From: Bacteroidales bacterium
Lineage (GTDB): Bacteria > Bacteroidota > Bacteroidia > Bacteroidales > Salinivirgaceae
DNA: 48,928 bases
Assembly (NCBI GenBank): GCA_012519055.1
Contig: JAAYQU010000002.1
Span: forward strand, 1 to 48,928
Direction: 5' to 3'
The position numbers and the translations under genes were made by a program. Shown one piece after another: positions 1 through 48,928 of this stretch (its first letter is position 1; each line of letters begins with the position of its first letter). Below the pieces are notes generated by a model that was not told the DNA's origin, ran no database searches, and saw only the letters and a program-made list of their open reading frames with translations.

Positions 1-106
1 AGGTGGTTATTGCATCGGGGTTCCACCTCTTCCCATCTCGAACAGAGAAGTTAAGCCCGATAGCGCCGATGGTACTGCGATAGTGGGAGAGTAGGTCGCC
101 GCCGAT
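1..106 (+). rRNA. rrf: 5S ribosomal RNA, 5' end at window edge
   Basis: The sequence carries the conserved 5S core (CGAACAGAGAAGTTAAGC, then GCGCCGATGGTACTGCG and GGGAGAGTAGGTCGCCGCC). The terminal helix can be drawn between GGTGG at 2-6 and CCGCC near 99-104, so at most a few 5' bases are cut off by the window edge. It is the last gene of an rRNA operon lying to the left and is followed at once by a strong terminator. Confidence 0.95.
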
Positions 107-110
107 TTTT

Positions 111-146
111 AAAAGGGATTGTCTAAAGTTAGGCAATCCCTTTTTT
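111..146 (+). terminator. Intrinsic terminator of the rRNA operon
   Basis: Stem GGGATTG (115-121) pairs with CAATCCC (134-140), extended inward by CTAA/TTAG and outward by A4/T4, and followed by a run of six T. It lies five bases after the 5S end and more than 90 bases before the next start codon, so it ends rRNA transcription. Confidence 0.9.
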
Positions 147-212
147 ATTCGTTTAAAATCAATATAAAAATATACACTTTTTAAGACACCATCTTTGTAT
201 GTTTTTATTGCG

Positions 213-220
213 TATATTTG
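213..220 (+). promoter_or_regulatory. -7 promoter box TATATTTG for the serine dehydratase gene
   Basis: The word matches the Bacteroidetes primary-sigma -7 consensus TAnnTTTG and ends 20 bases before the ATG at 241, giving a very short leader. A TTTG lies at 194-197, but the spacing (15) is shorter than the usual 19-21, so the -33 element is uncertain. Confidence 0.55.
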
Positions 221-240
221 AGCAATAAAAAAATTGTATC

Positions 241-2385
241 ATGAACGACATTTCAATCGACGGTTATTTTCATAAATCAGAAATATCCTATTGTTTGCCA
301 CTGGTTGAGGAGCGTATAGCCAACCAAAAAGTTGACAAAACTTTTTGGCATCGCGAAGAGATAGAAGAGTGTGTCCTGCACGATTTCGATCACCAAAAAC
401 TTGAAAAAACGCTGTCATCATTAATTCCGTATAAATTTCAACCTTACACGCTATATCGCGTTGTTACGAATAGAGACAAAAACTATATGATGACGGTCTT
501 TTACAGCGATATAACATCGGCAATTCATGCAAAAGTTCAACTTCCTGACCTTAACGAGTCGGTTGCAGAAATGAAAGCCGATGTAAAAGGGTTTAAGTTT
601 GATTCCCATATTGAAGAAGGTAAAACCATAATAATCCTGAAAAGTATCAACTCTGCACGAAATACCGTTTTGAATAATGTTGTAGAGACGTTTCAGAAGC
701 ACAATATCTTTCCGCTATATATGGAGATATGGTACATGAAATCGCGCGACAAAGTTGTTAAATCACTCTATTTTGTTAAAACTGTTTTTGATAGTAAAAT
801 CGACAGAGCCGAAATAGATTCTCTTAAAGATGATTTTGAGAGGTATCTACATCGCTATATTAAGCCAATGAGTGTGTTTGATATTGTCGGACCGTCTATG
901 GTTGGACCTTCAAGTTCACATACGGCAGGTGCAAACAAAATAGGTCAGATAGCACGAAATATAATTATTGCCCGCGCTAAATTTGACAATGATCCTGCGA
1001 AATTAGTTACTGTAAAATTATTGGCTTCGTTTCGTGATACAGGACCGGGGCACTATACACCATCTGCTATTGGTGGTGGTCTTTGGGGTTTAGAGCCCGA
1101 TCATCCGCAGATGCTACAACATGGAGACCCGGCTTTTGTGAACGAGCACGGTATAGATTTTGGTGAATTTAAGGCCGCTTTCGGGGGATATAAACGTGGG
1201 TCAGTTGAGGAGGAGCAGAAATATGTAAACGAAAACAATAACAATATCGCCGAAATCATTGTAGAAACAACGCAAACCTCTTATACTATTACAGGATTCT
1301 CGATTGGTGGGGGTAACGTAGAGGTTAGGTATATGGATAAGCGTCTATCTTCGCCAATTAATGGCAAGGAGAATTTTTACTATTACAATCAGGAGATAAT
1401 ATCTCAAAATGAAGCAAAGAGACACGCTGAAGCTGTTTTAATTCCACCAATTGTTGAAGCAGAAGGCGTTGGAAAGAAAAATTATCGTATGCCCTTTAAT
1501 ACTTTTGAGGAGTTGAGTGCCTATATCCGTGCAGAGAAACAAGAGCTTATTGATGTTATTATCGAGGTTGAGAAAAACTTGCAGGGATCTTCCCCCGACG
1601 ATATTTTAAGTAAAGCAGCAGAGTATTGGCGCATTATGAAAGCATCGGCAAAGAAAGGTGTTAGAAGTAGTGAACTGTCGCTATTGAAGCTCACAGGGAA
1701 AGATGCTTCGCGCATTAACAGATATGTTCATAAAAACCCGCTGTTCAACAATGTTTATGGACGTGCTGCAGCATACGCTGTTGCTGTTAATGAAGTGAAT
1801 GCAAAATGTGGTGTTATAGTTGCCTGTCCTACAGCGGGTTCGTGCGGAATTTTGCCGGGTGTATTGCAAGCCTATTCTGAAATATCTAAACCAGACCGTA
1901 AAAAAATTAACGAAGCTATTTTAGTTTCAGGATTTATGGGAATGATTTTATTTAATGACGTAACAACAGCTGGAGCAGATTACGGCTGTCAGGCAGAGGT
2001 AGGAGTAGGCGCAGCAATGGCTGCAGCTGCATTGACTTATTTGGAAAACGGCTCATCAACTGAAATAATTCAAAGCTTTATTTTGGCAGTTAAAAACTCT
2101 CTGGGCTTGATTTGCGACCCTGTTGCAGGCTTGGTTGAGGTTCCTTGTGTTAAACGAAACGGTATCTTTACCTCTGTTGCCATTACAGCTTCAATGATGG
2201 CTTTAAGCGGAGTGCGTTCGTTTATATCTCCTGATGAGGTTGTCCTTACAATGCGCGAAGTTGGCGATAAACTTAATCGTGACTACAAAGAGACAGCCGG
2301 AGGAGGATTGGCAAAAACACGTGATGGAAAAGCAGTCGATAGAGCATTTGCTTCTGAGGTTAGACGATTCTTCGGAGAGGAGTAG
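241..2385 (+). CDS. sdaA: L-serine dehydratase, [4Fe-4S], with long N-terminal extension
   Basis: Deaminates L-serine to pyruvate and ammonia in the cytoplasm. Residues 210-714 are a fused beta-alpha iron-sulfur serine dehydratase: the SVFDIVGPSMVGPSSSHTAG signature starts at Met210, and the alpha part has CPTAGSCG, GCQAEVG and CDPVAGLVEVPC. Cys583, Cys625 and Cys636 are spaced 42 and 11 residues apart, the spacing of the three cluster ligands in the Legionella enzyme. The family normally starts at the equivalent of Met210; here 209 residues precede it. That extension is open, has normal local codon use and sits directly behind a promoter box, so I keep the start at 241. I do not recognise the extension; it has the alternating strand/helix look of a small-molecule sensing domain, but that is only a guess. 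A single-gene unit between the rRNA terminator and a heptad repeat. Confidence 0.9.
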   Translation: MNDISIDGYFHKSEISYCLPLVEERIANQKVDKTFWHREEIEECVLHDFDHQKLEKTLSSLIPYKFQPYTLYRVVTNRDKNYMMTVFYSDITSAIHAKVQLPDLNESVAEMKADVKGFKFDSHIEEGKTIIILKSINSARNTVLNNVVETFQKHNIFPLYMEIWYMKSRDKVVKSLYFVKTVFDSKIDRAEIDSLKDDFERYLHRYIKPMSVFDIVGPSMVGPSSSHTAGANKIGQIARNIIIARAKFDNDPAKLVTVKLLASFRDTGPGHYTPSAIGGGLWGLEPDHPQMLQHGDPAFVNEHGIDFGEFKAAFGGYKRGSVEEEQKYVNENNNNIAEIIVETTQTSYTITGFSIGGGNVEVRYMDKRLSSPINGKENFYYYNQEIISQNEAKRHAEAVLIPPIVEAEGVGKKNYRMPFNTFEELSAYIRAEKQELIDVIIEVEKNLQGSSPDDILSKAAEYWRIMKASAKKGVRSSELSLLKLTGKDASRINRYVHKNPLFNNVYGRAAAYAVAVNEVNAKCGVIVACPTAGSCGILPGVLQAYSEISKPDRKKINEAILVSGFMGMILFNDVTTAGADYGCQAEVGVGAAMAAAALTYLENGSSTEIIQSFILAVKNSLGLICDPVAGLVEVPCVKRNGIFTSVAITASMMALSGVRSFISPDEVVLTMREVGDKLNRDYKETAGGGLAKTRDGKAVDRAFASEVRRFFGEE

Positions 2386-2392
2386 TAAATTT

Positions 2393-2467
2393 GAAGGTAA
2401 AAGGTGCAAGGTACAAGGTAAAAGTTTTTTCCTCTTTTCCCTTGCTCCTTGTACCTTGTTCCTTAAA
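2393..2467. repeat. Heptad repeat (AAGGTRM family), inverted pair
   Basis: Begins eight bases after the sdaA stop. Four exact 7-bp units (VAAGGTR) run from 2393 to 2424, followed by a short T/C tract and then the reverse complement of similar units (CTTGCTC, CTTGTAC, CTTGTTC) to about 2463. The two arms can fold into an imperfect hairpin of about 30 bp and could act as a terminator. Related arrays occur at 33783, 34660 and 42280. Confidence 0.85.
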
Positions 2468-2485
2468 AACACATTGCATTATTCT

Positions 2486-2493
2486 TAACTTTG
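2486..2493 (+). promoter_or_regulatory. Possible -7 box TAACTTTG near the MATE start
   Basis: Matches TAnnTTTG, but it overlaps the TTG start codon proposed at 2491. If it is a real promoter, translation must begin further in (TTG at 2515 is in frame). No well-spaced -33 element is visible. Confidence 0.35.
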
Positions 2494-3882
2494 CCACCCG
2501 AAAACAGTTATAGATTGGACACTAAAAGCAAAAACATAAAGTTACTAGGCGAAGCCCCTATTCGCAAGGTTTTATGGAAATTTTTCCTACCTGCGTTTAC
2601 AGGTGTGGTTGTCAATTCGTTATATAATATTGTTGATAGGATTTTTGTAGGACAAGGCGTTGGAGCAATGGCACTTACCGGACTTAGCGTGGTTTTTCCG
2701 ATTATGATAATTATTAAGGCTTTTGGGATGCTTATAGGCGTTGGTTCGGGAGTTAGGGTATCAATATTTCTTGGGAAGAAAGATTTTGTAAGTGCAGAAC
2801 GAGTACTAGGTAACTGTTTTATATTGCTGATTATCGTCTCAATAGCTTTGACCATTATAGGATTTTTAATCAAAGAACCACTTTTAGTATTTTTTGGAGC
2901 TAGCAAAGAGACTATAGAATATGCTAACGATTATCTTGATATTATACTTGTAGGAACGATCTTTAGTATACTTGGGTTTTCTCTCAACAGTGTTATACGC
3001 TCAGAGGGAAATCTCCGTGTTGCTATGAATTCAATGCTTATTAGTGCAGGAATGAACATTGTTCTAGACCCAATATTTATTTTTGGTTTTGGTATGGAAG
3101 TAAAGGGTGCGGCTTGGGCAACGGTTATCTCAGAGTTTGTGCTTTGTGTTTGGGTTCTACGACACTTTTTTAGATCAAAAAAATCAATAGTAAAACTTAA
3201 AGTTCCGAATTTTAGGCTTGACAAAAAAATCGTATATGCAATAGTCTCAATTGGTTTTTCTTCATTTGCGATACAGTTTGCTTCCAGTTTTGTACACGGT
3301 ATTTACAACGTGCAGCTTATAAAATATGGTGGCGATGTTGCGGTCGGAGCCATGGGAATTATCAATAGCGTTGCAACAATTATTGTGATGTCTATTGTTG
3401 CCTTAAATATGGCTGCACAACCTATTATTGGTTATAATTATGGAGCCAAAAATTTTATTCGAATCAGGCAAACACTCTTTATATGTATTAAAGCTGCTAC
3501 CTTGGTTGCAGTTGTAGGCACAATTTTTATACAGGCATTCCCTTCGATATTGATAAAAACGTTTAATGTTTCAAGTAAAGAGTTGTTGGAAATCGGAACA
3601 GAAGGTTTACGTATTTTTATGCTCGCAATGCCAATAGTTGGTTTTCAGATTATTGCGGGGAGCTATTTTCAGTCAATCGACAAGGCAGCAATATCGGCAA
3701 CCGTTTCGCTGTTACGACAGGTTATTGTCTTGATACCCATTCTTTTAATTCTTCCGAATTATTGGGGACTTACAGGTGTTTGGGCTTCTGCGCCAATATC
3801 AGATATTATTGCAGCAGTAATTTCATTTGTTTTCTTGCAACGTGAAATTAAAAAACTCAACAGAGCTGTTGGCATTTCGTAA
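2491..3882 (+). CDS. MATE family multidrug/Na+ exporter
   Basis: A 463-residue inner-membrane protein with about 12 hydrophobic segments in two repeated halves, as in MATE (NorM/DinF-type) antiporters. Family features include a charged N-terminus running into PIRKVLWKFFLPAF, then VNSLYNIVDRIFVGQGVG in the first helices and the matching QPIIGYNYGAKNF in the second half. It would export cationic compounds using a Na+ or H+ gradient. The 5' end is uncertain: no ATG lies before the first helix, TTG 2491 overlaps a promoter-like TAACTTTG, and TTG 2515 is the next in-frame choice. The substrate cannot be read from the sequence. The gene stands alone between the heptad repeat and the convergent pth gene. 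Confidence 0.9.
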   Translation: MPPENSYRLDTKSKNIKLLGEAPIRKVLWKFFLPAFTGVVVNSLYNIVDRIFVGQGVGAMALTGLSVVFPIMIIIKAFGMLIGVGSGVRVSIFLGKKDFVSAERVLGNCFILLIIVSIALTIIGFLIKEPLLVFFGASKETIEYANDYLDIILVGTIFSILGFSLNSVIRSEGNLRVAMNSMLISAGMNIVLDPIFIFGFGMEVKGAAWATVISEFVLCVWVLRHFFRSKKSIVKLKVPNFRLDKKIVYAIVSIGFSSFAIQFASSFVHGIYNVQLIKYGGDVAVGAMGIINSVATIIVMSIVALNMAAQPIIGYNYGAKNFIRIRQTLFICIKAATLVAVVGTIFIQAFPSILIKTFNVSSKELLEIGTEGLRIFMLAMPIVGFQIIAGSYFQSIDKAAISATVSLLRQVIVLIPILLILPNYWGLTGVWASAPISDIIAAVISFVFLQREIKKLNRAVGIS

Positions 3883-3966
3883 TCTGAAAAGTCTATGATT
3901 TTGATTGCTGGCAAGCATTAATAGTTATAAATTACGTTTGCCTTTTCTCTTCATAAGTCTTCAAAA

Positions 3967-4530
3967 TCACTTGTTGTTAAAATTGTTCATGGTGTGTTGA
4001 ATGCCCATTAACACAAAGTTTTCTATTGCATTTACGCATATATCAAAACGTGGGGCTATTATTTCATACTCTTCTTGGCTCCACCTGCTTAAAACGTAAT
4101 CGACTTGAAATCCCTTGGGGTAATCGTTTCCAATTCCTAAACGCAGGCGAGGGAAGTTATCTGTTCCGAGTGTCTCGATGATATGTTTCAGACCGTTATG
4201 TCCGGCATCGCTTCCTTTCATGCGTAGGCGGATAGTTCCTAAGGGGAGTGCGATGTCGTCTGTTATGACTAAGATGTTTTCTATTGATATATCTTCTTTT
4301 CGCATCCAGTATCTCACGGCGTTTCCGCTTAGGTTCATGTATGTTGATGGTTTCAACACTGTTACATGTCTTCCCTTTATTTTAAATGTTGATATGTCGC
4401 CGTAACGTGCAGATTGAAACGTAGTTTTGAATTTTAGCGCGAAAGCGTCAGCAACATCAAAACCCACGTTGTGTCGTGTGTTCTGATACTCTTTTCCAAT
4501 ATTTCCCAACCCGATAATTAAGAATTTCAT
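3967..4530 (-). CDS. pth: Peptidyl-tRNA hydrolase
   Basis: Cytoplasmic esterase that recycles peptidyl-tRNA dropped from ribosomes. From the ATG at 4530 the protein is 187 residues, usual for bacterial Pth, and Asn10 and catalytic His20 (in NTRHNVGFD) fall at the same numbers as in the E. coli enzyme; the later motifs KPSTYMNLSG and GSDAGHNGLKHI are also present. An in-frame TTG one codon upstream (4533) would only add a residue, so ATG 4530 is preferred. It is the last gene of the prs-rplY-pth run, and rplY next to pth is a common bacterial pairing. It is separated from rplY by a long hairpin at 4588-4636, so part of its transcription may be attenuated or processed. Confidence 0.96.
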   Translation of the reverse strand: MKFLIIGLGNIGKEYQNTRHNVGFDVADAFALKFKTTFQSARYGDISTFKIKGRHVTVLKPSTYMNLSGNAVRYWMRKEDISIENILVITDDIALPLGTIRLRMKGSDAGHNGLKHIIETLGTDNFPRLRLGIGNDYPKGFQVDYVLSRWSQEEYEIIAPRFDICVNAIENFVLMGIQHTMNNFNNK

Positions 4531-4587
4531 CAACTAACAGTTTGATTGTTAAAAGAGTATTGTTGTTTGTATGTTTTATAAACACAA

Positions 4588-4636
4588 CTCCCGTTTAGTT
4601 ACAAATTGGTCTAACTCAATTTGTTATAAACGGGAG
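4588..4636 (-). terminator. Long hairpin between rplY and pth
   Basis: CTCCCGTTTA (4588-4597) pairs with TAAACGGGAG (4627-4636), and after a small internal loop ACAAATTG (4601-4608) pairs with CAATTTGT (4617-4624): 18 base pairs in all. On the minus strand it is followed by TTGTGTTTATAAAA, a poor but T-rich tail. It may be a partial terminator or RNase site between two genes that are usually cotranscribed. Confidence 0.6.
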
Positions 4637-4668
4637 ACGGTTGTAATATAATTTATAAGTGATTGCTA

Positions 4669-5253
4669 TTATTCTTGTTCTTGTTCTTGTCCCTCAGTTT
4701 CAGCAGTAGTAGTACGACTAGCATAAACTTTTACTATCAGTGTTTGTTTTGGATCAAGGAATGTTAATCCTTCAACTTTAATATCAGAAACTTTTATTCC
4801 GTGTGCAACGTCAAGATTGCTGATGTCGATTTTTATTGTTGGAGGAAGGTCTTTCATTAACCCTTTAACGTAAAGTTTTCTTGTGATATGTCTAAGTTTT
4901 CCACCACGTATTACACCTACTGATGTTCCTGTAAGTTCAACCGGAAGTTTTACTTTGATTGGTTTTTTTTCGTTAACTGCAAGAAAATCAACATGAGTTA
5001 TTTTGTCGGTAACTGGGTGATATTGAACATCTTGAACAATCGCAGTTGTTTTTGTACCTTCAACATCTATATCAAACAAATAAACATGTGGGCTAACAAT
5101 ACCTTTTTCAAAATCGAGGTATTTACCTTTGCAGTGCATGTTTTCGGTTGTACCATAAATTTCGCAAGGAACCATGTCTTGGTTGCGTAATTGTTTTGTA
5201 GAGCCTTTACCTACTTGGCTACGTTTTTGTAATTTAATTTCGTACCTGTTCAT
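4669..5253 (-). CDS. rplY: 50S ribosomal protein L25, general stress protein Ctc form
   Basis: Binds 5S rRNA in the large subunit. At 194 residues it is the long CTC/TL5 form. Residues 1-90 match the L25 domain (start MNRYEIKLQKRSQVGKG, then YHPVTDKITHVDFLAV) and residues 95-180 the TL5 beta domain (VKLPVELTGTSVGVIRGG, then DISNLDVAHGIKVSDI). The tail is acidic and Glu/Gln-rich. It follows prs (130 bp away) but has its own -7 box (5349-5356) and a structured leader, so it can be expressed independently. Confidence 0.95.
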   Translation of the reverse strand: MNRYEIKLQKRSQVGKGSTKQLRNQDMVPCEIYGTTENMHCKGKYLDFEKGIVSPHVYLFDIDVEGTKTTAIVQDVQYHPVTDKITHVDFLAVNEKKPIKVKLPVELTGTSVGVIRGGKLRHITRKLYVKGLMKDLPPTIKIDISNLDVAHGIKVSDIKVEGLTFLDPKQTLIVKVYASRTTTAETEGQEQEQE

Positions 5254-5276
5254 TTTAATATTTTTTTGTGTTACTC

Positions 5277-5308
5277 AAAACCTGTCTTTACCTGACAGAA
5301 CAAGGTTT
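5277..5308 (-). promoter_or_regulatory. Structured 5' leader of rplY
   Basis: Within the about 90-nt leader between the predicted start site near 5342 and the ATG at 5253, GACAG (5294-5298) pairs with CTGTC (5282-5286), and GGTTT (5304-5308) pairs with AAACC just outside it with a 5-6-nt bulge. A long leader with a bulged stem in front of a 5S-binding protein gene could be an autoregulatory target, but no match to a known L25 leader is claimed. Confidence 0.4.
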
Positions 5309-5348
5309 CCCATCACACTACAGAATAATTTCTGTTATTTTGGGGCTA

Positions 5349-5356
5349 CAAAGTTA
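5349..5356 (-). promoter_or_regulatory. -7 promoter box TAACTTTG for rplY(-pth)
   Basis: TAACTTTG on the minus strand matches TAnnTTTG and lies between the prs stop (5384) and the rplY start (5253). No clear -33 TTG is seen at 19-21 bases. Confidence 0.55.
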
Positions 5357-5383
5357 ACTGTTTTTGATTTATATACTATATTA

Positions 5384-6316
5384 TTATACAAGAAAATTTC
5401 CACTAATTGATTCGGAATTATATACTTTCGATATCGTATCTGCAAAAATATCGGCAATTGAGAGTACTTTTATTTTTGGAGATTTCTGTTTCAATGGAAT
5501 TGAGTTGGTTACAATAACCTCTTTGATATCAGAGTTATCTATTTTTTCAACAGCATTGCTTGATAGAACGGCGTGTGTTGCTGCTACTCTGACAGATTTT
5601 GCACCCATTTGTTTCATAATGCTTGCAGCCCTGCAAACTGTTCCGGCGGTATCAACAAGGTCATCAACAATGACAACATTTTTGTCGGCAACTTCACCAA
5701 TTACGGTAATGCTTTCAACACTATTTGCTTTGTCACGTGTTTTGTGTCCAAGAACCATTGGTGCTTCAAGAAATCTTGAGTATGCATTTGCTCGTTTTGC
5801 ACCACCGATGTCGGGCGATCCTATTACCAAATTAGGTAGATTAAGGCTACGTATATACGGAACAAATACTGATGAGGCGTACAGGTGGTCAACGGGAACA
5901 TTGAAGAAGCCTTGAATTTGATCGGCATGCAAATCCATTGTCATAACTCTTGAAACTCCAGCTGTGTGAAGAAGATCGGCTACAAGTTTTGCACCAATAG
6001 AAACACGTGGTTTGTCTTTTCTGTCTTGACGTGCAAATCCAAAGTAGGGTATTACTGCTATAATTTTGTACGCCGAGGCTCTTCTGGCTGCATCAATCAT
6101 TAGAAGAAGTTCCATAAGATTGTCGCTTGGCGGAAATGTGGATTGCACAATGAAAACATGAGCACCACGAACTGTCTCTTCAAATGATGGTTGAAATTCC
6201 CCATCACTAAATTGCAGAATAGAGCTTTTGCCAAGAGGCAATTTGATTGATTTTGCTATCTCTTTAGCTAAGTAGGTTGACGCTTTACAGGTAAAAATTT
6301 TTATCGGAGCTTCCAT
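5384..6316 (-). CDS. prs: Ribose-phosphate pyrophosphokinase (PRPP synthetase)
   Basis: Makes 5-phosphoribosyl-1-pyrophosphate from ribose 5-phosphate and ATP for purine, pyrimidine, histidine, tryptophan and NAD synthesis. The 310 residues cover the full class I length. Visible motifs are SDGEFQPSFEETVRG near the N-terminus, YFGFARQDRK, the DLHADQIQGFF segment and the PRPP-binding loop VIVDDLVDTAGT. It is 42 bp downstream of engB on the same strand with no promoter box between them, so it is probably read from the manA-engB transcript; rplY and pth follow. Confidence 0.97.
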   Translation of the reverse strand: MEAPIKIFTCKASTYLAKEIAKSIKLPLGKSSILQFSDGEFQPSFEETVRGAHVFIVQSTFPPSDNLMELLLMIDAARRASAYKIIAVIPYFGFARQDRKDKPRVSIGAKLVADLLHTAGVSRVMTMDLHADQIQGFFNVPVDHLYASSVFVPYIRSLNLPNLVIGSPDIGGAKRANAYSRFLEAPMVLGHKTRDKANSVESITVIGEVADKNVVIVDDLVDTAGTVCRAASIMKQMGAKSVRVAATHAVLSSNAVEKIDNSDIKEVIVTNSIPLKQKSPKIKVLSIADIFADTISKVYNSESISGNFLV

Positions 6317-6358
6317 TTTATTTAGAGTTTTGTTGTTAATTGTTTTATTGTCTGGTCA

Positions 6359-6955
6359 TTATAATTTGTCTAATATGTTTTCAATATAGTTTAAAAGTTC
6401 GTTACGACCAAATTTTGCTTCTGATGATGTGGTAAAAATAGGGGGTAATATCTCCCAATTCTCGCTCAGTCTTTTTTTGTAAACTATAATATTTTTATTC
6501 AATCGGGAACTTGATAACTTGTCAATTTTGGTAAATACTATCGAAAATGGAATAGAGTTTTGTCCTAGCCATGAAATAAATTCTATATCGTTTTTAAGAG
6601 GTTCGTGGCGAGAGTCGATAAGGACAAATAGGTTTACAAGTTCATTTCGTTCCAAGATATATTCGCGTATAAATGCATCCCAATCCTTGCGTAGCGTGCG
6701 TGAAGTCTTAGCATATCCATATCCGGGCATATCCACTAAATACCACTGATCGTTGATATTAAAGTGGTTAATGGTTTGTGTTTTTCCCGGTGTTTGCGAT
6801 GTTTTTGCTAATCCTGCATTGTCAGTGAGCATATTGATAAGACTTGATTTGCCAACGTTTGATCTGCCAATAAATGCAAATTCAGGTAATCCATTCGTAG
6901 GGCATTGGTTTACCGAAGTGGTTGATTGAATAAATTCTGCTTTGCGGATAATCAT
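6359..6955 (-). CDS. engB: Ribosome biogenesis GTPase EngB (YsxC/YihA)
   Basis: Small essential TRAFAC GTPase that helps assemble the large ribosomal subunit. The Walker A/G1 motif GRSNVGKSSL, G2 region KTSQTPGKTQTINHF, G3 DMPGYGYAK and G4 TKIDK are all present and in order. Two starts are in frame: 6982, which overlaps manA by 20 bases, and ATG 6955, which lies 7 bases after the manA stop and gives the usual family start (MIIRKAEF). I prefer 6955, giving 198 residues, the normal length. Translationally close to manA, with prs downstream. Confidence 0.93.
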   Translation of the reverse strand: MIIRKAEFIQSTTSVNQCPTNGLPEFAFIGRSNVGKSSLINMLTDNAGLAKTSQTPGKTQTINHFNINDQWYLVDMPGYGYAKTSRTLRKDWDAFIREYILERNELVNLFVLIDSRHEPLKNDIEFISWLGQNSIPFSIVFTKIDKLSSSRLNKNIIVYKKRLSENWEILPPIFTTSSEAKFGRNELLNYIENILDKL

Positions 6956-6962
6956 TTTGCTT

Positions 6963-7961
6963 TTACTCTCTTTCGTTATCAATAAATACTTCTAAGATAG
7001 AAACTTCGTCACTCGCAGGTTCTACTATAATGCTGTTAATTAATGCTGGAATCAATATTGTTTCTCCTATTTGCAAACTGTATGCTTCTTTATTATCATC
7101 ACAATAAATGTTGCATTTGCCAGATGTGCATATATATATAACAAATGAATCTAAATATGCATAGTCTATTTCAGCAGGTCTCCCACACCTTAGCAAATTT
7201 ACGGTAAAGTATGGACATTCAATCAATCTGTTAGGCTGATTTGGCTTGGTATTTACTTTAATTTTGGCACTGTCCTCTAATGAATAATCAATTGCTTCAA
7301 GTGCCAATTCTATATGCAATTCTCTTTTTTTGCCATTATTGTCTTTTCGGTTATAATCGTACAGCCTGTATGTAATATCGCTTGTTTGTTGAATTTCTGC
7401 AAACAAAACACCCTTTCCTGTAGCATGAACGCGTCCAGATTGTATATAAAACACATCGCCACGTTCTACGGTTTCATAAACTAATATCTCTTCTAAGGTA
7501 TTGTTTTTAAGCCTGCTAATTAAATCTTCAGGTTTTGTTCCTTTTATTAAACCAGTAACGTTTTTGGCATCAGGCGCGGCATCAATAATGTACCACATTT
7601 CTGTTTTCCCGTATGCATTGTGTCTTTCTAATGCTATTTTGTCGTGAGGGTGGACTTGTACGGAAAGATTGTCATTGGAATCTATAAATTTAACAAGTAA
7701 AGGAAACTCGTTTCCAAATTTTTCAAATACTTTATCACCTACCAAATCGCCCATATAAACCTCGATTAGTTCGTTTAGTTCGTTGTCGGCTAAAAATCCT
7801 TCCGAAACAACACTTACATCATCTTCAACTGAACTGATTTCCCAACTTTCTCCACAATCAGATGGAGCATCTGTTTTCATTAACTGATCGCGAAGTTGTG
7901 TTCCTCCCCAAATCCGGCTTTTATATATGGGTCTGAATTTTAGGGGATAAAGTTGATTCAT
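6963..7961 (-). CDS. manA: Mannose-6-phosphate isomerase, class I
   Basis: Interconverts mannose 6-phosphate and fructose 6-phosphate, linking glycolysis with GDP-sugar synthesis. The 332-residue cupin enzyme is the short class I form. It shows WGG near the N-terminus, the zinc-site segment VQVHPHDKIA, KTEMWYIIDA and the GDVFYIQSGRVHATGKG motif with its metal-binding His. It is the first gene of the minus-strand cluster manA-engB-prs and has a -7 box about 75 bases upstream. Confidence 0.95.
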   Translation of the reverse strand: MNQLYPLKFRPIYKSRIWGGTQLRDQLMKTDAPSDCGESWEISSVEDDVSVVSEGFLADNELNELIEVYMGDLVGDKVFEKFGNEFPLLVKFIDSNDNLSVQVHPHDKIALERHNAYGKTEMWYIIDAAPDAKNVTGLIKGTKPEDLISRLKNNTLEEILVYETVERGDVFYIQSGRVHATGKGVLFAEIQQTSDITYRLYDYNRKDNNGKKRELHIELALEAIDYSLEDSAKIKVNTKPNQPNRLIECPYFTVNLLRCGRPAEIDYAYLDSFVIYICTSGKCNIYCDDNKEAYSLQIGETILIPALINSIIVEPASDEVSILEVFIDNERE

Positions 7962-8036
7962 TTGAAAATAGCTTTATTTTAGCAGGTAAATTCATCATAT
8001 AACTGATAGAATTTTACCAAAGCATTTGAAAACATA

Positions 8037-8044
8037 CAAATATA
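8037..8044 (-). promoter_or_regulatory. -7 promoter box TATATTTG for manA-engB-prs
   Basis: Minus-strand TATATTTG matches TAnnTTTG. The implied leader is about 70 nt and contains a possible small hairpin (GGTAAATTC near 7985 with GAATTTTACC near 8010). Confidence 0.5.
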
Positions 8045-8142
8045 CAGAGAATTTATTTAATTGTTATTTTTAATTAATGTTATAGTATAAAGGTTGGTTT
8101 TTTGAATTTAATTCATAAGGAATATTCAAAAATTGTCAAAGA

Positions 8143-8175
8143 AAAGGAGCTGTCTCAGAACGAGACAGCTCCTTT
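8143..8175 (-). terminator. Hairpin terminator, GAGCTGTCTC family
   Basis: Perfect 14-bp stem AAAGGAGCTGTCTC / GAGACAGCTCCTTT with a 5-nt loop. It lies 40 bases beyond the stop of the 118-aa gene and upstream of manA, ending leftward transcription. The same core with an almost identical loop occurs at 48872-48906. Confidence 0.8.
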
Positions 8176-8215
8176 ACATAAAAAAACATAGAGAGAGTGT
8201 GAAAAAATAACTATG

Positions 8216-8572
8216 TTATGACTGTACTAAATCAATGCTGATTTTTTGATTAGCTTGAACTTCAATCTCTATTTCAATGGGTTGATAGGAGATAAGTTCA
8301 ACTTTAACAGTATGTTTTCCGGGCTTAATATTAGAAATATTGAAATTTCCTTCTAAATCAGAATAATATTTTGTTCCATCAATAAAAATAGCAGCTCCCG
8401 CTAATGATTCGTGACTTTTTTTGTCGGTAATAATACCTGAAAAATTGACTGACTTGACATTATCGACAAATTCAGTAGCGTCAGTTTTTACATTTTTATC
8501 GGTTTTATTATCCTCTGCGTACACAGAAATTGATAAGAATGTAGCCGCTATAATAAAAAGAGTAGTTTTCAT
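8216..8572 (-). CDS. Small secreted CarboxypepD_reg-like domain protein
   Basis: A 118-residue protein with a signal peptide (about residues 1-19, ending VYA) and a low-complexity Asp/Lys/Thr-rich stretch. Residues 43-118 form a single carboxypeptidase-regulatory-like beta-sandwich (SGIITDKKSHESLAGAAIFI, then DLEGNFNISNIKPGKHTVKV). This is the same domain that opens TonB receptors, here on its own with no plug or barrel. A role as a free periplasmic or surface accessory domain is inferred; no enzyme motif is present. It has its own promoter with a five-copy 11-bp phased operator (8622-8671), shared in design with the TonB receptor gene at 13240, so it is probably coregulated with that operon. 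A terminator follows. Confidence 0.85.
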   Translation of the reverse strand: MKTTLFIIAATFLSISVYAEDNKTDKNVKTDATEFVDNVKSVNFSGIITDKKSHESLAGAAIFIDGTKYYSDLEGNFNISNIKPGKHTVKVELISYQPIEIEIEVQANQKISIDLVQS

Positions 8573-8603
8573 AAGTGTGCTTTTTTATAATTGTTTTACG
8601 CAA

Positions 8604-8671
8604 CAAAAATGCTGTATAAGTATTACAGAATTATTACGTAAAGATTAAGTTTTTGTTAAGAAATTGTTACA
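8604..8671 (-). promoter_or_regulatory. Phased operator and promoter: five GTTACA-like words at 11-bp spacing
   Basis: On the plus strand ATTACA 8622, ATTACG 8633, ATTAAG 8644, GTTAAG 8655 and GTTACA 8666 are each exactly 11 bp apart. On the minus strand the array lies upstream of a degenerate -7 box CATTTTTG (8611-8604), 10 bp away, and the ATG at 8572 is 32 bases beyond that. Direct repeats of 6-7 bp with an 11-bp period next to the promoter are the binding geometry of PhoB/OmpR-type response regulators. The regulator itself is not in this window. Confidence 0.75.
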
Positions 8672-8680
8672 AGAGATGTG

Positions 8681-9157
8681 TCAATATTTTTTTTCGTCTA
8701 CCAGTGTACCTTTTTCATCCCACATGCGCCAAATTCCGGTTTTGTTTCCTTCGTAATAATTCATTTCATATCGTTGCATGCCTAGTTCATCCCAGATGCG
8801 CCAAGTGCCGTGTTTTTGCCCATTTTTGTATTCGGCTTCAGAAATTAATTGTCCCGAAATATCGTAATTCCTCCACAAGCCATGAAGTTTTCCTTCTCTG
8901 TATGAACGTATTTCTTTTGGTTTGCGATTTTCGAAATAAATGATATAAGTTCCTTCTGGCAAACCGTTTTTAATTTGCATTTCAAGTTTAAGAGTGTTGT
9001 TATCATAGTATTCGCGATAATCGCCATTATAGAGTTCGTTTTGTCCTCTATCGTGATAGTAGATACCTTCATTTTGATACAACTGAGGAGTTTTTTGAGC
9101 TTGCACGCTCAACACAATCAAAAATAGCGTTGTGAACAGAGTTATTTTATGCTTCAT
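8681..9157 (-). CDS. Secreted MORN-variant (YwqK-like) repeat protein
   Basis: A 158-residue protein with a signal peptide (residues 1-20, ending VQAQ) followed by four or five repeats of about 20-25 residues with the pattern G-x-x-x-G-x-W/Y-x-x-Y/W-x-x-x-G. Examples are NGLPEGTYIIYFENRKPKE, REGKLHGLWRNYD, KNGQKHGTWRIWDE and EGNKTGIWRMWDE. These are MORN_2 repeats, beta-hairpin units with no known catalytic activity. Such proteins are often labelled as an antitoxin by homology to YwqK, but no toxin gene is adjacent, so that label is not used here. It lies between the beta-helix lipoprotein gene and the small CarboxypepD_reg gene; a terminator hairpin separates it from the former. Function unknown. 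Confidence 0.85.
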   Translation of the reverse strand: MKHKITLFTTLFLIVLSVQAQKTPQLYQNEGIYYHDRGQNELYNGDYREYYDNNTLKLEMQIKNGLPEGTYIIYFENRKPKEIRSYREGKLHGLWRNYDISGQLISEAEYKNGQKHGTWRIWDELGMQRYEMNYYEGNKTGIWRMWDEKGTLVDEKKY

Positions 9158-9184
9158 TTGTTTTTAAATTATTTTTATGCAAAT

Positions 9185-9216
9185 AAAGGTATTTCGAGTG
9201 AAATCGAAATACCTTT
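9185..9216 (-). terminator. Terminator of the TonB receptor/beta-helix operon
   Basis: Perfect 12-bp stem AAAGGTATTTCG (9185-9196) / CGAAATACCTTT (9205-9216), loop 8, followed on the minus strand by ATTTGCATAAAAATAATTT. It lies 30 bases after the stop of the beta-helix gene. Confidence 0.8.
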
Positions 9217-9245
9217 TGTGTTTTATTAACAGATTATGCTAAAAA

Positions 9246-10418
9246 TTAAAGTTGATATCCTGTCCAGCCAAAAAGGTTTGTTGGGCATCCTGTGTTACCG
9301 TCTTCAATTTTAACATTCTCATATGTAGTTCCTTCTTCTTTATTGATATCTTTACCACTGAATGGAGTTGTTAAAGAGTTAGTTAAAGAAATTACAGATG
9401 ATTCTTGTCCGTCACCTTTTTTGTCTTTTAAATCAATTAAATCTTTAACTTGTCCTTGACCTTTTACTAATGCATTTTCGATATTAGCTATAGCTCCTCT
9501 ACGAACTTTAATAACATCGTGCATATAGAATCCCTCTGTAGTGTTAGGCTCTAAGCGAAGGTCGACAGTCATATTTTTGATTGTAAAGTTAGCTTGATTT
9601 GGATATTCAGGATTTAATCCGTCTAAGTTACCGTCAGCTTCTACACCGCGCGGGTCACTTTCGCTACTTACGTATCCAGCTTCCCAAATACCATAAGCAT
9701 TTTCTAATGTACCACAGTAGCCTTGTGTGAAGTCAAACATATCGTCATCAGAATTTACAACCAACAAGTTTTTCACGTTTACACAACCTCCGAAGAATTC
9801 GATACCGTCATCAGCTCCGTTAGGAATGTAGATGTTTTCAATTGTTGTTCCAGCACCTACACCGTTTAATGTAAGTCCATTATGCTCAACGTTTGCGCTT
9901 GAACGAGCTCCTGTGTATTCGAGTTTTAAATAGGTAATAGTACCCGAATTGTCGTTAGGATCGTTGCCACCGTAAACATAAGCAGAGTTAATTTCTGTGC
10001 TACCTACTTCGCTTGGATCGGCTAATGGAGCTTTACCATTGATAATTAATCCACCCCAGTGACCTTGTTCTGCATTAGCAATGTCGGCAGTCATAGTAAC
10101 TGGTTTTTCAGCTGTACCATTAACATTAATTTTACCACCTTGTAAAACTAAAATGTAGCTTCCAAATCCTTTTCTCGCTTTAATTGTAGTTCCAGCAGGA
10201 ATAGTCAATACTCCACCATCTTCAACAATAAGCGGACCTGTTAACGTGTAATTAATAGCAGCATCGAGCGTTCTGCTACTGTTTATAGCACCCGATAAGT
10301 TCTCGTCAGTAACTGTAGGAGGAGTTACAGGATCTTTTTTGTCTTTGTCATCTTTACATGCAGCAAAAATAACTGCAGCACTCATAATTAAATAAAGCAA
10401 ATTTTTTTTCATTGTCAT
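9246..10418 (-). CDS. Surface lipoprotein with right-handed beta-helix fold
   Basis: A 390-residue lipoprotein: the signal peptide ends in a lipobox (FAAC, Cys21). CKDDKDKKD right after it resembles the Bacteroidetes signal for export of lipoproteins to the outer face of the outer membrane. The rest is rich in short strands and turns (GGVLTIPAGTTIKARKGFG, GHWGGLIINGKAPL, DGIEFFGGCVNVKNLLVVNSDDD), typical of parallel beta-helix proteins. Two Cys pairs and many Asp/Asn turns suggest a stable, possibly Ca-binding solenoid. It is 125 bp downstream of the TonB receptor and precedes a terminator, so it is most likely the surface ligand-binding partner of that receptor, in the place SusD takes in Sus systems. 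No SusD is present. Some database relatives carry a misleading multidrug-transporter name; nothing here supports transport by this protein itself. MKKN at 10412 is an alternative start. Confidence 0.8.
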   Translation of the reverse strand: MTMKKNLLYLIMSAAVIFAACKDDKDKKDPVTPPTVTDENLSGAINSSRTLDAAINYTLTGPLIVEDGGVLTIPAGTTIKARKGFGSYILVLQGGKINVNGTAEKPVTMTADIANAEQGHWGGLIINGKAPLADPSEVGSTEINSAYVYGGNDPNDNSGTITYLKLEYTGARSSANVEHNGLTLNGVGAGTTIENIYIPNGADDGIEFFGGCVNVKNLLVVNSDDDMFDFTQGYCGTLENAYGIWEAGYVSSESDPRGVEADGNLDGLNPEYPNQANFTIKNMTVDLRLEPNTTEGFYMHDVIKVRRGAIANIENALVKGQGQVKDLIDLKDKKGDGQESSVISLTNSLTTPFSGKDINKEEGTTYENVKIEDGNTGCPTNLFGWTGYQL

Positions 10419-10543
10419 AAAAATTTAAATAGTTAATAATTATTCATATGTTAATAATTCTTCAGTTTATGGTCATATGGAACTCACATACTTTATAATC
10501 ACGATTTTATGTATCAAGTTTATGTTGGCATGTTCGTTTCATA

Positions 10544-13240
10544 TTAAAATTGATAGCTTATTCCTAAGCCAAAGTTTTGCCCTTTTTTAAATTCACTCAA
10601 CACTATTTTTTCGCCTGTTGTTCCCTCACGTGATAGACGGTAAGGCGCGTCAAGTATATTTATAGCTTTAAAGTTTACCGAGAAGTTTTTGTTAAATCCG
10701 TATGATAAAACTAAATCTAACGTGGGAACTCCTTCTTCAATAATATCTCTAAATCCTTTTGTGCCAACGGTATGAACTCTATCACTGAAATAGTTAAATA
10801 TTATTGATGCGATAAAATCTTTTTCACTTTTCTTGAAACTGTATGATAAATCGGCATTCATCAAGAATGGTGATGCTCCTTCCAATTGTGTTTTACGCGG
10901 TGTTGTGCTGGGTACATCGAGCATTAAATTAGTATAGATATAAGAAGCATTCACACCGAAAGAGAGACGGTTAGATTGCTCTAATAGAGTATTAAACTTA
11001 TTGAAAATGTTTTTGCGAAGTTCTATTTCAATTCCCCCAACTGTGGCATTCTCGCCTATATTATCATATGTAAGAAGTCCTGCAGAGTTTCCTTGATCTA
11101 CGCGTCCGATAGGATTTTGTATTTGTTTGTAAAAGGTTGTAATTGAGAATAGTTCACTGTTGGTTATGTAGAAATCCCATTTTAAATCTACGTTATAGTT
11201 GTCTGATGGCTTGATGTTAGTATTACCTTGACTTGCAAAAGATATATTTACGTATTGATAGGGAGAAATCTCTTTTGATTGAGGCAAAGTATATGTTTTG
11301 CTAACGCCTAACCTCAAGCTGTTTTTATCGTTTATATCGTATTTCAGGTTTAAACTTGGTAAGAAGTAGTTTTTATTTATTGTTTCGCTACCTGGTACGA
11401 CATGAGTTACTTCATGGTCAACAGTTAAGTCGACTGCATCCATTCGCAATCCAATGTTTCCTGCCAAGCTTGCAGCTATTTGATACGATACTTCTGCAAA
11501 ACCTGAGTGTATGTTTTTAAACACTTTGTAGGAGTTTGTCTCACCCTTCTCCATTTTTAGTAAGCCACTGCTTAGGTACTCTTCGTAAAACTCATCTAAA
11601 TTCAGGTCTTCAATTGTGAAATTTGGTGTACCCAAAGGACTATAGTTATACTCTACCGCTTTGAATTTGTCGTTTGTAAATCTTCCAGCGTATCCTACTT
11701 GTACTGAGGAGTTTCCACTATTAAATCTGTCGTTCAGTTTTATCGACAGTCCAACCTTAGCGTTAAGATCGTTATTTTTCAGATCAGAGAAGAATCGTTT
11801 ATTTCGGTTGCTTCGGGTTAAACTGTACAGATTTTCATCTACTTGTGTAAAATAGTTCTCGCGACGGTCAGGCTCTAATCCCTTTACCGTATTGTACGCT
11901 ACACCCAAATTTAACTTTATGATGTCAGTTAGTTGCCAATCTGAAACTAATTGATTTACAAGCAGAAGATTGTCGTTTGTTTGTTGTCTTCTGATTATGC
12001 CAGACTCTGTGGGACTACCCTGAAAAGGTTCGTGATAAAAACCGCTAAACTCTCCTACATACTGGTCGTTAACGTGGATAAGCATAAAGTTGTAATTAAC
12101 GTTATGTCGGTTTTTAATTTCATAATGGGCATTAGCCAAAGCAAGTTGGTTGACTGCCTGTGAATATTTGTCTCCCTCTTGGTCTTGAAACTTCGCTCCA
12201 ATTGAGTTTGTTTTCCGTGCAATTTCTTTGGTACACGAATTACTTATTCCGTGAGAGGCTACTACGAAGATTGACAACTTGTTGCTGTTTCCTTCTTTGC
12301 TAAATAGCTTTCCTCCCGATACTCCGAAGCCGTGATTGAGCGGGAACGACACTTTTTGGGGAACTAAACTGTTTGGAAAATTGTGCTGACCTTGAGATGG
12401 TTGATCTGTGTTAGCAAATCCCAAATAGTTGGAACCGTCTTGGCGGACAAAATCTGCACCTACTGCCGCCACATTGACACCTGCCGATAAATCAACAGAT
12501 AGCTTGCTCTCCTCAGCTAACTCTTTTGAGGAGATGTCAACAACTGCACCGCCCACATCGCCCACGTTAGATGCATTAAAAACCTTGTTTACTCCAATGT
12601 TTTGAATGACATCAGTTCCAAAAAACTCTAATGCAATGTTTTTATATTCAGGGTCTTCTGAAGGAATAGGGAAGCCATTAAGTAGTGTTGCGTTGTATCT
12701 GTCACCCAATCCGCGTACAAAAACGTTTTTAACACCCTCTTGTTTTGATATTCCAGAGACTTGTGCAACAGCGGCTTGTGCATCGGATATCCCCTTTCTG
12801 GAAAGTTCTCTTGCTCCAACAGTTTGAGTAACTAATAAAGCTTTCTTTTGTTCAAGCAACAAGATGTTTTCACTCTCCCGGTTAGCTTTCGCAACAACTT
12901 GTACTTCTTTAAGACTTATATCATCAGGTTCCAACAGAAAATCTACGATAGTTTCTTTATTTTTTTCAACAACAACTCCTTTTTTGATTGTCGACTGGTA
13001 TGTTATGTAGGAGACAACAAGAGTATAAGTTCCTGGTGCAACATTTTGAATAATGTAGTCCCCATTTAAATCGGCAGCAGCTCCGGTAGTAGTACCTTGT
13101 ATAATTACCGCAGCACCTATGAGTGATTCTTTGGTTTTTGAATCTAAAACACTCCCTTTTATACTCCCTGTTTGTGCTAAAATTTCTGTCGCGGTGACAA
13201 GAAAAAACAGGGTAATAAGAAATAACTTTTTATGCGTCAC
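10544..13240 (-). CDS. TonB-dependent outer-membrane receptor
   Basis: An 898-residue receptor that uses TonB energy to import a substrate across the outer membrane. Signal peptide 1-22 (ending ILAQ), CarboxypepD_reg-like domain 25-110, and a TonB plug about 125-245 with VFVRGLGDRYNATLLNGFPI and GGAVVDISSKE. The remainder is a beta-barrel ending in the aromatic FGLGISYQF. It starts at GTG (13240); no ATG lies before the signal peptide. The next gene encodes a beta-helix surface lipoprotein, so the two form a receptor/lipoprotein pair without SusD. Expression is probably controlled by the phased operator at 13288-13327, and the -7 box is degenerate, as expected for an activator-dependent promoter. 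The substrate is unknown; phosphate-containing compounds are a possibility if the operator is a Pho box. Confidence 0.92.
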   Translation of the reverse strand: MTHKKLFLITLFFLVTATEILAQTGSIKGSVLDSKTKESLIGAAVIIQGTTTGAAADLNGDYIIQNVAPGTYTLVVSYITYQSTIKKGVVVEKNKETIVDFLLEPDDISLKEVQVVAKANRESENILLLEQKKALLVTQTVGARELSRKGISDAQAAVAQVSGISKQEGVKNVFVRGLGDRYNATLLNGFPIPSEDPEYKNIALEFFGTDVIQNIGVNKVFNASNVGDVGGAVVDISSKELAEESKLSVDLSAGVNVAAVGADFVRQDGSNYLGFANTDQPSQGQHNFPNSLVPQKVSFPLNHGFGVSGGKLFSKEGNSNKLSIFVVASHGISNSCTKEIARKTNSIGAKFQDQEGDKYSQAVNQLALANAHYEIKNRHNVNYNFMLIHVNDQYVGEFSGFYHEPFQGSPTESGIIRRQQTNDNLLLVNQLVSDWQLTDIIKLNLGVAYNTVKGLEPDRRENYFTQVDENLYSLTRSNRNKRFFSDLKNNDLNAKVGLSIKLNDRFNSGNSSVQVGYAGRFTNDKFKAVEYNYSPLGTPNFTIEDLNLDEFYEEYLSSGLLKMEKGETNSYKVFKNIHSGFAEVSYQIAASLAGNIGLRMDAVDLTVDHEVTHVVPGSETINKNYFLPSLNLKYDINDKNSLRLGVSKTYTLPQSKEISPYQYVNISFASQGNTNIKPSDNYNVDLKWDFYITNSELFSITTFYKQIQNPIGRVDQGNSAGLLTYDNIGENATVGGIEIELRKNIFNKFNTLLEQSNRLSFGVNASYIYTNLMLDVPSTTPRKTQLEGASPFLMNADLSYSFKKSEKDFIASIIFNYFSDRVHTVGTKGFRDIIEEGVPTLDLVLSYGFNKNFSVNFKAINILDAPYRLSREGTTGEKIVLSEFKKGQNFGLGISYQF

Positions 13241-13270
13241 AAAAACAATTTTTAGTTTTTTTTAACGCTA

Positions 13271-13327
13271 CAAAGTTGAAGTTTGATTGTTACAAAGCTG
13301 TTACATGAACGTTACGTTTTTGTTAGC
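13271..13327 (-). promoter_or_regulatory. Phased operator and promoter: four GTTACA-like words at 11-bp spacing
   Basis: On the plus strand TGTTACA 13288, TGTTACA 13299, CGTTACG 13310 and TGTTAGC 13321 lie exactly 11 bp apart with 4-bp spacers. On the minus strand they lie about 10 bp upstream of CAACTTTG (13278-13271), a -7 box with one mismatch to TAnnTTTG. The array therefore covers the -33 region. The start codon follows at 13240. This matches the arrangement at 8604-8671 and the 7+4 design of PhoB boxes. Confidence 0.8.
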
Positions 13328-13570
13328 AGTTTTTCGACTCTTCGGAATGCGCCAGTACTCTACAGTAACGATTGTTGTTGCAATTTTTTCTGTGTTTTTT
13401 GGTAAAGTGTTTATTAAAATAGCGCAATAAATATTGTATAAGTTTTACGTCAAATTTTTACTAATAACAGAATAAAAAAAGTACCTAAAAAATAATTTAA
13501 AAATAGTATTCAGATCAACTTATAACGGAGACATTGACATTGGTATCTTAAATCGTATTTTGTTTCTAAA
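13328..13570. other. Non-coding stretch between the antiporter and TonB receptor genes
   Basis: AT-rich DNA upstream of the phased operator and downstream of the antiporter stop at 13571. No ORF, RNA gene or further repeat was recognised. Confidence 0.6.
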
Positions 13571-15064
13571 TTAAAAATACTGTTCTAAATCGAGTTTCTT
13601 ATACGTCTCTTCTAAGGTGTCTTGATTATCAGTAATAACAAGCATTATGTCATTTGCAGCCAGTGCGGTCTTACCTGTTGGTACAATATATCTTTCTCCG
13701 CGTTTAATTAAAACCACAAGAGTGTTATCAGGTAAAGGTATATTCATTATTTGATTGCCATTTTCTAACATGCTTTCTGTAATATCAATTTCAGCCATAA
13801 TGGTTTTTATATCTTCAGAAAGCTCAATATCAAACTCTTTCAGTTTGATTTCTTCTTTTGGATCATCGGCTAAGCCTAACCATCTTGCCACCATGGGTAA
13901 TGCGGTTCCTTGTACCAATAATGATACTAATGTGCATAAAAATACAATATTAAAAATCAGTCTTGCGTGAGGAACACCTTCTGCAAGCGGTATAATTGCA
14001 AAAATTATGGGAACGGCGCCACGCAATCCAACCCAGGAAATATATGCTTTGTCTCTTACGGGTATTTTCCTAAAAGGTAATAATGTTAAGAAAACTGTCA
14101 ACGGACGAGTAATAAAAATCATCGCAAAACTTATAATCAAGCCTGGTATAAGTATGGGAACAAGCTCGCTGGGATTAACCAATAGTCCAAGAGTTAAGAA
14201 CATAAATAGCTGGCTCATCCATGCAAGACCATCGAAAAAATTCAGTGATGAGCGCTTGTGAACAAATCTTGAATTGCCAATTACCAAACCACTTATATAA
14301 ACAGCCAAATATCCATTTCCTTTAATGTAGTAGGTGACTGAGTATATAAAAAGACAAAATGTAAAAAGCAGAATAGGATATAAAGACTCGTTATGGATTT
14401 TTACTTTGTTTATAACATATACTGCTAATCTTCCCAATACATATCCCGCAATAGCTCCAATAACTAACTGTAGAATAAGCTGTGTAATTACTAATAAGTA
14501 ATTAGGTGTGGAACCCATTTTGATAAGGTCAATAAGTGTAACAACTAAAACATAAGCCATAGGGTCGTTGCTTCCACTCTCAAGTTCTAATGTTGGACGT
14601 AAGTTGTTTTTTAAATTAATTCCTTTAGATCGTAAAATTGAAAAAACTGAAGCAGAGTCAGTCGAAGACATTGTTGATGCTAATAAAAATGCTGTTGTCA
14701 AAGATATCGCCATATTTGGCAGAGTCTTATCTAATACCCACCATGATAAAATGCCGCTGAAGAAAGCCATCACAAACACACCTAAGGTAGCTAAAACAAC
14801 ACCTTGTCGTACTATGGGACGTATCTCTTCGAACTTAGTATCCAAACCACCGGAAAAAAGAATTATTGAGAGTGCTACTGTTCCTATTGCTTGAGCTGCC
14901 TGAATGTTTTCAAATTTTATCCCGACTCCATCTTGTCCAAATATCATGCCGACAGACAAAAATAGAAGTAGAGCAGGAATACCTAGTTTAGAACTTATTC
15001 TTCCCGACAATATGCTCACAAAAAACAGGATCGCAACGATTAGTAATACTAATTCTATTTGCAT
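13571..15064 (-). CDS. CPA1 K+/Na+:proton antiporter with C-terminal TrkA-C domain
   Basis: A 497-residue inner-membrane antiporter. Residues 1-390 contain about 12 hydrophobic helices of the Na_H_Exchanger family, with the transport-site segments SSTDSASVFSIL and LELESGSNDPMAYVLV (the paired Asn-Asp). Residues 400-485 form a soluble RCK-C/TrkA-C module (ENGNQIMNIPLPDNTLVVLIKR, then LAANDIMLVITD). This layout is that of NhaP2/CvrA-type potassium/proton antiporters, gated by a ligand on the cytoplasmic domain. Probably works in pH, potassium or volume homeostasis. Monocistronic, with its own promoter box at 15087. Ion selectivity cannot be read from the sequence. Confidence 0.92.
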   Translation of the reverse strand: MQIELVLLIVAILFFVSILSGRISSKLGIPALLLFLSVGMIFGQDGVGIKFENIQAAQAIGTVALSIILFSGGLDTKFEEIRPIVRQGVVLATLGVFVMAFFSGILSWWVLDKTLPNMAISLTTAFLLASTMSSTDSASVFSILRSKGINLKNNLRPTLELESGSNDPMAYVLVVTLIDLIKMGSTPNYLLVITQLILQLVIGAIAGYVLGRLAVYVINKVKIHNESLYPILLFTFCLFIYSVTYYIKGNGYLAVYISGLVIGNSRFVHKRSSLNFFDGLAWMSQLFMFLTLGLLVNPSELVPILIPGLIISFAMIFITRPLTVFLTLLPFRKIPVRDKAYISWVGLRGAVPIIFAIIPLAEGVPHARLIFNIVFLCTLVSLLVQGTALPMVARWLGLADDPKEEIKLKEFDIELSEDIKTIMAEIDITESMLENGNQIMNIPLPDNTLVVLIKRGERYIVPTGKTALAANDIMLVITDNQDTLEETYKKLDLEQYF

Positions 15065-15086
15065 AAATATTAAAATTTTAACGCCG

Positions 15087-15094
15087 CAAAAATA
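15087..15094 (-). promoter_or_regulatory. -7 promoter box TATTTTTG for the antiporter gene
   Basis: Minus-strand TATTTTTG matches TAnnTTTG and is 22 bases before the ATG at 15064. Confidence 0.5.
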
Positions 15095-15180
15095 GTATTT
15101 GTTTATTTAAAATCTAATATTTCATAACCATTATTTTACAAGTTTGTTTGCACGAATAAGGTTAAAAAACAGGTTTATTA

Positions 15181-15223
15181 TTGAAATTTACTAGTAAATA
15201 GTTATTTTTGTGTTCTATATTTG
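15181..15223 (+). promoter_or_regulatory. Promoter region of the S46 peptidase gene, two candidate -7 boxes
   Basis: TTG (15181-15183), 19 bases, then TATTTTTG (15203-15210) fits the Bacteroidetes TTG-N19-TAnnTTTG promoter well. A second box TATATTTG follows at 15216-15223. The ATG is at 15274. Confidence 0.6.
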
Positions 15224-15273
15224 AAAATAAAATTTTATAACACAAACCGTTTCATATTAAACACTTAAATATT

Positions 15274-17439
15274 ATGATTAAAAAAACATTGTCATTAATT
15301 GTCGGTTTTTTACTTATTGCCGGCAGTTCTATTTTGAGAGCCGATGAAGGCATGTGGTTGCCAGTTTTGATTAACAAGCTAAATATTGGTCACATGACCG
15401 AGAAAGGCTTCAAACTGACCGCAGAGGACGTATATTCAATTAACAACGCATGTTTAAAAGATGCAATTGTAGCCCTCAACTATGGTAGCTGTACTGCAGA
15501 ATTGATTTCAGAAGAAGGGTTACTATTAACAAATCACCACTGCGCTTATGATGATATTCAAAGCCATAGCAGTGTCGAACATGATTATTTGACTGATGGA
15601 TTTTGGGCAATGACACGAGAGCAAGAGTTACCTAATGAAGGAAAAACAGTTTCGTTTTTAATTCGCGCTGAAGATGTTACAGAACGAATTTTAGAAAACG
15701 TAAACGATGAGATGTCGGAATCTGAAAGAACGTCGATTATTGACAGCATTTCGAAAGCTATTATCGAAGAGGTAAAAAAAGAGACTCCTGATTATCGCGC
15801 CAATGTGGGTTCGTTACTTCATGGCAATCAATTTATGTTGTTTGTTTATGAAGATTATAAAGATATCCGTTTAGTTGGTGCTCCACCAGAGTCAATAGGA
15901 AAATTTGGTGCAGATACCGATAACTGGGAGTGGCCCCGACATACTGGTGATTTTGCTCTTTATAGAGTATATGCAAATAAAGACAACCGACCAGCAGAGT
16001 ATTCTAAAGATAATGTTCCATACAAACCTAAAAGTCATTTGAAAGTCTCAATAAAAGGTATTCAGGAAGGTGATTATGCAATGATTATGGGATATCCCGG
16101 TCGCACCGATCGTTATTTAACATCGTGGGGAGTTAAAAATTTAATGGAAAACTCTAACGCAATTAGAGCAAATATCCGTGGAATCAAACAAGATATATGG
16201 GCAGATGCTATGGATGCAAGCGATGAAGTTAGAATTAAGTATTCGTCGAAATACGCCGGCTCATCAAACTATTGGAAATACTCTATCGGACAAAACAGAG
16301 GCTTAAAAAACCTTGATGTTAAAGGTAAAAAAGAGAAAATTGAAGCCGATTTTGCAAAATGGGTGGAAGAAAATCCCGATAACGCAAAATACAGTGAGGC
16401 TTTAGATTTAATCAAAAACGCAATTATAGCCAATGAGCCATATAGTAAAAATTTAACCATCTTAGGAGAAACACTTCTAATGGGAACAGAGGGATATCCG
16501 ATGAGTTTAAGGCTTCAATCATTGAGAAATGTTCTTGAGAAAAATCCAGATAGCACAGAACTTATTGCTCAAACTCGAAAAGATTTAAAAGAGACATACG
16601 AAAAAGTTTATGAAGATTATGAGCCCTCTTTAGATCTAAAAGTTGCAAAAGCAATGATTGAGATATGTATTAATGATTTAGAAGTTGAATATCAACCAGA
16701 TTTCATTAAAAACATAACAAAAAAATATAAAGGAAATGTAGATAATTATATTTCTAAAGAGTTGTCAAAGTCAGCTATTTTTAATAAAGAAAGACTGATG
16801 AAATTTATTGAAACAGCAAAAATAAAGGACTTTGACAAAGATGCAGCATACTTAGGCGGAATGCAAACACTCGCACAATATCGTTCACTGATTGCCTCTA
16901 TCAGAACAAACAGAGAATCTCAGGCTCGCGGAAACCGCCTTTTTGTTGAAGGGTTGATGAAAATGATGCCCGAGAAGACATTCGCTCCGGATGCTAACAG
17001 TACAATGCGTGTAACTTACGGAACTGTAAGTGGTTATAAGGCTCGCGATGCCGTATATTATGATTTTATCTCGTATATGGAAGGTGTTATGGAGAAGGAA
17101 AATCCAAATGATCGCGAATTTACGGTTCTACCTAAACTAAAAGAGTTATACGAAAACAAAGATTTTGGCAGATATGCTGATAAAAACGGGAAAATGCCTG
17201 TTGGATTCTTAGCAAATACCGATATTACCGGCGGAAACTCAGGAAGCCCTGTCTTAAATGCCAACGGCGAGCTTATTGGCTGTGCATTCGATGGCAACTG
17301 GGAAGCAATGAGTGGCGATATAGCTTTTGAACCCGATTTGCAAAGAACAATCTCAGTAGATATCCGTTACGTTTTGTTTATTATCGACAAATTTGCAGGG
17401 GCAAAACACTTGGTTGACGAAATGACTATAGTGGAATAG
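15274..17439 (+). CDS. S46 family dipeptidyl-peptidase, DPP7 type
   Basis: A periplasmic or surface serine exopeptidase that removes dipeptides from peptide N-termini, feeding amino-acid use. The 721 residues match the family. Signal peptide 1-23 (ending LRA) precedes the mature start DEGMW, typical of S46. A chymotrypsin-like triad is visible: His89 in LTNHHCAYDD, Asp226 in WPRHTGDFALYR and Ser656 in TGGNSGSPV. Residue Ser+18 is Gly674 (in AFDGNWEAMSG). In this family Gly at that place goes with DPP7 (broad hydrophobic P1), whereas Arg gives the acidic specificity of DPP11, so DPP7-like activity is inferred. Monocistronic, with a well-spaced promoter and a terminator that reaches into the end of the convergent GSCFA gene. 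Confidence 0.93.
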   Translation: MIKKTLSLIVGFLLIAGSSILRADEGMWLPVLINKLNIGHMTEKGFKLTAEDVYSINNACLKDAIVALNYGSCTAELISEEGLLLTNHHCAYDDIQSHSSVEHDYLTDGFWAMTREQELPNEGKTVSFLIRAEDVTERILENVNDEMSESERTSIIDSISKAIIEEVKKETPDYRANVGSLLHGNQFMLFVYEDYKDIRLVGAPPESIGKFGADTDNWEWPRHTGDFALYRVYANKDNRPAEYSKDNVPYKPKSHLKVSIKGIQEGDYAMIMGYPGRTDRYLTSWGVKNLMENSNAIRANIRGIKQDIWADAMDASDEVRIKYSSKYAGSSNYWKYSIGQNRGLKNLDVKGKKEKIEADFAKWVEENPDNAKYSEALDLIKNAIIANEPYSKNLTILGETLLMGTEGYPMSLRLQSLRNVLEKNPDSTELIAQTRKDLKETYEKVYEDYEPSLDLKVAKAMIEICINDLEVEYQPDFIKNITKKYKGNVDNYISKELSKSAIFNKERLMKFIETAKIKDFDKDAAYLGGMQTLAQYRSLIASIRTNRESQARGNRLFVEGLMKMMPEKTFAPDANSTMRVTYGTVSGYKARDAVYYDFISYMEGVMEKENPNDREFTVLPKLKELYENKDFGRYADKNGKMPVGFLANTDITGGNSGSPVLNANGELIGCAFDGNWEAMSGDIAFEPDLQRTISVDIRYVLFIIDKFAGAKHLVDEMTIVE

Positions 17440-17458
17440 TACTAACAACAATAATAGC

Positions 17459-17494
17459 AAAAGGGTGGACGGTTTTAGTCTGCCCTTTTTTGTT
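17459..17494 (+). terminator. Terminator of the S46 peptidase gene, overlapping the convergent gene end
   Basis: AAAAGGGTGGAC (17459-17470) pairs with GTCTGCCCTTTT (17478-17489), with two wobble pairs and a 7-nt loop, and a T-rich tail. The convergent GSCFA gene stops at 17475, so the hairpin loop contains its last codons. The A-rich left flank gives a T run on the minus strand too, so it can serve both genes. Confidence 0.75.
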
Positions 17495-18473
17495 TTGTAA
17501 AAATAGTTTTCTCTGCTTCCCAGTCCATTAATGGAAACAGCTTGTTTAGTTGCTGAATATCTTTTAATCTTGCTTCGCAAAATTTTGAATATTCGATGTC
17601 AGAAGGGTTAAAAGGTCGGTGTTGAGCGGCTTTTACAAGGTTTTCAACCTTTTTAAGCGTTTTCTTTGTCTCGGCTGTAAAGTATGTCTCTTTGAAAAAG
17701 TCAAAAACATAATTAACCGCTTGGCTTGAAGGGTGTAGCATATCTTCGTTATAAAACCTGTAGTCTCGTAAATCATCGGTAATAAGTTCATACGAAGGGA
17801 AGTAGCTGATATCGTGTTCGGAGAACTCAATTAATTGATGAATGGAAACAGTTAAAATGCTCTTGCTTAGGTGGTTCTCGACGGCACCATCTTTCCAGTG
17901 ACGAACAGGACTAACAGTAAAAACAATTTTAATTTGTGGATTAAACTCAACTATTGATTTTATAAGCATTTCAAACTCATCTGTAAAATCGCAAGTGTTT
18001 AGTCTAAAGCGAATAAACTCTCTGTTAGGTATTTTATGACAATTGGCAACGATTCTACCACTCTTTTTATAACGGTAAACCCATGAAGTGCCAACAGTTA
18101 TAAATAGATATTCGGCACGTTTAAGAAACAGTCTGCAATCTTCAATCGTCCTTTTAATATTCAATAGCAACTTATCTTTATCGGGGTTTGAGAATACGCT
18201 GTGATGAAGCAGGCTGTGCCATAAGCCGTTATGGTAAACCAAATCGTTGTCGTCAATCTCTATTTCTCCCAAAATAAGTCGTAAAGCAGTTTGTATTGAA
18301 TAAGGATTGTAAAGAACACCAAAAGGATTCGATAAAACCTGAAATTTGTTCGTTTGCAAAATTTGGGAAATATTATCAGAAAAGCAGCTCCCAATGAAAA
18401 ACATCGGTGTGCTGTAGTCAATATCGTATTTTGACTTTTCCGGCTTTATTATTGTTCTCCATTTAGAATCCAT
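17475..18473 (-). CDS. GSCFA domain protein (SGNH-like esterase fold)
   Basis: A 332-residue cytoplasmic-looking protein without a signal peptide. Its N-terminal block reads STPMFFIGSCFSDNI, the signature from which the GSCFA family is named. The later HPSSQAVNYVFDFF segment supplies the His of an SGNH-type triad. The family is found mainly in Bacteroidetes and Proteobacteria and has no firm function; a role in acyl or sugar ester chemistry is inferred from the fold. Its ATG overlaps the last 11 bases of the upstream hydrolase gene, so the two are translationally coupled, which hints that both act on lipid or acyl-ester substrates. Confidence 0.88.
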   Translation of the reverse strand: MDSKWRTIIKPEKSKYDIDYSTPMFFIGSCFSDNISQILQTNKFQVLSNPFGVLYNPYSIQTALRLILGEIEIDDNDLVYHNGLWHSLLHHSVFSNPDKDKLLLNIKRTIEDCRLFLKRAEYLFITVGTSWVYRYKKSGRIVANCHKIPNREFIRFRLNTCDFTDEFEMLIKSIVEFNPQIKIVFTVSPVRHWKDGAVENHLSKSILTVSIHQLIEFSEHDISYFPSYELITDDLRDYRFYNEDMLHPSSQAVNYVFDFFKETYFTAETKKTLKKVENLVKAAQHRPFNPSDIEYSKFCEARLKDIQQLNKLFPLMDWEAEKTIFTKQKRAD

Positions 18474-19311
18474 ATTGTTGCAAAAATGTATTGTTAAGCC
18501 ATTTTGTTATCTCTTTGGCAACCATGTTGTTATTTGCATCATGATGTAGCTCATGCAGCATTCCATCAAAAGATTTGAACTTAGATATTTGTCTAATTTT
18601 TAATCCAAACCTCATTGTTGTTTTCCAATTTGTAATAGTGTCAGAAGTTCCATGAAGCAGCAGAGTAGGAATCTTAATACTTAAAGCATTTTTACGGATA
18701 TAAAACGCAGCATCCCACATTATTAAAAATGTGCCGAGTGTTATTTTTCCGTGTATAAGATTGTCTTTCTCGAAGTTGTCAAGCGCTTTTTCGTTAAATG
18801 TCAGCTGTTCTCGCATAACACCTGTTTTTAACGTCATATTTTTTAATAATGGAGATACTAATTTTGCTAACTCTATTTTCCAATTCGGCGGACGATTAAT
18901 TAATCCCAACCACGGCGATGTTAATATAAGTCCATCAATTTTTGGACTTTTTTGTATTACAAAATTTGCACATATATTTCCCCCCATTGAGTGACCATAT
19001 AGAATAATTGGCAGACCTTCAAACCTATTCTTGGCTAATGTGATTAAATGTTCAACAATTTTAAACGGACACTCAATAGTTCTAAAACAACCGCGTTTGC
19101 CACTTGACAACCCATGACCAGGCAAATCGGCAGTAACCCAAACCACTCCAAGATCTTCAAACTTTTCCATCCAATCCATGTATCTGCCAGAATGGTCGCC
19201 AAGACCATGTATAAGCACTATAGCAAGCTTCGGTTTTACGTTTTGTGAAGTTGCAATGCGAACATAAATTCGGTTGTTAAATAAGTTCAAATGTTTTTCG
19301 GTAAAGAGCAT
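18463..19311 (-). CDS. Alpha/beta hydrolase, lysophospholipase/monoacylglycerol lipase type
   Basis: A 282-residue hydrolase of the Hydrolase_4/PldB family. Visible are the oxyanion segment LIHGLGDHSGRY, the DLPGHGLSSGKRG loop, the nucleophile elbow YGHSMGG with Ser108, the acid in LLHGTSDTITNW, and a His in MLHELHHDANN near the C-terminus. No signal peptide, so probably cytoplasmic or membrane-associated. It likely cleaves monoacylglycerols or lysophospholipids; the exact substrate is not readable. First gene of a two-gene unit with the GSCFA protein (11-bp overlap), with a -7 box 42 bases upstream. Confidence 0.9.
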   Translation of the reverse strand: MLFTEKHLNLFNNRIYVRIATSQNVKPKLAIVLIHGLGDHSGRYMDWMEKFEDLGVVWVTADLPGHGLSSGKRGCFRTIECPFKIVEHLITLAKNRFEGLPIILYGHSMGGNICANFVIQKSPKIDGLILTSPWLGLINRPPNWKIELAKLVSPLLKNMTLKTGVMREQLTFNEKALDNFEKDNLIHGKITLGTFLIMWDAAFYIRKNALSIKIPTLLLHGTSDTITNWKTTMRFGLKIRQISKFKSFDGMLHELHHDANNNMVAKEITKWLNNTFLQQYGF

Positions 19312-19352
19312 TTGTCTAATTTGTTTGTGGTTCTATACATTGGCGCAATACA

Positions 19353-19360
19353 CAAAGATA
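19353..19360 (-). promoter_or_regulatory. -7 promoter box TATCTTTG for the hydrolase-GSCFA unit
   Basis: Minus-strand TATCTTTG matches TAnnTTTG, with an implied leader of about 35 nt. Confidence 0.5.
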
Positions 19361-19362
19361 TT

Positions 19363-19388
19363 AAAAGTTTGTAAAGTTGAAAGTTATA
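19363..19388. repeat. Short AAGTTRA-type array
   Basis: Three AAAGTT words spaced 7-9 bp. It contains TAAAGTTGAAAGTT (19372-19385), a 14-mer repeated exactly and in the same orientation at 22863-22876 on the other side of the TonB/DUF4249 operon. Confidence 0.55.
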
Positions 19389-19472
19389 CCAATTGTAATT
19401 TTAAAATAGTCCAATCTTTTTAAAATTTTATAATGGTAAATACCGATGATACAGACACATAGTCGAAAAGAG

Positions 19473-19495
19473 CAATAGCGAGGTTTGGGCTATTG
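19473..19495 (-). terminator. Probable terminator of the DUF4249/TonB operon
   Basis: CAATAGC (19473-19479) pairs with GCTATTG (19489-19495) with a 9-nt loop, followed on the minus strand by CTCTTTTC. It sits inside a larger imperfect palindrome bounded by AATACCGA (19439) and TCGGTATT (19505), which abuts the receptor's stop codon. Confidence 0.5.
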
Positions 19496-19510
19496 TATGT
19501 CCAGTCGGTA

Positions 19511-21892
19511 TTAAAACTTGTAACTATAACTTATTGATGGCATTATTGGGAATAAACTAAACGAATAGAGTTTTCTGTTTCCATTTTTGTCATATTTGAA
19601 AAAAAGATAGTAGGTATTCAGTCTGTTGTAGGCGTTATATACTCCAAAAGACCACTTTCTTATACCATATTTTTTATTTTTTGTAAAAGAGAGGTTAACG
19701 TCCAAGCGGTGATATGCAGGTGCTCTGTAGTTGTTGCGTTCTCCGTAAACGTGGGCTTCGTCGTAAAAGTTATTATCACTATCTGTTCCGGGAGTATAAT
19801 CTAAAACGTAAATCTCATATTTTGTTGAGGGCAGTGTTACAGCGTTTCCGGAGGTAAAAACCCACAAACCAGATATTTGAAACTTGTCTGAAAATTTATG
19901 ACTTACTGTTATTGAGAAATCGTGTCTGTGGTCGTATTTGTACGGAAACGGTTTGCCAAAGTTTAATTTGTCAAACTGTCTTGTGTTTTTTGACAAACAG
20001 TATGATATCCAACCGGTTGTTTTTCCTGTTTTTTTATGCACTAACAGTTCTATGCCGTAGGAGTTTCCTTTTCCGTTGTTCTCAATCTTTTCCTGCCAAT
20101 CGGCACTACCGGTAAAAAATGAGGAGCCTTCGCTAAACTCAATCAAGTTTTTAAATGTTTTATAGAAAGTTTCTAAACTCCACTCTATGTTCATTTCTAA
20201 TTCGCCTGCCAGACCTAATGCAAATATCGACGATTTTTGCGGAGGTGCTTTTTTTGTAGCTGGCACCCACAAGTCGGTTGGTATTCCTGCATCGTGGTTG
20301 GACAGTAGATGAACGGCTTGGCTCATTTTTGAATAAGAGGCTTTTAACGACAGGTTTTCAATCAAAATAAAATTTCCTATAGCGCGTGGTTCTATCGACC
20401 AAAAAGTTTTTCCCTCTGTCGAGAACAGATTAAAGTGCGACCCAATATTGAAACTTATTCTTTCGGTTGCTAATATCTTGTCTTCTAAATAAATATAATA
20501 CTCGACAGGTTTAATTGTTTTTGCACCAAAAGTTGTATCTATTGAGTTGCTGTCTGTCGTTAATAGTTTTACTTTATTCATTGTTGGAGAAAAGCGATGA
20601 AGTATTGTTTCCCCGCCAAACCTTATCTGATGTCTGTTCACAGTGTAATCTAAATCTATTTTGGCAACCAAATCATTTATCGATGATAAATAGTGGTCAG
20701 ACAACCTGTCAATAGTCTTGTTAGATTGCTTTTCAATTTTATAAATATCGGAAAGTGAATTGTAAAAATAGTTGGTACTTCCCAAAGTTAAGTTGCTGAA
20801 AAGACGGTTTTTATAAATATAATTCCATCGAAATGTGGCAGAGTAATTTCCCCAATTCAAATTATTTATACCTTTAAAATTGAATGGATAATTTGTTTGA
20901 GTATCATAATCTTTTTGTGTGATACGTATTTTGTCGCGACCAGAATAGAAACTAACATATATACGATTGTTTTGATTGATAATGTGATTTACCTTTGCAT
21001 TCACATCGTACAAAGCATAACCTGCTGTTGACTTGTCATCAGAGTAATAGAGGTGTTGATAGCCAAGCATTATCAAATCAAACAAACTCCGGCGCGCAGA
21101 TACAATAAACGAAGTTTTGTCCTTCCATATAGGACCCTCTATCGTGAACTTGCTTGAAATAATCCCAATAGTAACATCGCCTGAATATTTCGTCATACTG
21201 CCCTCTTTCATTCTAATATCCATTACTGCCGACAATCGTCCGCCGTATCTGGCAGGAAAGCCTCCTTTGTATAGCTCTACATTTTTTATCGCATCGGTAT
21301 TGAAAACTGACAGATAACCGCCAATGTGATTGACACTGTAAAGGTATATATCATCAAGTAAAATCAAGTTTTGGTCGGGGCTTCCACCACGAACATATAT
21401 TCCGCTAGTTCCCTCTTTTCCGCCATGAACACCCGGCATAAGTTGAAAAGCACGAGCAATATCCACTTCGCCCATTAATGACGGAATTTCCAATATCTGT
21501 TTAACGGGGATACTCAAAACACTCATTTCAGGACTTTTTAGCCTGCTTTTATCTGCCGTTACTACAACTTCCGACAGTTCAATACCACCTACTAATTTGA
21601 TATTCAGATTTTTAGATGTGTTAGGCTTAAACGAAACGGTCTGACTTTCGTATCCCACCATTCTGAAAACAAGTGTAACGCTGTCATTTTCAGGCAATGT
21701 TATGCTGTAAAATCCGAACGAATTTGTAATAACTCCCCTTTGGCTAACAAAATCATAAACCGTAACACTGGGTAATCGTTCTTTTGTTTTGCTATCTTCT
21801 ACAAAACCATAAATAGTTGTCTGAGAATGAATTAAATTAACGCTAAACAGACTTATTAACAGGAAAATATATCTCATTTGTCTTATAATCAT
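19511..21892 (-). CDS. TonB-dependent receptor, partner of a DUF4249 lipoprotein
   Basis: A 793-residue outer-membrane receptor. Signal peptide about 1-23 (ending IHSQ), CarboxypepD_reg-like domain 25-105, and a plug about 110-235 with LMPGVHGGKEGTSGIYVRGG, LLDDIYLYSVNHIGGY and GGFPARYGGRLS. The rest is a beta-barrel ending SYSYKF. Met6 (21877) is an alternative start. The preceding gene, 21 bp upstream on the same strand, encodes a DUF4249 lipoprotein. This pairing is common in Bacteroidetes, though the lipoprotein more often follows the receptor. The substrate is unknown; no sugar-active enzymes or metal-related genes are nearby to suggest one. Confidence 0.92.
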   Translation of the reverse strand: MIIRQMRYIFLLISLFSVNLIHSQTTIYGFVEDSKTKERLPSVTVYDFVSQRGVITNSFGFYSITLPENDSVTLVFRMVGYESQTVSFKPNTSKNLNIKLVGGIELSEVVVTADKSRLKSPEMSVLSIPVKQILEIPSLMGEVDIARAFQLMPGVHGGKEGTSGIYVRGGSPDQNLILLDDIYLYSVNHIGGYLSVFNTDAIKNVELYKGGFPARYGGRLSAVMDIRMKEGSMTKYSGDVTIGIISSKFTIEGPIWKDKTSFIVSARRSLFDLIMLGYQHLYYSDDKSTAGYALYDVNAKVNHIINQNNRIYVSFYSGRDKIRITQKDYDTQTNYPFNFKGINNLNWGNYSATFRWNYIYKNRLFSNLTLGSTNYFYNSLSDIYKIEKQSNKTIDRLSDHYLSSINDLVAKIDLDYTVNRHQIRFGGETILHRFSPTMNKVKLLTTDSNSIDTTFGAKTIKPVEYYIYLEDKILATERISFNIGSHFNLFSTEGKTFWSIEPRAIGNFILIENLSLKASYSKMSQAVHLLSNHDAGIPTDLWVPATKKAPPQKSSIFALGLAGELEMNIEWSLETFYKTFKNLIEFSEGSSFFTGSADWQEKIENNGKGNSYGIELLVHKKTGKTTGWISYCLSKNTRQFDKLNFGKPFPYKYDHRHDFSITVSHKFSDKFQISGLWVFTSGNAVTLPSTKYEIYVLDYTPGTDSDNNFYDEAHVYGERNNYRAPAYHRLDVNLSFTKNKKYGIRKWSFGVYNAYNRLNTYYLFFKYDKNGNRKLYSFSLFPIMPSISYSYKF

Positions 21893-21913
21893 CTTCTTAT
21901 TTATTGTGTCGGT

Positions 21914-22849
21914 TTATTGCTCTTTAAGTTTATAGATAGTTTGATTGTATGCTGCAAATATTCCGTATCCATTTTCTACATTACTGTACATTGGAACAGG
22001 CTCGCCAATATGTGTTGAGAACATTGGCTCTTCGATTATATCTCCAACTTGTTGATTGTTTTTGTGACGAAGCCAAAATTTACGATAGTTATAATAAACC
22101 GATGTGGTTGTGCGAAGTATAGCATATCTGTCATTTTCTGTTGGCGCAATAGGTTGATTAAATTTGTATCCTACAGACGCAGCTAAAAACTTATTATACA
22201 TCGAGTAATCACTGCCATTAAAATGGTTGTCTGAGAAAACGTAAGTCAATGGAGAAAAATCAAGCTCACTATCGGCTCTTAGTACAGGATCGGCAAAAGT
22301 AATACCCCACTGAAAATTTATGTAGTAATGATCAGAATATTCGTTAGGGAAATATTGATCGATAAAAAAAAGTTCGTAAAAATTTCTCTTACTTTTATCG
22401 GCAATTGTTATTTCGTAGTCGTGATGTGGGTCTCCATACTCATCGTAGGTGTTTCCAGATGAATGAGTGCCGTATGTAATAAATGTTTTTTCGGGCACAG
22501 TATCGGTTGCACGTATTGTAGGATAACCCTCTAACTCAACCTCAACTGTATAGTAGTTGTTTTCGGTTGGATATACTGTTTTTGACGCATATCGTCCTTT
22601 GCTACTGTAAGTTAGGTTTTCGAGAAGCGTATCATTACAAAAGAGTTTTACGTTGGCATTATCTATATATTCAATATAATTGTCTAATATTGAGGTTGTT
22701 TTGCTAACTTTTACAGCAATAAGACTATCAGGGCAGATTAATCCATTTAAAACCAATCTTTTTTCAATGTACTGTTTTTTCATCTCTATCTCTTTTACGC
22801 ACGATACCGAGAAAAAGAGTAGTAAAGCTAAAATTGTTTTTGTCCGCAT
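21914..22849 (-). CDS. DUF4249 family lipoprotein
   Basis: A 311-residue lipoprotein with lipobox FSVSC (Cys17). Next comes a CarboxypepD/Ig-like beta domain, with the typical DUF4249 opening: KRLVLNGLICPDSLIAVKVS, then a YIDNANVKLFCND segment and YTVEVELEGYPTIRATDTVP. The later part is rich in aromatic strands and His/Tyr and has no catalytic motif. DUF4249 proteins are coded with TonB receptors and are thought to sit in the outer membrane as receptor accessories; the ligand is unknown. First gene of the two-gene operon. I could not find a TAnnTTTG box in its leader, which contains an AAGTT array instead. Confidence 0.9.
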   Translation of the reverse strand: MRTKTILALLLFFSVSCVKEIEMKKQYIEKRLVLNGLICPDSLIAVKVSKTTSILDNYIEYIDNANVKLFCNDTLLENLTYSSKGRYASKTVYPTENNYYTVEVELEGYPTIRATDTVPEKTFITYGTHSSGNTYDEYGDPHHDYEITIADKSKRNFYELFFIDQYFPNEYSDHYYINFQWGITFADPVLRADSELDFSPLTYVFSDNHFNGSDYSMYNKFLAASVGYKFNQPIAPTENDRYAILRTTTSVYYNYRKFWLRHKNNQQVGDIIEEPMFSTHIGEPVPMYSNVENGYGIFAAYNQTIYKLKEQ

Positions 22850-23283
22850 ATTGCAGTTTAGTTAAAGTTGAAAGTTTGCGAAGTTTAAAGTACTTTTTAC
22901 ATTGTTAGTTGGTTGAAAATTTCTAACAATAGAAATTTTATCAATTTCGTTTAGAGATTAGTTTTGTTACTGCTCACGAGTGCTACAACCATCAATGTTT
23001 TTACAGATAATAACGCATGTTGTTAAAAAATATTCTCGATGATTTGAGAATTTTAATTTATACCTATCGCTGGACAATTGAGGATTCCTCGGATAGAGGA
23101 CGGTATTTGCAATTAGGTAGTACAAATATTAATTTTCTAAGGGTTTATTCTTTTATAAAATTTTACAATCGGTATTAAAGTTTATTGCACTTTTTGATAA
23201 ATCTCCCACGCTGTTACTTCGCATGATATTAATAAATTACAAAAAAATAACCATAAAAATTCGTGTTTTATGTAAAATGTAAT
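22850..23283. other. Long non-coding region between divergent DUF4249 and rimP genes
   Basis: About 430 bases without a supported gene. It holds the AAGTTRA-type array at 22856-22890 in the DUF4249 leader, a weak hairpin near 23036-23060 (ATTCTC/GAGAAT) and AT-rich filler up to the rimP promoter. The DUF4249 operon promoter must lie here but is not recognisable by the TAnnTTTG word. Confidence 0.6.
22856..22890. repeat. Short AAGTTRA-type array in the DUF4249 leader
   Basis: Five GTT(T)A/GTTGA words spaced 7-9 bp, including the 14-mer TAAAGTTGAAAGTT (22863-22876) also found at 19372-19385. The two copies bracket the DUF4249/TonB operon in direct orientation, 3.5 kb apart. Confidence 0.5.
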
Positions 23284-23291
23284 TATATTTG
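23284..23291 (+). promoter_or_regulatory. -7 promoter box TATATTTG for rimP-nusA-infB
   Basis: Matches TAnnTTTG, with an implied leader of about 58 nt that contains the GC-rich hairpin at 23324-23341. Confidence 0.6.
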
Positions 23292-23323
23292 CAGCAAATT
23301 TCAAAGCGATAGATGATATTTTG

Positions 23324-23341
23324 GGGGGACAATAGTCCCCC
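23324..23341 (+). promoter_or_regulatory. GC-rich leader hairpin before rimP
   Basis: GGGGGAC (23324-23330) pairs perfectly with GTCCCCC (23335-23341) around an AATA loop, ending 14 bases before the rimP ATG. Such a stable stem is striking in this AT-rich leader. It lacks a proper T run, so it may control translation start or RNA stability rather than terminate; it could also be an attenuation site. Confidence 0.6.
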
Positions 23342-23355
23342 TATTTGTTAGGTTT

Positions 23356-23850
23356 ATGATAACGTCTGCACAAATTGATAGCATTGTTAGAGATAGTATC
23401 ACGGGTACTGAGATATTTATTGTGGAAATAATTATCTCTTCTGGTAACAACATAGTTGTTAGATTAGATCATCCTGAAGGATTGCTAATAGATACTTGTG
23501 CACATATATCACGACAAATTGAAGCATCGTTAGATCGCGATTTAGAAGATTATTCGCTCGAAGTTACATCGGCGGGCATCGGAGAGCCGTTTAAAATTAA
23601 AAGACAATACGAAAAAGTTATCGGAAAAGAGATTGAACTCGTATTGAAGAATGGTAATAAAATGATAGAGACACTCCGTTCGGTCGAAGATGACGGAATA
23701 ACAGTATCGCAAAGCAAAACAAAATATAGTAAAAGTGCTTTGAAAAAGATGCCGAAAGAGGAACGTGAAGCGATTGAAAAAGAGCAAAACAGACCTGTAA
23801 AGCTGACATGGGAAGAGATAAAGTCGGCTACGGAACACATAAGTTTTTAA
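23356..23850 (+). CDS. rimP: Ribosome maturation factor RimP
   Basis: Needed for 30S subunit maturation. The 164-residue protein has the two-domain RimP layout: an N-terminal alpha/beta domain (about 1-75) with SRQIEASLDRDLEDYSLEVTS, the family's hallmark segment before S-(A/P)-G, and a C-terminal SH3-like barrel (about 85-160) starting VIGKEIELVLKNG. A Lys/Glu-rich insertion (KKMPKEEREAIEKEQ) interrupts the barrel, as is common in Bacteroidetes RimP. First gene of the conserved rimP-nusA-infB operon. A GC-rich hairpin directly precedes its start. Confidence 0.93.
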   Translation: MITSAQIDSIVRDSITGTEIFIVEIIISSGNNIVVRLDHPEGLLIDTCAHISRQIEASLDRDLEDYSLEVTSAGIGEPFKIKRQYEKVIGKEIELVLKNGNKMIETLRSVEDDGITVSQSKTKYSKSALKKMPKEEREAIEKEQNRPVKLTWEEIKSATEHISF

Positions 23851-23929
23851 CGAGAATAAATATATAAACTAAAATACTGACAATTAATAATGTATGGTTT
23901 TAGCCATTTTAAAATAATAAAGTGACACC

Positions 23930-25165
23930 ATGGAAATATTAGATTTAACCGACACCTTTTCAGAGTTCAGAGAACAAAAAAATATCGATCGTACTACTAT
24001 GATGCGAGTTATAGAGGATGTGTTTCGCAACACATTAGTAAAATTATATGGCGACGACTCTAATTTTGACATAATTATAAATCCTGACCGAGGCGACTTT
24101 GAAATATGGCATAATAGAACAATCGTCGATGACGATAGTCTGACTGATCCAAATACACAAATCACTCTTAGTGAAGCCCGAAAAATTGAAGATGATTATG
24201 AAATAGGCGAGGAGGTTTCAAACGAGTTTAAATTTGAAAGTCTAGGCAGACGTGCAATTCTAGCACTTCGTCAAAACTTGGCATCAAAAATTTTGGAGAT
24301 AGAGAAGGAACAAGTTTTTAATAAATATAAAGAGCGCGTTGGTGAGATAGTTACAGCTGAGGTTTATCAAGTATGGAAAAAAGAGATACTGTTGTTAGAT
24401 GATGAAGGTACAGAGTTAATTCTCCCCCGTTCAGAGCAAATTCCAAGTGACTTCTTCCACAAATCGGACACAGTTAGAGCAATAGTAATAAAAGTTGAAT
24501 ACAAAAACGGAAATCCAAATATAGTTTTATCACGGACAGCAAATGTTTTCTTGGAAAGATTGTTCGAAATGGAGGTTCCTGAAATTTTTGATGGATTAAT
24601 AACAATTAAAAAAGTAGAACGTATTCCGGGAGAACGGGCAAAAGTTGCTGTTGAGTCATATAATGACCGCATTGACCCTGTAGGAGCCTGTGTTGGAATG
24701 AAAGGTTCACGAATACGTGGAATAGTACGAGAATTAAGAAACGAAAATATTGACGTTATTAATTATACAACCAATCCAAATTTATTTATTTCCAGAGCAT
24801 TAACTCCTGCAAAGGTAACATCAATCAAAATTGACGAAGAAAACAAAAGCGCAGAGGTATTTCTGCCAGCCGACCAAGTCTCTTTAGCAATAGGGCGAAA
24901 TGGGGTCAATATTAAGTTGGCAGGACTTCTTACGGGGTACGAACTTGATGTGTATCGCGACGATGTTGAAGAGGGTGATGATGTTGATATTGAGGACTTT
25001 AAAGATGAGATCGAGGGCTGGATTATTGATGTTCTGAAATCAATAGGATGTGATACAGCGCAAAGCGTACTACAACTATCGCGAGAAGAGCTTATTTCAA
25101 GATCGGATCTCGAAGAAGAGACAGTTGACGAGGTACTTAGAGTTTTACGCTCTGAATTTGAGTAA
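23930..25165 (+). CDS. nusA: Transcription termination/antitermination factor NusA
   Basis: Binds RNA polymerase and nascent RNA to control pausing, termination and antitermination. The 411 residues contain the N-terminal polymerase-binding domain (about 1-125), an S1 domain (about 130-200, starting RVGEIVTAEVYQVWKKE) and the KH1/KH2 pair (about 210-350, with GACVGMKGSRIRGIVRELRNE and SLAIGRNGVNIKLAGLLTGY). A short acidic linker and a helical C-terminal segment follow. Longer E. coli-type acidic repeats are absent, as is normal outside the Proteobacteria. Lies 79 bp after rimP and 62 bp before infB. Confidence 0.96.
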   Translation: MEILDLTDTFSEFREQKNIDRTTMMRVIEDVFRNTLVKLYGDDSNFDIIINPDRGDFEIWHNRTIVDDDSLTDPNTQITLSEARKIEDDYEIGEEVSNEFKFESLGRRAILALRQNLASKILEIEKEQVFNKYKERVGEIVTAEVYQVWKKEILLLDDEGTELILPRSEQIPSDFFHKSDTVRAIVIKVEYKNGNPNIVLSRTANVFLERLFEMEVPEIFDGLITIKKVERIPGERAKVAVESYNDRIDPVGACVGMKGSRIRGIVRELRNENIDVINYTTNPNLFISRALTPAKVTSIKIDEENKSAEVFLPADQVSLAIGRNGVNIKLAGLLTGYELDVYRDDVEEGDDVDIEDFKDEIEGWIIDVLKSIGCDTAQSVLQLSREELISRSDLEEETVDEVLRVLRSEFE

Positions 25166-25191
25166 ATCAAAGTTTTGATGATATATTTGCA

Positions 25192-25199
25192 ATTATTTT
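25192..25199 (+). promoter_or_regulatory. Possible internal -7 box TATATTTG ahead of infB
   Basis: Matches TAnnTTTG in the nusA-infB gap; the implied start near 25206 would precede the ATG at 25228 by about 22 nt. No well-spaced -33 element. Confidence 0.4.
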
Positions 25200-25227
25200 T
25201 TAACAAAAACAACAGGTGACAGAGCAT

Positions 25228-28182
25228 ATGGTTGAAGGGAAAAAAACACGACTTAGAGAAGTAGCCAAAGAATTTAACGTTGGCATAAATACGATTGTTC
25301 AATTTCTTGACAAAAAAGGTATACACATTGAAAGCAATCCGAATAGTCGCATTGACGAAGATGTGTATGTTATTCTGTTCAAAGAATATGCTACCGATAT
25401 CAATCTAAAAAAAGAATCTGAAAGACTAAATATTTTAAATCCTGTAAAACCACAAACAGTTACTATCGATCAAGTAGGTGACACAGTAGTAGAAGAGGAT
25501 ACTGAGGTTAGAATAACCGATTTTACTGCGACGAAAACAGAAAGTACTAGTACTCCAGCGGAACCTGAAGAGAAAGATTTGCGACCAACAGAAAAACCAG
25601 ACGTTAAAATTCTTGGCAAAATAGATCTTGATACACCCAAAAAACAAAAGCCTGAAACCAAAAAACAAGAGAAGACAGAAATAAAAGAGTCCAAAGAATC
25701 AAAAACTTCAACCAAAGCCGAAAAGAAATCTGATAAAAAGCAAGCAGAGAGCATAACGCTTGTACCTGATAAGTCGCAAGAGCCAGTAGTTGTTGATAAA
25801 ATTGAACTTGATTCTAAGACCAAAGATAAAAAGGATGTAAAAAAAGCATCCAAAGATGATAAAGAAAAACTGCAACCTGCGGCTAAAAAGCCTGATGAGG
25901 CGATAAAAGGGAGCGAATCCGATACAAAAGCAGAGACCGCAAGTACCACAACCGAAAAGGAAGAGATATCCTTTATTCAGTCAAGAGTTGAGAAGTTGAG
26001 TGGTCCAAAAGTATTGGGTAGGATTGAATTACCCGAAGAAAGAAAAAGAAAACCGGGTGAAACAGCAGCAAGTTCAGAAGAATCAGGAGACGCCAAGAAA
26101 AAGAGAAGGCGTCGTAAACGTATAAAAAAAGAGATAACAGAAGTAGATAAACCGCAGGAAAGCCCTACAGCAAAATCAAGACCTGCTGAATCTGATAGAA
26201 CGCAACGCGAGGCAGGAGGAGAACGTAAGAGAAGACCGCAACAGACAACAAGAAAGAAAGCTCCGGCAAAACCTGAAATCAGTGAAGATGACGTTGCAAA
26301 ACAAATAAAAGATACGTTAGCGAGACTTACAACAAAGACAAAATCGAGAGCAGCAAGATATCGTCGCGAAAAGCGCGACGCAGCGCATGAAAGACAACTA
26401 CATGATACAGAAGAACAAGAAGCAACAAAAAATGTTCTAAAAGTTACCGAGTTCGTATCAGTTAACGATCTCTCAACGATGATGGATGTTCCTGTAAACG
26501 AGGTAATTGCAACTTGTGTGAATATGGGGCTGTTTGTTTCAATAAATCAAAGACTAGATGCTGAAACAATGGCTCTTGTTGTTGATGAGTTCGGTTATGA
26601 AATAGAATTTGTAAGTGCCGAAGTACTCGAAGCAATTCACGATGATGAGGAGGATTCGGAAGAGGATTTGGTAACACGTCCACCAATCGTAACAGTTATG
26701 GGTCACGTTGACCATGGGAAAACATCACTACTTGACAGAATACGCGACACTAACGTAATTGCTGGCGAAGCTGGTGGTATTACCCAACATATAGGAGCTT
26801 ACAGTGTTGAGCTATCAAGCGGAAGAATAATTACTTTCCTTGATACGCCAGGTCACGAAGCCTTTACTGCTATGCGTGCACGTGGTGCTCAGGTTACAGA
26901 CGTTGCTATAATCACAATTGCTGCAGACGATAGCGTTATGCCTCAGACACGCGAGGCTATTAACCACGCACAGGCAGCTGGCGTACCTATAGTATTTGCA
27001 ATCAATAAAATAGATAAAGAGACGGCAAACCCCGAAAAAATCAAACAGGAACTCGCTAGTATGAATATTCTTGTTGAAGATTGGGGCGGAAAATATCAAT
27101 CGCAAGAGATATCGGCTAAAAAAGGAATAAACGTTAAAGAGTTGTTAGAAAAGGTGTTGGTTGAGTCAGATCTATTAGAACTAAAAGCCAACCCGAAAAG
27201 ACGTGCGTCAGGAACGGTTATTGAAAGCCAGTTGGATAAGGGTCGTGGATACGTTGCAACTGTCCTTGTTCAAAACGGAACATTAAAAATCGGAGATATC
27301 GTTTTAGCAGGAACTACCTACGGACGTGTAAAAGCGATGTTTAACGAACGCGGACAAAATGTAAAAAAAGCAGGACCATCAACGCCAATTCAGATTTTAG
27401 GAATCAACGGTGCTCCGCAGGCTGGAGACAGATTCAACGTTATGCAGACAGACAGGGAAGCCAAAGAAATTGCTATGAAACGCGAGCACCTCGCGAGAGA
27501 GCAAAGCTTTAGAGCTCAAAAACATATCACTCTTGAAGAGATCGGAAGAAGAATTGCAATTGGAAACTTCCAAGAGTTGAACTTAATTGTAAAAGGTGAC
27601 GTTGACGGCTCAATTGAAGCATTAAGCGACTCGTTGTTAAAGCTTTCAAATAATGAGGTACAAGTTAATGTTATTCATAAGGCTGTTGGACAAATTTCTG
27701 AATCGGACGTTTTGTTAGCAGCTGCTTCAAATGCTATAATTATTGGATTCCAGGTGCGTCCTTCAGTAGCAGCACGAAAAATGGCAGAACATGAGGAGAT
27801 TGACATCAGACTCTATTCAGTTATTTATGATGCTATTAATGAAATTAAAGATGCTATTGAGGGAATGTTGGCACCAGAGGTTAAGGAGCAAATAACAGGA
27901 ACAGCTGAAATTCTCGAGGTGTTTAAAATCTCTAAAGTTGGCTCCATTGCTGGTTGTATCGTGCGAGAAGGGAAAATTAAGCGTAATAACAGTGTACGAG
28001 TTATCAGAGACGGGATAGTCGTTTATACTGGTGAATTAGGCTCATTAAAACGTTTTAAAGACGATGTAAAAGAAGTAACAAGTGGCTTTGAATGCGGTAT
28101 GAACGTTGAAAGGTTTAACGATATAAAAGTTGGAGACTTTATTGAAGCCTTTGAAGAGGTTGAAGTAAAAAAGAAACTTTAA
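25228..28182 (+). CDS. infB: Translation initiation factor IF-2
   Basis: GTPase that places fMet-tRNA in the ribosomal P site. From ATG 25228 the protein is 984 residues, usual for Bacteroidetes. Order: an IF2_N domain at the N-terminus (RLREVAKEFNVGINTIVQFL), a very long Lys/Glu/Thr-rich disordered linker, a second IF2_N-like domain, then the G domain (GHVDHGKTSLLD, DTPGHEAF, NKIDK) and beta-barrel domains II-IV (VIESQLDKGRGYVATVLVQ; ending VGDFIEAFE). A GTG at 25216 is in frame, but the ATG fits the family start and the possible local promoter better. A bidirectional terminator follows at 28235. Confidence 0.96.
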   Translation: MVEGKKTRLREVAKEFNVGINTIVQFLDKKGIHIESNPNSRIDEDVYVILFKEYATDINLKKESERLNILNPVKPQTVTIDQVGDTVVEEDTEVRITDFTATKTESTSTPAEPEEKDLRPTEKPDVKILGKIDLDTPKKQKPETKKQEKTEIKESKESKTSTKAEKKSDKKQAESITLVPDKSQEPVVVDKIELDSKTKDKKDVKKASKDDKEKLQPAAKKPDEAIKGSESDTKAETASTTTEKEEISFIQSRVEKLSGPKVLGRIELPEERKRKPGETAASSEESGDAKKKRRRRKRIKKEITEVDKPQESPTAKSRPAESDRTQREAGGERKRRPQQTTRKKAPAKPEISEDDVAKQIKDTLARLTTKTKSRAARYRREKRDAAHERQLHDTEEQEATKNVLKVTEFVSVNDLSTMMDVPVNEVIATCVNMGLFVSINQRLDAETMALVVDEFGYEIEFVSAEVLEAIHDDEEDSEEDLVTRPPIVTVMGHVDHGKTSLLDRIRDTNVIAGEAGGITQHIGAYSVELSSGRIITFLDTPGHEAFTAMRARGAQVTDVAIITIAADDSVMPQTREAINHAQAAGVPIVFAINKIDKETANPEKIKQELASMNILVEDWGGKYQSQEISAKKGINVKELLEKVLVESDLLELKANPKRRASGTVIESQLDKGRGYVATVLVQNGTLKIGDIVLAGTTYGRVKAMFNERGQNVKKAGPSTPIQILGINGAPQAGDRFNVMQTDREAKEIAMKREHLAREQSFRAQKHITLEEIGRRIAIGNFQELNLIVKGDVDGSIEALSDSLLKLSNNEVQVNVIHKAVGQISESDVLLAAASNAIIIGFQVRPSVAARKMAEHEEIDIRLYSVIYDAINEIKDAIEGMLAPEVKEQITGTAEILEVFKISKVGSIAGCIVREGKIKRNNSVRVIRDGIVVYTGELGSLKRFKDDVKEVTSGFECGMNVERFNDIKVGDFIEAFEEVEVKKKL

Positions 28183-28234
28183 TAAATTAATTGAAAGTAA
28201 GATAAGGGAGAGTCTTCCCTAAAAAAATATTTTG

Positions 28235-28266
28235 CAAAGGGTTGAAGTTTAGGTTTCAACCCTTTG
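28235..28266. terminator. Bidirectional terminator between infB and the DltD-like gene
   Basis: Perfect 12-bp stem CAAAGGGTTGAA (28235-28246) / TTCAACCCTTTG (28255-28266), with TCTATTTTT on the plus side and A-rich DNA on the left. A smaller stem (AGGGA/TCCCT, 28205-28220, then A7) precedes it. It serves two converging genes. Confidence 0.85.
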
Positions 28267-28267
28267 T

Positions 28268-29767
28268 CTATTTTTCAACCGTTATTCTGAAATCATCTAT
28301 AAAAATCTTTTCTTGCGATGGGTTGTAGATGTATATTTTTATTAAATCTGCCTGCTTAATAGTGTCTGGAATAATGATGTTTTTGTTGTATTTAACCCAT
28401 TTGTTAACTTCATTGATATCGCTTTTTAAATCAAATCCAACCCAGTAGGGGTTAAAATCTGTTCCATATGCTTCCATAACTAGCATTGTATTATGATTTA
28501 AGGAGGCTTGATTTAGCATGAGTTCAATAGCAATATTTTGTTTCAGGCTGTCAGGTATAACTTTTAGGGGATACTCCAATGTAATACTGAAATCGTTGCC
28601 TGCACCAGTCAGAGACGACTTTTTGCCAGAATAAGCTAATTCTGTGGTTATTGTGTGCATTTGTCCCCAAACCACATTTTTATCATCGCAGTCATTAAAG
28701 AAGTCCGTGTGGTATGTGATACTGTAATCTGCTTCTACGTAAAATTCATTGTGCCAGGTCTTTAATGCTTCAGAAACGTTTTTGGCAACTGTTTTTCTCC
28801 CCTTTTCTGCATAATGTTCTGTAGTCCAGTCTTGGTCAATAAACTGTTCATTTTCTACTGAATTCAGACTACTAACCACTTTAACACCTCTGTTCTGAAA
28901 ATATTGTTCCAGAATTTTAGCGTTTTCGTTTATCATAAAAATTAAATCATCACCGACCAACTCCTTTGCTTTTTCGGTATTTTCAGCCAATAGATTAAAA
29001 AGAAGGTTCCAGCCCCTTTTTTGAGCTAGTTTAATTATCTCATTAAAATCCTTAATTCTGGGATTATTTGTGGTATCTATTTGGAAACCATAGGTTTTAA
29101 TATAGGCACAAGCCAACTTGGTCTGTTCGTAGTCAATATTTCCACTACTGTCTTTTATGCCTGAATTTGCCATCCAATTATCCCATTCAATCACGTTTTG
29201 AAATTGAAAATCAAATGGTAGTTTGAATTTATCACTTTTCATTTTCTTCCTACATTGCTGTTCTCGCTCGCTCTCTGATTTAATATCATATCCTTTGAAT
29301 GACAGCAAAAACCTGTTGAATAATGGTGGATACTGTTTGATAAGGACTAAGCTTTTTTGCAACGGTGTCTCAAGATTCGAATAGATCCATTCTGCATTAA
29401 AAGATCGCAGGTTTAGGGTAACAACAATGGTTTTAACCTGGTTATCGGTAGGAATATTTTCTAGCAAAACCTTATAAATACCCGCATGGCTTGCAGGTTT
29501 TGTAATGTCGTAAGTGTTTAATTTTGGAAAAAAATCTCCGATAAATGCAGAAATGGGTCTTTTATCAATATCATCTCCACGAAAAGTGATATTTGATGAT
29601 TCACCTATGTAAATAATATCTGCATCATTTGGAATATCTCTAACCAAATTTATTATGTCTGAATGTTTTTGAATATCAGACTCATAGAACCATTTGCTGT
29701 AAATGAAATTTATGATTACTATGACAATAGATAGAAGAAATATTTTGAATAGTATTTTTTTACACAT
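28268..29767 (-). CDS. DltD/AlgJ-like SGNH protein with C-terminal beta-sandwich
   Basis: A 499-residue protein anchored by one N-terminal helix (residues 5-24) with the bulk in the periplasm. Residues 50-340 look like a DltD/AlgX-type SGNH acyl-transfer domain: IIYIGESSN (candidate nucleophile Ser57, GES in place of GDS) and, near the end, DWTTEHYAEKG with the Asp313/His318 pair expected before a Gly. Residues 345-499 form a separate strand-rich module resembling a CBM4_9-type carbohydrate-binding sandwich, with the phrase AYSGKKSSLTGAGNDF. It follows the MBOAT gene by 10 bp, the classical partner arrangement for handing an acyl group across the membrane to a glycan. The acceptor is unknown, and the C-terminal module suggests a polysaccharide. 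Confidence 0.75.
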   Translation of the reverse strand: MCKKILFKIFLLSIVIVIINFIYSKWFYESDIQKHSDIINLVRDIPNDADIIYIGESSNITFRGDDIDKRPISAFIGDFFPKLNTYDITKPASHAGIYKVLLENIPTDNQVKTIVVTLNLRSFNAEWIYSNLETPLQKSLVLIKQYPPLFNRFLLSFKGYDIKSESEREQQCRKKMKSDKFKLPFDFQFQNVIEWDNWMANSGIKDSSGNIDYEQTKLACAYIKTYGFQIDTTNNPRIKDFNEIIKLAQKRGWNLLFNLLAENTEKAKELVGDDLIFMINENAKILEQYFQNRGVKVVSSLNSVENEQFIDQDWTTEHYAEKGRKTVAKNVSEALKTWHNEFYVEADYSITYHTDFFNDCDDKNVVWGQMHTITTELAYSGKKSSLTGAGNDFSITLEYPLKVIPDSLKQNIAIELMLNQASLNHNTMLVMEAYGTDFNPYWVGFDLKSDINEVNKWVKYNKNIIIPDTIKQADLIKIYIYNPSQEKIFIDDFRITVEK

Positions 29768-29777
29768 CTCTTACCGT

Positions 29778-31193
29778 TTAGAATTGGAAATAAATAAAAG
29801 GAAAATTCTCTACCCCCGCATGGACAATAATGCTGAATATAAAAATGCCGTAAATTATCCATCTGCCAATAAGTGGCATATTTGCCAACCATGAATCAAA
29901 GCGTTTATTGTAAAGCAAGATATCTGTAATAATAAAAACTATCAGCCAAAACCAAACATAACCCGGAATTATCAGTGCTTCAGTTATTTGTCCTGTACCT
30001 GAAAACAGCAGAGAGAAAATATTAATCGCTTCGCCGAAGGACTGACTCCTAAAGAATACCCATATTAAAGTAACTAAACCAAAGGTTTTAATTGATAATA
30101 GTATATGCCAAAGAGAGTACGGCTTGTGCTCTTTTTCTAACCTAAAAGTTGAATTAATAATTTTTTCAAGTATGTATAAAATACCAAACAGTGCACCCCA
30201 AATTAGAAATGTCCAGTTGGCACCATGCCAAATCCCACTAACAACGAAGACAATTAAGATGTTAATAGCCCATCTGCTTTTTTTAACCCGATTGCCTCCA
30301 AGTGGATAGTATAAATAGTCTCTAAACCAGGTTGATAGCGAAATATGCCATCGTTGCCAAAATTCAGCTATATTTTTTGCAAGGTAGGGTGTTTTAAAAT
30401 TATTCATAAGATTTACACCCATTATTTTTGCACTTCCTATGGCAATAACCGAGTATCCGTAAAAGTCGCTGTAAATTTGGAAGGAGTAGAAAACCATTCC
30501 TGTTAAAATATCTAATGAAGAGTAGTTGCCCGGGGTAGCGTATATATTGTCAACAATTCCGGCTAAGTTATCTGCAATAACCATCTTTATAAACAAGCCG
30601 TAGAGAATAAGTCGCAACCCATTAGACAGGTTGTCGTAAGTAAAATCGTGCTTGGCTTTTAGTTGAGGTGTTAGTCTGGAAAAACGTTCAATAGGTCCGG
30701 CAACCAGCTGAGGGAAAAATGAGACATATAGGGCAAAATATCCTAAGTGTTTTTCAGCCTTTTGTCGTCCAAAATAAACATCTATGGAATAACTTAGAGT
30801 CTGAAAAGTATAGAACGAAATCCCGACCGGCAACAAAACATTCATTAATGGTATATTTCTGCCAAACTCTAATTTGTCAAAAAGTAGATTTATATTTTCT
30901 GCAACAAAATTGAAGTATTTGAAGAAAAAAAGTATCCCTAAGTTTGCAAAAAGATTAAATATTAAAAGTAGTAACTTTGATTTTTTATCAGGATATTTTT
31001 CCATTAAAACACCACTAAGGTACCCCACTAATGTTGATATAGCTATTAAAAATACGTACTCTACTTTCCAGCTCATGTAAAAAAAATAGCTTGCCGCAAG
31101 AAGTAAAATCCACCTAAATTTGTGAGGAAGCAGAAAGTAAATAATTACCACAATCGGTAAAAAAAGAACATACTCTATTGTATTAAAAAGCAT
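29778..31193 (-). CDS. MBOAT family O-acyltransferase (AlgI/DltB type)
   Basis: A 471-residue inner-membrane protein with about 11 hydrophobic segments. It carries the MBOAT signatures FPQLVAGPIER, NNFKTPYLAKNIAEFWQRWH followed by ISLSTWFRDYLYYPLGG, and SGIWHGANWTFLIWG, whose His is the conserved catalytic residue. The family moves acetyl or other acyl groups from the cytoplasm to extracytoplasmic polymers, as AlgI does for alginate and DltB for teichoic acid. Neither polymer is suggested here, since no alginate or dlt genes are near, so those names are not used. Forms an operon with the downstream DltD-like protein and has a -7 box about 115 bases upstream. Confidence 0.93.
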   Translation of the reverse strand: MLFNTIEYVLFLPIVVIIYFLLPHKFRWILLLAASYFFYMSWKVEYVFLIAISTLVGYLSGVLMEKYPDKKSKLLLLIFNLFANLGILFFFKYFNFVAENINLLFDKLEFGRNIPLMNVLLPVGISFYTFQTLSYSIDVYFGRQKAEKHLGYFALYVSFFPQLVAGPIERFSRLTPQLKAKHDFTYDNLSNGLRLILYGLFIKMVIADNLAGIVDNIYATPGNYSSLDILTGMVFYSFQIYSDFYGYSVIAIGSAKIMGVNLMNNFKTPYLAKNIAEFWQRWHISLSTWFRDYLYYPLGGNRVKKSRWAINILIVFVVSGIWHGANWTFLIWGALFGILYILEKIINSTFRLEKEHKPYSLWHILLSIKTFGLVTLIWVFFRSQSFGEAINIFSLLFSGTGQITEALIIPGYVWFWLIVFIITDILLYNKRFDSWLANMPLIGRWIIYGIFIFSIIVHAGVENFPFIYFQF

Positions 31194-31308
31194 ATATTTT
31201 AAGTTTCAGTATTAGAGGTTTAATTTACTCAACCTATACAAGCGGGGTTTAGCGTTTTTTTATGAATTGAATTATAATAAATATTCCAAAGTGTTGTTAA
31301 AACTTTTA

Positions 31309-31316
31309 CAAAGGTA
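31309..31316 (-). promoter_or_regulatory. -7 promoter box TACCTTTG for the MBOAT operon
   Basis: Minus-strand TACCTTTG matches TAnnTTTG, with an implied leader of about 110 nt before the start at 31193. Confidence 0.45.
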
Positions 31317-31427
31317 CTCTTTTTTCTTTCTAAAGTGTGAACTGTCTATTAGTAAAAAAAGCTGTATCGTATTAAGGAGTCTTCAGTAACTTTATGCTTA
31401 AACTTATAAATAAACGCTACCTTTGTG

Positions 31428-31435
31428 TTGATTTT
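31428..31435 (+). promoter_or_regulatory. -7 promoter box TACCTTTG for the HD-lpxD operon
   Basis: Matches TAnnTTTG, with an implied leader of about 25 nt before the ATG at 31467. It is 119 bp from, and divergent to, the MBOAT box, which uses the same octamer. Confidence 0.55.
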
Positions 31436-31466
31436 ATCGCATTATCATAGGTCATATTTCTAGTTT

Positions 31467-32699
31467 ATGCCACTCTATACAACATCGAATAAAATAATAA
31501 ACGACCCGATATATGGATTAATCTCAATGCCGGGCGGGGTTGCTTACGATATAATTAATCATCCTTGGTTTCAGCGATTACGGCGAATTAGACAAGTAGG
31601 GTTAACCAACTATGTTTATCCCGGAGCAATACACTCAAGATTTCAACACACTATTGGTTGTGTTCATTTAATGCAACTTGCTTTAGATGTACTAGAAGCC
31701 AAAGGTGTTGATATAACGCCCGAGGAAGCAGATAGTACCATTCTGGCTATTCTTTTGCACGATATAGGGCATGCACCGTTTAGCCACTCTCTTGAAAATA
31801 TGCTGGTTAACAAAATGCGTCATGAGGAGTTGTCGCTTATGGCTATGACAGAGTTGAACGAATATTATAATGGAGCGTTAAGCACTGCTATAGAGATATT
31901 TACCAACAGATATCACAAGAAGTTTTTACATCAAATGGTGTCGTCTCAAATCGATATAGACAGGCTTGATTATCTCAATAGAGACAGCTTCTTTACAGGT
32001 GTAAGCGAGGGTGTAGTTTCGCACGACAGAATAATAAAAATGCTTAACGTTTTTGATGATAAACTGGTTGTCGATCAGAAAGGGATTTATAGTATCGAGA
32101 AGTTCTTGGTGGCTCGCCGTTTGATGTATTGGCAGGTTTATCTGCACAAAACGGTTATTAGCGCTGAACAAATTCTGAGAAAAATAATCAAAAGAGCAAA
32201 ATATTTGATTTCTCAAGGTGAGGAGCTGTTTGCTTTCCCTGATCTACACTTTTTTCTTTCAAGTGTAGATACAATCGAAAACGGTCAATTTGAACGATTT
32301 GCAGCTGTTGATGATGATGATATTTCAGCATCAATTAAGGTTTGGGCTAAACATAGCGATACCGTTTTAAGCTATTTGTGCAACTCGCTTGTAAACAGAA
32401 GGTTGTTCAGAGTAAAGATTGATAATAAACCATTTGATATTAATGTAATTGAAGATACTCGTCAAAAAACGTCTAAATTGCTGAATATAAGCTATGAAGA
32501 TACTGAATATCTTGTCGTTTCCAACACATTGTCAAACAACACGTATCAGCCATTAGACGATGAGATATCGATATTAGACAAATCGGGTAAAATTCAGAGC
32601 ATTATTGATGCAAGCGATATGTTTAATCACGAAATTATGTCGAAAACCGTATTAAAGTTTTATTTTTGTTATCCAAAACAGCTTGACCAGCTAATATAA
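31467..32699 (+). CDS. HD-domain phosphohydrolase (dGTPase/SAMHD1-like)
   Basis: A 410-residue cytoplasmic protein. The metal-binding HD motif is complete: [13 protein letters not shown], the [13 protein letters not shown] block with the paired His-Asp, and [16 protein letters not shown], whose Asp completes the site. The opening ([32 protein letters not shown], in part) is typical of the large HD proteins related to dNTP triphosphohydrolases. Substrate not established. Lies 47 bp upstream of lpxD on the same strand, an arrangement seen repeatedly in Bacteroidetes, which suggests a link to lipid A synthesis or simply operon conservation. Confidence 0.92.
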
Positions 32700-32746
32700 C
32701 TTATAGCCTAATAAATTATAATAGTCACTATCTTAAAAATATTAAT

Positions 32747-33781
32747 ATGCAATTCACAGCCGAACAAATAGCCGCAGCCCTTGAAGGGACAGTGGATGGT
32801 AATGCCCAAGTAGCTGTAAATAACGTTTCTAAAATAGAGGAGGGCAAACCCGGAACACTTAGCTTTCTTGCAAATCCCAAGTATATAAAATATATATACG
32901 AGACAGACGCTTCAATAGTAATAGTAAATGCCGATTTTGTTCCCGAAAAACCTGTAAAGGCAACACTTATCAGGGTAAAAGATGCATATACGGCGTTTGC
33001 AACTCTTTTGAATATGTATGAGCAGGCGAAACCACGTCCGGTTGGTATCGACAAGCAAACAAGTATTGACGATAGTGCAAAACTCGGCAAAAACATTTAT
33101 GTTGGTCCGTTTGCCGTTATCAGTAGAAATGCTCAGATAGCCGATGATGTGCAGATACACGCCCAGGTTTTCATAGGACCAAATGTTACGGTTGGAAAAG
33201 GAACAATCTTGTATCCGGGTGTTAAAATATACGAGAACTGTAAAATAGGTAGCAACGTTATAATACACTCAGGAACAGTTGTAGGCAGTGATGGTTTTGG
33301 GTTTGCGCCTCGTAGCCAGCAGGAGTTTATGAAAGTGCCTCAAATAGGTAGCGTTATTATTGAGGATTTTGCTGAGATTGGAGCAAATGTAACTATAGAT
33401 CGCGCAACGATGGGTAATACCATTATCCGCGAGGGTGTTAAGTTAGATAATTTAATACAGGTCGCTCATAACGTTGAGATTGGAGCAAATACCGTAATTG
33501 CTGCTCAGACAGGTATTAGCGGCTCAACCAAAATTGGAAGCAACTGTATGATTGGCGGGCAAGTAGGTTTTACAGGACACATTGAAATAGCAGATGGTAC
33601 AAAAATCGGGGCACAATCGGGGATTGCCAACAGTATTAAAACACAAGGTCAGTCTGTATTAGGTACGCCAGCCGCAGATTATGCTATTCAACGCCGTGCA
33701 ATGATTTTAACTCAAAAGCTTCCTGAAATATGGAACAGGCTAAACAACATTGAGAGAAAAATCATGGATGAGGATTTATAA
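32747..33781 (+). CDS. lpxD: UDP-3-O-(3-hydroxyacyl)glucosamine N-acyltransferase
   Basis: Third step of lipid A synthesis: adds a hydroxyacyl chain from ACP to the amino group of UDP-3-O-acylglucosamine. The 344 residues show the uridine-binding N-terminal domain (about 1-100, with [14 protein letters not shown]), a left-handed beta-helix of hexapeptide repeats (about 105-310), the catalytic His241 in [11 protein letters not shown], and a C-terminal helix. Second gene after the HD protein. The lpxC/fabZ and lpxA genes that usually follow in Bacteroidetes are not here; instead a heptad repeat starts one base after the stop codon. Confidence 0.96.
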
Positions 33782-33782
33782 G

Positions 33783-33812
33783 GGAAAAGGTGCAAGGTAC
33801 AAGGGGAAAGGG
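33783..33812. repeat. Heptad repeat (AAGGTRM family) after lpxD
   Basis: About three and a half 7-bp units (AAGGTGC, AAGGTAC, AAGGGGA, AAGGGG) starting one base after the lpxD stop codon. Same family and near-identical words to 2393-2424. Confidence 0.8.
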
Positions 33813-33835
33813 GTCGCTAATTCCTTTTAACTTCC

Positions 33836-33875
33836 CAATCCGTGATAATCTGTTCAATCCGTGTAGTCTGTGTTC
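33836..33875. repeat. AATCCGTG/AATCTGTG repeat, two 19-20-bp units
   Basis: Two tandem units, each CAATCCGTG followed by (A)TAATCTGTT or TAGTCTGTGTT, at 33836-33854 and 33855-33874. Its right half (33854-33874) is also the coding 3' end of the minus-strand 262-aa gene, supplying the stop and the last six or seven residues (NTDYTD). Confidence 0.75.
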
Positions 33876-34642
33876 AAATTCCTAATTGTAATACATTTGT
33901 CTTCAAACAGATAAAGCAAGTCAGTATAAATAAAACAGCCTTTAATTGCAGCTACGTTTGAGGCAACCACTTTGCTTTCTTTAAGTTTTATGTCGTATGA
34001 ATACAGATCACCTTCGTCAATAAAGTGAACAATCTGTTTAGAAATTTGCGATTTTTCGAGACCTTTCTGGTAGTGTCTTGTTAAGTACTGTCCAAAAAAA
34101 TCTAAAACCAACCAAGTACTATCTGTCATTAAAAACCAGAGCTGTTGGTCGTAGGCTACCATTTTTTTTATCTCTGAAACATGTCCGTAGTTACTGAATG
34201 AGAACGAAAGGTTGATCCTCAAGTTATTTTGCAGTTCGTATATTGTATTGGTTTGCATATCGGCAGCCCAAATTCCTCCGCTTATAGAACGGCAAACTTT
34301 AGTAATGTCGTAAATTCCCGAAATTGTTAAATCCAAAGGATCAGCAATTTCTAATAGATGTCTGTCCAAAACTGATATTTGATAAGATTCCGGGTAAAAA
34401 ACCAAAACCCTTAGATTATCAGAAGCGTCAATGTAAATTATGTTGTTTGTGGCAGGTGGAGTCCATTTAGCAATAATATTTCCTTTATTGTCAAACTTTA
34501 GTATTTCTCTACTGGTATTAATCAGAATATTTCCGTGGCTGTCAACGTGCCAATCGGTATATTTCCCAGTATCTATTCTGACTTGCGAAAAAGCAGGCAG
34601 CAATCCAAAAGCCAGAATTATAGTTGTAAGTATATACTTCAT
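33854..34642 (-). CDS. Secreted beta-propeller-like protein, function unknown
   Basis: A 262-residue protein with a signal peptide (about 1-19, ending PAFSQ). The mature part consists of repeated short blades with the phrase DSHGNILINT(S)REILKFDNKGNIIAKW, typical of NHL/SMP-30-like propellers, but only about five such blades are visible and no catalytic residues are recognisable. The C-terminus LNTDYTD and the stop codon are encoded inside a dispersed repeat (33836-33875), which suggests that the original end was replaced or extended by repeat insertion. A heptad array also precedes the gene, so it sits between two repeats. Cotranscription with the upstream GH3 gene is possible (55-bp gap). 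Confidence 0.75.
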   Translation of the reverse strand: MKYILTTIILAFGLLPAFSQVRIDTGKYTDWHVDSHGNILINTSREILKFDNKGNIIAKWTPPATNNIIYIDASDNLRVLVFYPESYQISVLDRHLLEIADPLDLTISGIYDITKVCRSISGGIWAADMQTNTIYELQNNLRINLSFSFSNYGHVSEIKKMVAYDQQLWFLMTDSTWLVLDFFGQYLTRHYQKGLEKSQISKQIVHFIDEGDLYSYDIKLKESKVVASNVAAIKGCFIYTDLLYLFEDKCITIRNLNTDYTD

Positions 34643-34645
34643 TTT

Positions 34646-34697
34646 CAGTTAAAAGTTAAAAGCACTTTTACCTTGCTACTTGCTCCTTTTACCTTTC
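34646..34697. repeat. Heptad repeat (AAGGTRM family) between GH3 and propeller genes
   Basis: On the minus strand, directly after the GH3 stop codon, four 7-bp units (AAGGTAA, AAGGAGC, AAGTAGC, AAGGTAA) are followed by two TTTTAAC units. The array ends three bases before the downstream ATG. GTAAAAG and CTTTTAAC can pair, so it may form a hairpin between the two genes. Confidence 0.8.
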
Positions 34698-36206
34698 CTA
34701 CAGGTTCATTGCCAACAGTTCGTCAATATACTTTCTATCATTTGCAAGGCTCGGCACCTTGTTTTGACCGCCAAGTTTGCCACGTTTTTTCATCCAGTCG
34801 TAGAATAAGTTTTCTCGTGCAACAATGATTTCGGGAGTTTTAATAACGCTATCCTTAAATCTTTTTGCCTCATAATCACTATTTAGCGATTTTAAAGCGT
34901 TATCTAAAATAAACGCAAACTCTTCTAAGTTGTCTGGTTGCTCCTCAAACTCTATTAACCACTGATGCCGAGCATTATTGTTGTCCATAAAAACAGGTGC
35001 AACGGTAAACTCTTTTATTTTTGATTTTGTTTTATCTGTAGCAATTTTAAGCGCGTCAAGCGCGTTGTGCACCATAAGCTCCTCGCCAAAAGCGTTTATG
35101 TATTGCTTTGTGCGTCCGGTAATTCTTATTTTATGAGGTTTTAGTGATGTAAACTCCACAGTGTCGCCAATAATATATCGCCAAAGTCCTCCGTTTGTGC
35201 TGATTACAAGAGCATAGGTAACGCCAATCTCAACCTCCCCGATAGTTAAAACGGAGCAGTTTGGTTGACCAAATTCCGATAGAGGAATAAACTCGTAAAA
35301 CACACCGTAATCAAGCATTAACAGCATATCAGATGTGTTTGGATTATCCTGTATAGCGAAAAAGCCCTCGCTTGCGTTATATGTCTCCATATAGTGCATG
35401 TTCGGAGAGGGTATAAGCTCGTTATAGGCTTCTCTGTACGGAATAAAGCTAATACCACCGTGAATAAACAGCTCCAGGTTAGGCCATACTTCAAGCAGGT
35501 TGCTCTTTCCGGTTTTTTTCAGCACCTCGCGAATTAATACAAGGTTCCATGATGGAACGCCTGCAATGCTAACAACATCTGTGTTTATTGTTGACTCGAC
35601 TATTCGCGCTATTTTTTCTTCAAAGTCCTCTATTAAAGCGTATTTAGCTTTTGGTACACGTGCGAAATTTGTCCAAAAAGGTGCATTATCTATTAATATT
35701 GCAGAGAGGTCAGCGTCAAAAGTTTTTTTCTTGTAACTATTTATTTTTGTGCTACCTCCCAGGGTTAAAGTCTTTCCTTTAAAGGCTTTGGTATTTGGGT
35801 AATTCTTATGATAAATTGACAAGACATCTTTTCCTCCGCGAAAATGGCAATTTTTTAAAGCATCATTAGTTACAGGTATAAACTTACTTTTGTCTCCGGT
35901 TGTTCCCGATGATTTTGCAAACCATTCTACGGTTCCGGTCCATAACAAATCTTCCTCTCCCGATCTAAGACGTTCAATCCATGGTTTAAGGTCATCATAT
36001 TCCTGTATGGGGACTCTATTTTGAAAATCTTCAACAGTTTTAATTGTTGAATAATCGTAAAATTTGCCCCAAACTGTGTTTTTTGATTTCTTAATAAGGT
36101 GTTTAAATACTTTCTCTTGAGCTTTAACGGGATGTTTTCTAAACCACTCTATTTCAGCTAATCGATTGCGACCATATAGCGCAACTATTGTATTTAGTAG
36201 AGACAT
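34698..36206 (-). CDS. GH3 family acyl-acid adenylating enzyme
   Basis: A 502-residue member of the GH3 auxin-responsive family, an ANL-type adenylating enzyme that joins acyl acids to amino acids in plants. Bacterial members occur widely in Bacteroidetes with unknown substrates. The ATP-binding P-loop is EWFAKSSGTTGDKSKFIPV, followed by MHYMETYNASEGFFA and LWRYIIGDTVEF; the C-terminal domain starts RITGRTKQYINAFGEE. An upstream TTG (36227) extends the frame, but it lies inside the -7 box TATATTTG, so ATG 36206 is chosen. No signal peptide, so cytoplasmic. The product is not predictable. Confidence 0.92.
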   Translation of the reverse strand: MSLLNTIVALYGRNRLAEIEWFRKHPVKAQEKVFKHLIKKSKNTVWGKFYDYSTIKTVEDFQNRVPIQEYDDLKPWIERLRSGEEDLLWTGTVEWFAKSSGTTGDKSKFIPVTNDALKNCHFRGGKDVLSIYHKNYPNTKAFKGKTLTLGGSTKINSYKKKTFDADLSAILIDNAPFWTNFARVPKAKYALIEDFEEKIARIVESTINTDVVSIAGVPSWNLVLIREVLKKTGKSNLLEVWPNLELFIHGGISFIPYREAYNELIPSPNMHYMETYNASEGFFAIQDNPNTSDMLLMLDYGVFYEFIPLSEFGQPNCSVLTIGEVEIGVTYALVISTNGGLWRYIIGDTVEFTSLKPHKIRITGRTKQYINAFGEELMVHNALDALKIATDKTKSKIKEFTVAPVFMDNNNARHQWLIEFEEQPDNLEEFAFILDNALKSLNSDYEAKRFKDSVIKTPEIIVARENLFYDWMKKRGKLGGQNKVPSLANDRKYIDELLAMNL

Positions 36207-36224
36207 AATAATGTTACTTTGATA

Positions 36225-36232
36225 CAAATATA
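36225..36232 (-). promoter_or_regulatory. -7 promoter box TATATTTG for the GH3 gene
   Basis: Minus-strand TATATTTG matches TAnnTTTG, 19 bases upstream of ATG 36206. The adjacent heptad array would supply the -33 region. Confidence 0.55.
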
Positions 36233-36240
36233 TGTAAAAT

Positions 36241-36472
36241 CAATTAACAATTAGCAATGTGTAATTAACAATTTTCTTAGGAGCGAGGGCAGAGCCAAGC
36301 CAGTTTGAGCTATGCCGAGTGACGACAGAAAATGTAGTGAAACTGAACTATGCCAATGACTACGGCGATTTACTTAGCGAAGCCGAAGTATTGAAAGTAA
36401 TTAGCAATGTGCAATTGTCAATTAAAAATGAATAATTGTTCATTGTTAATTGCTCATTGCTAATTGCCCCGT
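36241..36472. repeat. 230-bp repeat region with AATTARC heptad arrays at both ends
   Basis: Left end (36242-36275): units AATTAAC, AATTAGC, AATGTGT, AATTAAC, AATTTTC. Right end (36400-36472): units AATTAGC, AATGTGC, AATTGTC, AATTAAA, then an inverted arm of the same words ending at the tolC-like gene. Between them is about 125 bp with a diverged 20-bp direct repeat (GAGCTATGCCGAGTGACGAC near 36307; GAACTATGCCAATGACTACG near 36345). No ORF. The right arm overlaps the last six codons and stop of the outer-membrane efflux gene (36446). Confidence 0.8.
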
Positions 36473-37861
36473 AGCTTTTTGATAGTACGTTAGTTTCGTT
36501 TTAAATTCGGTTTTTGCGTCTATTAGATTACTGTGTGCTTCTTGCCACTGTGTTTGTGATATTAATAAGTCGGTTAGTAGCTCAGCACCCAATTCGTAGC
36601 GTGTTTGACTAAGCTCAAGGTTTTCAGATGCCTGTTTAAGTGCTGTTTCACAAATTGATATTCGCATAAAAGCATCTTGTAAATCTAATTTTGCCTTTTC
36701 TGTCTCTAAACTAAGTAGTCTGCTGTTTTTTTCTAACTCTAAATTTTTGATATCGCGTTCTGCTTTTGCTGATTTAACCTTGTATACTCCTTCGCCCCAG
36801 TGGAATAGCGGTATTTTCAGAGAAGCCATAATATTAAAACCGTTGCTTTTTTGTTCCATACCCGTAATTTCAATACCTCCAATCCATGAGTAACCTGCAC
36901 TTACTCCAAAAGTTGGAAGGAAGTCGGCACGGTTCATTTTTATTTGCTCGTTTTGCATATCAATCTGTTTCATCAAAAGAGAGTATTCGGGTCTTTGCGT
37001 AACATCTTCATTTCCAACCATCGATAGAGCTTCCGATGAACAATCAATAACAGTATCGGCTACAACAATATCGGTATTAAACTCGAGCCCTAACGCTTGA
37101 CAAAGTGCCATTTTTGATAATGATAATCCGCTACGGGCTTTCTGCAAATCTAGTGTTGCCTGATTATGTTTTACCATAACTTTTCCAAGTTCGTTTTGAT
37201 GAACTAAGCCTATGTCAACACTTTTGCGCACAAAGTTTACAAGAGAGTCGAGCATGTCTAATGCCTGGCTTGCCAGTTTAACTTTCTCGTTTACAGAAAC
37301 ATAAGTCCAATATGCTTTATCGGATTCAAAAATTGCATTCATCTCTTGCAGACTCAGATTTTTCTCTGCCATCTGCTTACCCAATTTTGCCATTTTGTTG
37401 CCAGTGATTATTTTCCCTCCAGCAAAGATGGGTTGTTGCAAGTTAACTCCTGCCAAATAAGCTCCTTTCAGGGTTAGCTCTAAAGGCATATAACCATATG
37501 AATTAAAAACAGGGTTACCGTCCGGACCGTAAATTGGGTGTCCCGTAATAGGGTGGTAGAAATAGTCTGGTACCAATTGTCCCGACATTGGGTCGAGTTT
37601 AAAAGTTGGAAGATATAGATCCTGTTTAAATGTATTGGTTAAATATGCCATTGTAGCAGAGGCTGATATCGAAGGCAGATACATTGTGCGAACAGCTTTC
37701 CTTTCAGCGTCAGCCTTTTCGATAGTCTTTTCAGCTATCTTCATATTGTGATTGTTCTCAATTGCTAACTCTCTGGCGCGTTCTAATGTAAGAACCTCTT
37801 GCGCTGATACTCCAATTGTTATGGATATAAGCAATATTGTATATAATATCTTGTGTCTCAT
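36446..37861 (-). CDS. TolC-family outer-membrane efflux channel
   Basis: A 471-residue outer-membrane factor that gives the RND pump its exit duct. Signal peptide 1-20 (ending VSAQ), then two OEP repeats of long coiled-coil helices (about 25-250 and 260-465). A typical opening is EVLTLERARELAIENNHNMKIAEKTIEKAD, in part, and the second repeat ends in a long helix before the C-terminus. A loop of about 40 residues near 75-115, rich in Tyr/Pro/Gly, probably faces the outside. Third gene of the adaptor-pump-channel operon. The C-terminal residues QLAMSN and the stop codon are encoded by an AATTAGC-type heptad arm, so the natural end of the protein has been shaped by the repeat. Confidence 0.93.
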   Translation of the reverse strand: MRHKILYTILLISITIGVSAQEVLTLERARELAIENNHNMKIAEKTIEKADAERKAVRTMYLPSISASATMAYLTNTFKQDLYLPTFKLDPMSGQLVPDYFYHPITGHPIYGPDGNPVFNSYGYMPLELTLKGAYLAGVNLQQPIFAGGKIITGNKMAKLGKQMAEKNLSLQEMNAIFESDKAYWTYVSVNEKVKLASQALDMLDSLVNFVRKSVDIGLVHQNELGKVMVKHNQATLDLQKARSGLSLSKMALCQALGLEFNTDIVVADTVIDCSSEALSMVGNEDVTQRPEYSLLMKQIDMQNEQIKMNRADFLPTFGVSAGYSWIGGIEITGMEQKSNGFNIMASLKIPLFHWGEGVYKVKSAKAERDIKNLELEKNSRLLSLETEKAKLDLQDAFMRISICETALKQASENLELSQTRYELGAELLTDLLISQTQWQEAHSNLIDAKTEFKTKLTYYQKATGQLAMSN

Positions 37862-37865
37862 GTAA

Positions 37866-37914
37866 ATTAGTTAAAAGTTATAAGTTATAAGTAGAGACAG
37901 GGTATGCCCTGTCT
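37866..37914. repeat. AGTTAWA heptad array plus AGACAGGG palindrome
   Basis: Between the pump and channel genes: units AGTTAAA, AGTTATA, AGTTATA, AGTAGAG (37869-37896) run into the perfect hairpin AGACAGGG-TATG-CCCTGTCT (37895-37914). It could slow or process the transcript between the two genes. Confidence 0.7.
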
Positions 37915-37975
37915 GTACAATAATTTGCATGTGCTGTCGTCTGTACATAATTTTCTCAATCGTTTTCGGTTTTTT

Positions 37976-40900
37976 CTAAGTTTTAACACGGTAAAAAATA
38001 GCATATAATATTGGTACAAAAACTAATGTGATTAATGTTCCTACAATTAAACCGCCAATTACGGCTACTGCGAGGCTTCCGTACATTGGGTCGGTTAGCA
38101 GTGGCAACATACCTAAAACTGTAGTTGCCGAAGCCATAATAACCGGTCGTGTTCTCAAAATGGTAGCATTTACAATAGCATTGCGTGGTTGATTGCCCTC
38201 TTTAAGCTGTCGTTCAATTTCGTCTAACAGAACAATAGCGTTTTTCACTAACATACCTATCAAACCAATGGTTCCGATAATCGCCACAAACGTGTAAGGT
38301 TGCCCAGTCAAAAGAAGTCCGGAGATTACCCCAATCATTGCCATTGGAATACATAGCAATATGATAATTGGTCGCTTGAAGTCGTTAAAAAGTATTACTA
38401 AAATCAGAACTATCAGTATAATTGTTACCGGGAAAAATCTAAATATGTTATAAACTGCTGTATGTTGTAGCTCATGCTCTCCCATCCAGCGCAACGAGTA
38501 GCCTTCGGGTAACTCAATTGATTCTATCTGTTCACGAATATCGTTACGTGCAACCGCAGGGTTGTACTCACTTTTGGGTTCGCATTGTGCTTGAATGGTT
38601 CGTTTGCCATCAACACGGCGTACAATTTGTTCTTCCTTTTCAACATCGATACCCGATGTTACTGAACTCAATGGAACTGAACGTATTATCTCGTTTTTAA
38701 TATCTTCCAACGATTTTATTCCAATCATTAATCCCGCTAACGTGTTTTTATCAACTGAGTTTACGTTAGGGATCATATTCCACACAGGTATATCGTCAAG
38801 TTTTTCGATACTCGAACCGTCTTTATCGGTCATTCTCAATTTTACAGCAATTGGGCGTTCGCCCTCATAAATAGTTCCCAAGGGCACCCCTTCTGTTGCA
38901 GTTAGCAGTGCCAAAGCCAAATCTTGACGTGATGTGCTGTTTCTGCGAGCTGCGTCCATTTTATATTGTGCCACTAACGATTTTCCCATGGGCTCCCAGT
39001 CAACACCAATGGTAGACTTGTCGATGTATGGGCTTTGGTGCATTATCTCCATAGCTTGGCTTGATAGTTGCCTTAATACAGCTGGGTCTGGCCCAGAAAA
39101 TTCCGCTTCAACAGTATGCGAAGCTTTAACCGACAGATTATATTTTCGGAAACGAATATTTGCATCGGGATAATTGTTTCTCAAATACTCCTCGAAAATG
39201 GGTTTCATTCGGTTAAGTGTTTCGTAGTCCTCGAAATTGACTAACACTTCGCCGTAATTATCAGCAACATCGCCTATTGGACGCACTAAACAGTATCGAG
39301 TGGGAGTCATTCCTTGACTTGTGGTGATCAGCACAACTTCGTCGTATTTTAGAAAGTGTTCTGTTATTTCGTGCAAGTCTTTATGCATTCTGCTTGCTGT
39401 TGTCCCATAGGGCAACTTATATTCGATGTAAGCCTGACTATAGTTGAAGTCGGGGAAAAACGTTTTCTTTACATTTTTGATATTGTAAATAGCGACTAAA
39501 AATAGCAGTAGTGATATTGTTAATGTGGCAAATTTATGATGTAGAAAAAATGTAACAGTTTTTCTTAACCATTTATACAATGGAGTATTAAATGGGTCTG
39601 TGTTCTGTTTTTTCTCGGGAATTTTAAGAAAAATAGCCGAAAACAGAGGCACCTGCGTTAGAGCAAATACCCAACTAAGTAGCAGTGATATACACAATAC
39701 AACAAACAAATCGTGAACATAGGTTCCTGCTGTGTCTTTTGACAGAACAGCTGGAAGAAATGCAAAAACTGCGATAAGCGTTGCTCCTAAAAGGGGCCAG
39801 GCTGTACGTTTGGCAGGGATAGTAAATGTGCTTTTACTGCGTCTGCCTTGCTGCTGCATTCTGACTAATATTCCGTCTATAACCACAATTGCGTTATCAA
39901 CCAACATTCCCATTGCTACTATAAACGCACCAAGCGAGATACGTTGTAACGTGCCATCTGTGACATAAAGGAACGGAAATGTCGCTACTACGGTAAGAGC
40001 GAGTCCTCCGCCGATAATCAAACCACTTCGTAAACCCATGGTTATCATCAGTATCAAAACTACTGTAGCTACTGACATTATAAGGTTTATCATAAAGTCG
40101 TTTATCGCGTCTCGGACTATATCGGGCTGGAAGAATATTTTTTCAAAATCGTAGCCCGCAGGCATTTGAGCATGTAGCTCCGACATGCATTTATCGACAC
40201 GTTCGCCTAAATCAATAATATTGTAGCCCGACTCCATTGATATCGAAATACCAATAGCTTGCTTGTTATTTAAGTGTAGCGTGTTTTTCATCGGATCAGG
40301 GTAGGTGCGTACAATTTCGGCGAAATCGGAGAGTTTGAAAATATCTTGGTTAAATCCTGTAATTACGATGTTTTCTAAATCTGTAATGCTGTTTGCTTTT
40401 CCGCTGACTTTCACACGTAATTGCTCATCTCCAGTAGTAAGCATTCCTGCATAAAGCGATGAGTTATAGTCGTTTATAGTTGTTATAAGCTGTAAAGGCA
40501 AAATTCCCATTTGTGCCATTTTTTCCTGCGACAATACTATTTCAACTACTTCGTTTTGCTCACCGTAGATTGCGACTTTGCGCACTCCTTCAACTTGTAG
40601 TAGATTGCGTTTGATATATTGCGCGTAATCCGACATCTCTGAAAGTGAGTAGCCGTCAGAGGTCATTGCGTAAAACATGCCGTAGACGTCTCCTATATCA
40701 TCAATAACCATTGGTTCTTGTGCTCCCTTAGGAAGTTTTGGTGTCGCGTTTTTAAGTTTACGTCTCAAAAACTCCCAACGTTGCTCAATCTCCTCTTGTG
40801 GAACGGTCATTTTTAGCTCAACGTCAATCATCGAGACATTAGCGGTCGACTGTGACTTTATGCTCTCAATATCAGCTAATTCGCTTATTGCGTCTTCTAA

Positions 40901-41098
40901 CACAGATGTTACTTGCATTTCTACTTCATGCGCAGACGCACCCGGATATACGGTCACAACTTTGGCAATCATGACTACAATTTCAGGGTCTTCTAACTTA
41001 CTGATATAGCGATATGAGTACAATCCAGCTATAAATAACGCTACTATCAGAAAATAAAAAATGTTCTTTTTTCTGAATACAAGTTCCGAAATATGCAT
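37976..41098 (-). CDS. RND-family efflux pump, inner-membrane subunit
   Basis: A 1040-residue proton-driven pump of the AcrB/HAE family with 12 predicted membrane helices and two large periplasmic loops. Features are TVYPGASAHEVEMQVTSVLE near the N-terminus, the helix-4 relay motif GMLVDNAIVVIDGI, and the helix-10 Lys in GLIGMLVKNAIVLLDEI. The AcrB pair Asp407-Asp408 reads Asp-Asn here, so one relay carboxylate is replaced, though Lys940 is kept. Its ATG overlaps the stop of the adaptor gene by one base (TAATG), so they are translationally coupled. Export of lipophilic toxins is the family role; the specific substrate is unknown. No local regulator gene is present. Confidence 0.95.
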   Translation of the reverse strand: MHISELVFRKKNIFYFLIVALFIAGLYSYRYISKLEDPEIVVMIAKVVTVYPGASAHEVEMQVTSVLEDAISELADIESIKSQSTANVSMIDVELKMTVPQEEIEQRWEFLRRKLKNATPKLPKGAQEPMVIDDIGDVYGMFYAMTSDGYSLSEMSDYAQYIKRNLLQVEGVRKVAIYGEQNEVVEIVLSQEKMAQMGILPLQLITTINDYNSSLYAGMLTTGDEQLRVKVSGKANSITDLENIVITGFNQDIFKLSDFAEIVRTYPDPMKNTLHLNNKQAIGISISMESGYNIIDLGERVDKCMSELHAQMPAGYDFEKIFFQPDIVRDAINDFMINLIMSVATVVLILMITMGLRSGLIIGGGLALTVVATFPFLYVTDGTLQRISLGAFIVAMGMLVDNAIVVIDGILVRMQQQGRRSKSTFTIPAKRTAWPLLGATLIAVFAFLPAVLSKDTAGTYVHDLFVVLCISLLLSWVFALTQVPLFSAIFLKIPEKKQNTDPFNTPLYKWLRKTVTFFLHHKFATLTISLLLFLVAIYNIKNVKKTFFPDFNYSQAYIEYKLPYGTTASRMHKDLHEITEHFLKYDEVVLITTSQGMTPTRYCLVRPIGDVADNYGEVLVNFEDYETLNRMKPIFEEYLRNNYPDANIRFRKYNLSVKASHTVEAEFSGPDPAVLRQLSSQAMEIMHQSPYIDKSTIGVDWEPMGKSLVAQYKMDAARRNSTSRQDLALALLTATEGVPLGTIYEGERPIAVKLRMTDKDGSSIEKLDDIPVWNMIPNVNSVDKNTLAGLMIGIKSLEDIKNEIIRSVPLSSVTSGIDVEKEEQIVRRVDGKRTIQAQCEPKSEYNPAVARNDIREQIESIELPEGYSLRWMGEHELQHTAVYNIFRFFPVTIILIVLILVILFNDFKRPIIILLCIPMAMIGVISGLLLTGQPYTFVAIIGTIGLIGMLVKNAIVLLDEIERQLKEGNQPRNAIVNATILRTRPVIMASATTVLGMLPLLTDPMYGSLAVAVIGGLIVGTLITLVFVPILYAIFYRVKT

Positions 41099-42168
41099 TA
41101 TAATAATCCTCCGATATTTGTTTCACTAATAGGCTCTATGATTTCAACTTTCTCGTTGTCTTTGAGCGAATTAACGCCCGATACAACTATAGTTTCATCG
41201 CCCTTTAGCCCCGATTTTATACTAACTTTACCATCTCCATATATCTCTCCAATTTCGATAGCGTATTTGTTTACAATCGAATCGGATTTGTTGACAATCC
41301 ATATGTTAGGCTCTTCATTATTGTAAAATATTGCGCCAAGCGGTATAACCAAGTCGTTGCTGTCGGTGCGTTTGTACTCCATTGTTATGGCTACCTCCAT
41401 ACCCGGAAAAACTCTTTTGTCAGATTGTGGACCTAAACCGTAGTACATTCTGTAAAGTAAACTGCTGTTGGCTTTTGCCTGATAGTTAAGTAGTTGTAAT
41501 GGTATTTCTGAAGCATCATCAATATTAAGTTTGCAAGTAACTTTTTTAATCTTGTCTCGTTCGACAAAAAGTTTAGATGGAATATCGACCTCTACCTTAT
41601 ATGAGTTCACATCTAACAGATCAGCAATGGGCATTCCAATGTTTACAATTTCACCTTTTTGGAAATTTATGTTTTGGATATAGCCCGAGAAAGGAGCGTA
41701 GAGCTTAGTGTCGTTTAACTGATCCTTTGCACGATTTAGCTGTGCTGTGATCATCTTTTCTCCTGCTACAACTTTTTGATAATCAGCCTCAGTAACCGCG
41801 TTTTGTTTATAAAGTTCAATAACCCGACTTGTTTCGGTAGTAACCTTATTGTATTCGGCTTGAGCCACAGATAGTTGCAGTTGATAGTCGCGTGGGTCCA
41901 TTTCTGCAACCAATGCCCCTTGCTTTACAAAGTCGCCTTGTTTTACATAAATTGCTTTTATCGGTCCGGCAACTCTAAATGAGAGATTTACGGCACGTGA
42001 TTCCTTGATTATGCCGGAAAATTCTTTTGTCTCTGTGTCCGATGCTTTTTCAATAGCTGCAACTTTAACTTTTCGTACTATAGCGTCGTTTTCGGGCTTA
42101 CTGTTACCGCAACCGTTGATAAGTACAAAAATAAATCCCAAAAGTAGTAGTTGTTTAATATTCTTCAT
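41098..42168 (-). CDS. RND efflux periplasmic adaptor lipoprotein
   Basis: A 356-residue membrane-fusion protein linking pump and channel. Lipoprotein signal with lipobox LINGC (Cys20). The order is a barrel-sandwich (biotinyl-lipoyl-like) half motif AVNLSFRVAGPIKAIYVKQG, an alpha-helical hairpin about 100-150, the second lipoyl half LYAPFSGYIQNINFQKGEIV, a beta-barrel domain about 185-270 and a membrane-proximal domain to the end. First gene of the three-gene operon. No TAnnTTTG box was found upstream, so its promoter is unassigned; the region shared with the divergent large outer-membrane protein gene includes a heptad array. Confidence 0.93.
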   Translation of the reverse strand: MKNIKQLLLLGFIFVLINGCGNSKPENDAIVRKVKVAAIEKASDTETKEFSGIIKESRAVNLSFRVAGPIKAIYVKQGDFVKQGALVAEMDPRDYQLQLSVAQAEYNKVTTETSRVIELYKQNAVTEADYQKVVAGEKMITAQLNRAKDQLNDTKLYAPFSGYIQNINFQKGEIVNIGMPIADLLDVNSYKVEVDIPSKLFVERDKIKKVTCKLNIDDASEIPLQLLNYQAKANSSLLYRMYYGLGPQSDKRVFPGMEVAITMEYKRTDSNDLVIPLGAIFYNNEEPNIWIVNKSDSIVNKYAIEIGEIYGDGKVSIKSGLKGDETIVVSGVNSLKDNEKVEIIEPISETNIGGLL

Positions 42169-42279
42169 AGTGTTTATTATTTTTTCTTGCTATTAATGAG
42201 ATACAAAAAAACATTAAAATGACGTTATAACCGTTATGGTGTTTCCGAAGTGTTGAAATTCGGGAATGAAACGTACTAT

Positions 42280-42312
42280 GAAAGGTAAAAGGAAAAGGGA
42301 GCAAGGTGAAAG
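42280..42312. repeat. Heptad repeat (AAGGTRM family) upstream of the large outer-membrane protein
   Basis: Four diverged 7-bp units (AAGGTAA, AAGGAAA, AGGGAGC, AAGGTGA) followed by CTTTAC and CTTTTAAC words. The array lies in the divergent control region between the efflux operon and the gene at 42380. It is translatable in frame with that gene, but the leader reading is rejected. Confidence 0.75.
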
Positions 42313-42348
42313 TATTTTAAAGCTTTACAAGCTTTTAACTCAATTAAC

Positions 42349-42356
42349 TATATTTG
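42349..42356 (+). promoter_or_regulatory. -7 promoter box TATATTTG for the large outer-membrane protein gene
   Basis: Matches TAnnTTTG; a TTTAC lies 20 bases upstream (42324-42328). The implied start near 42363 is 17 bases before ATG 42380, which supports that start over the upstream ATG at 42266. Confidence 0.6.
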
Positions 42357-42379
42357 CCATATATAAATTAATTTGCCAG

Positions 42380-45300
42380 ATGCGTGCCAGATATACCTTA
42401 TTGTTAGTTGTAGCTTTAAAATTGCTGATAGCCACAAGCTCGGCGGCGCAAAGCTTGTCAAACTTAAGGTGTATAGAACTGCCCGCTTCTCAAAGCTATT
42501 TGTTTGATACAGCTACTGTTGTTCCAAATTCATTTATTATATATCAGGACGATATAATTATCTCCGATTCGCAGTTTACTTTTTCGTCAGAAACCAAACA
42601 GTTAAATATTAGTGGATTAGACTCAAATAAAACTATACGGATTTGTTATAGGGTTTTGCCTCAAGAGATTACAAAGCCCTATTTTGTAATGCAGCCACCA
42701 GAAGTAATTTCTACACGTAGTGCTTATCAATTTCAGTTTGACAACAAGCAACCCACTGATATTCAGACAACCTATACACAGCTTGACAAAAGTGGGAGCG
42801 TTAGCAGAGGTATTTCAGTTGGAAATAACCGCGATATGTCGCTAACTGGCGGGCTTAACCTGCAAATGTCGGGAAAAATTGCTCCCAATTTGTGGTTAGC
42901 AGCTTCGTTAACTGATGCCAATATTCCTATTCAGCCCGAAGGGAATACAGCGCAGTTAAGCGATTTCGACAAAGTATTTATTCAGATATACAACAATAAA
43001 ATTAGTGCAACATTAGGCGATTATCAACTCTCTATACGTGAAAATCCATTTTTGAAAGTCGATAAAAAACAGCAAGGTTTTTTATTTGAAGTCAAACCAC
43101 AAAAAAATGATAGTACCAAGTTTATTTACAGCGGATTATCGTCAGCATCGGTCAGTAAAGGAAAATATCATCGCCAGACACTGGTCGCTATTGAGGGCAA
43201 TCAAGGACCATACAAGCTCTATGGAGCTAATAACGAGCACTTTATTATTGTAATTGCGGCATCGGAGAGAGTTTTTATTGATGGCGTTTTGTTGGAGCGC
43301 GGAGAGAATGGTGATTACATTATTGATTATAATGCTGCGGAAATAATGTTTACTCCACGTTGCCCAATCAGCAGGCAGTCAAGAATAACCGTAGAATTTG
43401 AATATAGCGACAGGACTTATGCCCGTTTTGTGGCTGCCCATGTAAGTAAATGGGAAAGTAACCGCACGCTCTTTTCCGTAGCCGTGATGTCGGAGAGCGA
43501 TGCAAAAAATCAAACCTATGATGTTGATTTAAAAGACGAATGGCGAACTCTTCTCGCTGAAGTAGGCGACAATATTGATTCGGCTTTTGTGATTAATGCA
43601 CACGAAGAGGAATACAATCCAGAAAGCGTTCAGTATGCGCTCCAAGATACCTCATATCAAGGTGTTGACTATCAAATATATCGATATTCGGTTAATAGGG
43701 ATAGTGCACGTTATAGGGTTGGTTTTTCGTATGTTGGCGCAGGAAACGGTGATTATGTTTCAATAACCGGATATATTAACGGAAGGGTTTACAGATGGGT
43801 TGCTCCCGAAAACGGAGTTAAGCAAGGCGATTATGAGCCTATCACACTGCTTATTACACCTAAAAGCAAACAGAATATTGCTCTAAAAGCCGAACACAAA
43901 TTAAAAAAGAGCACAAAGATATATTCGAATATAACTTATTCTAACTCAGATATTAATACCTTTTCAAAAAAAGATAGTTACGATAATCACGGTGTTGCAT
44001 TTGTATCGGGTGTTCAGTTCGGAACCGACAGCTCACGATGGTCGAGTAGGGGCGAATATCAGTTTATACACAAGTATTTCGAGACTTTTGAACGATATCG
44101 TACCACAGAATTTGAACGCGATTGGAATATCGAAACAGCTTCAGAGCGTGCAAATGAACATATTGCCACATTTGGAGCGCGGTGGAATAATAAGCAAATT
44201 GGGGCGGTTGAATATAACGCCGAGGCTTTGGTTAGTGAAAATATTTACAAGGGAATAAAAAATAGCCTACTTGCTAATATCGATACCAAAAAAGTTATCG
44301 TAAAATCCAATTTGTCTATAGTCAACTCAGAGAGTGACTCTATTAACAGTAGGTTTGCGAAGGCAGATGTTAAAACAGGTTATCTTATAAAAAATGTTCT
44401 TTCGGGGGTAAAGTTGCAGGCGGAGGAAAACCATCGAACAGTTAACAAATTAGTGTTAGACCAATCATCATTTAGGTTTTATGATGCTGCACTGTTCTCT
44501 GAAACAAAAGGAACCAACTTATTCAAAATGAATATATCAAGCGGAATTAGAAACGATGAAAAATGTTACAACAGCAGTTTTGAGGAGCTTACAAATGTAA
44601 AATATGTGCAGTCGGAATTTGTTTTAAATATTTCACCTACACATAGTTGGGAGTTTATGGCAAATTACAAAAACATTGAGCCTCAAAATCCCGACTATTG
44701 GACAGATATTAAGCCGGAAAATACTTTAGGAGGTAGAATTACAAATCGTATCTCTTTGGCTAAGAGGGTAATATCGCTATCGAATTTTTATGAAATTGGG
44801 TCGGGTTTGGAATCCAAAAAGGAGTACGCTTACATGAAAACGGTACCCGGCGAGGGAACTCATATCTGGCGTGACCTTAATAACAACTGTATTAAAGAGT
44901 TATCGGAATTCGAACTTGCCCCGATTGCTGCTGAAGCTGACTATATCCGCTATTTTATCCCAACAGACGACTATATGAACGCATATTACTGTCGCTATCG
45001 TGGCAATATCAATATAAACCTTAACAGGTGGCAAAATAGCAACAAAAAGTTGGTTAAGATTATTGCAAAGCTATCTAACCAGGCAAATTTTCAAGTAAAT
45101 CATAAAACCATCGACAACAGATTTATCTCTTACGGAAATCCTTTTTTTGTGCCAAATTCTGATTCTGTAATGTTGTCTAATCAACTATCCGGTAGAAATA
45201 CACTTAGTTACGGTCGTTCAAATGCGCGTTGGGGAGCTGATTATATAATTAGCAAAACGCAGAATAAGCAAATGCTTGACAACGGATTTGAAACACGAAC

Positions 45301-45820
45301 AAATGAGAATCAATCGGTTGTGTTGCGTGTCAACTTTTTACAATTCTTTACTGTTTTAAACGAAGCTGCAATGCAAAAGTCGGCGTACAACTCACAGGCA
45401 TTTTCCTTTAAAGATTATACCATTGGCTCGTTAAGTGATGAAATTAAACTTGAAATTAATCCCAATATTGCAACTAGGTTTGAGATCAAATATAAATATG
45501 CCGATAAAAACAATGATTTGAGTTTAAACAGCGTCGAAGCCCATAATTTTACTCTATCGTTTCAATATTCAAAGGTGCAGAAAGGCAATTTTAATGTCTT
45601 AATAGGCTATGTTCATAATAATTTTTCAGGCAATGCGGAAGATCCTACAAATTTTGAGCTTTTAGAAGGTTATCAGATTGGGAAAAACCTGACTTGGCAG
45701 TTGGGATCAATTGTCAATCTCTCGAAGCATTTTCAGCTAACTTTTCAATATCACGGACGCACGTCTCCCCAAATAAAAACAATTCACACTGGAACTGTAA
45801 TGGTTAAGGCTTTCTTTTAA
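42380..45820 (+). CDS. Very large predicted outer-membrane beta-barrel protein, function unknown
   Basis: From ATG 42380 the protein has 1146 residues with a signal peptide (MRARYTLLLVVALKLLIA, ending SSAAQ). The reading frame is open back to 42266, but that extra part is a heptad repeat and lies upstream of the promoter. The N-terminal third has a recognisable block: SGSVSRGISVGNNRDMSL, then LAASLTDANIPIQPEGNTAQ, LSDFDKVFIQIYNNK and the GDYQL word. Later a domain reads VFIDGVLLERGENGDYIIDY, then ITVEFEYSDRTYARF. The last 600 residues are alternating strands ending VMVKAFF, typical of a barrel. I know similar large proteins in Bacteroidetes but not a function for them. Stands alone, divergent from the efflux operon and convergent with a T9SS cargo gene. 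Confidence 0.8.
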   Translation: MRARYTLLLVVALKLLIATSSAAQSLSNLRCIELPASQSYLFDTATVVPNSFIIYQDDIIISDSQFTFSSETKQLNISGLDSNKTIRICYRVLPQEITKPYFVMQPPEVISTRSAYQFQFDNKQPTDIQTTYTQLDKSGSVSRGISVGNNRDMSLTGGLNLQMSGKIAPNLWLAASLTDANIPIQPEGNTAQLSDFDKVFIQIYNNKISATLGDYQLSIRENPFLKVDKKQQGFLFEVKPQKNDSTKFIYSGLSSASVSKGKYHRQTLVAIEGNQGPYKLYGANNEHFIIVIAASERVFIDGVLLERGENGDYIIDYNAAEIMFTPRCPISRQSRITVEFEYSDRTYARFVAAHVSKWESNRTLFSVAVMSESDAKNQTYDVDLKDEWRTLLAEVGDNIDSAFVINAHEEEYNPESVQYALQDTSYQGVDYQIYRYSVNRDSARYRVGFSYVGAGNGDYVSITGYINGRVYRWVAPENGVKQGDYEPITLLITPKSKQNIALKAEHKLKKSTKIYSNITYSNSDINTFSKKDSYDNHGVAFVSGVQFGTDSSRWSSRGEYQFIHKYFETFERYRTTEFERDWNIETASERANEHIATFGARWNNKQIGAVEYNAEALVSENIYKGIKNSLLANIDTKKVIVKSNLSIVNSESDSINSRFAKADVKTGYLIKNVLSGVKLQAEENHRTVNKLVLDQSSFRFYDAALFSETKGTNLFKMNISSGIRNDEKCYNSSFEELTNVKYVQSEFVLNISPTHSWEFMANYKNIEPQNPDYWTDIKPENTLGGRITNRISLAKRVISLSNFYEIGSGLESKKEYAYMKTVPGEGTHIWRDLNNNCIKELSEFELAPIAAEADYIRYFIPTDDYMNAYYCRYRGNININLNRWQNSNKKLVKIIAKLSNQANFQVNHKTIDNRFISYGNPFFVPNSDSVMLSNQLSGRNTLSYGRSNARWGADYIISKTQNKQMLDNGFETRTNENQSVVLRVNFLQFFTVLNEAAMQKSAYNSQAFSFKDYTIGSLSDEIKLEINPNIATRFEIKYKYADKNNDLSLNSVEAHNFTLSFQYSKVQKGNFNVLIGYVHNNFSGNAEDPTNFELLEGYQIGKNLTWQLGSIVNLSKHFQLTFQYHGRTSPQIKTIHTGTVMVKAFF

Positions 45821-45830
45821 TCGTTAAATA

Positions 45831-47291
45831 TCAATAAATTATATTAACAATTCCCTTTTTTGTGATTTTTCTTCCTGATATTGTGTATTCAGCTTGCCAA
45901 ATATAAGCTCCTTTTGGCACAAGGCTTCTATTATATACGCCGTTCCACTTTCTATCAACGCTGTGAGTGAGGAAAAGAGTAGCTCCCTGTTTGTTATAGA
46001 TTGTCATTGTAAATGTCTCAGGATAAAAACGGGTCACTACAGGACCAAAGGTGTCGTTAACTCCATCTCCATCAGGAACAAATGCGTTGGGCCATAGAAG
46101 ATCGTCGTGAAGTGTAATGCAAACGACATTGCTAAATATTGAAAGAGTATCGTTTGTTGCCTGAATATAAAAGCAAATTCTTTCTGCTCCTCCTGCGTCT
46201 GATTCTATGATGTACCTATAAGAATTCCCAGATGTAAAACTCTCTATTAACTCCACTTGTCCATCGTCTTTAAATAGCTTATAATTAAGTCCTAAAACAG
46301 AATTAACGCTGTTCCATTGTAATATGATATCATCGCCAGTATCAGAATGCTTTAAAAGGATTGATTCTACCGCTAAACTATTGTCGTACTCGGTGCCGCA
46401 AATATCAATAATAGCTGGTTTGAAGAAATATATCTCTTTTGTTGATTTGACCGTAAATTTAGCTGTGCCTGATAAATCGGGTTTAACAGAAATACGACTA
46501 TGTGGAGAGTTCAAATTGTTTTTATAAGTATAAAGAACAGCAGAGTCAGTATCTCGGTAGAATCTGTTTTTAACCTCAATGTTAAACGTTTTGCCTGAAT
46601 TGTCAATTATTGAAACAGACGAATTCTTTGAAATATTGATAGTGTCGGCTGTATAGGGGCGAAAAGCAGAGGTTGAACTTCCTGTGTCCCACGTTGCCCG
46701 AACAGCTATTAAGTGAGACTCTCCTCTGATAACAGAAGTTGATCCATAATTGTTATTCCCATGGTTTCTGTTGTCAACATCAACACCGTTTGATATGCAA
46801 ATAGTTGAATATTTTACATTTGTTGATCCCACATAACTACTCCATGATAAATTGAGTTCCGATTGACATAAATGATAAGCTTCGAAATCAAATGTAATAT
46901 AGGAGTGAGGTAAAGACATCCCTGACAGACTATCCGTAGAACTCATTGACGCAATCGTATACAGCCAGTTTTCATTGATTACATCAACATTATTATCGAT
47001 ATAAGTATATGGAGATGAGGCACTAACCGTATCAATCGCTATATAGGCAAAATCTTGGACAGTTTTCCTGTAGATTACAAATCGTGTTATACTAACGTCA
47101 TGTTCCACATGCCAGGCCATTCGTACTTGATTATTGGAAGCTACTGTTACAGAGTCAATCGTTGGTATAGGTATTGTTTGTGATTTCAATTTTACTGAGC
47201 TGAAAAACAGACACACCAACGAAAAGCATAATACTTTAAAAGTAAAGTCATCCCTAAGAATAGTCGTCTTAACTGTAATTAATTTGTTCAT
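45831..47291 (-). CDS. Secreted protein with T9SS type B sorting domain
   Basis: A 486-residue protein with a long signal region (about 15-38, ending KLKSQ). A fibronectin-III-like domain spans about 45-125 (VTVASNNQVRMAWHVEHDVS, in part), with further Ig/FN3-like repeats to about 395. The last 90 residues match the gliding-motility-associated/type B C-terminal signal: WPNAFVPDGDGVNDTFGPV, FTMTIYNKQGATLF, WNGVYNRSLVPKGAYIWQAEY and KKGIVNIIY. It should be exported by the type IX system and held on the cell surface or released. The PorP/SprF-like partner often found next to type B cargo is absent. No enzymatic domain, so an adhesin or structural role is inferred. Confidence 0.88.
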   Translation of the reverse strand: MNKLITVKTTILRDDFTFKVLCFSLVCLFFSSVKLKSQTIPIPTIDSVTVASNNQVRMAWHVEHDVSITRFVIYRKTVQDFAYIAIDTVSASSPYTYIDNNVDVINENWLYTIASMSSTDSLSGMSLPHSYITFDFEAYHLCQSELNLSWSSYVGSTNVKYSTICISNGVDVDNRNHGNNNYGSTSVIRGESHLIAVRATWDTGSSTSAFRPYTADTINISKNSSVSIIDNSGKTFNIEVKNRFYRDTDSAVLYTYKNNLNSPHSRISVKPDLSGTAKFTVKSTKEIYFFKPAIIDICGTEYDNSLAVESILLKHSDTGDDIILQWNSVNSVLGLNYKLFKDDGQVELIESFTSGNSYRYIIESDAGGAERICFYIQATNDTLSIFSNVVCITLHDDLLWPNAFVPDGDGVNDTFGPVVTRFYPETFTMTIYNKQGATLFLTHSVDRKWNGVYNRSLVPKGAYIWQAEYTISGRKITKKGIVNIIY

Positions 47292-47308
47292 TTAGTAGGT
47301 TTTAGTCC

Positions 47309-47316
47309 CAAAGATA
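47309..47316 (-). promoter_or_regulatory. -7 promoter box TATCTTTG for the T9SS cargo gene
   Basis: Minus-strand TATCTTTG matches TAnnTTTG. It gives a very short leader (about 11 nt) before the ATG at 47291. Confidence 0.5.
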
Positions 47317-47371
47317 TAAAAACAAGTATTAAAAAAAGATAGCTTGACGTTATAATTTGTGTACAAATAAT

Positions 47372-47379
47372 TATTTTTG
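47372..47379 (+). promoter_or_regulatory. -7 promoter box TATTTTTG for tRNA-Thr
   Basis: Matches TAnnTTTG, 10 bases before the mature tRNA 5' end. The -33 element is not clear. Confidence 0.5.
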
Positions 47380-47389
47380 CAACGCAAAA

Positions 47390-47462
47390 GCCACCTTAGC
47401 TCAGTCGGTAGAGCAGGTCATTCGTAATGATCAGGTCGCGGGTTCGAGTCCCGTGGGTGGCT
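47390..47462 (+). tRNA. tRNA-Thr, anticodon CGT
   Basis: Full cloverleaf of 73 nt: acceptor GCCACCT/GGGTGGC with discriminator T, D stem GCTC/GAGC, anticodon stem GGTCA/TGATC with loop TTCGTAA (anticodon CGT, reads ACG), and T arm GCGGG TTCGAGT CCCGT. The 3' CCA is not encoded. Lone tRNA gene with its own promoter box and terminator. Confidence 0.97.
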
Positions 47463-47501
47463 CTTTTGGAAAACTTAAAAAAACATATATTTGGCTTGTG
47501 G

Positions 47502-47561
47502 TTGGAATCAGGGTAAGGTTAGGAACTTTGTGTGTTCCCCTCCTGGTTCCAATTTTGTTTT
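47502..47561 (+). terminator. Terminator-like hairpin downstream of tRNA-Thr
   Basis: TTGGAATCAGG (47502-47512) pairs over 11 positions with CCTGGTTCCAA (47542-47552), one G-T pair. An inner stem GGAAC/GTTCC sits in the loop, and TTTTGTTTT follows. The large structured loop is unusual for a simple terminator. Confidence 0.65.
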
Positions 47562-47597
47562 AAGTGTATTGTTTGAGTTGCTGTTGCAACAAGTCGT

Positions 47598-47633
47598 AAA
47601 AAAAAGGCTGTCTATATTTTTAAGACAGCCCCC
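47598..47633 (-). terminator. Terminator of the aldolase gene
   Basis: On the minus strand GGCTGTCT (47623-47630 complement) pairs with AGACAGCC (47606-47613 complement) and is followed by eight T. It is a shorter relative of the GAGCTGTCTC hairpins at 8143 and 48872. Confidence 0.85.
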
Positions 47634-47646
47634 AATTATAAAAAAA

Positions 47647-48639
47647 CTATCCTTTGTTATTGGAACCTAAGACATGAACAATCTTATGTTTATAAAGCTC
47701 TTTTAATTTATCTCTGGCTGGTCCCAAATATTTACGTGGATCAAACTCGGCAGGTTTGGTCGCCATAACTTCACGTACTGCTGCTGTCATAGCTAAACGT
47801 CCATCTGAGTCGATGTTAATTTTACATACAGACGATGTTGCTGCACGACGTAATTGATCTTCAGGTATGCCAATGGCGTCTTTCAAAGCTCCACCATATT
47901 TATTAATAGTTTTAACTAAATCTTGTGGAACTGATGATGAACCGTGTAAAACAATTGGGAATCCCGGTATTCTTCTCTCTATCTCTTCAAGTATATCAAA
48001 ACGTAGTGGAGGTGGTACTAATGTTCCGTCTGCGCTACGTGTACACTGTTCCGGTGTAAATTTATTTGCTCCGTGCGATGTTCCAATTGAAATTGCCAAT
48101 GAGTCAACCTTTGTTTTTTTAACAAAATCCTCAACCTCATCCGGATTGGTGTATGTATGAGTTTCTGCTTTAACATCGTCTTCAATTCCTGCTAAAACTC
48201 CCAGCTCTCCCTCAACAGTTACATCATACTTGTGTGCATAATCGACAACTTGCCTGGTCAGAGCAACGTTCTCATCATATGGGAGATGCGATCCGTCGAT
48301 CATAACCGAAGAGAATCCCATTTCAATACAGCTTTTACATAACTCAAAAGTATCTCCATGGTCTAAATGTAGCACAATTGGTATATTGTGTCCAAGTTCC
48401 TTAGCATACTCAACAGCACCTTGTGCCATATATCTGAGTAAAGTTTGGTTTGCGTATTTGCGTGCGCCTGATGAGACTTGCAAAATAACGGGTGACTTTG
48501 TTTCAACACAAGCTTGAATAATAGCCTGCATTTGTTCCATATTGTTAAAATTGAAAGCGGGTATTGCATATTTCTCCGCAATTGCCTTGGCAAACATTTC
48601 TCTGCTGTTTACCAATCCTAATTCTTTGTAGCTAATCAT
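47647..48639 (-). CDS. fba: Fructose-1,6-bisphosphate aldolase, class II
   Basis: Zinc enzyme of glycolysis and gluconeogenesis that cleaves fructose 1,6-bisphosphate to dihydroxyacetone phosphate and glyceraldehyde 3-phosphate. The 330 residues fit class II type B. Visible are IPAFNFNNMEQ near the N-terminus, VLHLDHGDTFE with catalytic Asp93 and zinc-binding His94, VEGELGVLAGIEDDV, ISIGTSHGANKF with another zinc His, and IVLHGSSSVP with the third His and phosphate contacts. Monocistronic, with the best-spaced promoter of the window upstream and a T8 terminator downstream. Confidence 0.97.
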   Translation of the reverse strand: MISYKELGLVNSREMFAKAIAEKYAIPAFNFNNMEQMQAIIQACVETKSPVILQVSSGARKYANQTLLRYMAQGAVEYAKELGHNIPIVLHLDHGDTFELCKSCIEMGFSSVMIDGSHLPYDENVALTRQVVDYAHKYDVTVEGELGVLAGIEDDVKAETHTYTNPDEVEDFVKKTKVDSLAISIGTSHGANKFTPEQCTRSADGTLVPPPLRFDILEEIERRIPGFPIVLHGSSSVPQDLVKTINKYGGALKDAIGIPEDQLRRAATSSVCKINIDSDGRLAMTAAVREVMATKPAEFDPRKYLGPARDKLKELYKHKIVHVLGSNNKG

Positions 48640-48713
48640 AATGATATTGGTTTATATTGTTTGAAGATTATAATTAAAAAATGTTTGACGGAATAACTCG
48701 CTATGAAACAATA

Positions 48714-48743
48714 CAAAATTAAGAAAAATCTTTACATATGCAA
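48714..48743 (-). promoter_or_regulatory. Promoter of fba: TTG, 19 bases, TAATTTTG
   Basis: On the minus strand TTG (48743-48741), 19 bases, then TAATTTTG (48721-48714) matches the full Bacteroidetes consensus. The implied leader is about 68 nt. Confidence 0.7.
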
Positions 48744-48871
48744 GATTAATGATTTATATTTTCTGGATACTACTCTAATAACCTTATGTTCTTTAGTATT
48801 GTATATATGATGCAACCGTTATTGAAATAACTTCAATAAAGGTTGCTGTAGTATTCCTTTTGGGTATTATA

Positions 48872-48906
48872 AAAAAGAGCTGTCTCACAACGAGACAGCT
48901 CTTTTT
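48872..48906. terminator. Hairpin terminator, GAGCTGTCTC family
   Basis: Perfect 15-bp stem AAAAAGAGCTGTCTC / GAGACAGCTCTTTTT with loop ACAAC. A5/T5 flanks make it work in both directions. Same core and nearly the same loop as 8143-8175. It probably ends a gene lying beyond the right edge. Confidence 0.8.
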
Positions 48907-48928
48907 ATAAGATAAATGTTGTTTTAAT

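Follow-up and report, generated by a model that had tools for sequence, protein, structure and literature searches.

A candidate PhoB operator with 11-bp phasing at the promoter of a TonB receptor/surface lipoprotein operon in Bacteroidales

RESULTS

A receptor-lipoprotein gene pair and two repeat arrays

The window, by which we mean the whole stretch of 48,928 nucleotides of Bacteroidales DNA analyzed here, holds an array of short direct repeats. The array is flanked by two minus-strand genes, one for a K+/H+ antiporter and one for a TonB receptor, and the receptor gene is followed by genes for a putative surface lipoprotein, a MORN-repeat protein and a small protein of 118 amino acids (Table 1). 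The receptor consists of a TonB barrel, a plug and an N-terminal CarboxypepD_reg domain. Of the ten window proteins scanned, a set that takes in the products of the gene ahead of the receptor and of the three behind it, none gave a SusD match, and a SusCD/PusCD system was set aside for want of SusD among these ten.

Table 1. Features of the window with their positions and the basis of each assignment
Feature	Position	Strand	Description and basis
Candidate Pho-box array, receptor promoter	13288..13327	-	Four 7-bp units, 11-bp period; sequence, chance test, genome scans
-7-like promoter box CAACTTTG	13271..13278	-	Sequence and register in orthologous promoters
TonB-dependent receptor	10544..13240	-	898 aa, GTG start; Pfam/NCBIfam
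Predicted beta-helix lipoprotein, ElpS/FI-FII-like	9246..10418	-	390 aa; N-terminus, AlphaFold model, relatives, fold search
MORN-repeat protein	8681..9157	-	158 aa; domain scan, neighbourhoods
Second candidate Pho-box array	8621..8671	-	Five 7-bp units, 11-bp period; sequence, chance test, genome scan
-7-like box CATTTTTG	8604..8611	-	Sequence and genome scan; 9-bp gap to the second array
118-aa protein	8216..8572	-	Signal-like N-terminus, CarboxypepD_reg_2 domain

The N-terminus of the lipoprotein (...FAACKDDKDKKD) has the appearance of a lipobox followed by an acidic stretch, which we take to be an export signal. Pfam and NCBIfam gave no family for the protein, the PDB gave no sequence match at E <= 1, and a Foldseek search with its model returned low TM-scores and one match at E <= 0.001. 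The AlphaFold model is confident (pLDDT 90.8), with VIA-align Z values of 19.4-22.4 among the 50 matches listed, which from their titles are presumably beta-helix proteins, and in this model the lipoprotein is a parallel beta-helix. In an alignment of 26 sequences, one of them the window protein, many residues in the acidic stretches DDGIEFFGG, SDDDMFDFTQGY and EADGNLDG of the lipoprotein do not vary. An earlier note, made from the DNA letters of this stretch, had described a receptor that lacks SusD and is paired with a beta-helix surface lipoprotein, and the domain scan of the ten proteins together with the AlphaFold and VIA-align results bore out the receptor without SusD and the beta-helix partner, whose N-terminus is lipobox-like.

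Relatives of the lipoprotein were found in 50 of the 80 whole genomes searched, the own genome included, and from stretches of named genomes we kept the best 80 of 129 relatives, which are 82% to 51% identical and lie at 79 loci. A receptor start was found upstream of the lipoprotein gene at 75 of these loci; at the remaining four (L125, L130, L133 and L134), which stay out of the promoter set, the contig begins inside or after the receptor. A MORN homologue is present at 28 of the 79 loci, downstream of the lipoprotein gene in 27, and the upstream DNA of the MORN gene, scored in 27 loci as described below, carried no array above background in 22, so the MORN gene is probably part of the receptor-lipoprotein operon. 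One receptor-lipoprotein pair (L033, NZ_OY725943.1) comes from a 34.8-kb record that was submitted as a plasmid of Bacteroides finegoldii; its lipoprotein gene is absent from the PLSDB table, which is incomplete by its own account.

Four phased units stand 9 bp from a -7-like box

On the plus strand, the units TGTTACA, TGTTACA, CGTTACG and TGTTAGC start at 13288, 13299, 13310 and 13321; on the gene strand they read GCTAACA, CGTAACG, TGTAACA and TGTAACA. The four words, their exact 11-bp steps and the 4-bp spacers are as the earlier note had them. It had also placed a degenerate -7 box on the minus strand about 10 bp from the last word; the -7-like box is there, and CAACTTTG is separated from the closest 7-mer by exactly 9 bp (13279-13287). 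The -7 box of Bacteroidota has the consensus TAnnTTTG, from which CAACTTTG differs by one base, and the GTG start of the receptor gene follows about 30 bp beyond it. Two properties of a Pho box are present at this promoter, namely tandem 7-bp direct repeats with 4-bp spacers, whose period of 11 is conserved in orthologues, and a fixed placement directly upstream of the -7 element and over the -33 element (9 bp, by the register test below).

The window contains a single mismatch-free instance of four GTTA words spaced 11 bp apart. With <=3 mismatches the same pattern gives 6 matches versus a shuffle mean of 1.22, and 0 of 100 shuffles reached 6; five of the six matches belong to the receptor-promoter array and to the array near 8622.

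The strictest genome matches precede phoB and pstS

The own genome (2.7 Mb in 53 contigs) was scanned with a pattern of three repeats, (GTTAC N6)x3, which at 0-1 mismatches returned 6 rows corresponding to four sites: the receptor promoter, phoB, pstS and a TonB receptor/DUF4249 operon (C31). At all four, the repeats share one orientation relative to the gene. The same site is therefore found ahead of phoB and of pst genes within the own genome, which is a third property of a Pho box, and two of the four best matches of this strictest pattern fall before phosphate genes, where the earlier note had proposed to look for them. PhoB passes the cut-off of the Bacteroidetes PhoB family NF053854 (314 versus 270 bits), and pstS, pstC, pstA and pstB pass those of TIGR00975, TIGR02138, TIGR00974 and TIGR00972, respectively; the phoR model NF053855 gave a strong match under its cut-off (424 versus 500 bits), and PhoU was found with Pfam PF01895.

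The own phoB array lies about 290 bp ahead of the start codon and has no exact TTTG in register (TTGT), as is also the case for the C31 array (TTCG). At C31, the strong array lies about 190-240 bp upstream of a TonB receptor gene (L035 5291-7741, minus strand) that is followed by a DUF4249 gene (4178-5107, minus strand), and on this arrangement the pair is a candidate for a second phosphate-starvation surface system. The pstS array is situated between pstS and a gene before it (L034 14167-15156, minus strand) for a 329-aa protein that by eye resembles a phosphate-selective porin and has no Pfam match. A Cas9-like frame is also seen near the pst cluster (L034 17259-19001, plus strand; Pfam PF18470, 29.2 versus a cut-off of 26.9 bits).

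Looser patterns were less selective. With the word TGTTA, 0-1 mismatches gave 11 rows at ten sites, four of them the sites of the strict pattern and six without a phosphate theme: C45:113732 (a 197-aa membrane protein, no TTTG in register), C1:117087, C13:40942, C15:4001, C31:76156 and C47:27870. These six were set aside along with C17:11461, C30:1655, C45:80763, C45:195655 (TTTG off by one) and C47:63412, some of which overlap open frames and others of which have no clear target. At 3 mismatches, neither the TGTTA pattern (207+199 versus 238+252 in the control) nor (GTTAC N6)x3 (43+36 versus 47+49 in the reversed control, that is, 79 versus 96) was in excess over the whole genome, so only the best few genome sites are believable. 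Another loose pattern (67+106 versus 80+83 in the control) and the pattern with the -7 TTTG added at 2 mismatches (22+23 versus 21+23) were likewise not enriched genome-wide. When TTTG was added at its fixed distance, the receptor promoter was the only exact match in the genome; one mismatch brought in another register of the receptor promoter, pstS, C31, C45:195655 and C47:63411, and two mismatches brought in the second array and phoB, among others.

Period and register are conserved in orthologous receptor promoters

Orthologous promoters were scored with a matrix built only from the phoB, pstS and C31 arrays; the receptor promoter was excluded from it, yet those sites had been found by likeness to it. 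No usable receptor start was available at 10 of the 79 loci, which leaves 69 promoters, or 75 with the six that were rescued via a tblastn start. The 11-bp spacing, which the earlier note had proposed to check in such promoters, proved to be conserved, as the best three-unit score of the 69 promoters had a mean of 13.7 at period 11 versus 1.7-4.3 at the others (13.66 versus 4.26, 3.03, 2.74, 1.68, 2.66, 3.15 and 1.77 at periods 8, 9, 10, 12, 13, 14 and 15). The 225 other promoters of the same loci had a mean of 0.97, and the AUC of the 69 receptor promoters against them was 0.96. Scores exceeded the 95th percentile of this background (8.9) in 54 of the 69 promoters and the 99th in 35. Several of the top background matches lie at phoB, at MORN genes or where a 118-aa homologue starts, so the background holds some true members and the comparison is conservative. 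At Bacteroides, Phocaeicola and Prevotella loci, the unit beside the -7 box is mostly kept and the middle units are often degenerate.

The array is also held in a fixed register to the -7 box. In 39 of the 69 promoters, the last clear unit and the TTTG downstream of it start exactly 20 bp apart, and 65 of the 91 TTTG words in the following 70 bp share one phase of the 11-bp period. When the array was slid against TTTG, the mean score was 10.2 at the observed register and -12 to -19 at all ten other shifts (10.2 and -12 to -21 with slightly different limits). The observed register was the best of the eleven in 59 of the 69 promoters (65 of 75 with the six rescued ones) and in 26 of 205 background promoters, with 1 in 11 expected; this background comprised 224 promoters, 19 of which were skipped because no TTTG lay far enough in, as were 1 of the 18 pst promoters and 2 of the 22 promoters of 118-aa homologues described below. 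The consensus of 47 TTTG-anchored promoters with a score >5 reads ctTAAc, cgTAAc, GTAAC and tGTAACA, then 9 bp, then gAccTTTGc.

Conservation of both period and register across many genera, together with the window shuffles, makes it extremely unlikely that the array is a chance repeat in AT-rich DNA, even though loose matches show no overall excess in the genome. The same register bears on the direction of control. Pho response regulators are said to activate or repress in the available text of PMC4415409, and a PhoB site could in principle repress here or serve another promoter instead of activating this operon, but a site that covers -33 and keeps a constant 9 bp from the -7 box, as in most orthologues, is arranged like that of an activator, and the related genes of Flavobacterium johnsoniae go up in low phosphate according to the accessible part of PMC8115612, so we regard this as very improbable and favor activation of the receptor-lipoprotein operon.

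Pst promoters of other genomes carry the array

A PstS search in 60 genomes of the order gave a match at E <= 1e-30 in just 5, the own genome included. We sought pstC in the 26 genomes that hold the named loci; 20 gave a match, 19 of them above the family cut-off, and one (L264) has no upstream DNA, which leaves 18. In the 250 bp ahead of the first gene of the pst cluster, the best site exceeded the background 95th percentile (8.9) in 15 of the 18 and the 99th in 13. The three under the 95th percentile are L259 (4.3), L271 (8.5, just below) and L277 (4.1); no convincing array is seen at L259 or L277. For L270, the start of the first gene was set about 110 bp late in the scoring, with the array still inside the scored stretch. 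The TTTG register was best in 12 of 17 pst promoters. With arrays at 15 of 18 pst promoters, most of these genomes appear to use one operator for the pst cluster and the receptor-lipoprotein operon.

A PhoB-like gene lies within the fetched DNA at 12 of the 79 loci (L120, L124, L118 and others); all 10 of the PhoB-like genes scanned against NF053854, ten of the twelve, pass its cut-off, and the other two were checked by Pfam only. A relative of the L150 permease, a PHO4-family phosphate transporter (Pfam PF01384), is present at 13 of the 79 loci.

These phosphate genes weigh on the choice of regulator. Another member of the OmpR/PhoB family could use the same 11-bp tandem geometry in response to a different signal: tandem 7+4 repeats are also described for Mycobacterium tuberculosis PhoP in the literature available, and the own PhoB matches many other OmpR-family models, below their cut-offs. 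However, the best other sites of the own genome are those of phoB, pstS and one TonB receptor, and pst promoters elsewhere carry the array, which makes a regulator other than PhoB improbable.

A second array precedes a free-standing receptor-like domain

The second array that the earlier note had placed near 8622-8671 is real; it comprises five 7-mers at 8621-8671, 9 bp from CATTTTTG, and precedes the 118-aa gene. By tblastn matches, the 118-aa protein resembles the N-terminal domain of the window TonB receptor. Homologues were accepted at E <= 1e-10 with the start covered and a location after the receptor, and 22 pass in the 79 loci; weaker, partial or elsewhere-placed matches at L124, L144, L155 and L169 were left out. 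The array score before the homologue exceeds the background 95th percentile in 19 of the 22; in the remaining three it is 8.3, 8.1 and 3.9, and their units can be made out by eye. The TTTG register was best in 10 of 20 of these promoters. A free-standing protein that resembles the N-terminal CarboxypepD_reg domain of the receptor thus has its own candidate Pho box, which makes the 118-aa domain protein a candidate new member of the Pho-regulated set.

DISCUSSION

What the computation shows is the array at the receptor promoter, how it is conserved, the register it keeps to the -7 box and that phoB and pst promoters share it. On this basis, we infer PhoB as the regulator from DNA sequence, and the array is very probably a PhoB operator that would activate the receptor/ElpS-type lipoprotein operon under phosphate limitation. 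The Pho-box reading offered in the earlier note is supported both by the genome matches at phoB and pstS and by the conserved spacing.

According to this model, phosphate limitation would lead PhoR to phosphorylate PhoB, which would then bind the 11-bp repeats head to tail, with successive molecules one helical turn apart on the same face of the DNA; the available text of PMC4415409 describes such tandem head-to-tail binding for the PhoB family, each 11 bp taking up one protein. With 9 bp between the -7 box and the nearest unit, PhoB bound to that unit would stand in for the -33 element, contact the primary sigma factor from its position over -33 and recruit RNA polymerase, and E. coli PhoB sites overlap the -35 as described in the accessible part of PMC3348028. 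The genes switched on would be those of the TonB receptor, the ElpS-type surface beta-helix lipoprotein and probably the MORN protein, and a second copy of the switch would drive the small 118-aa domain protein. We further infer a phosphate response and, as our best guess at a substrate, that phosphorus compounds are most likely bound at the cell surface and taken up by the products of the operon, where the beta-helix lipoprotein may help to capture or release them.

Beyond this operon, we lean slightly toward a wider proposal, in which Bacteroidota would have a phylum-wide Pho box of their own, (T/C)GTAACA N4 in three to five copies, locked at 9 bp to a weak -7 box, often of the form GAccTTTG, and dispensing with a separate -33 element. 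The ElpS-type operon would then be a core member of the Pho regulon, and the same box would also control the free-standing receptor N-terminal domain, a protein that may adjust the traffic of TonB receptors during phosphate starvation. PhoB control in Bacteroides and phosphate-induced surface systems in Flavobacterium are already known. Given an operator that is defined and stands at a fixed distance from the -7 box, the phosphate-starvation genes of gut, soil and marine Bacteroidota could be listed from sequence. The finding also connects PhoB with the ElpS-type lipoprotein, for which the literature available gives no settled biochemical role.

Comparison with known Pho boxes

The window array shares with the Pho boxes of E. 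coli, Bacillus and Streptomyces the 7-bp direct repeats, the 4-bp spacers and the 11-bp period, the overlap with the upstream promoter element and the presence before phoB and pst. The window-type array differs in having about three to five units placed 9 bp from a Bacteroidota -7 box (xAnnTTTG), whereas other Pho boxes stand before a sigma-70 -10 box. The Pho word of Bacillus, TTAACA, is close to the window word. On the gene strand, the window word is (T/C)GTAACA versus CTGTCAT in E. coli, as given in the available text of PMC4415409.

Within Bacteroidota, PhoB of Bacteroides fragilis binds the pst promoter by EMSA (PMC3547664), and the accessible part of that report gives no operator sequence, the word "consensus" being absent from its main text. 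For marine bacteria, in a set of strains that includes flavobacteria, Pho boxes were predicted in plcP clusters by PMC4796936, whose available text carries no sequence; an earlier Pho-box prediction within Bacteroidota may therefore stand in its tables. In Riemerella anatipestifer, DAP-seq of PhoP found TTTAACA most conserved, which is compatible with the window word, and the authors compare it to ArcA in the available text of PMC9603813. The term "pho box" is absent from the main text of PMC8115612. We found no sequence definition of a Pho box for Bacteroidota in the literature, within a partial coverage of subscription papers and regulon databases.

Comparison with known surface systems

The earlier note had suggested an uptake system of unrecognised type. 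This part of its reading does not hold, as the operon resembles ElpS/CC0171 of Caulobacter (PMC2996285) and the FI/FII pairs of F. johnsoniae (PMC8115612). Two features of that group are present in the window lipoprotein, whose gene adjoins a TonB receptor gene and whose model has the parallel beta-helix fold.

As described in the accessible part of PMC2996285, ElpS of Caulobacter crescentus is made under phosphate starvation, and the surface lipoprotein gene adjoins a TonB receptor gene, as in the window. The order is receptor then lipoprotein in the window, which differs from ElpS/CC0171. In Sphingomonas parapaucimobilis the homologue of the window lipoprotein, a hypothetical protein, is followed by a TonB receptor and type II secretion genes, which matches the elpS/CC0171 order given for Caulobacter and relatives in PMC2996285. 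The Caulobacter receptor CC0171 is reported there as constitutive, unlike elpS. An Alteromonas macleodii plasmid carries, in order, phoB, phoR, a phosphate-binding protein, an oxygenase, a homologue of the lipoprotein and a TonB receptor.

In F. johnsoniae, FI and FII rise strongly in low phosphate together with their TonB transporters (Fjoh_3856/3857, Fjoh_0546/0545), and FII belongs to the phoBR cluster, according to the available text of PMC8115612. According to the same text, FI-FIII form a related group to which the Caulobacter lipoprotein also belongs, and their models are polygalacturonase-like. FI, FII and FIII with their TonB transporters (PUSIII, PUSIV; PMC8115612) pair a polygalacturonase-like lipoprotein with a TonB transporter, as the window operon appears to do. 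Judged by gene order, fold and published descriptions, the window operon therefore resembles a surface phosphorus-scavenging operon of a kind already known in other bacteria.
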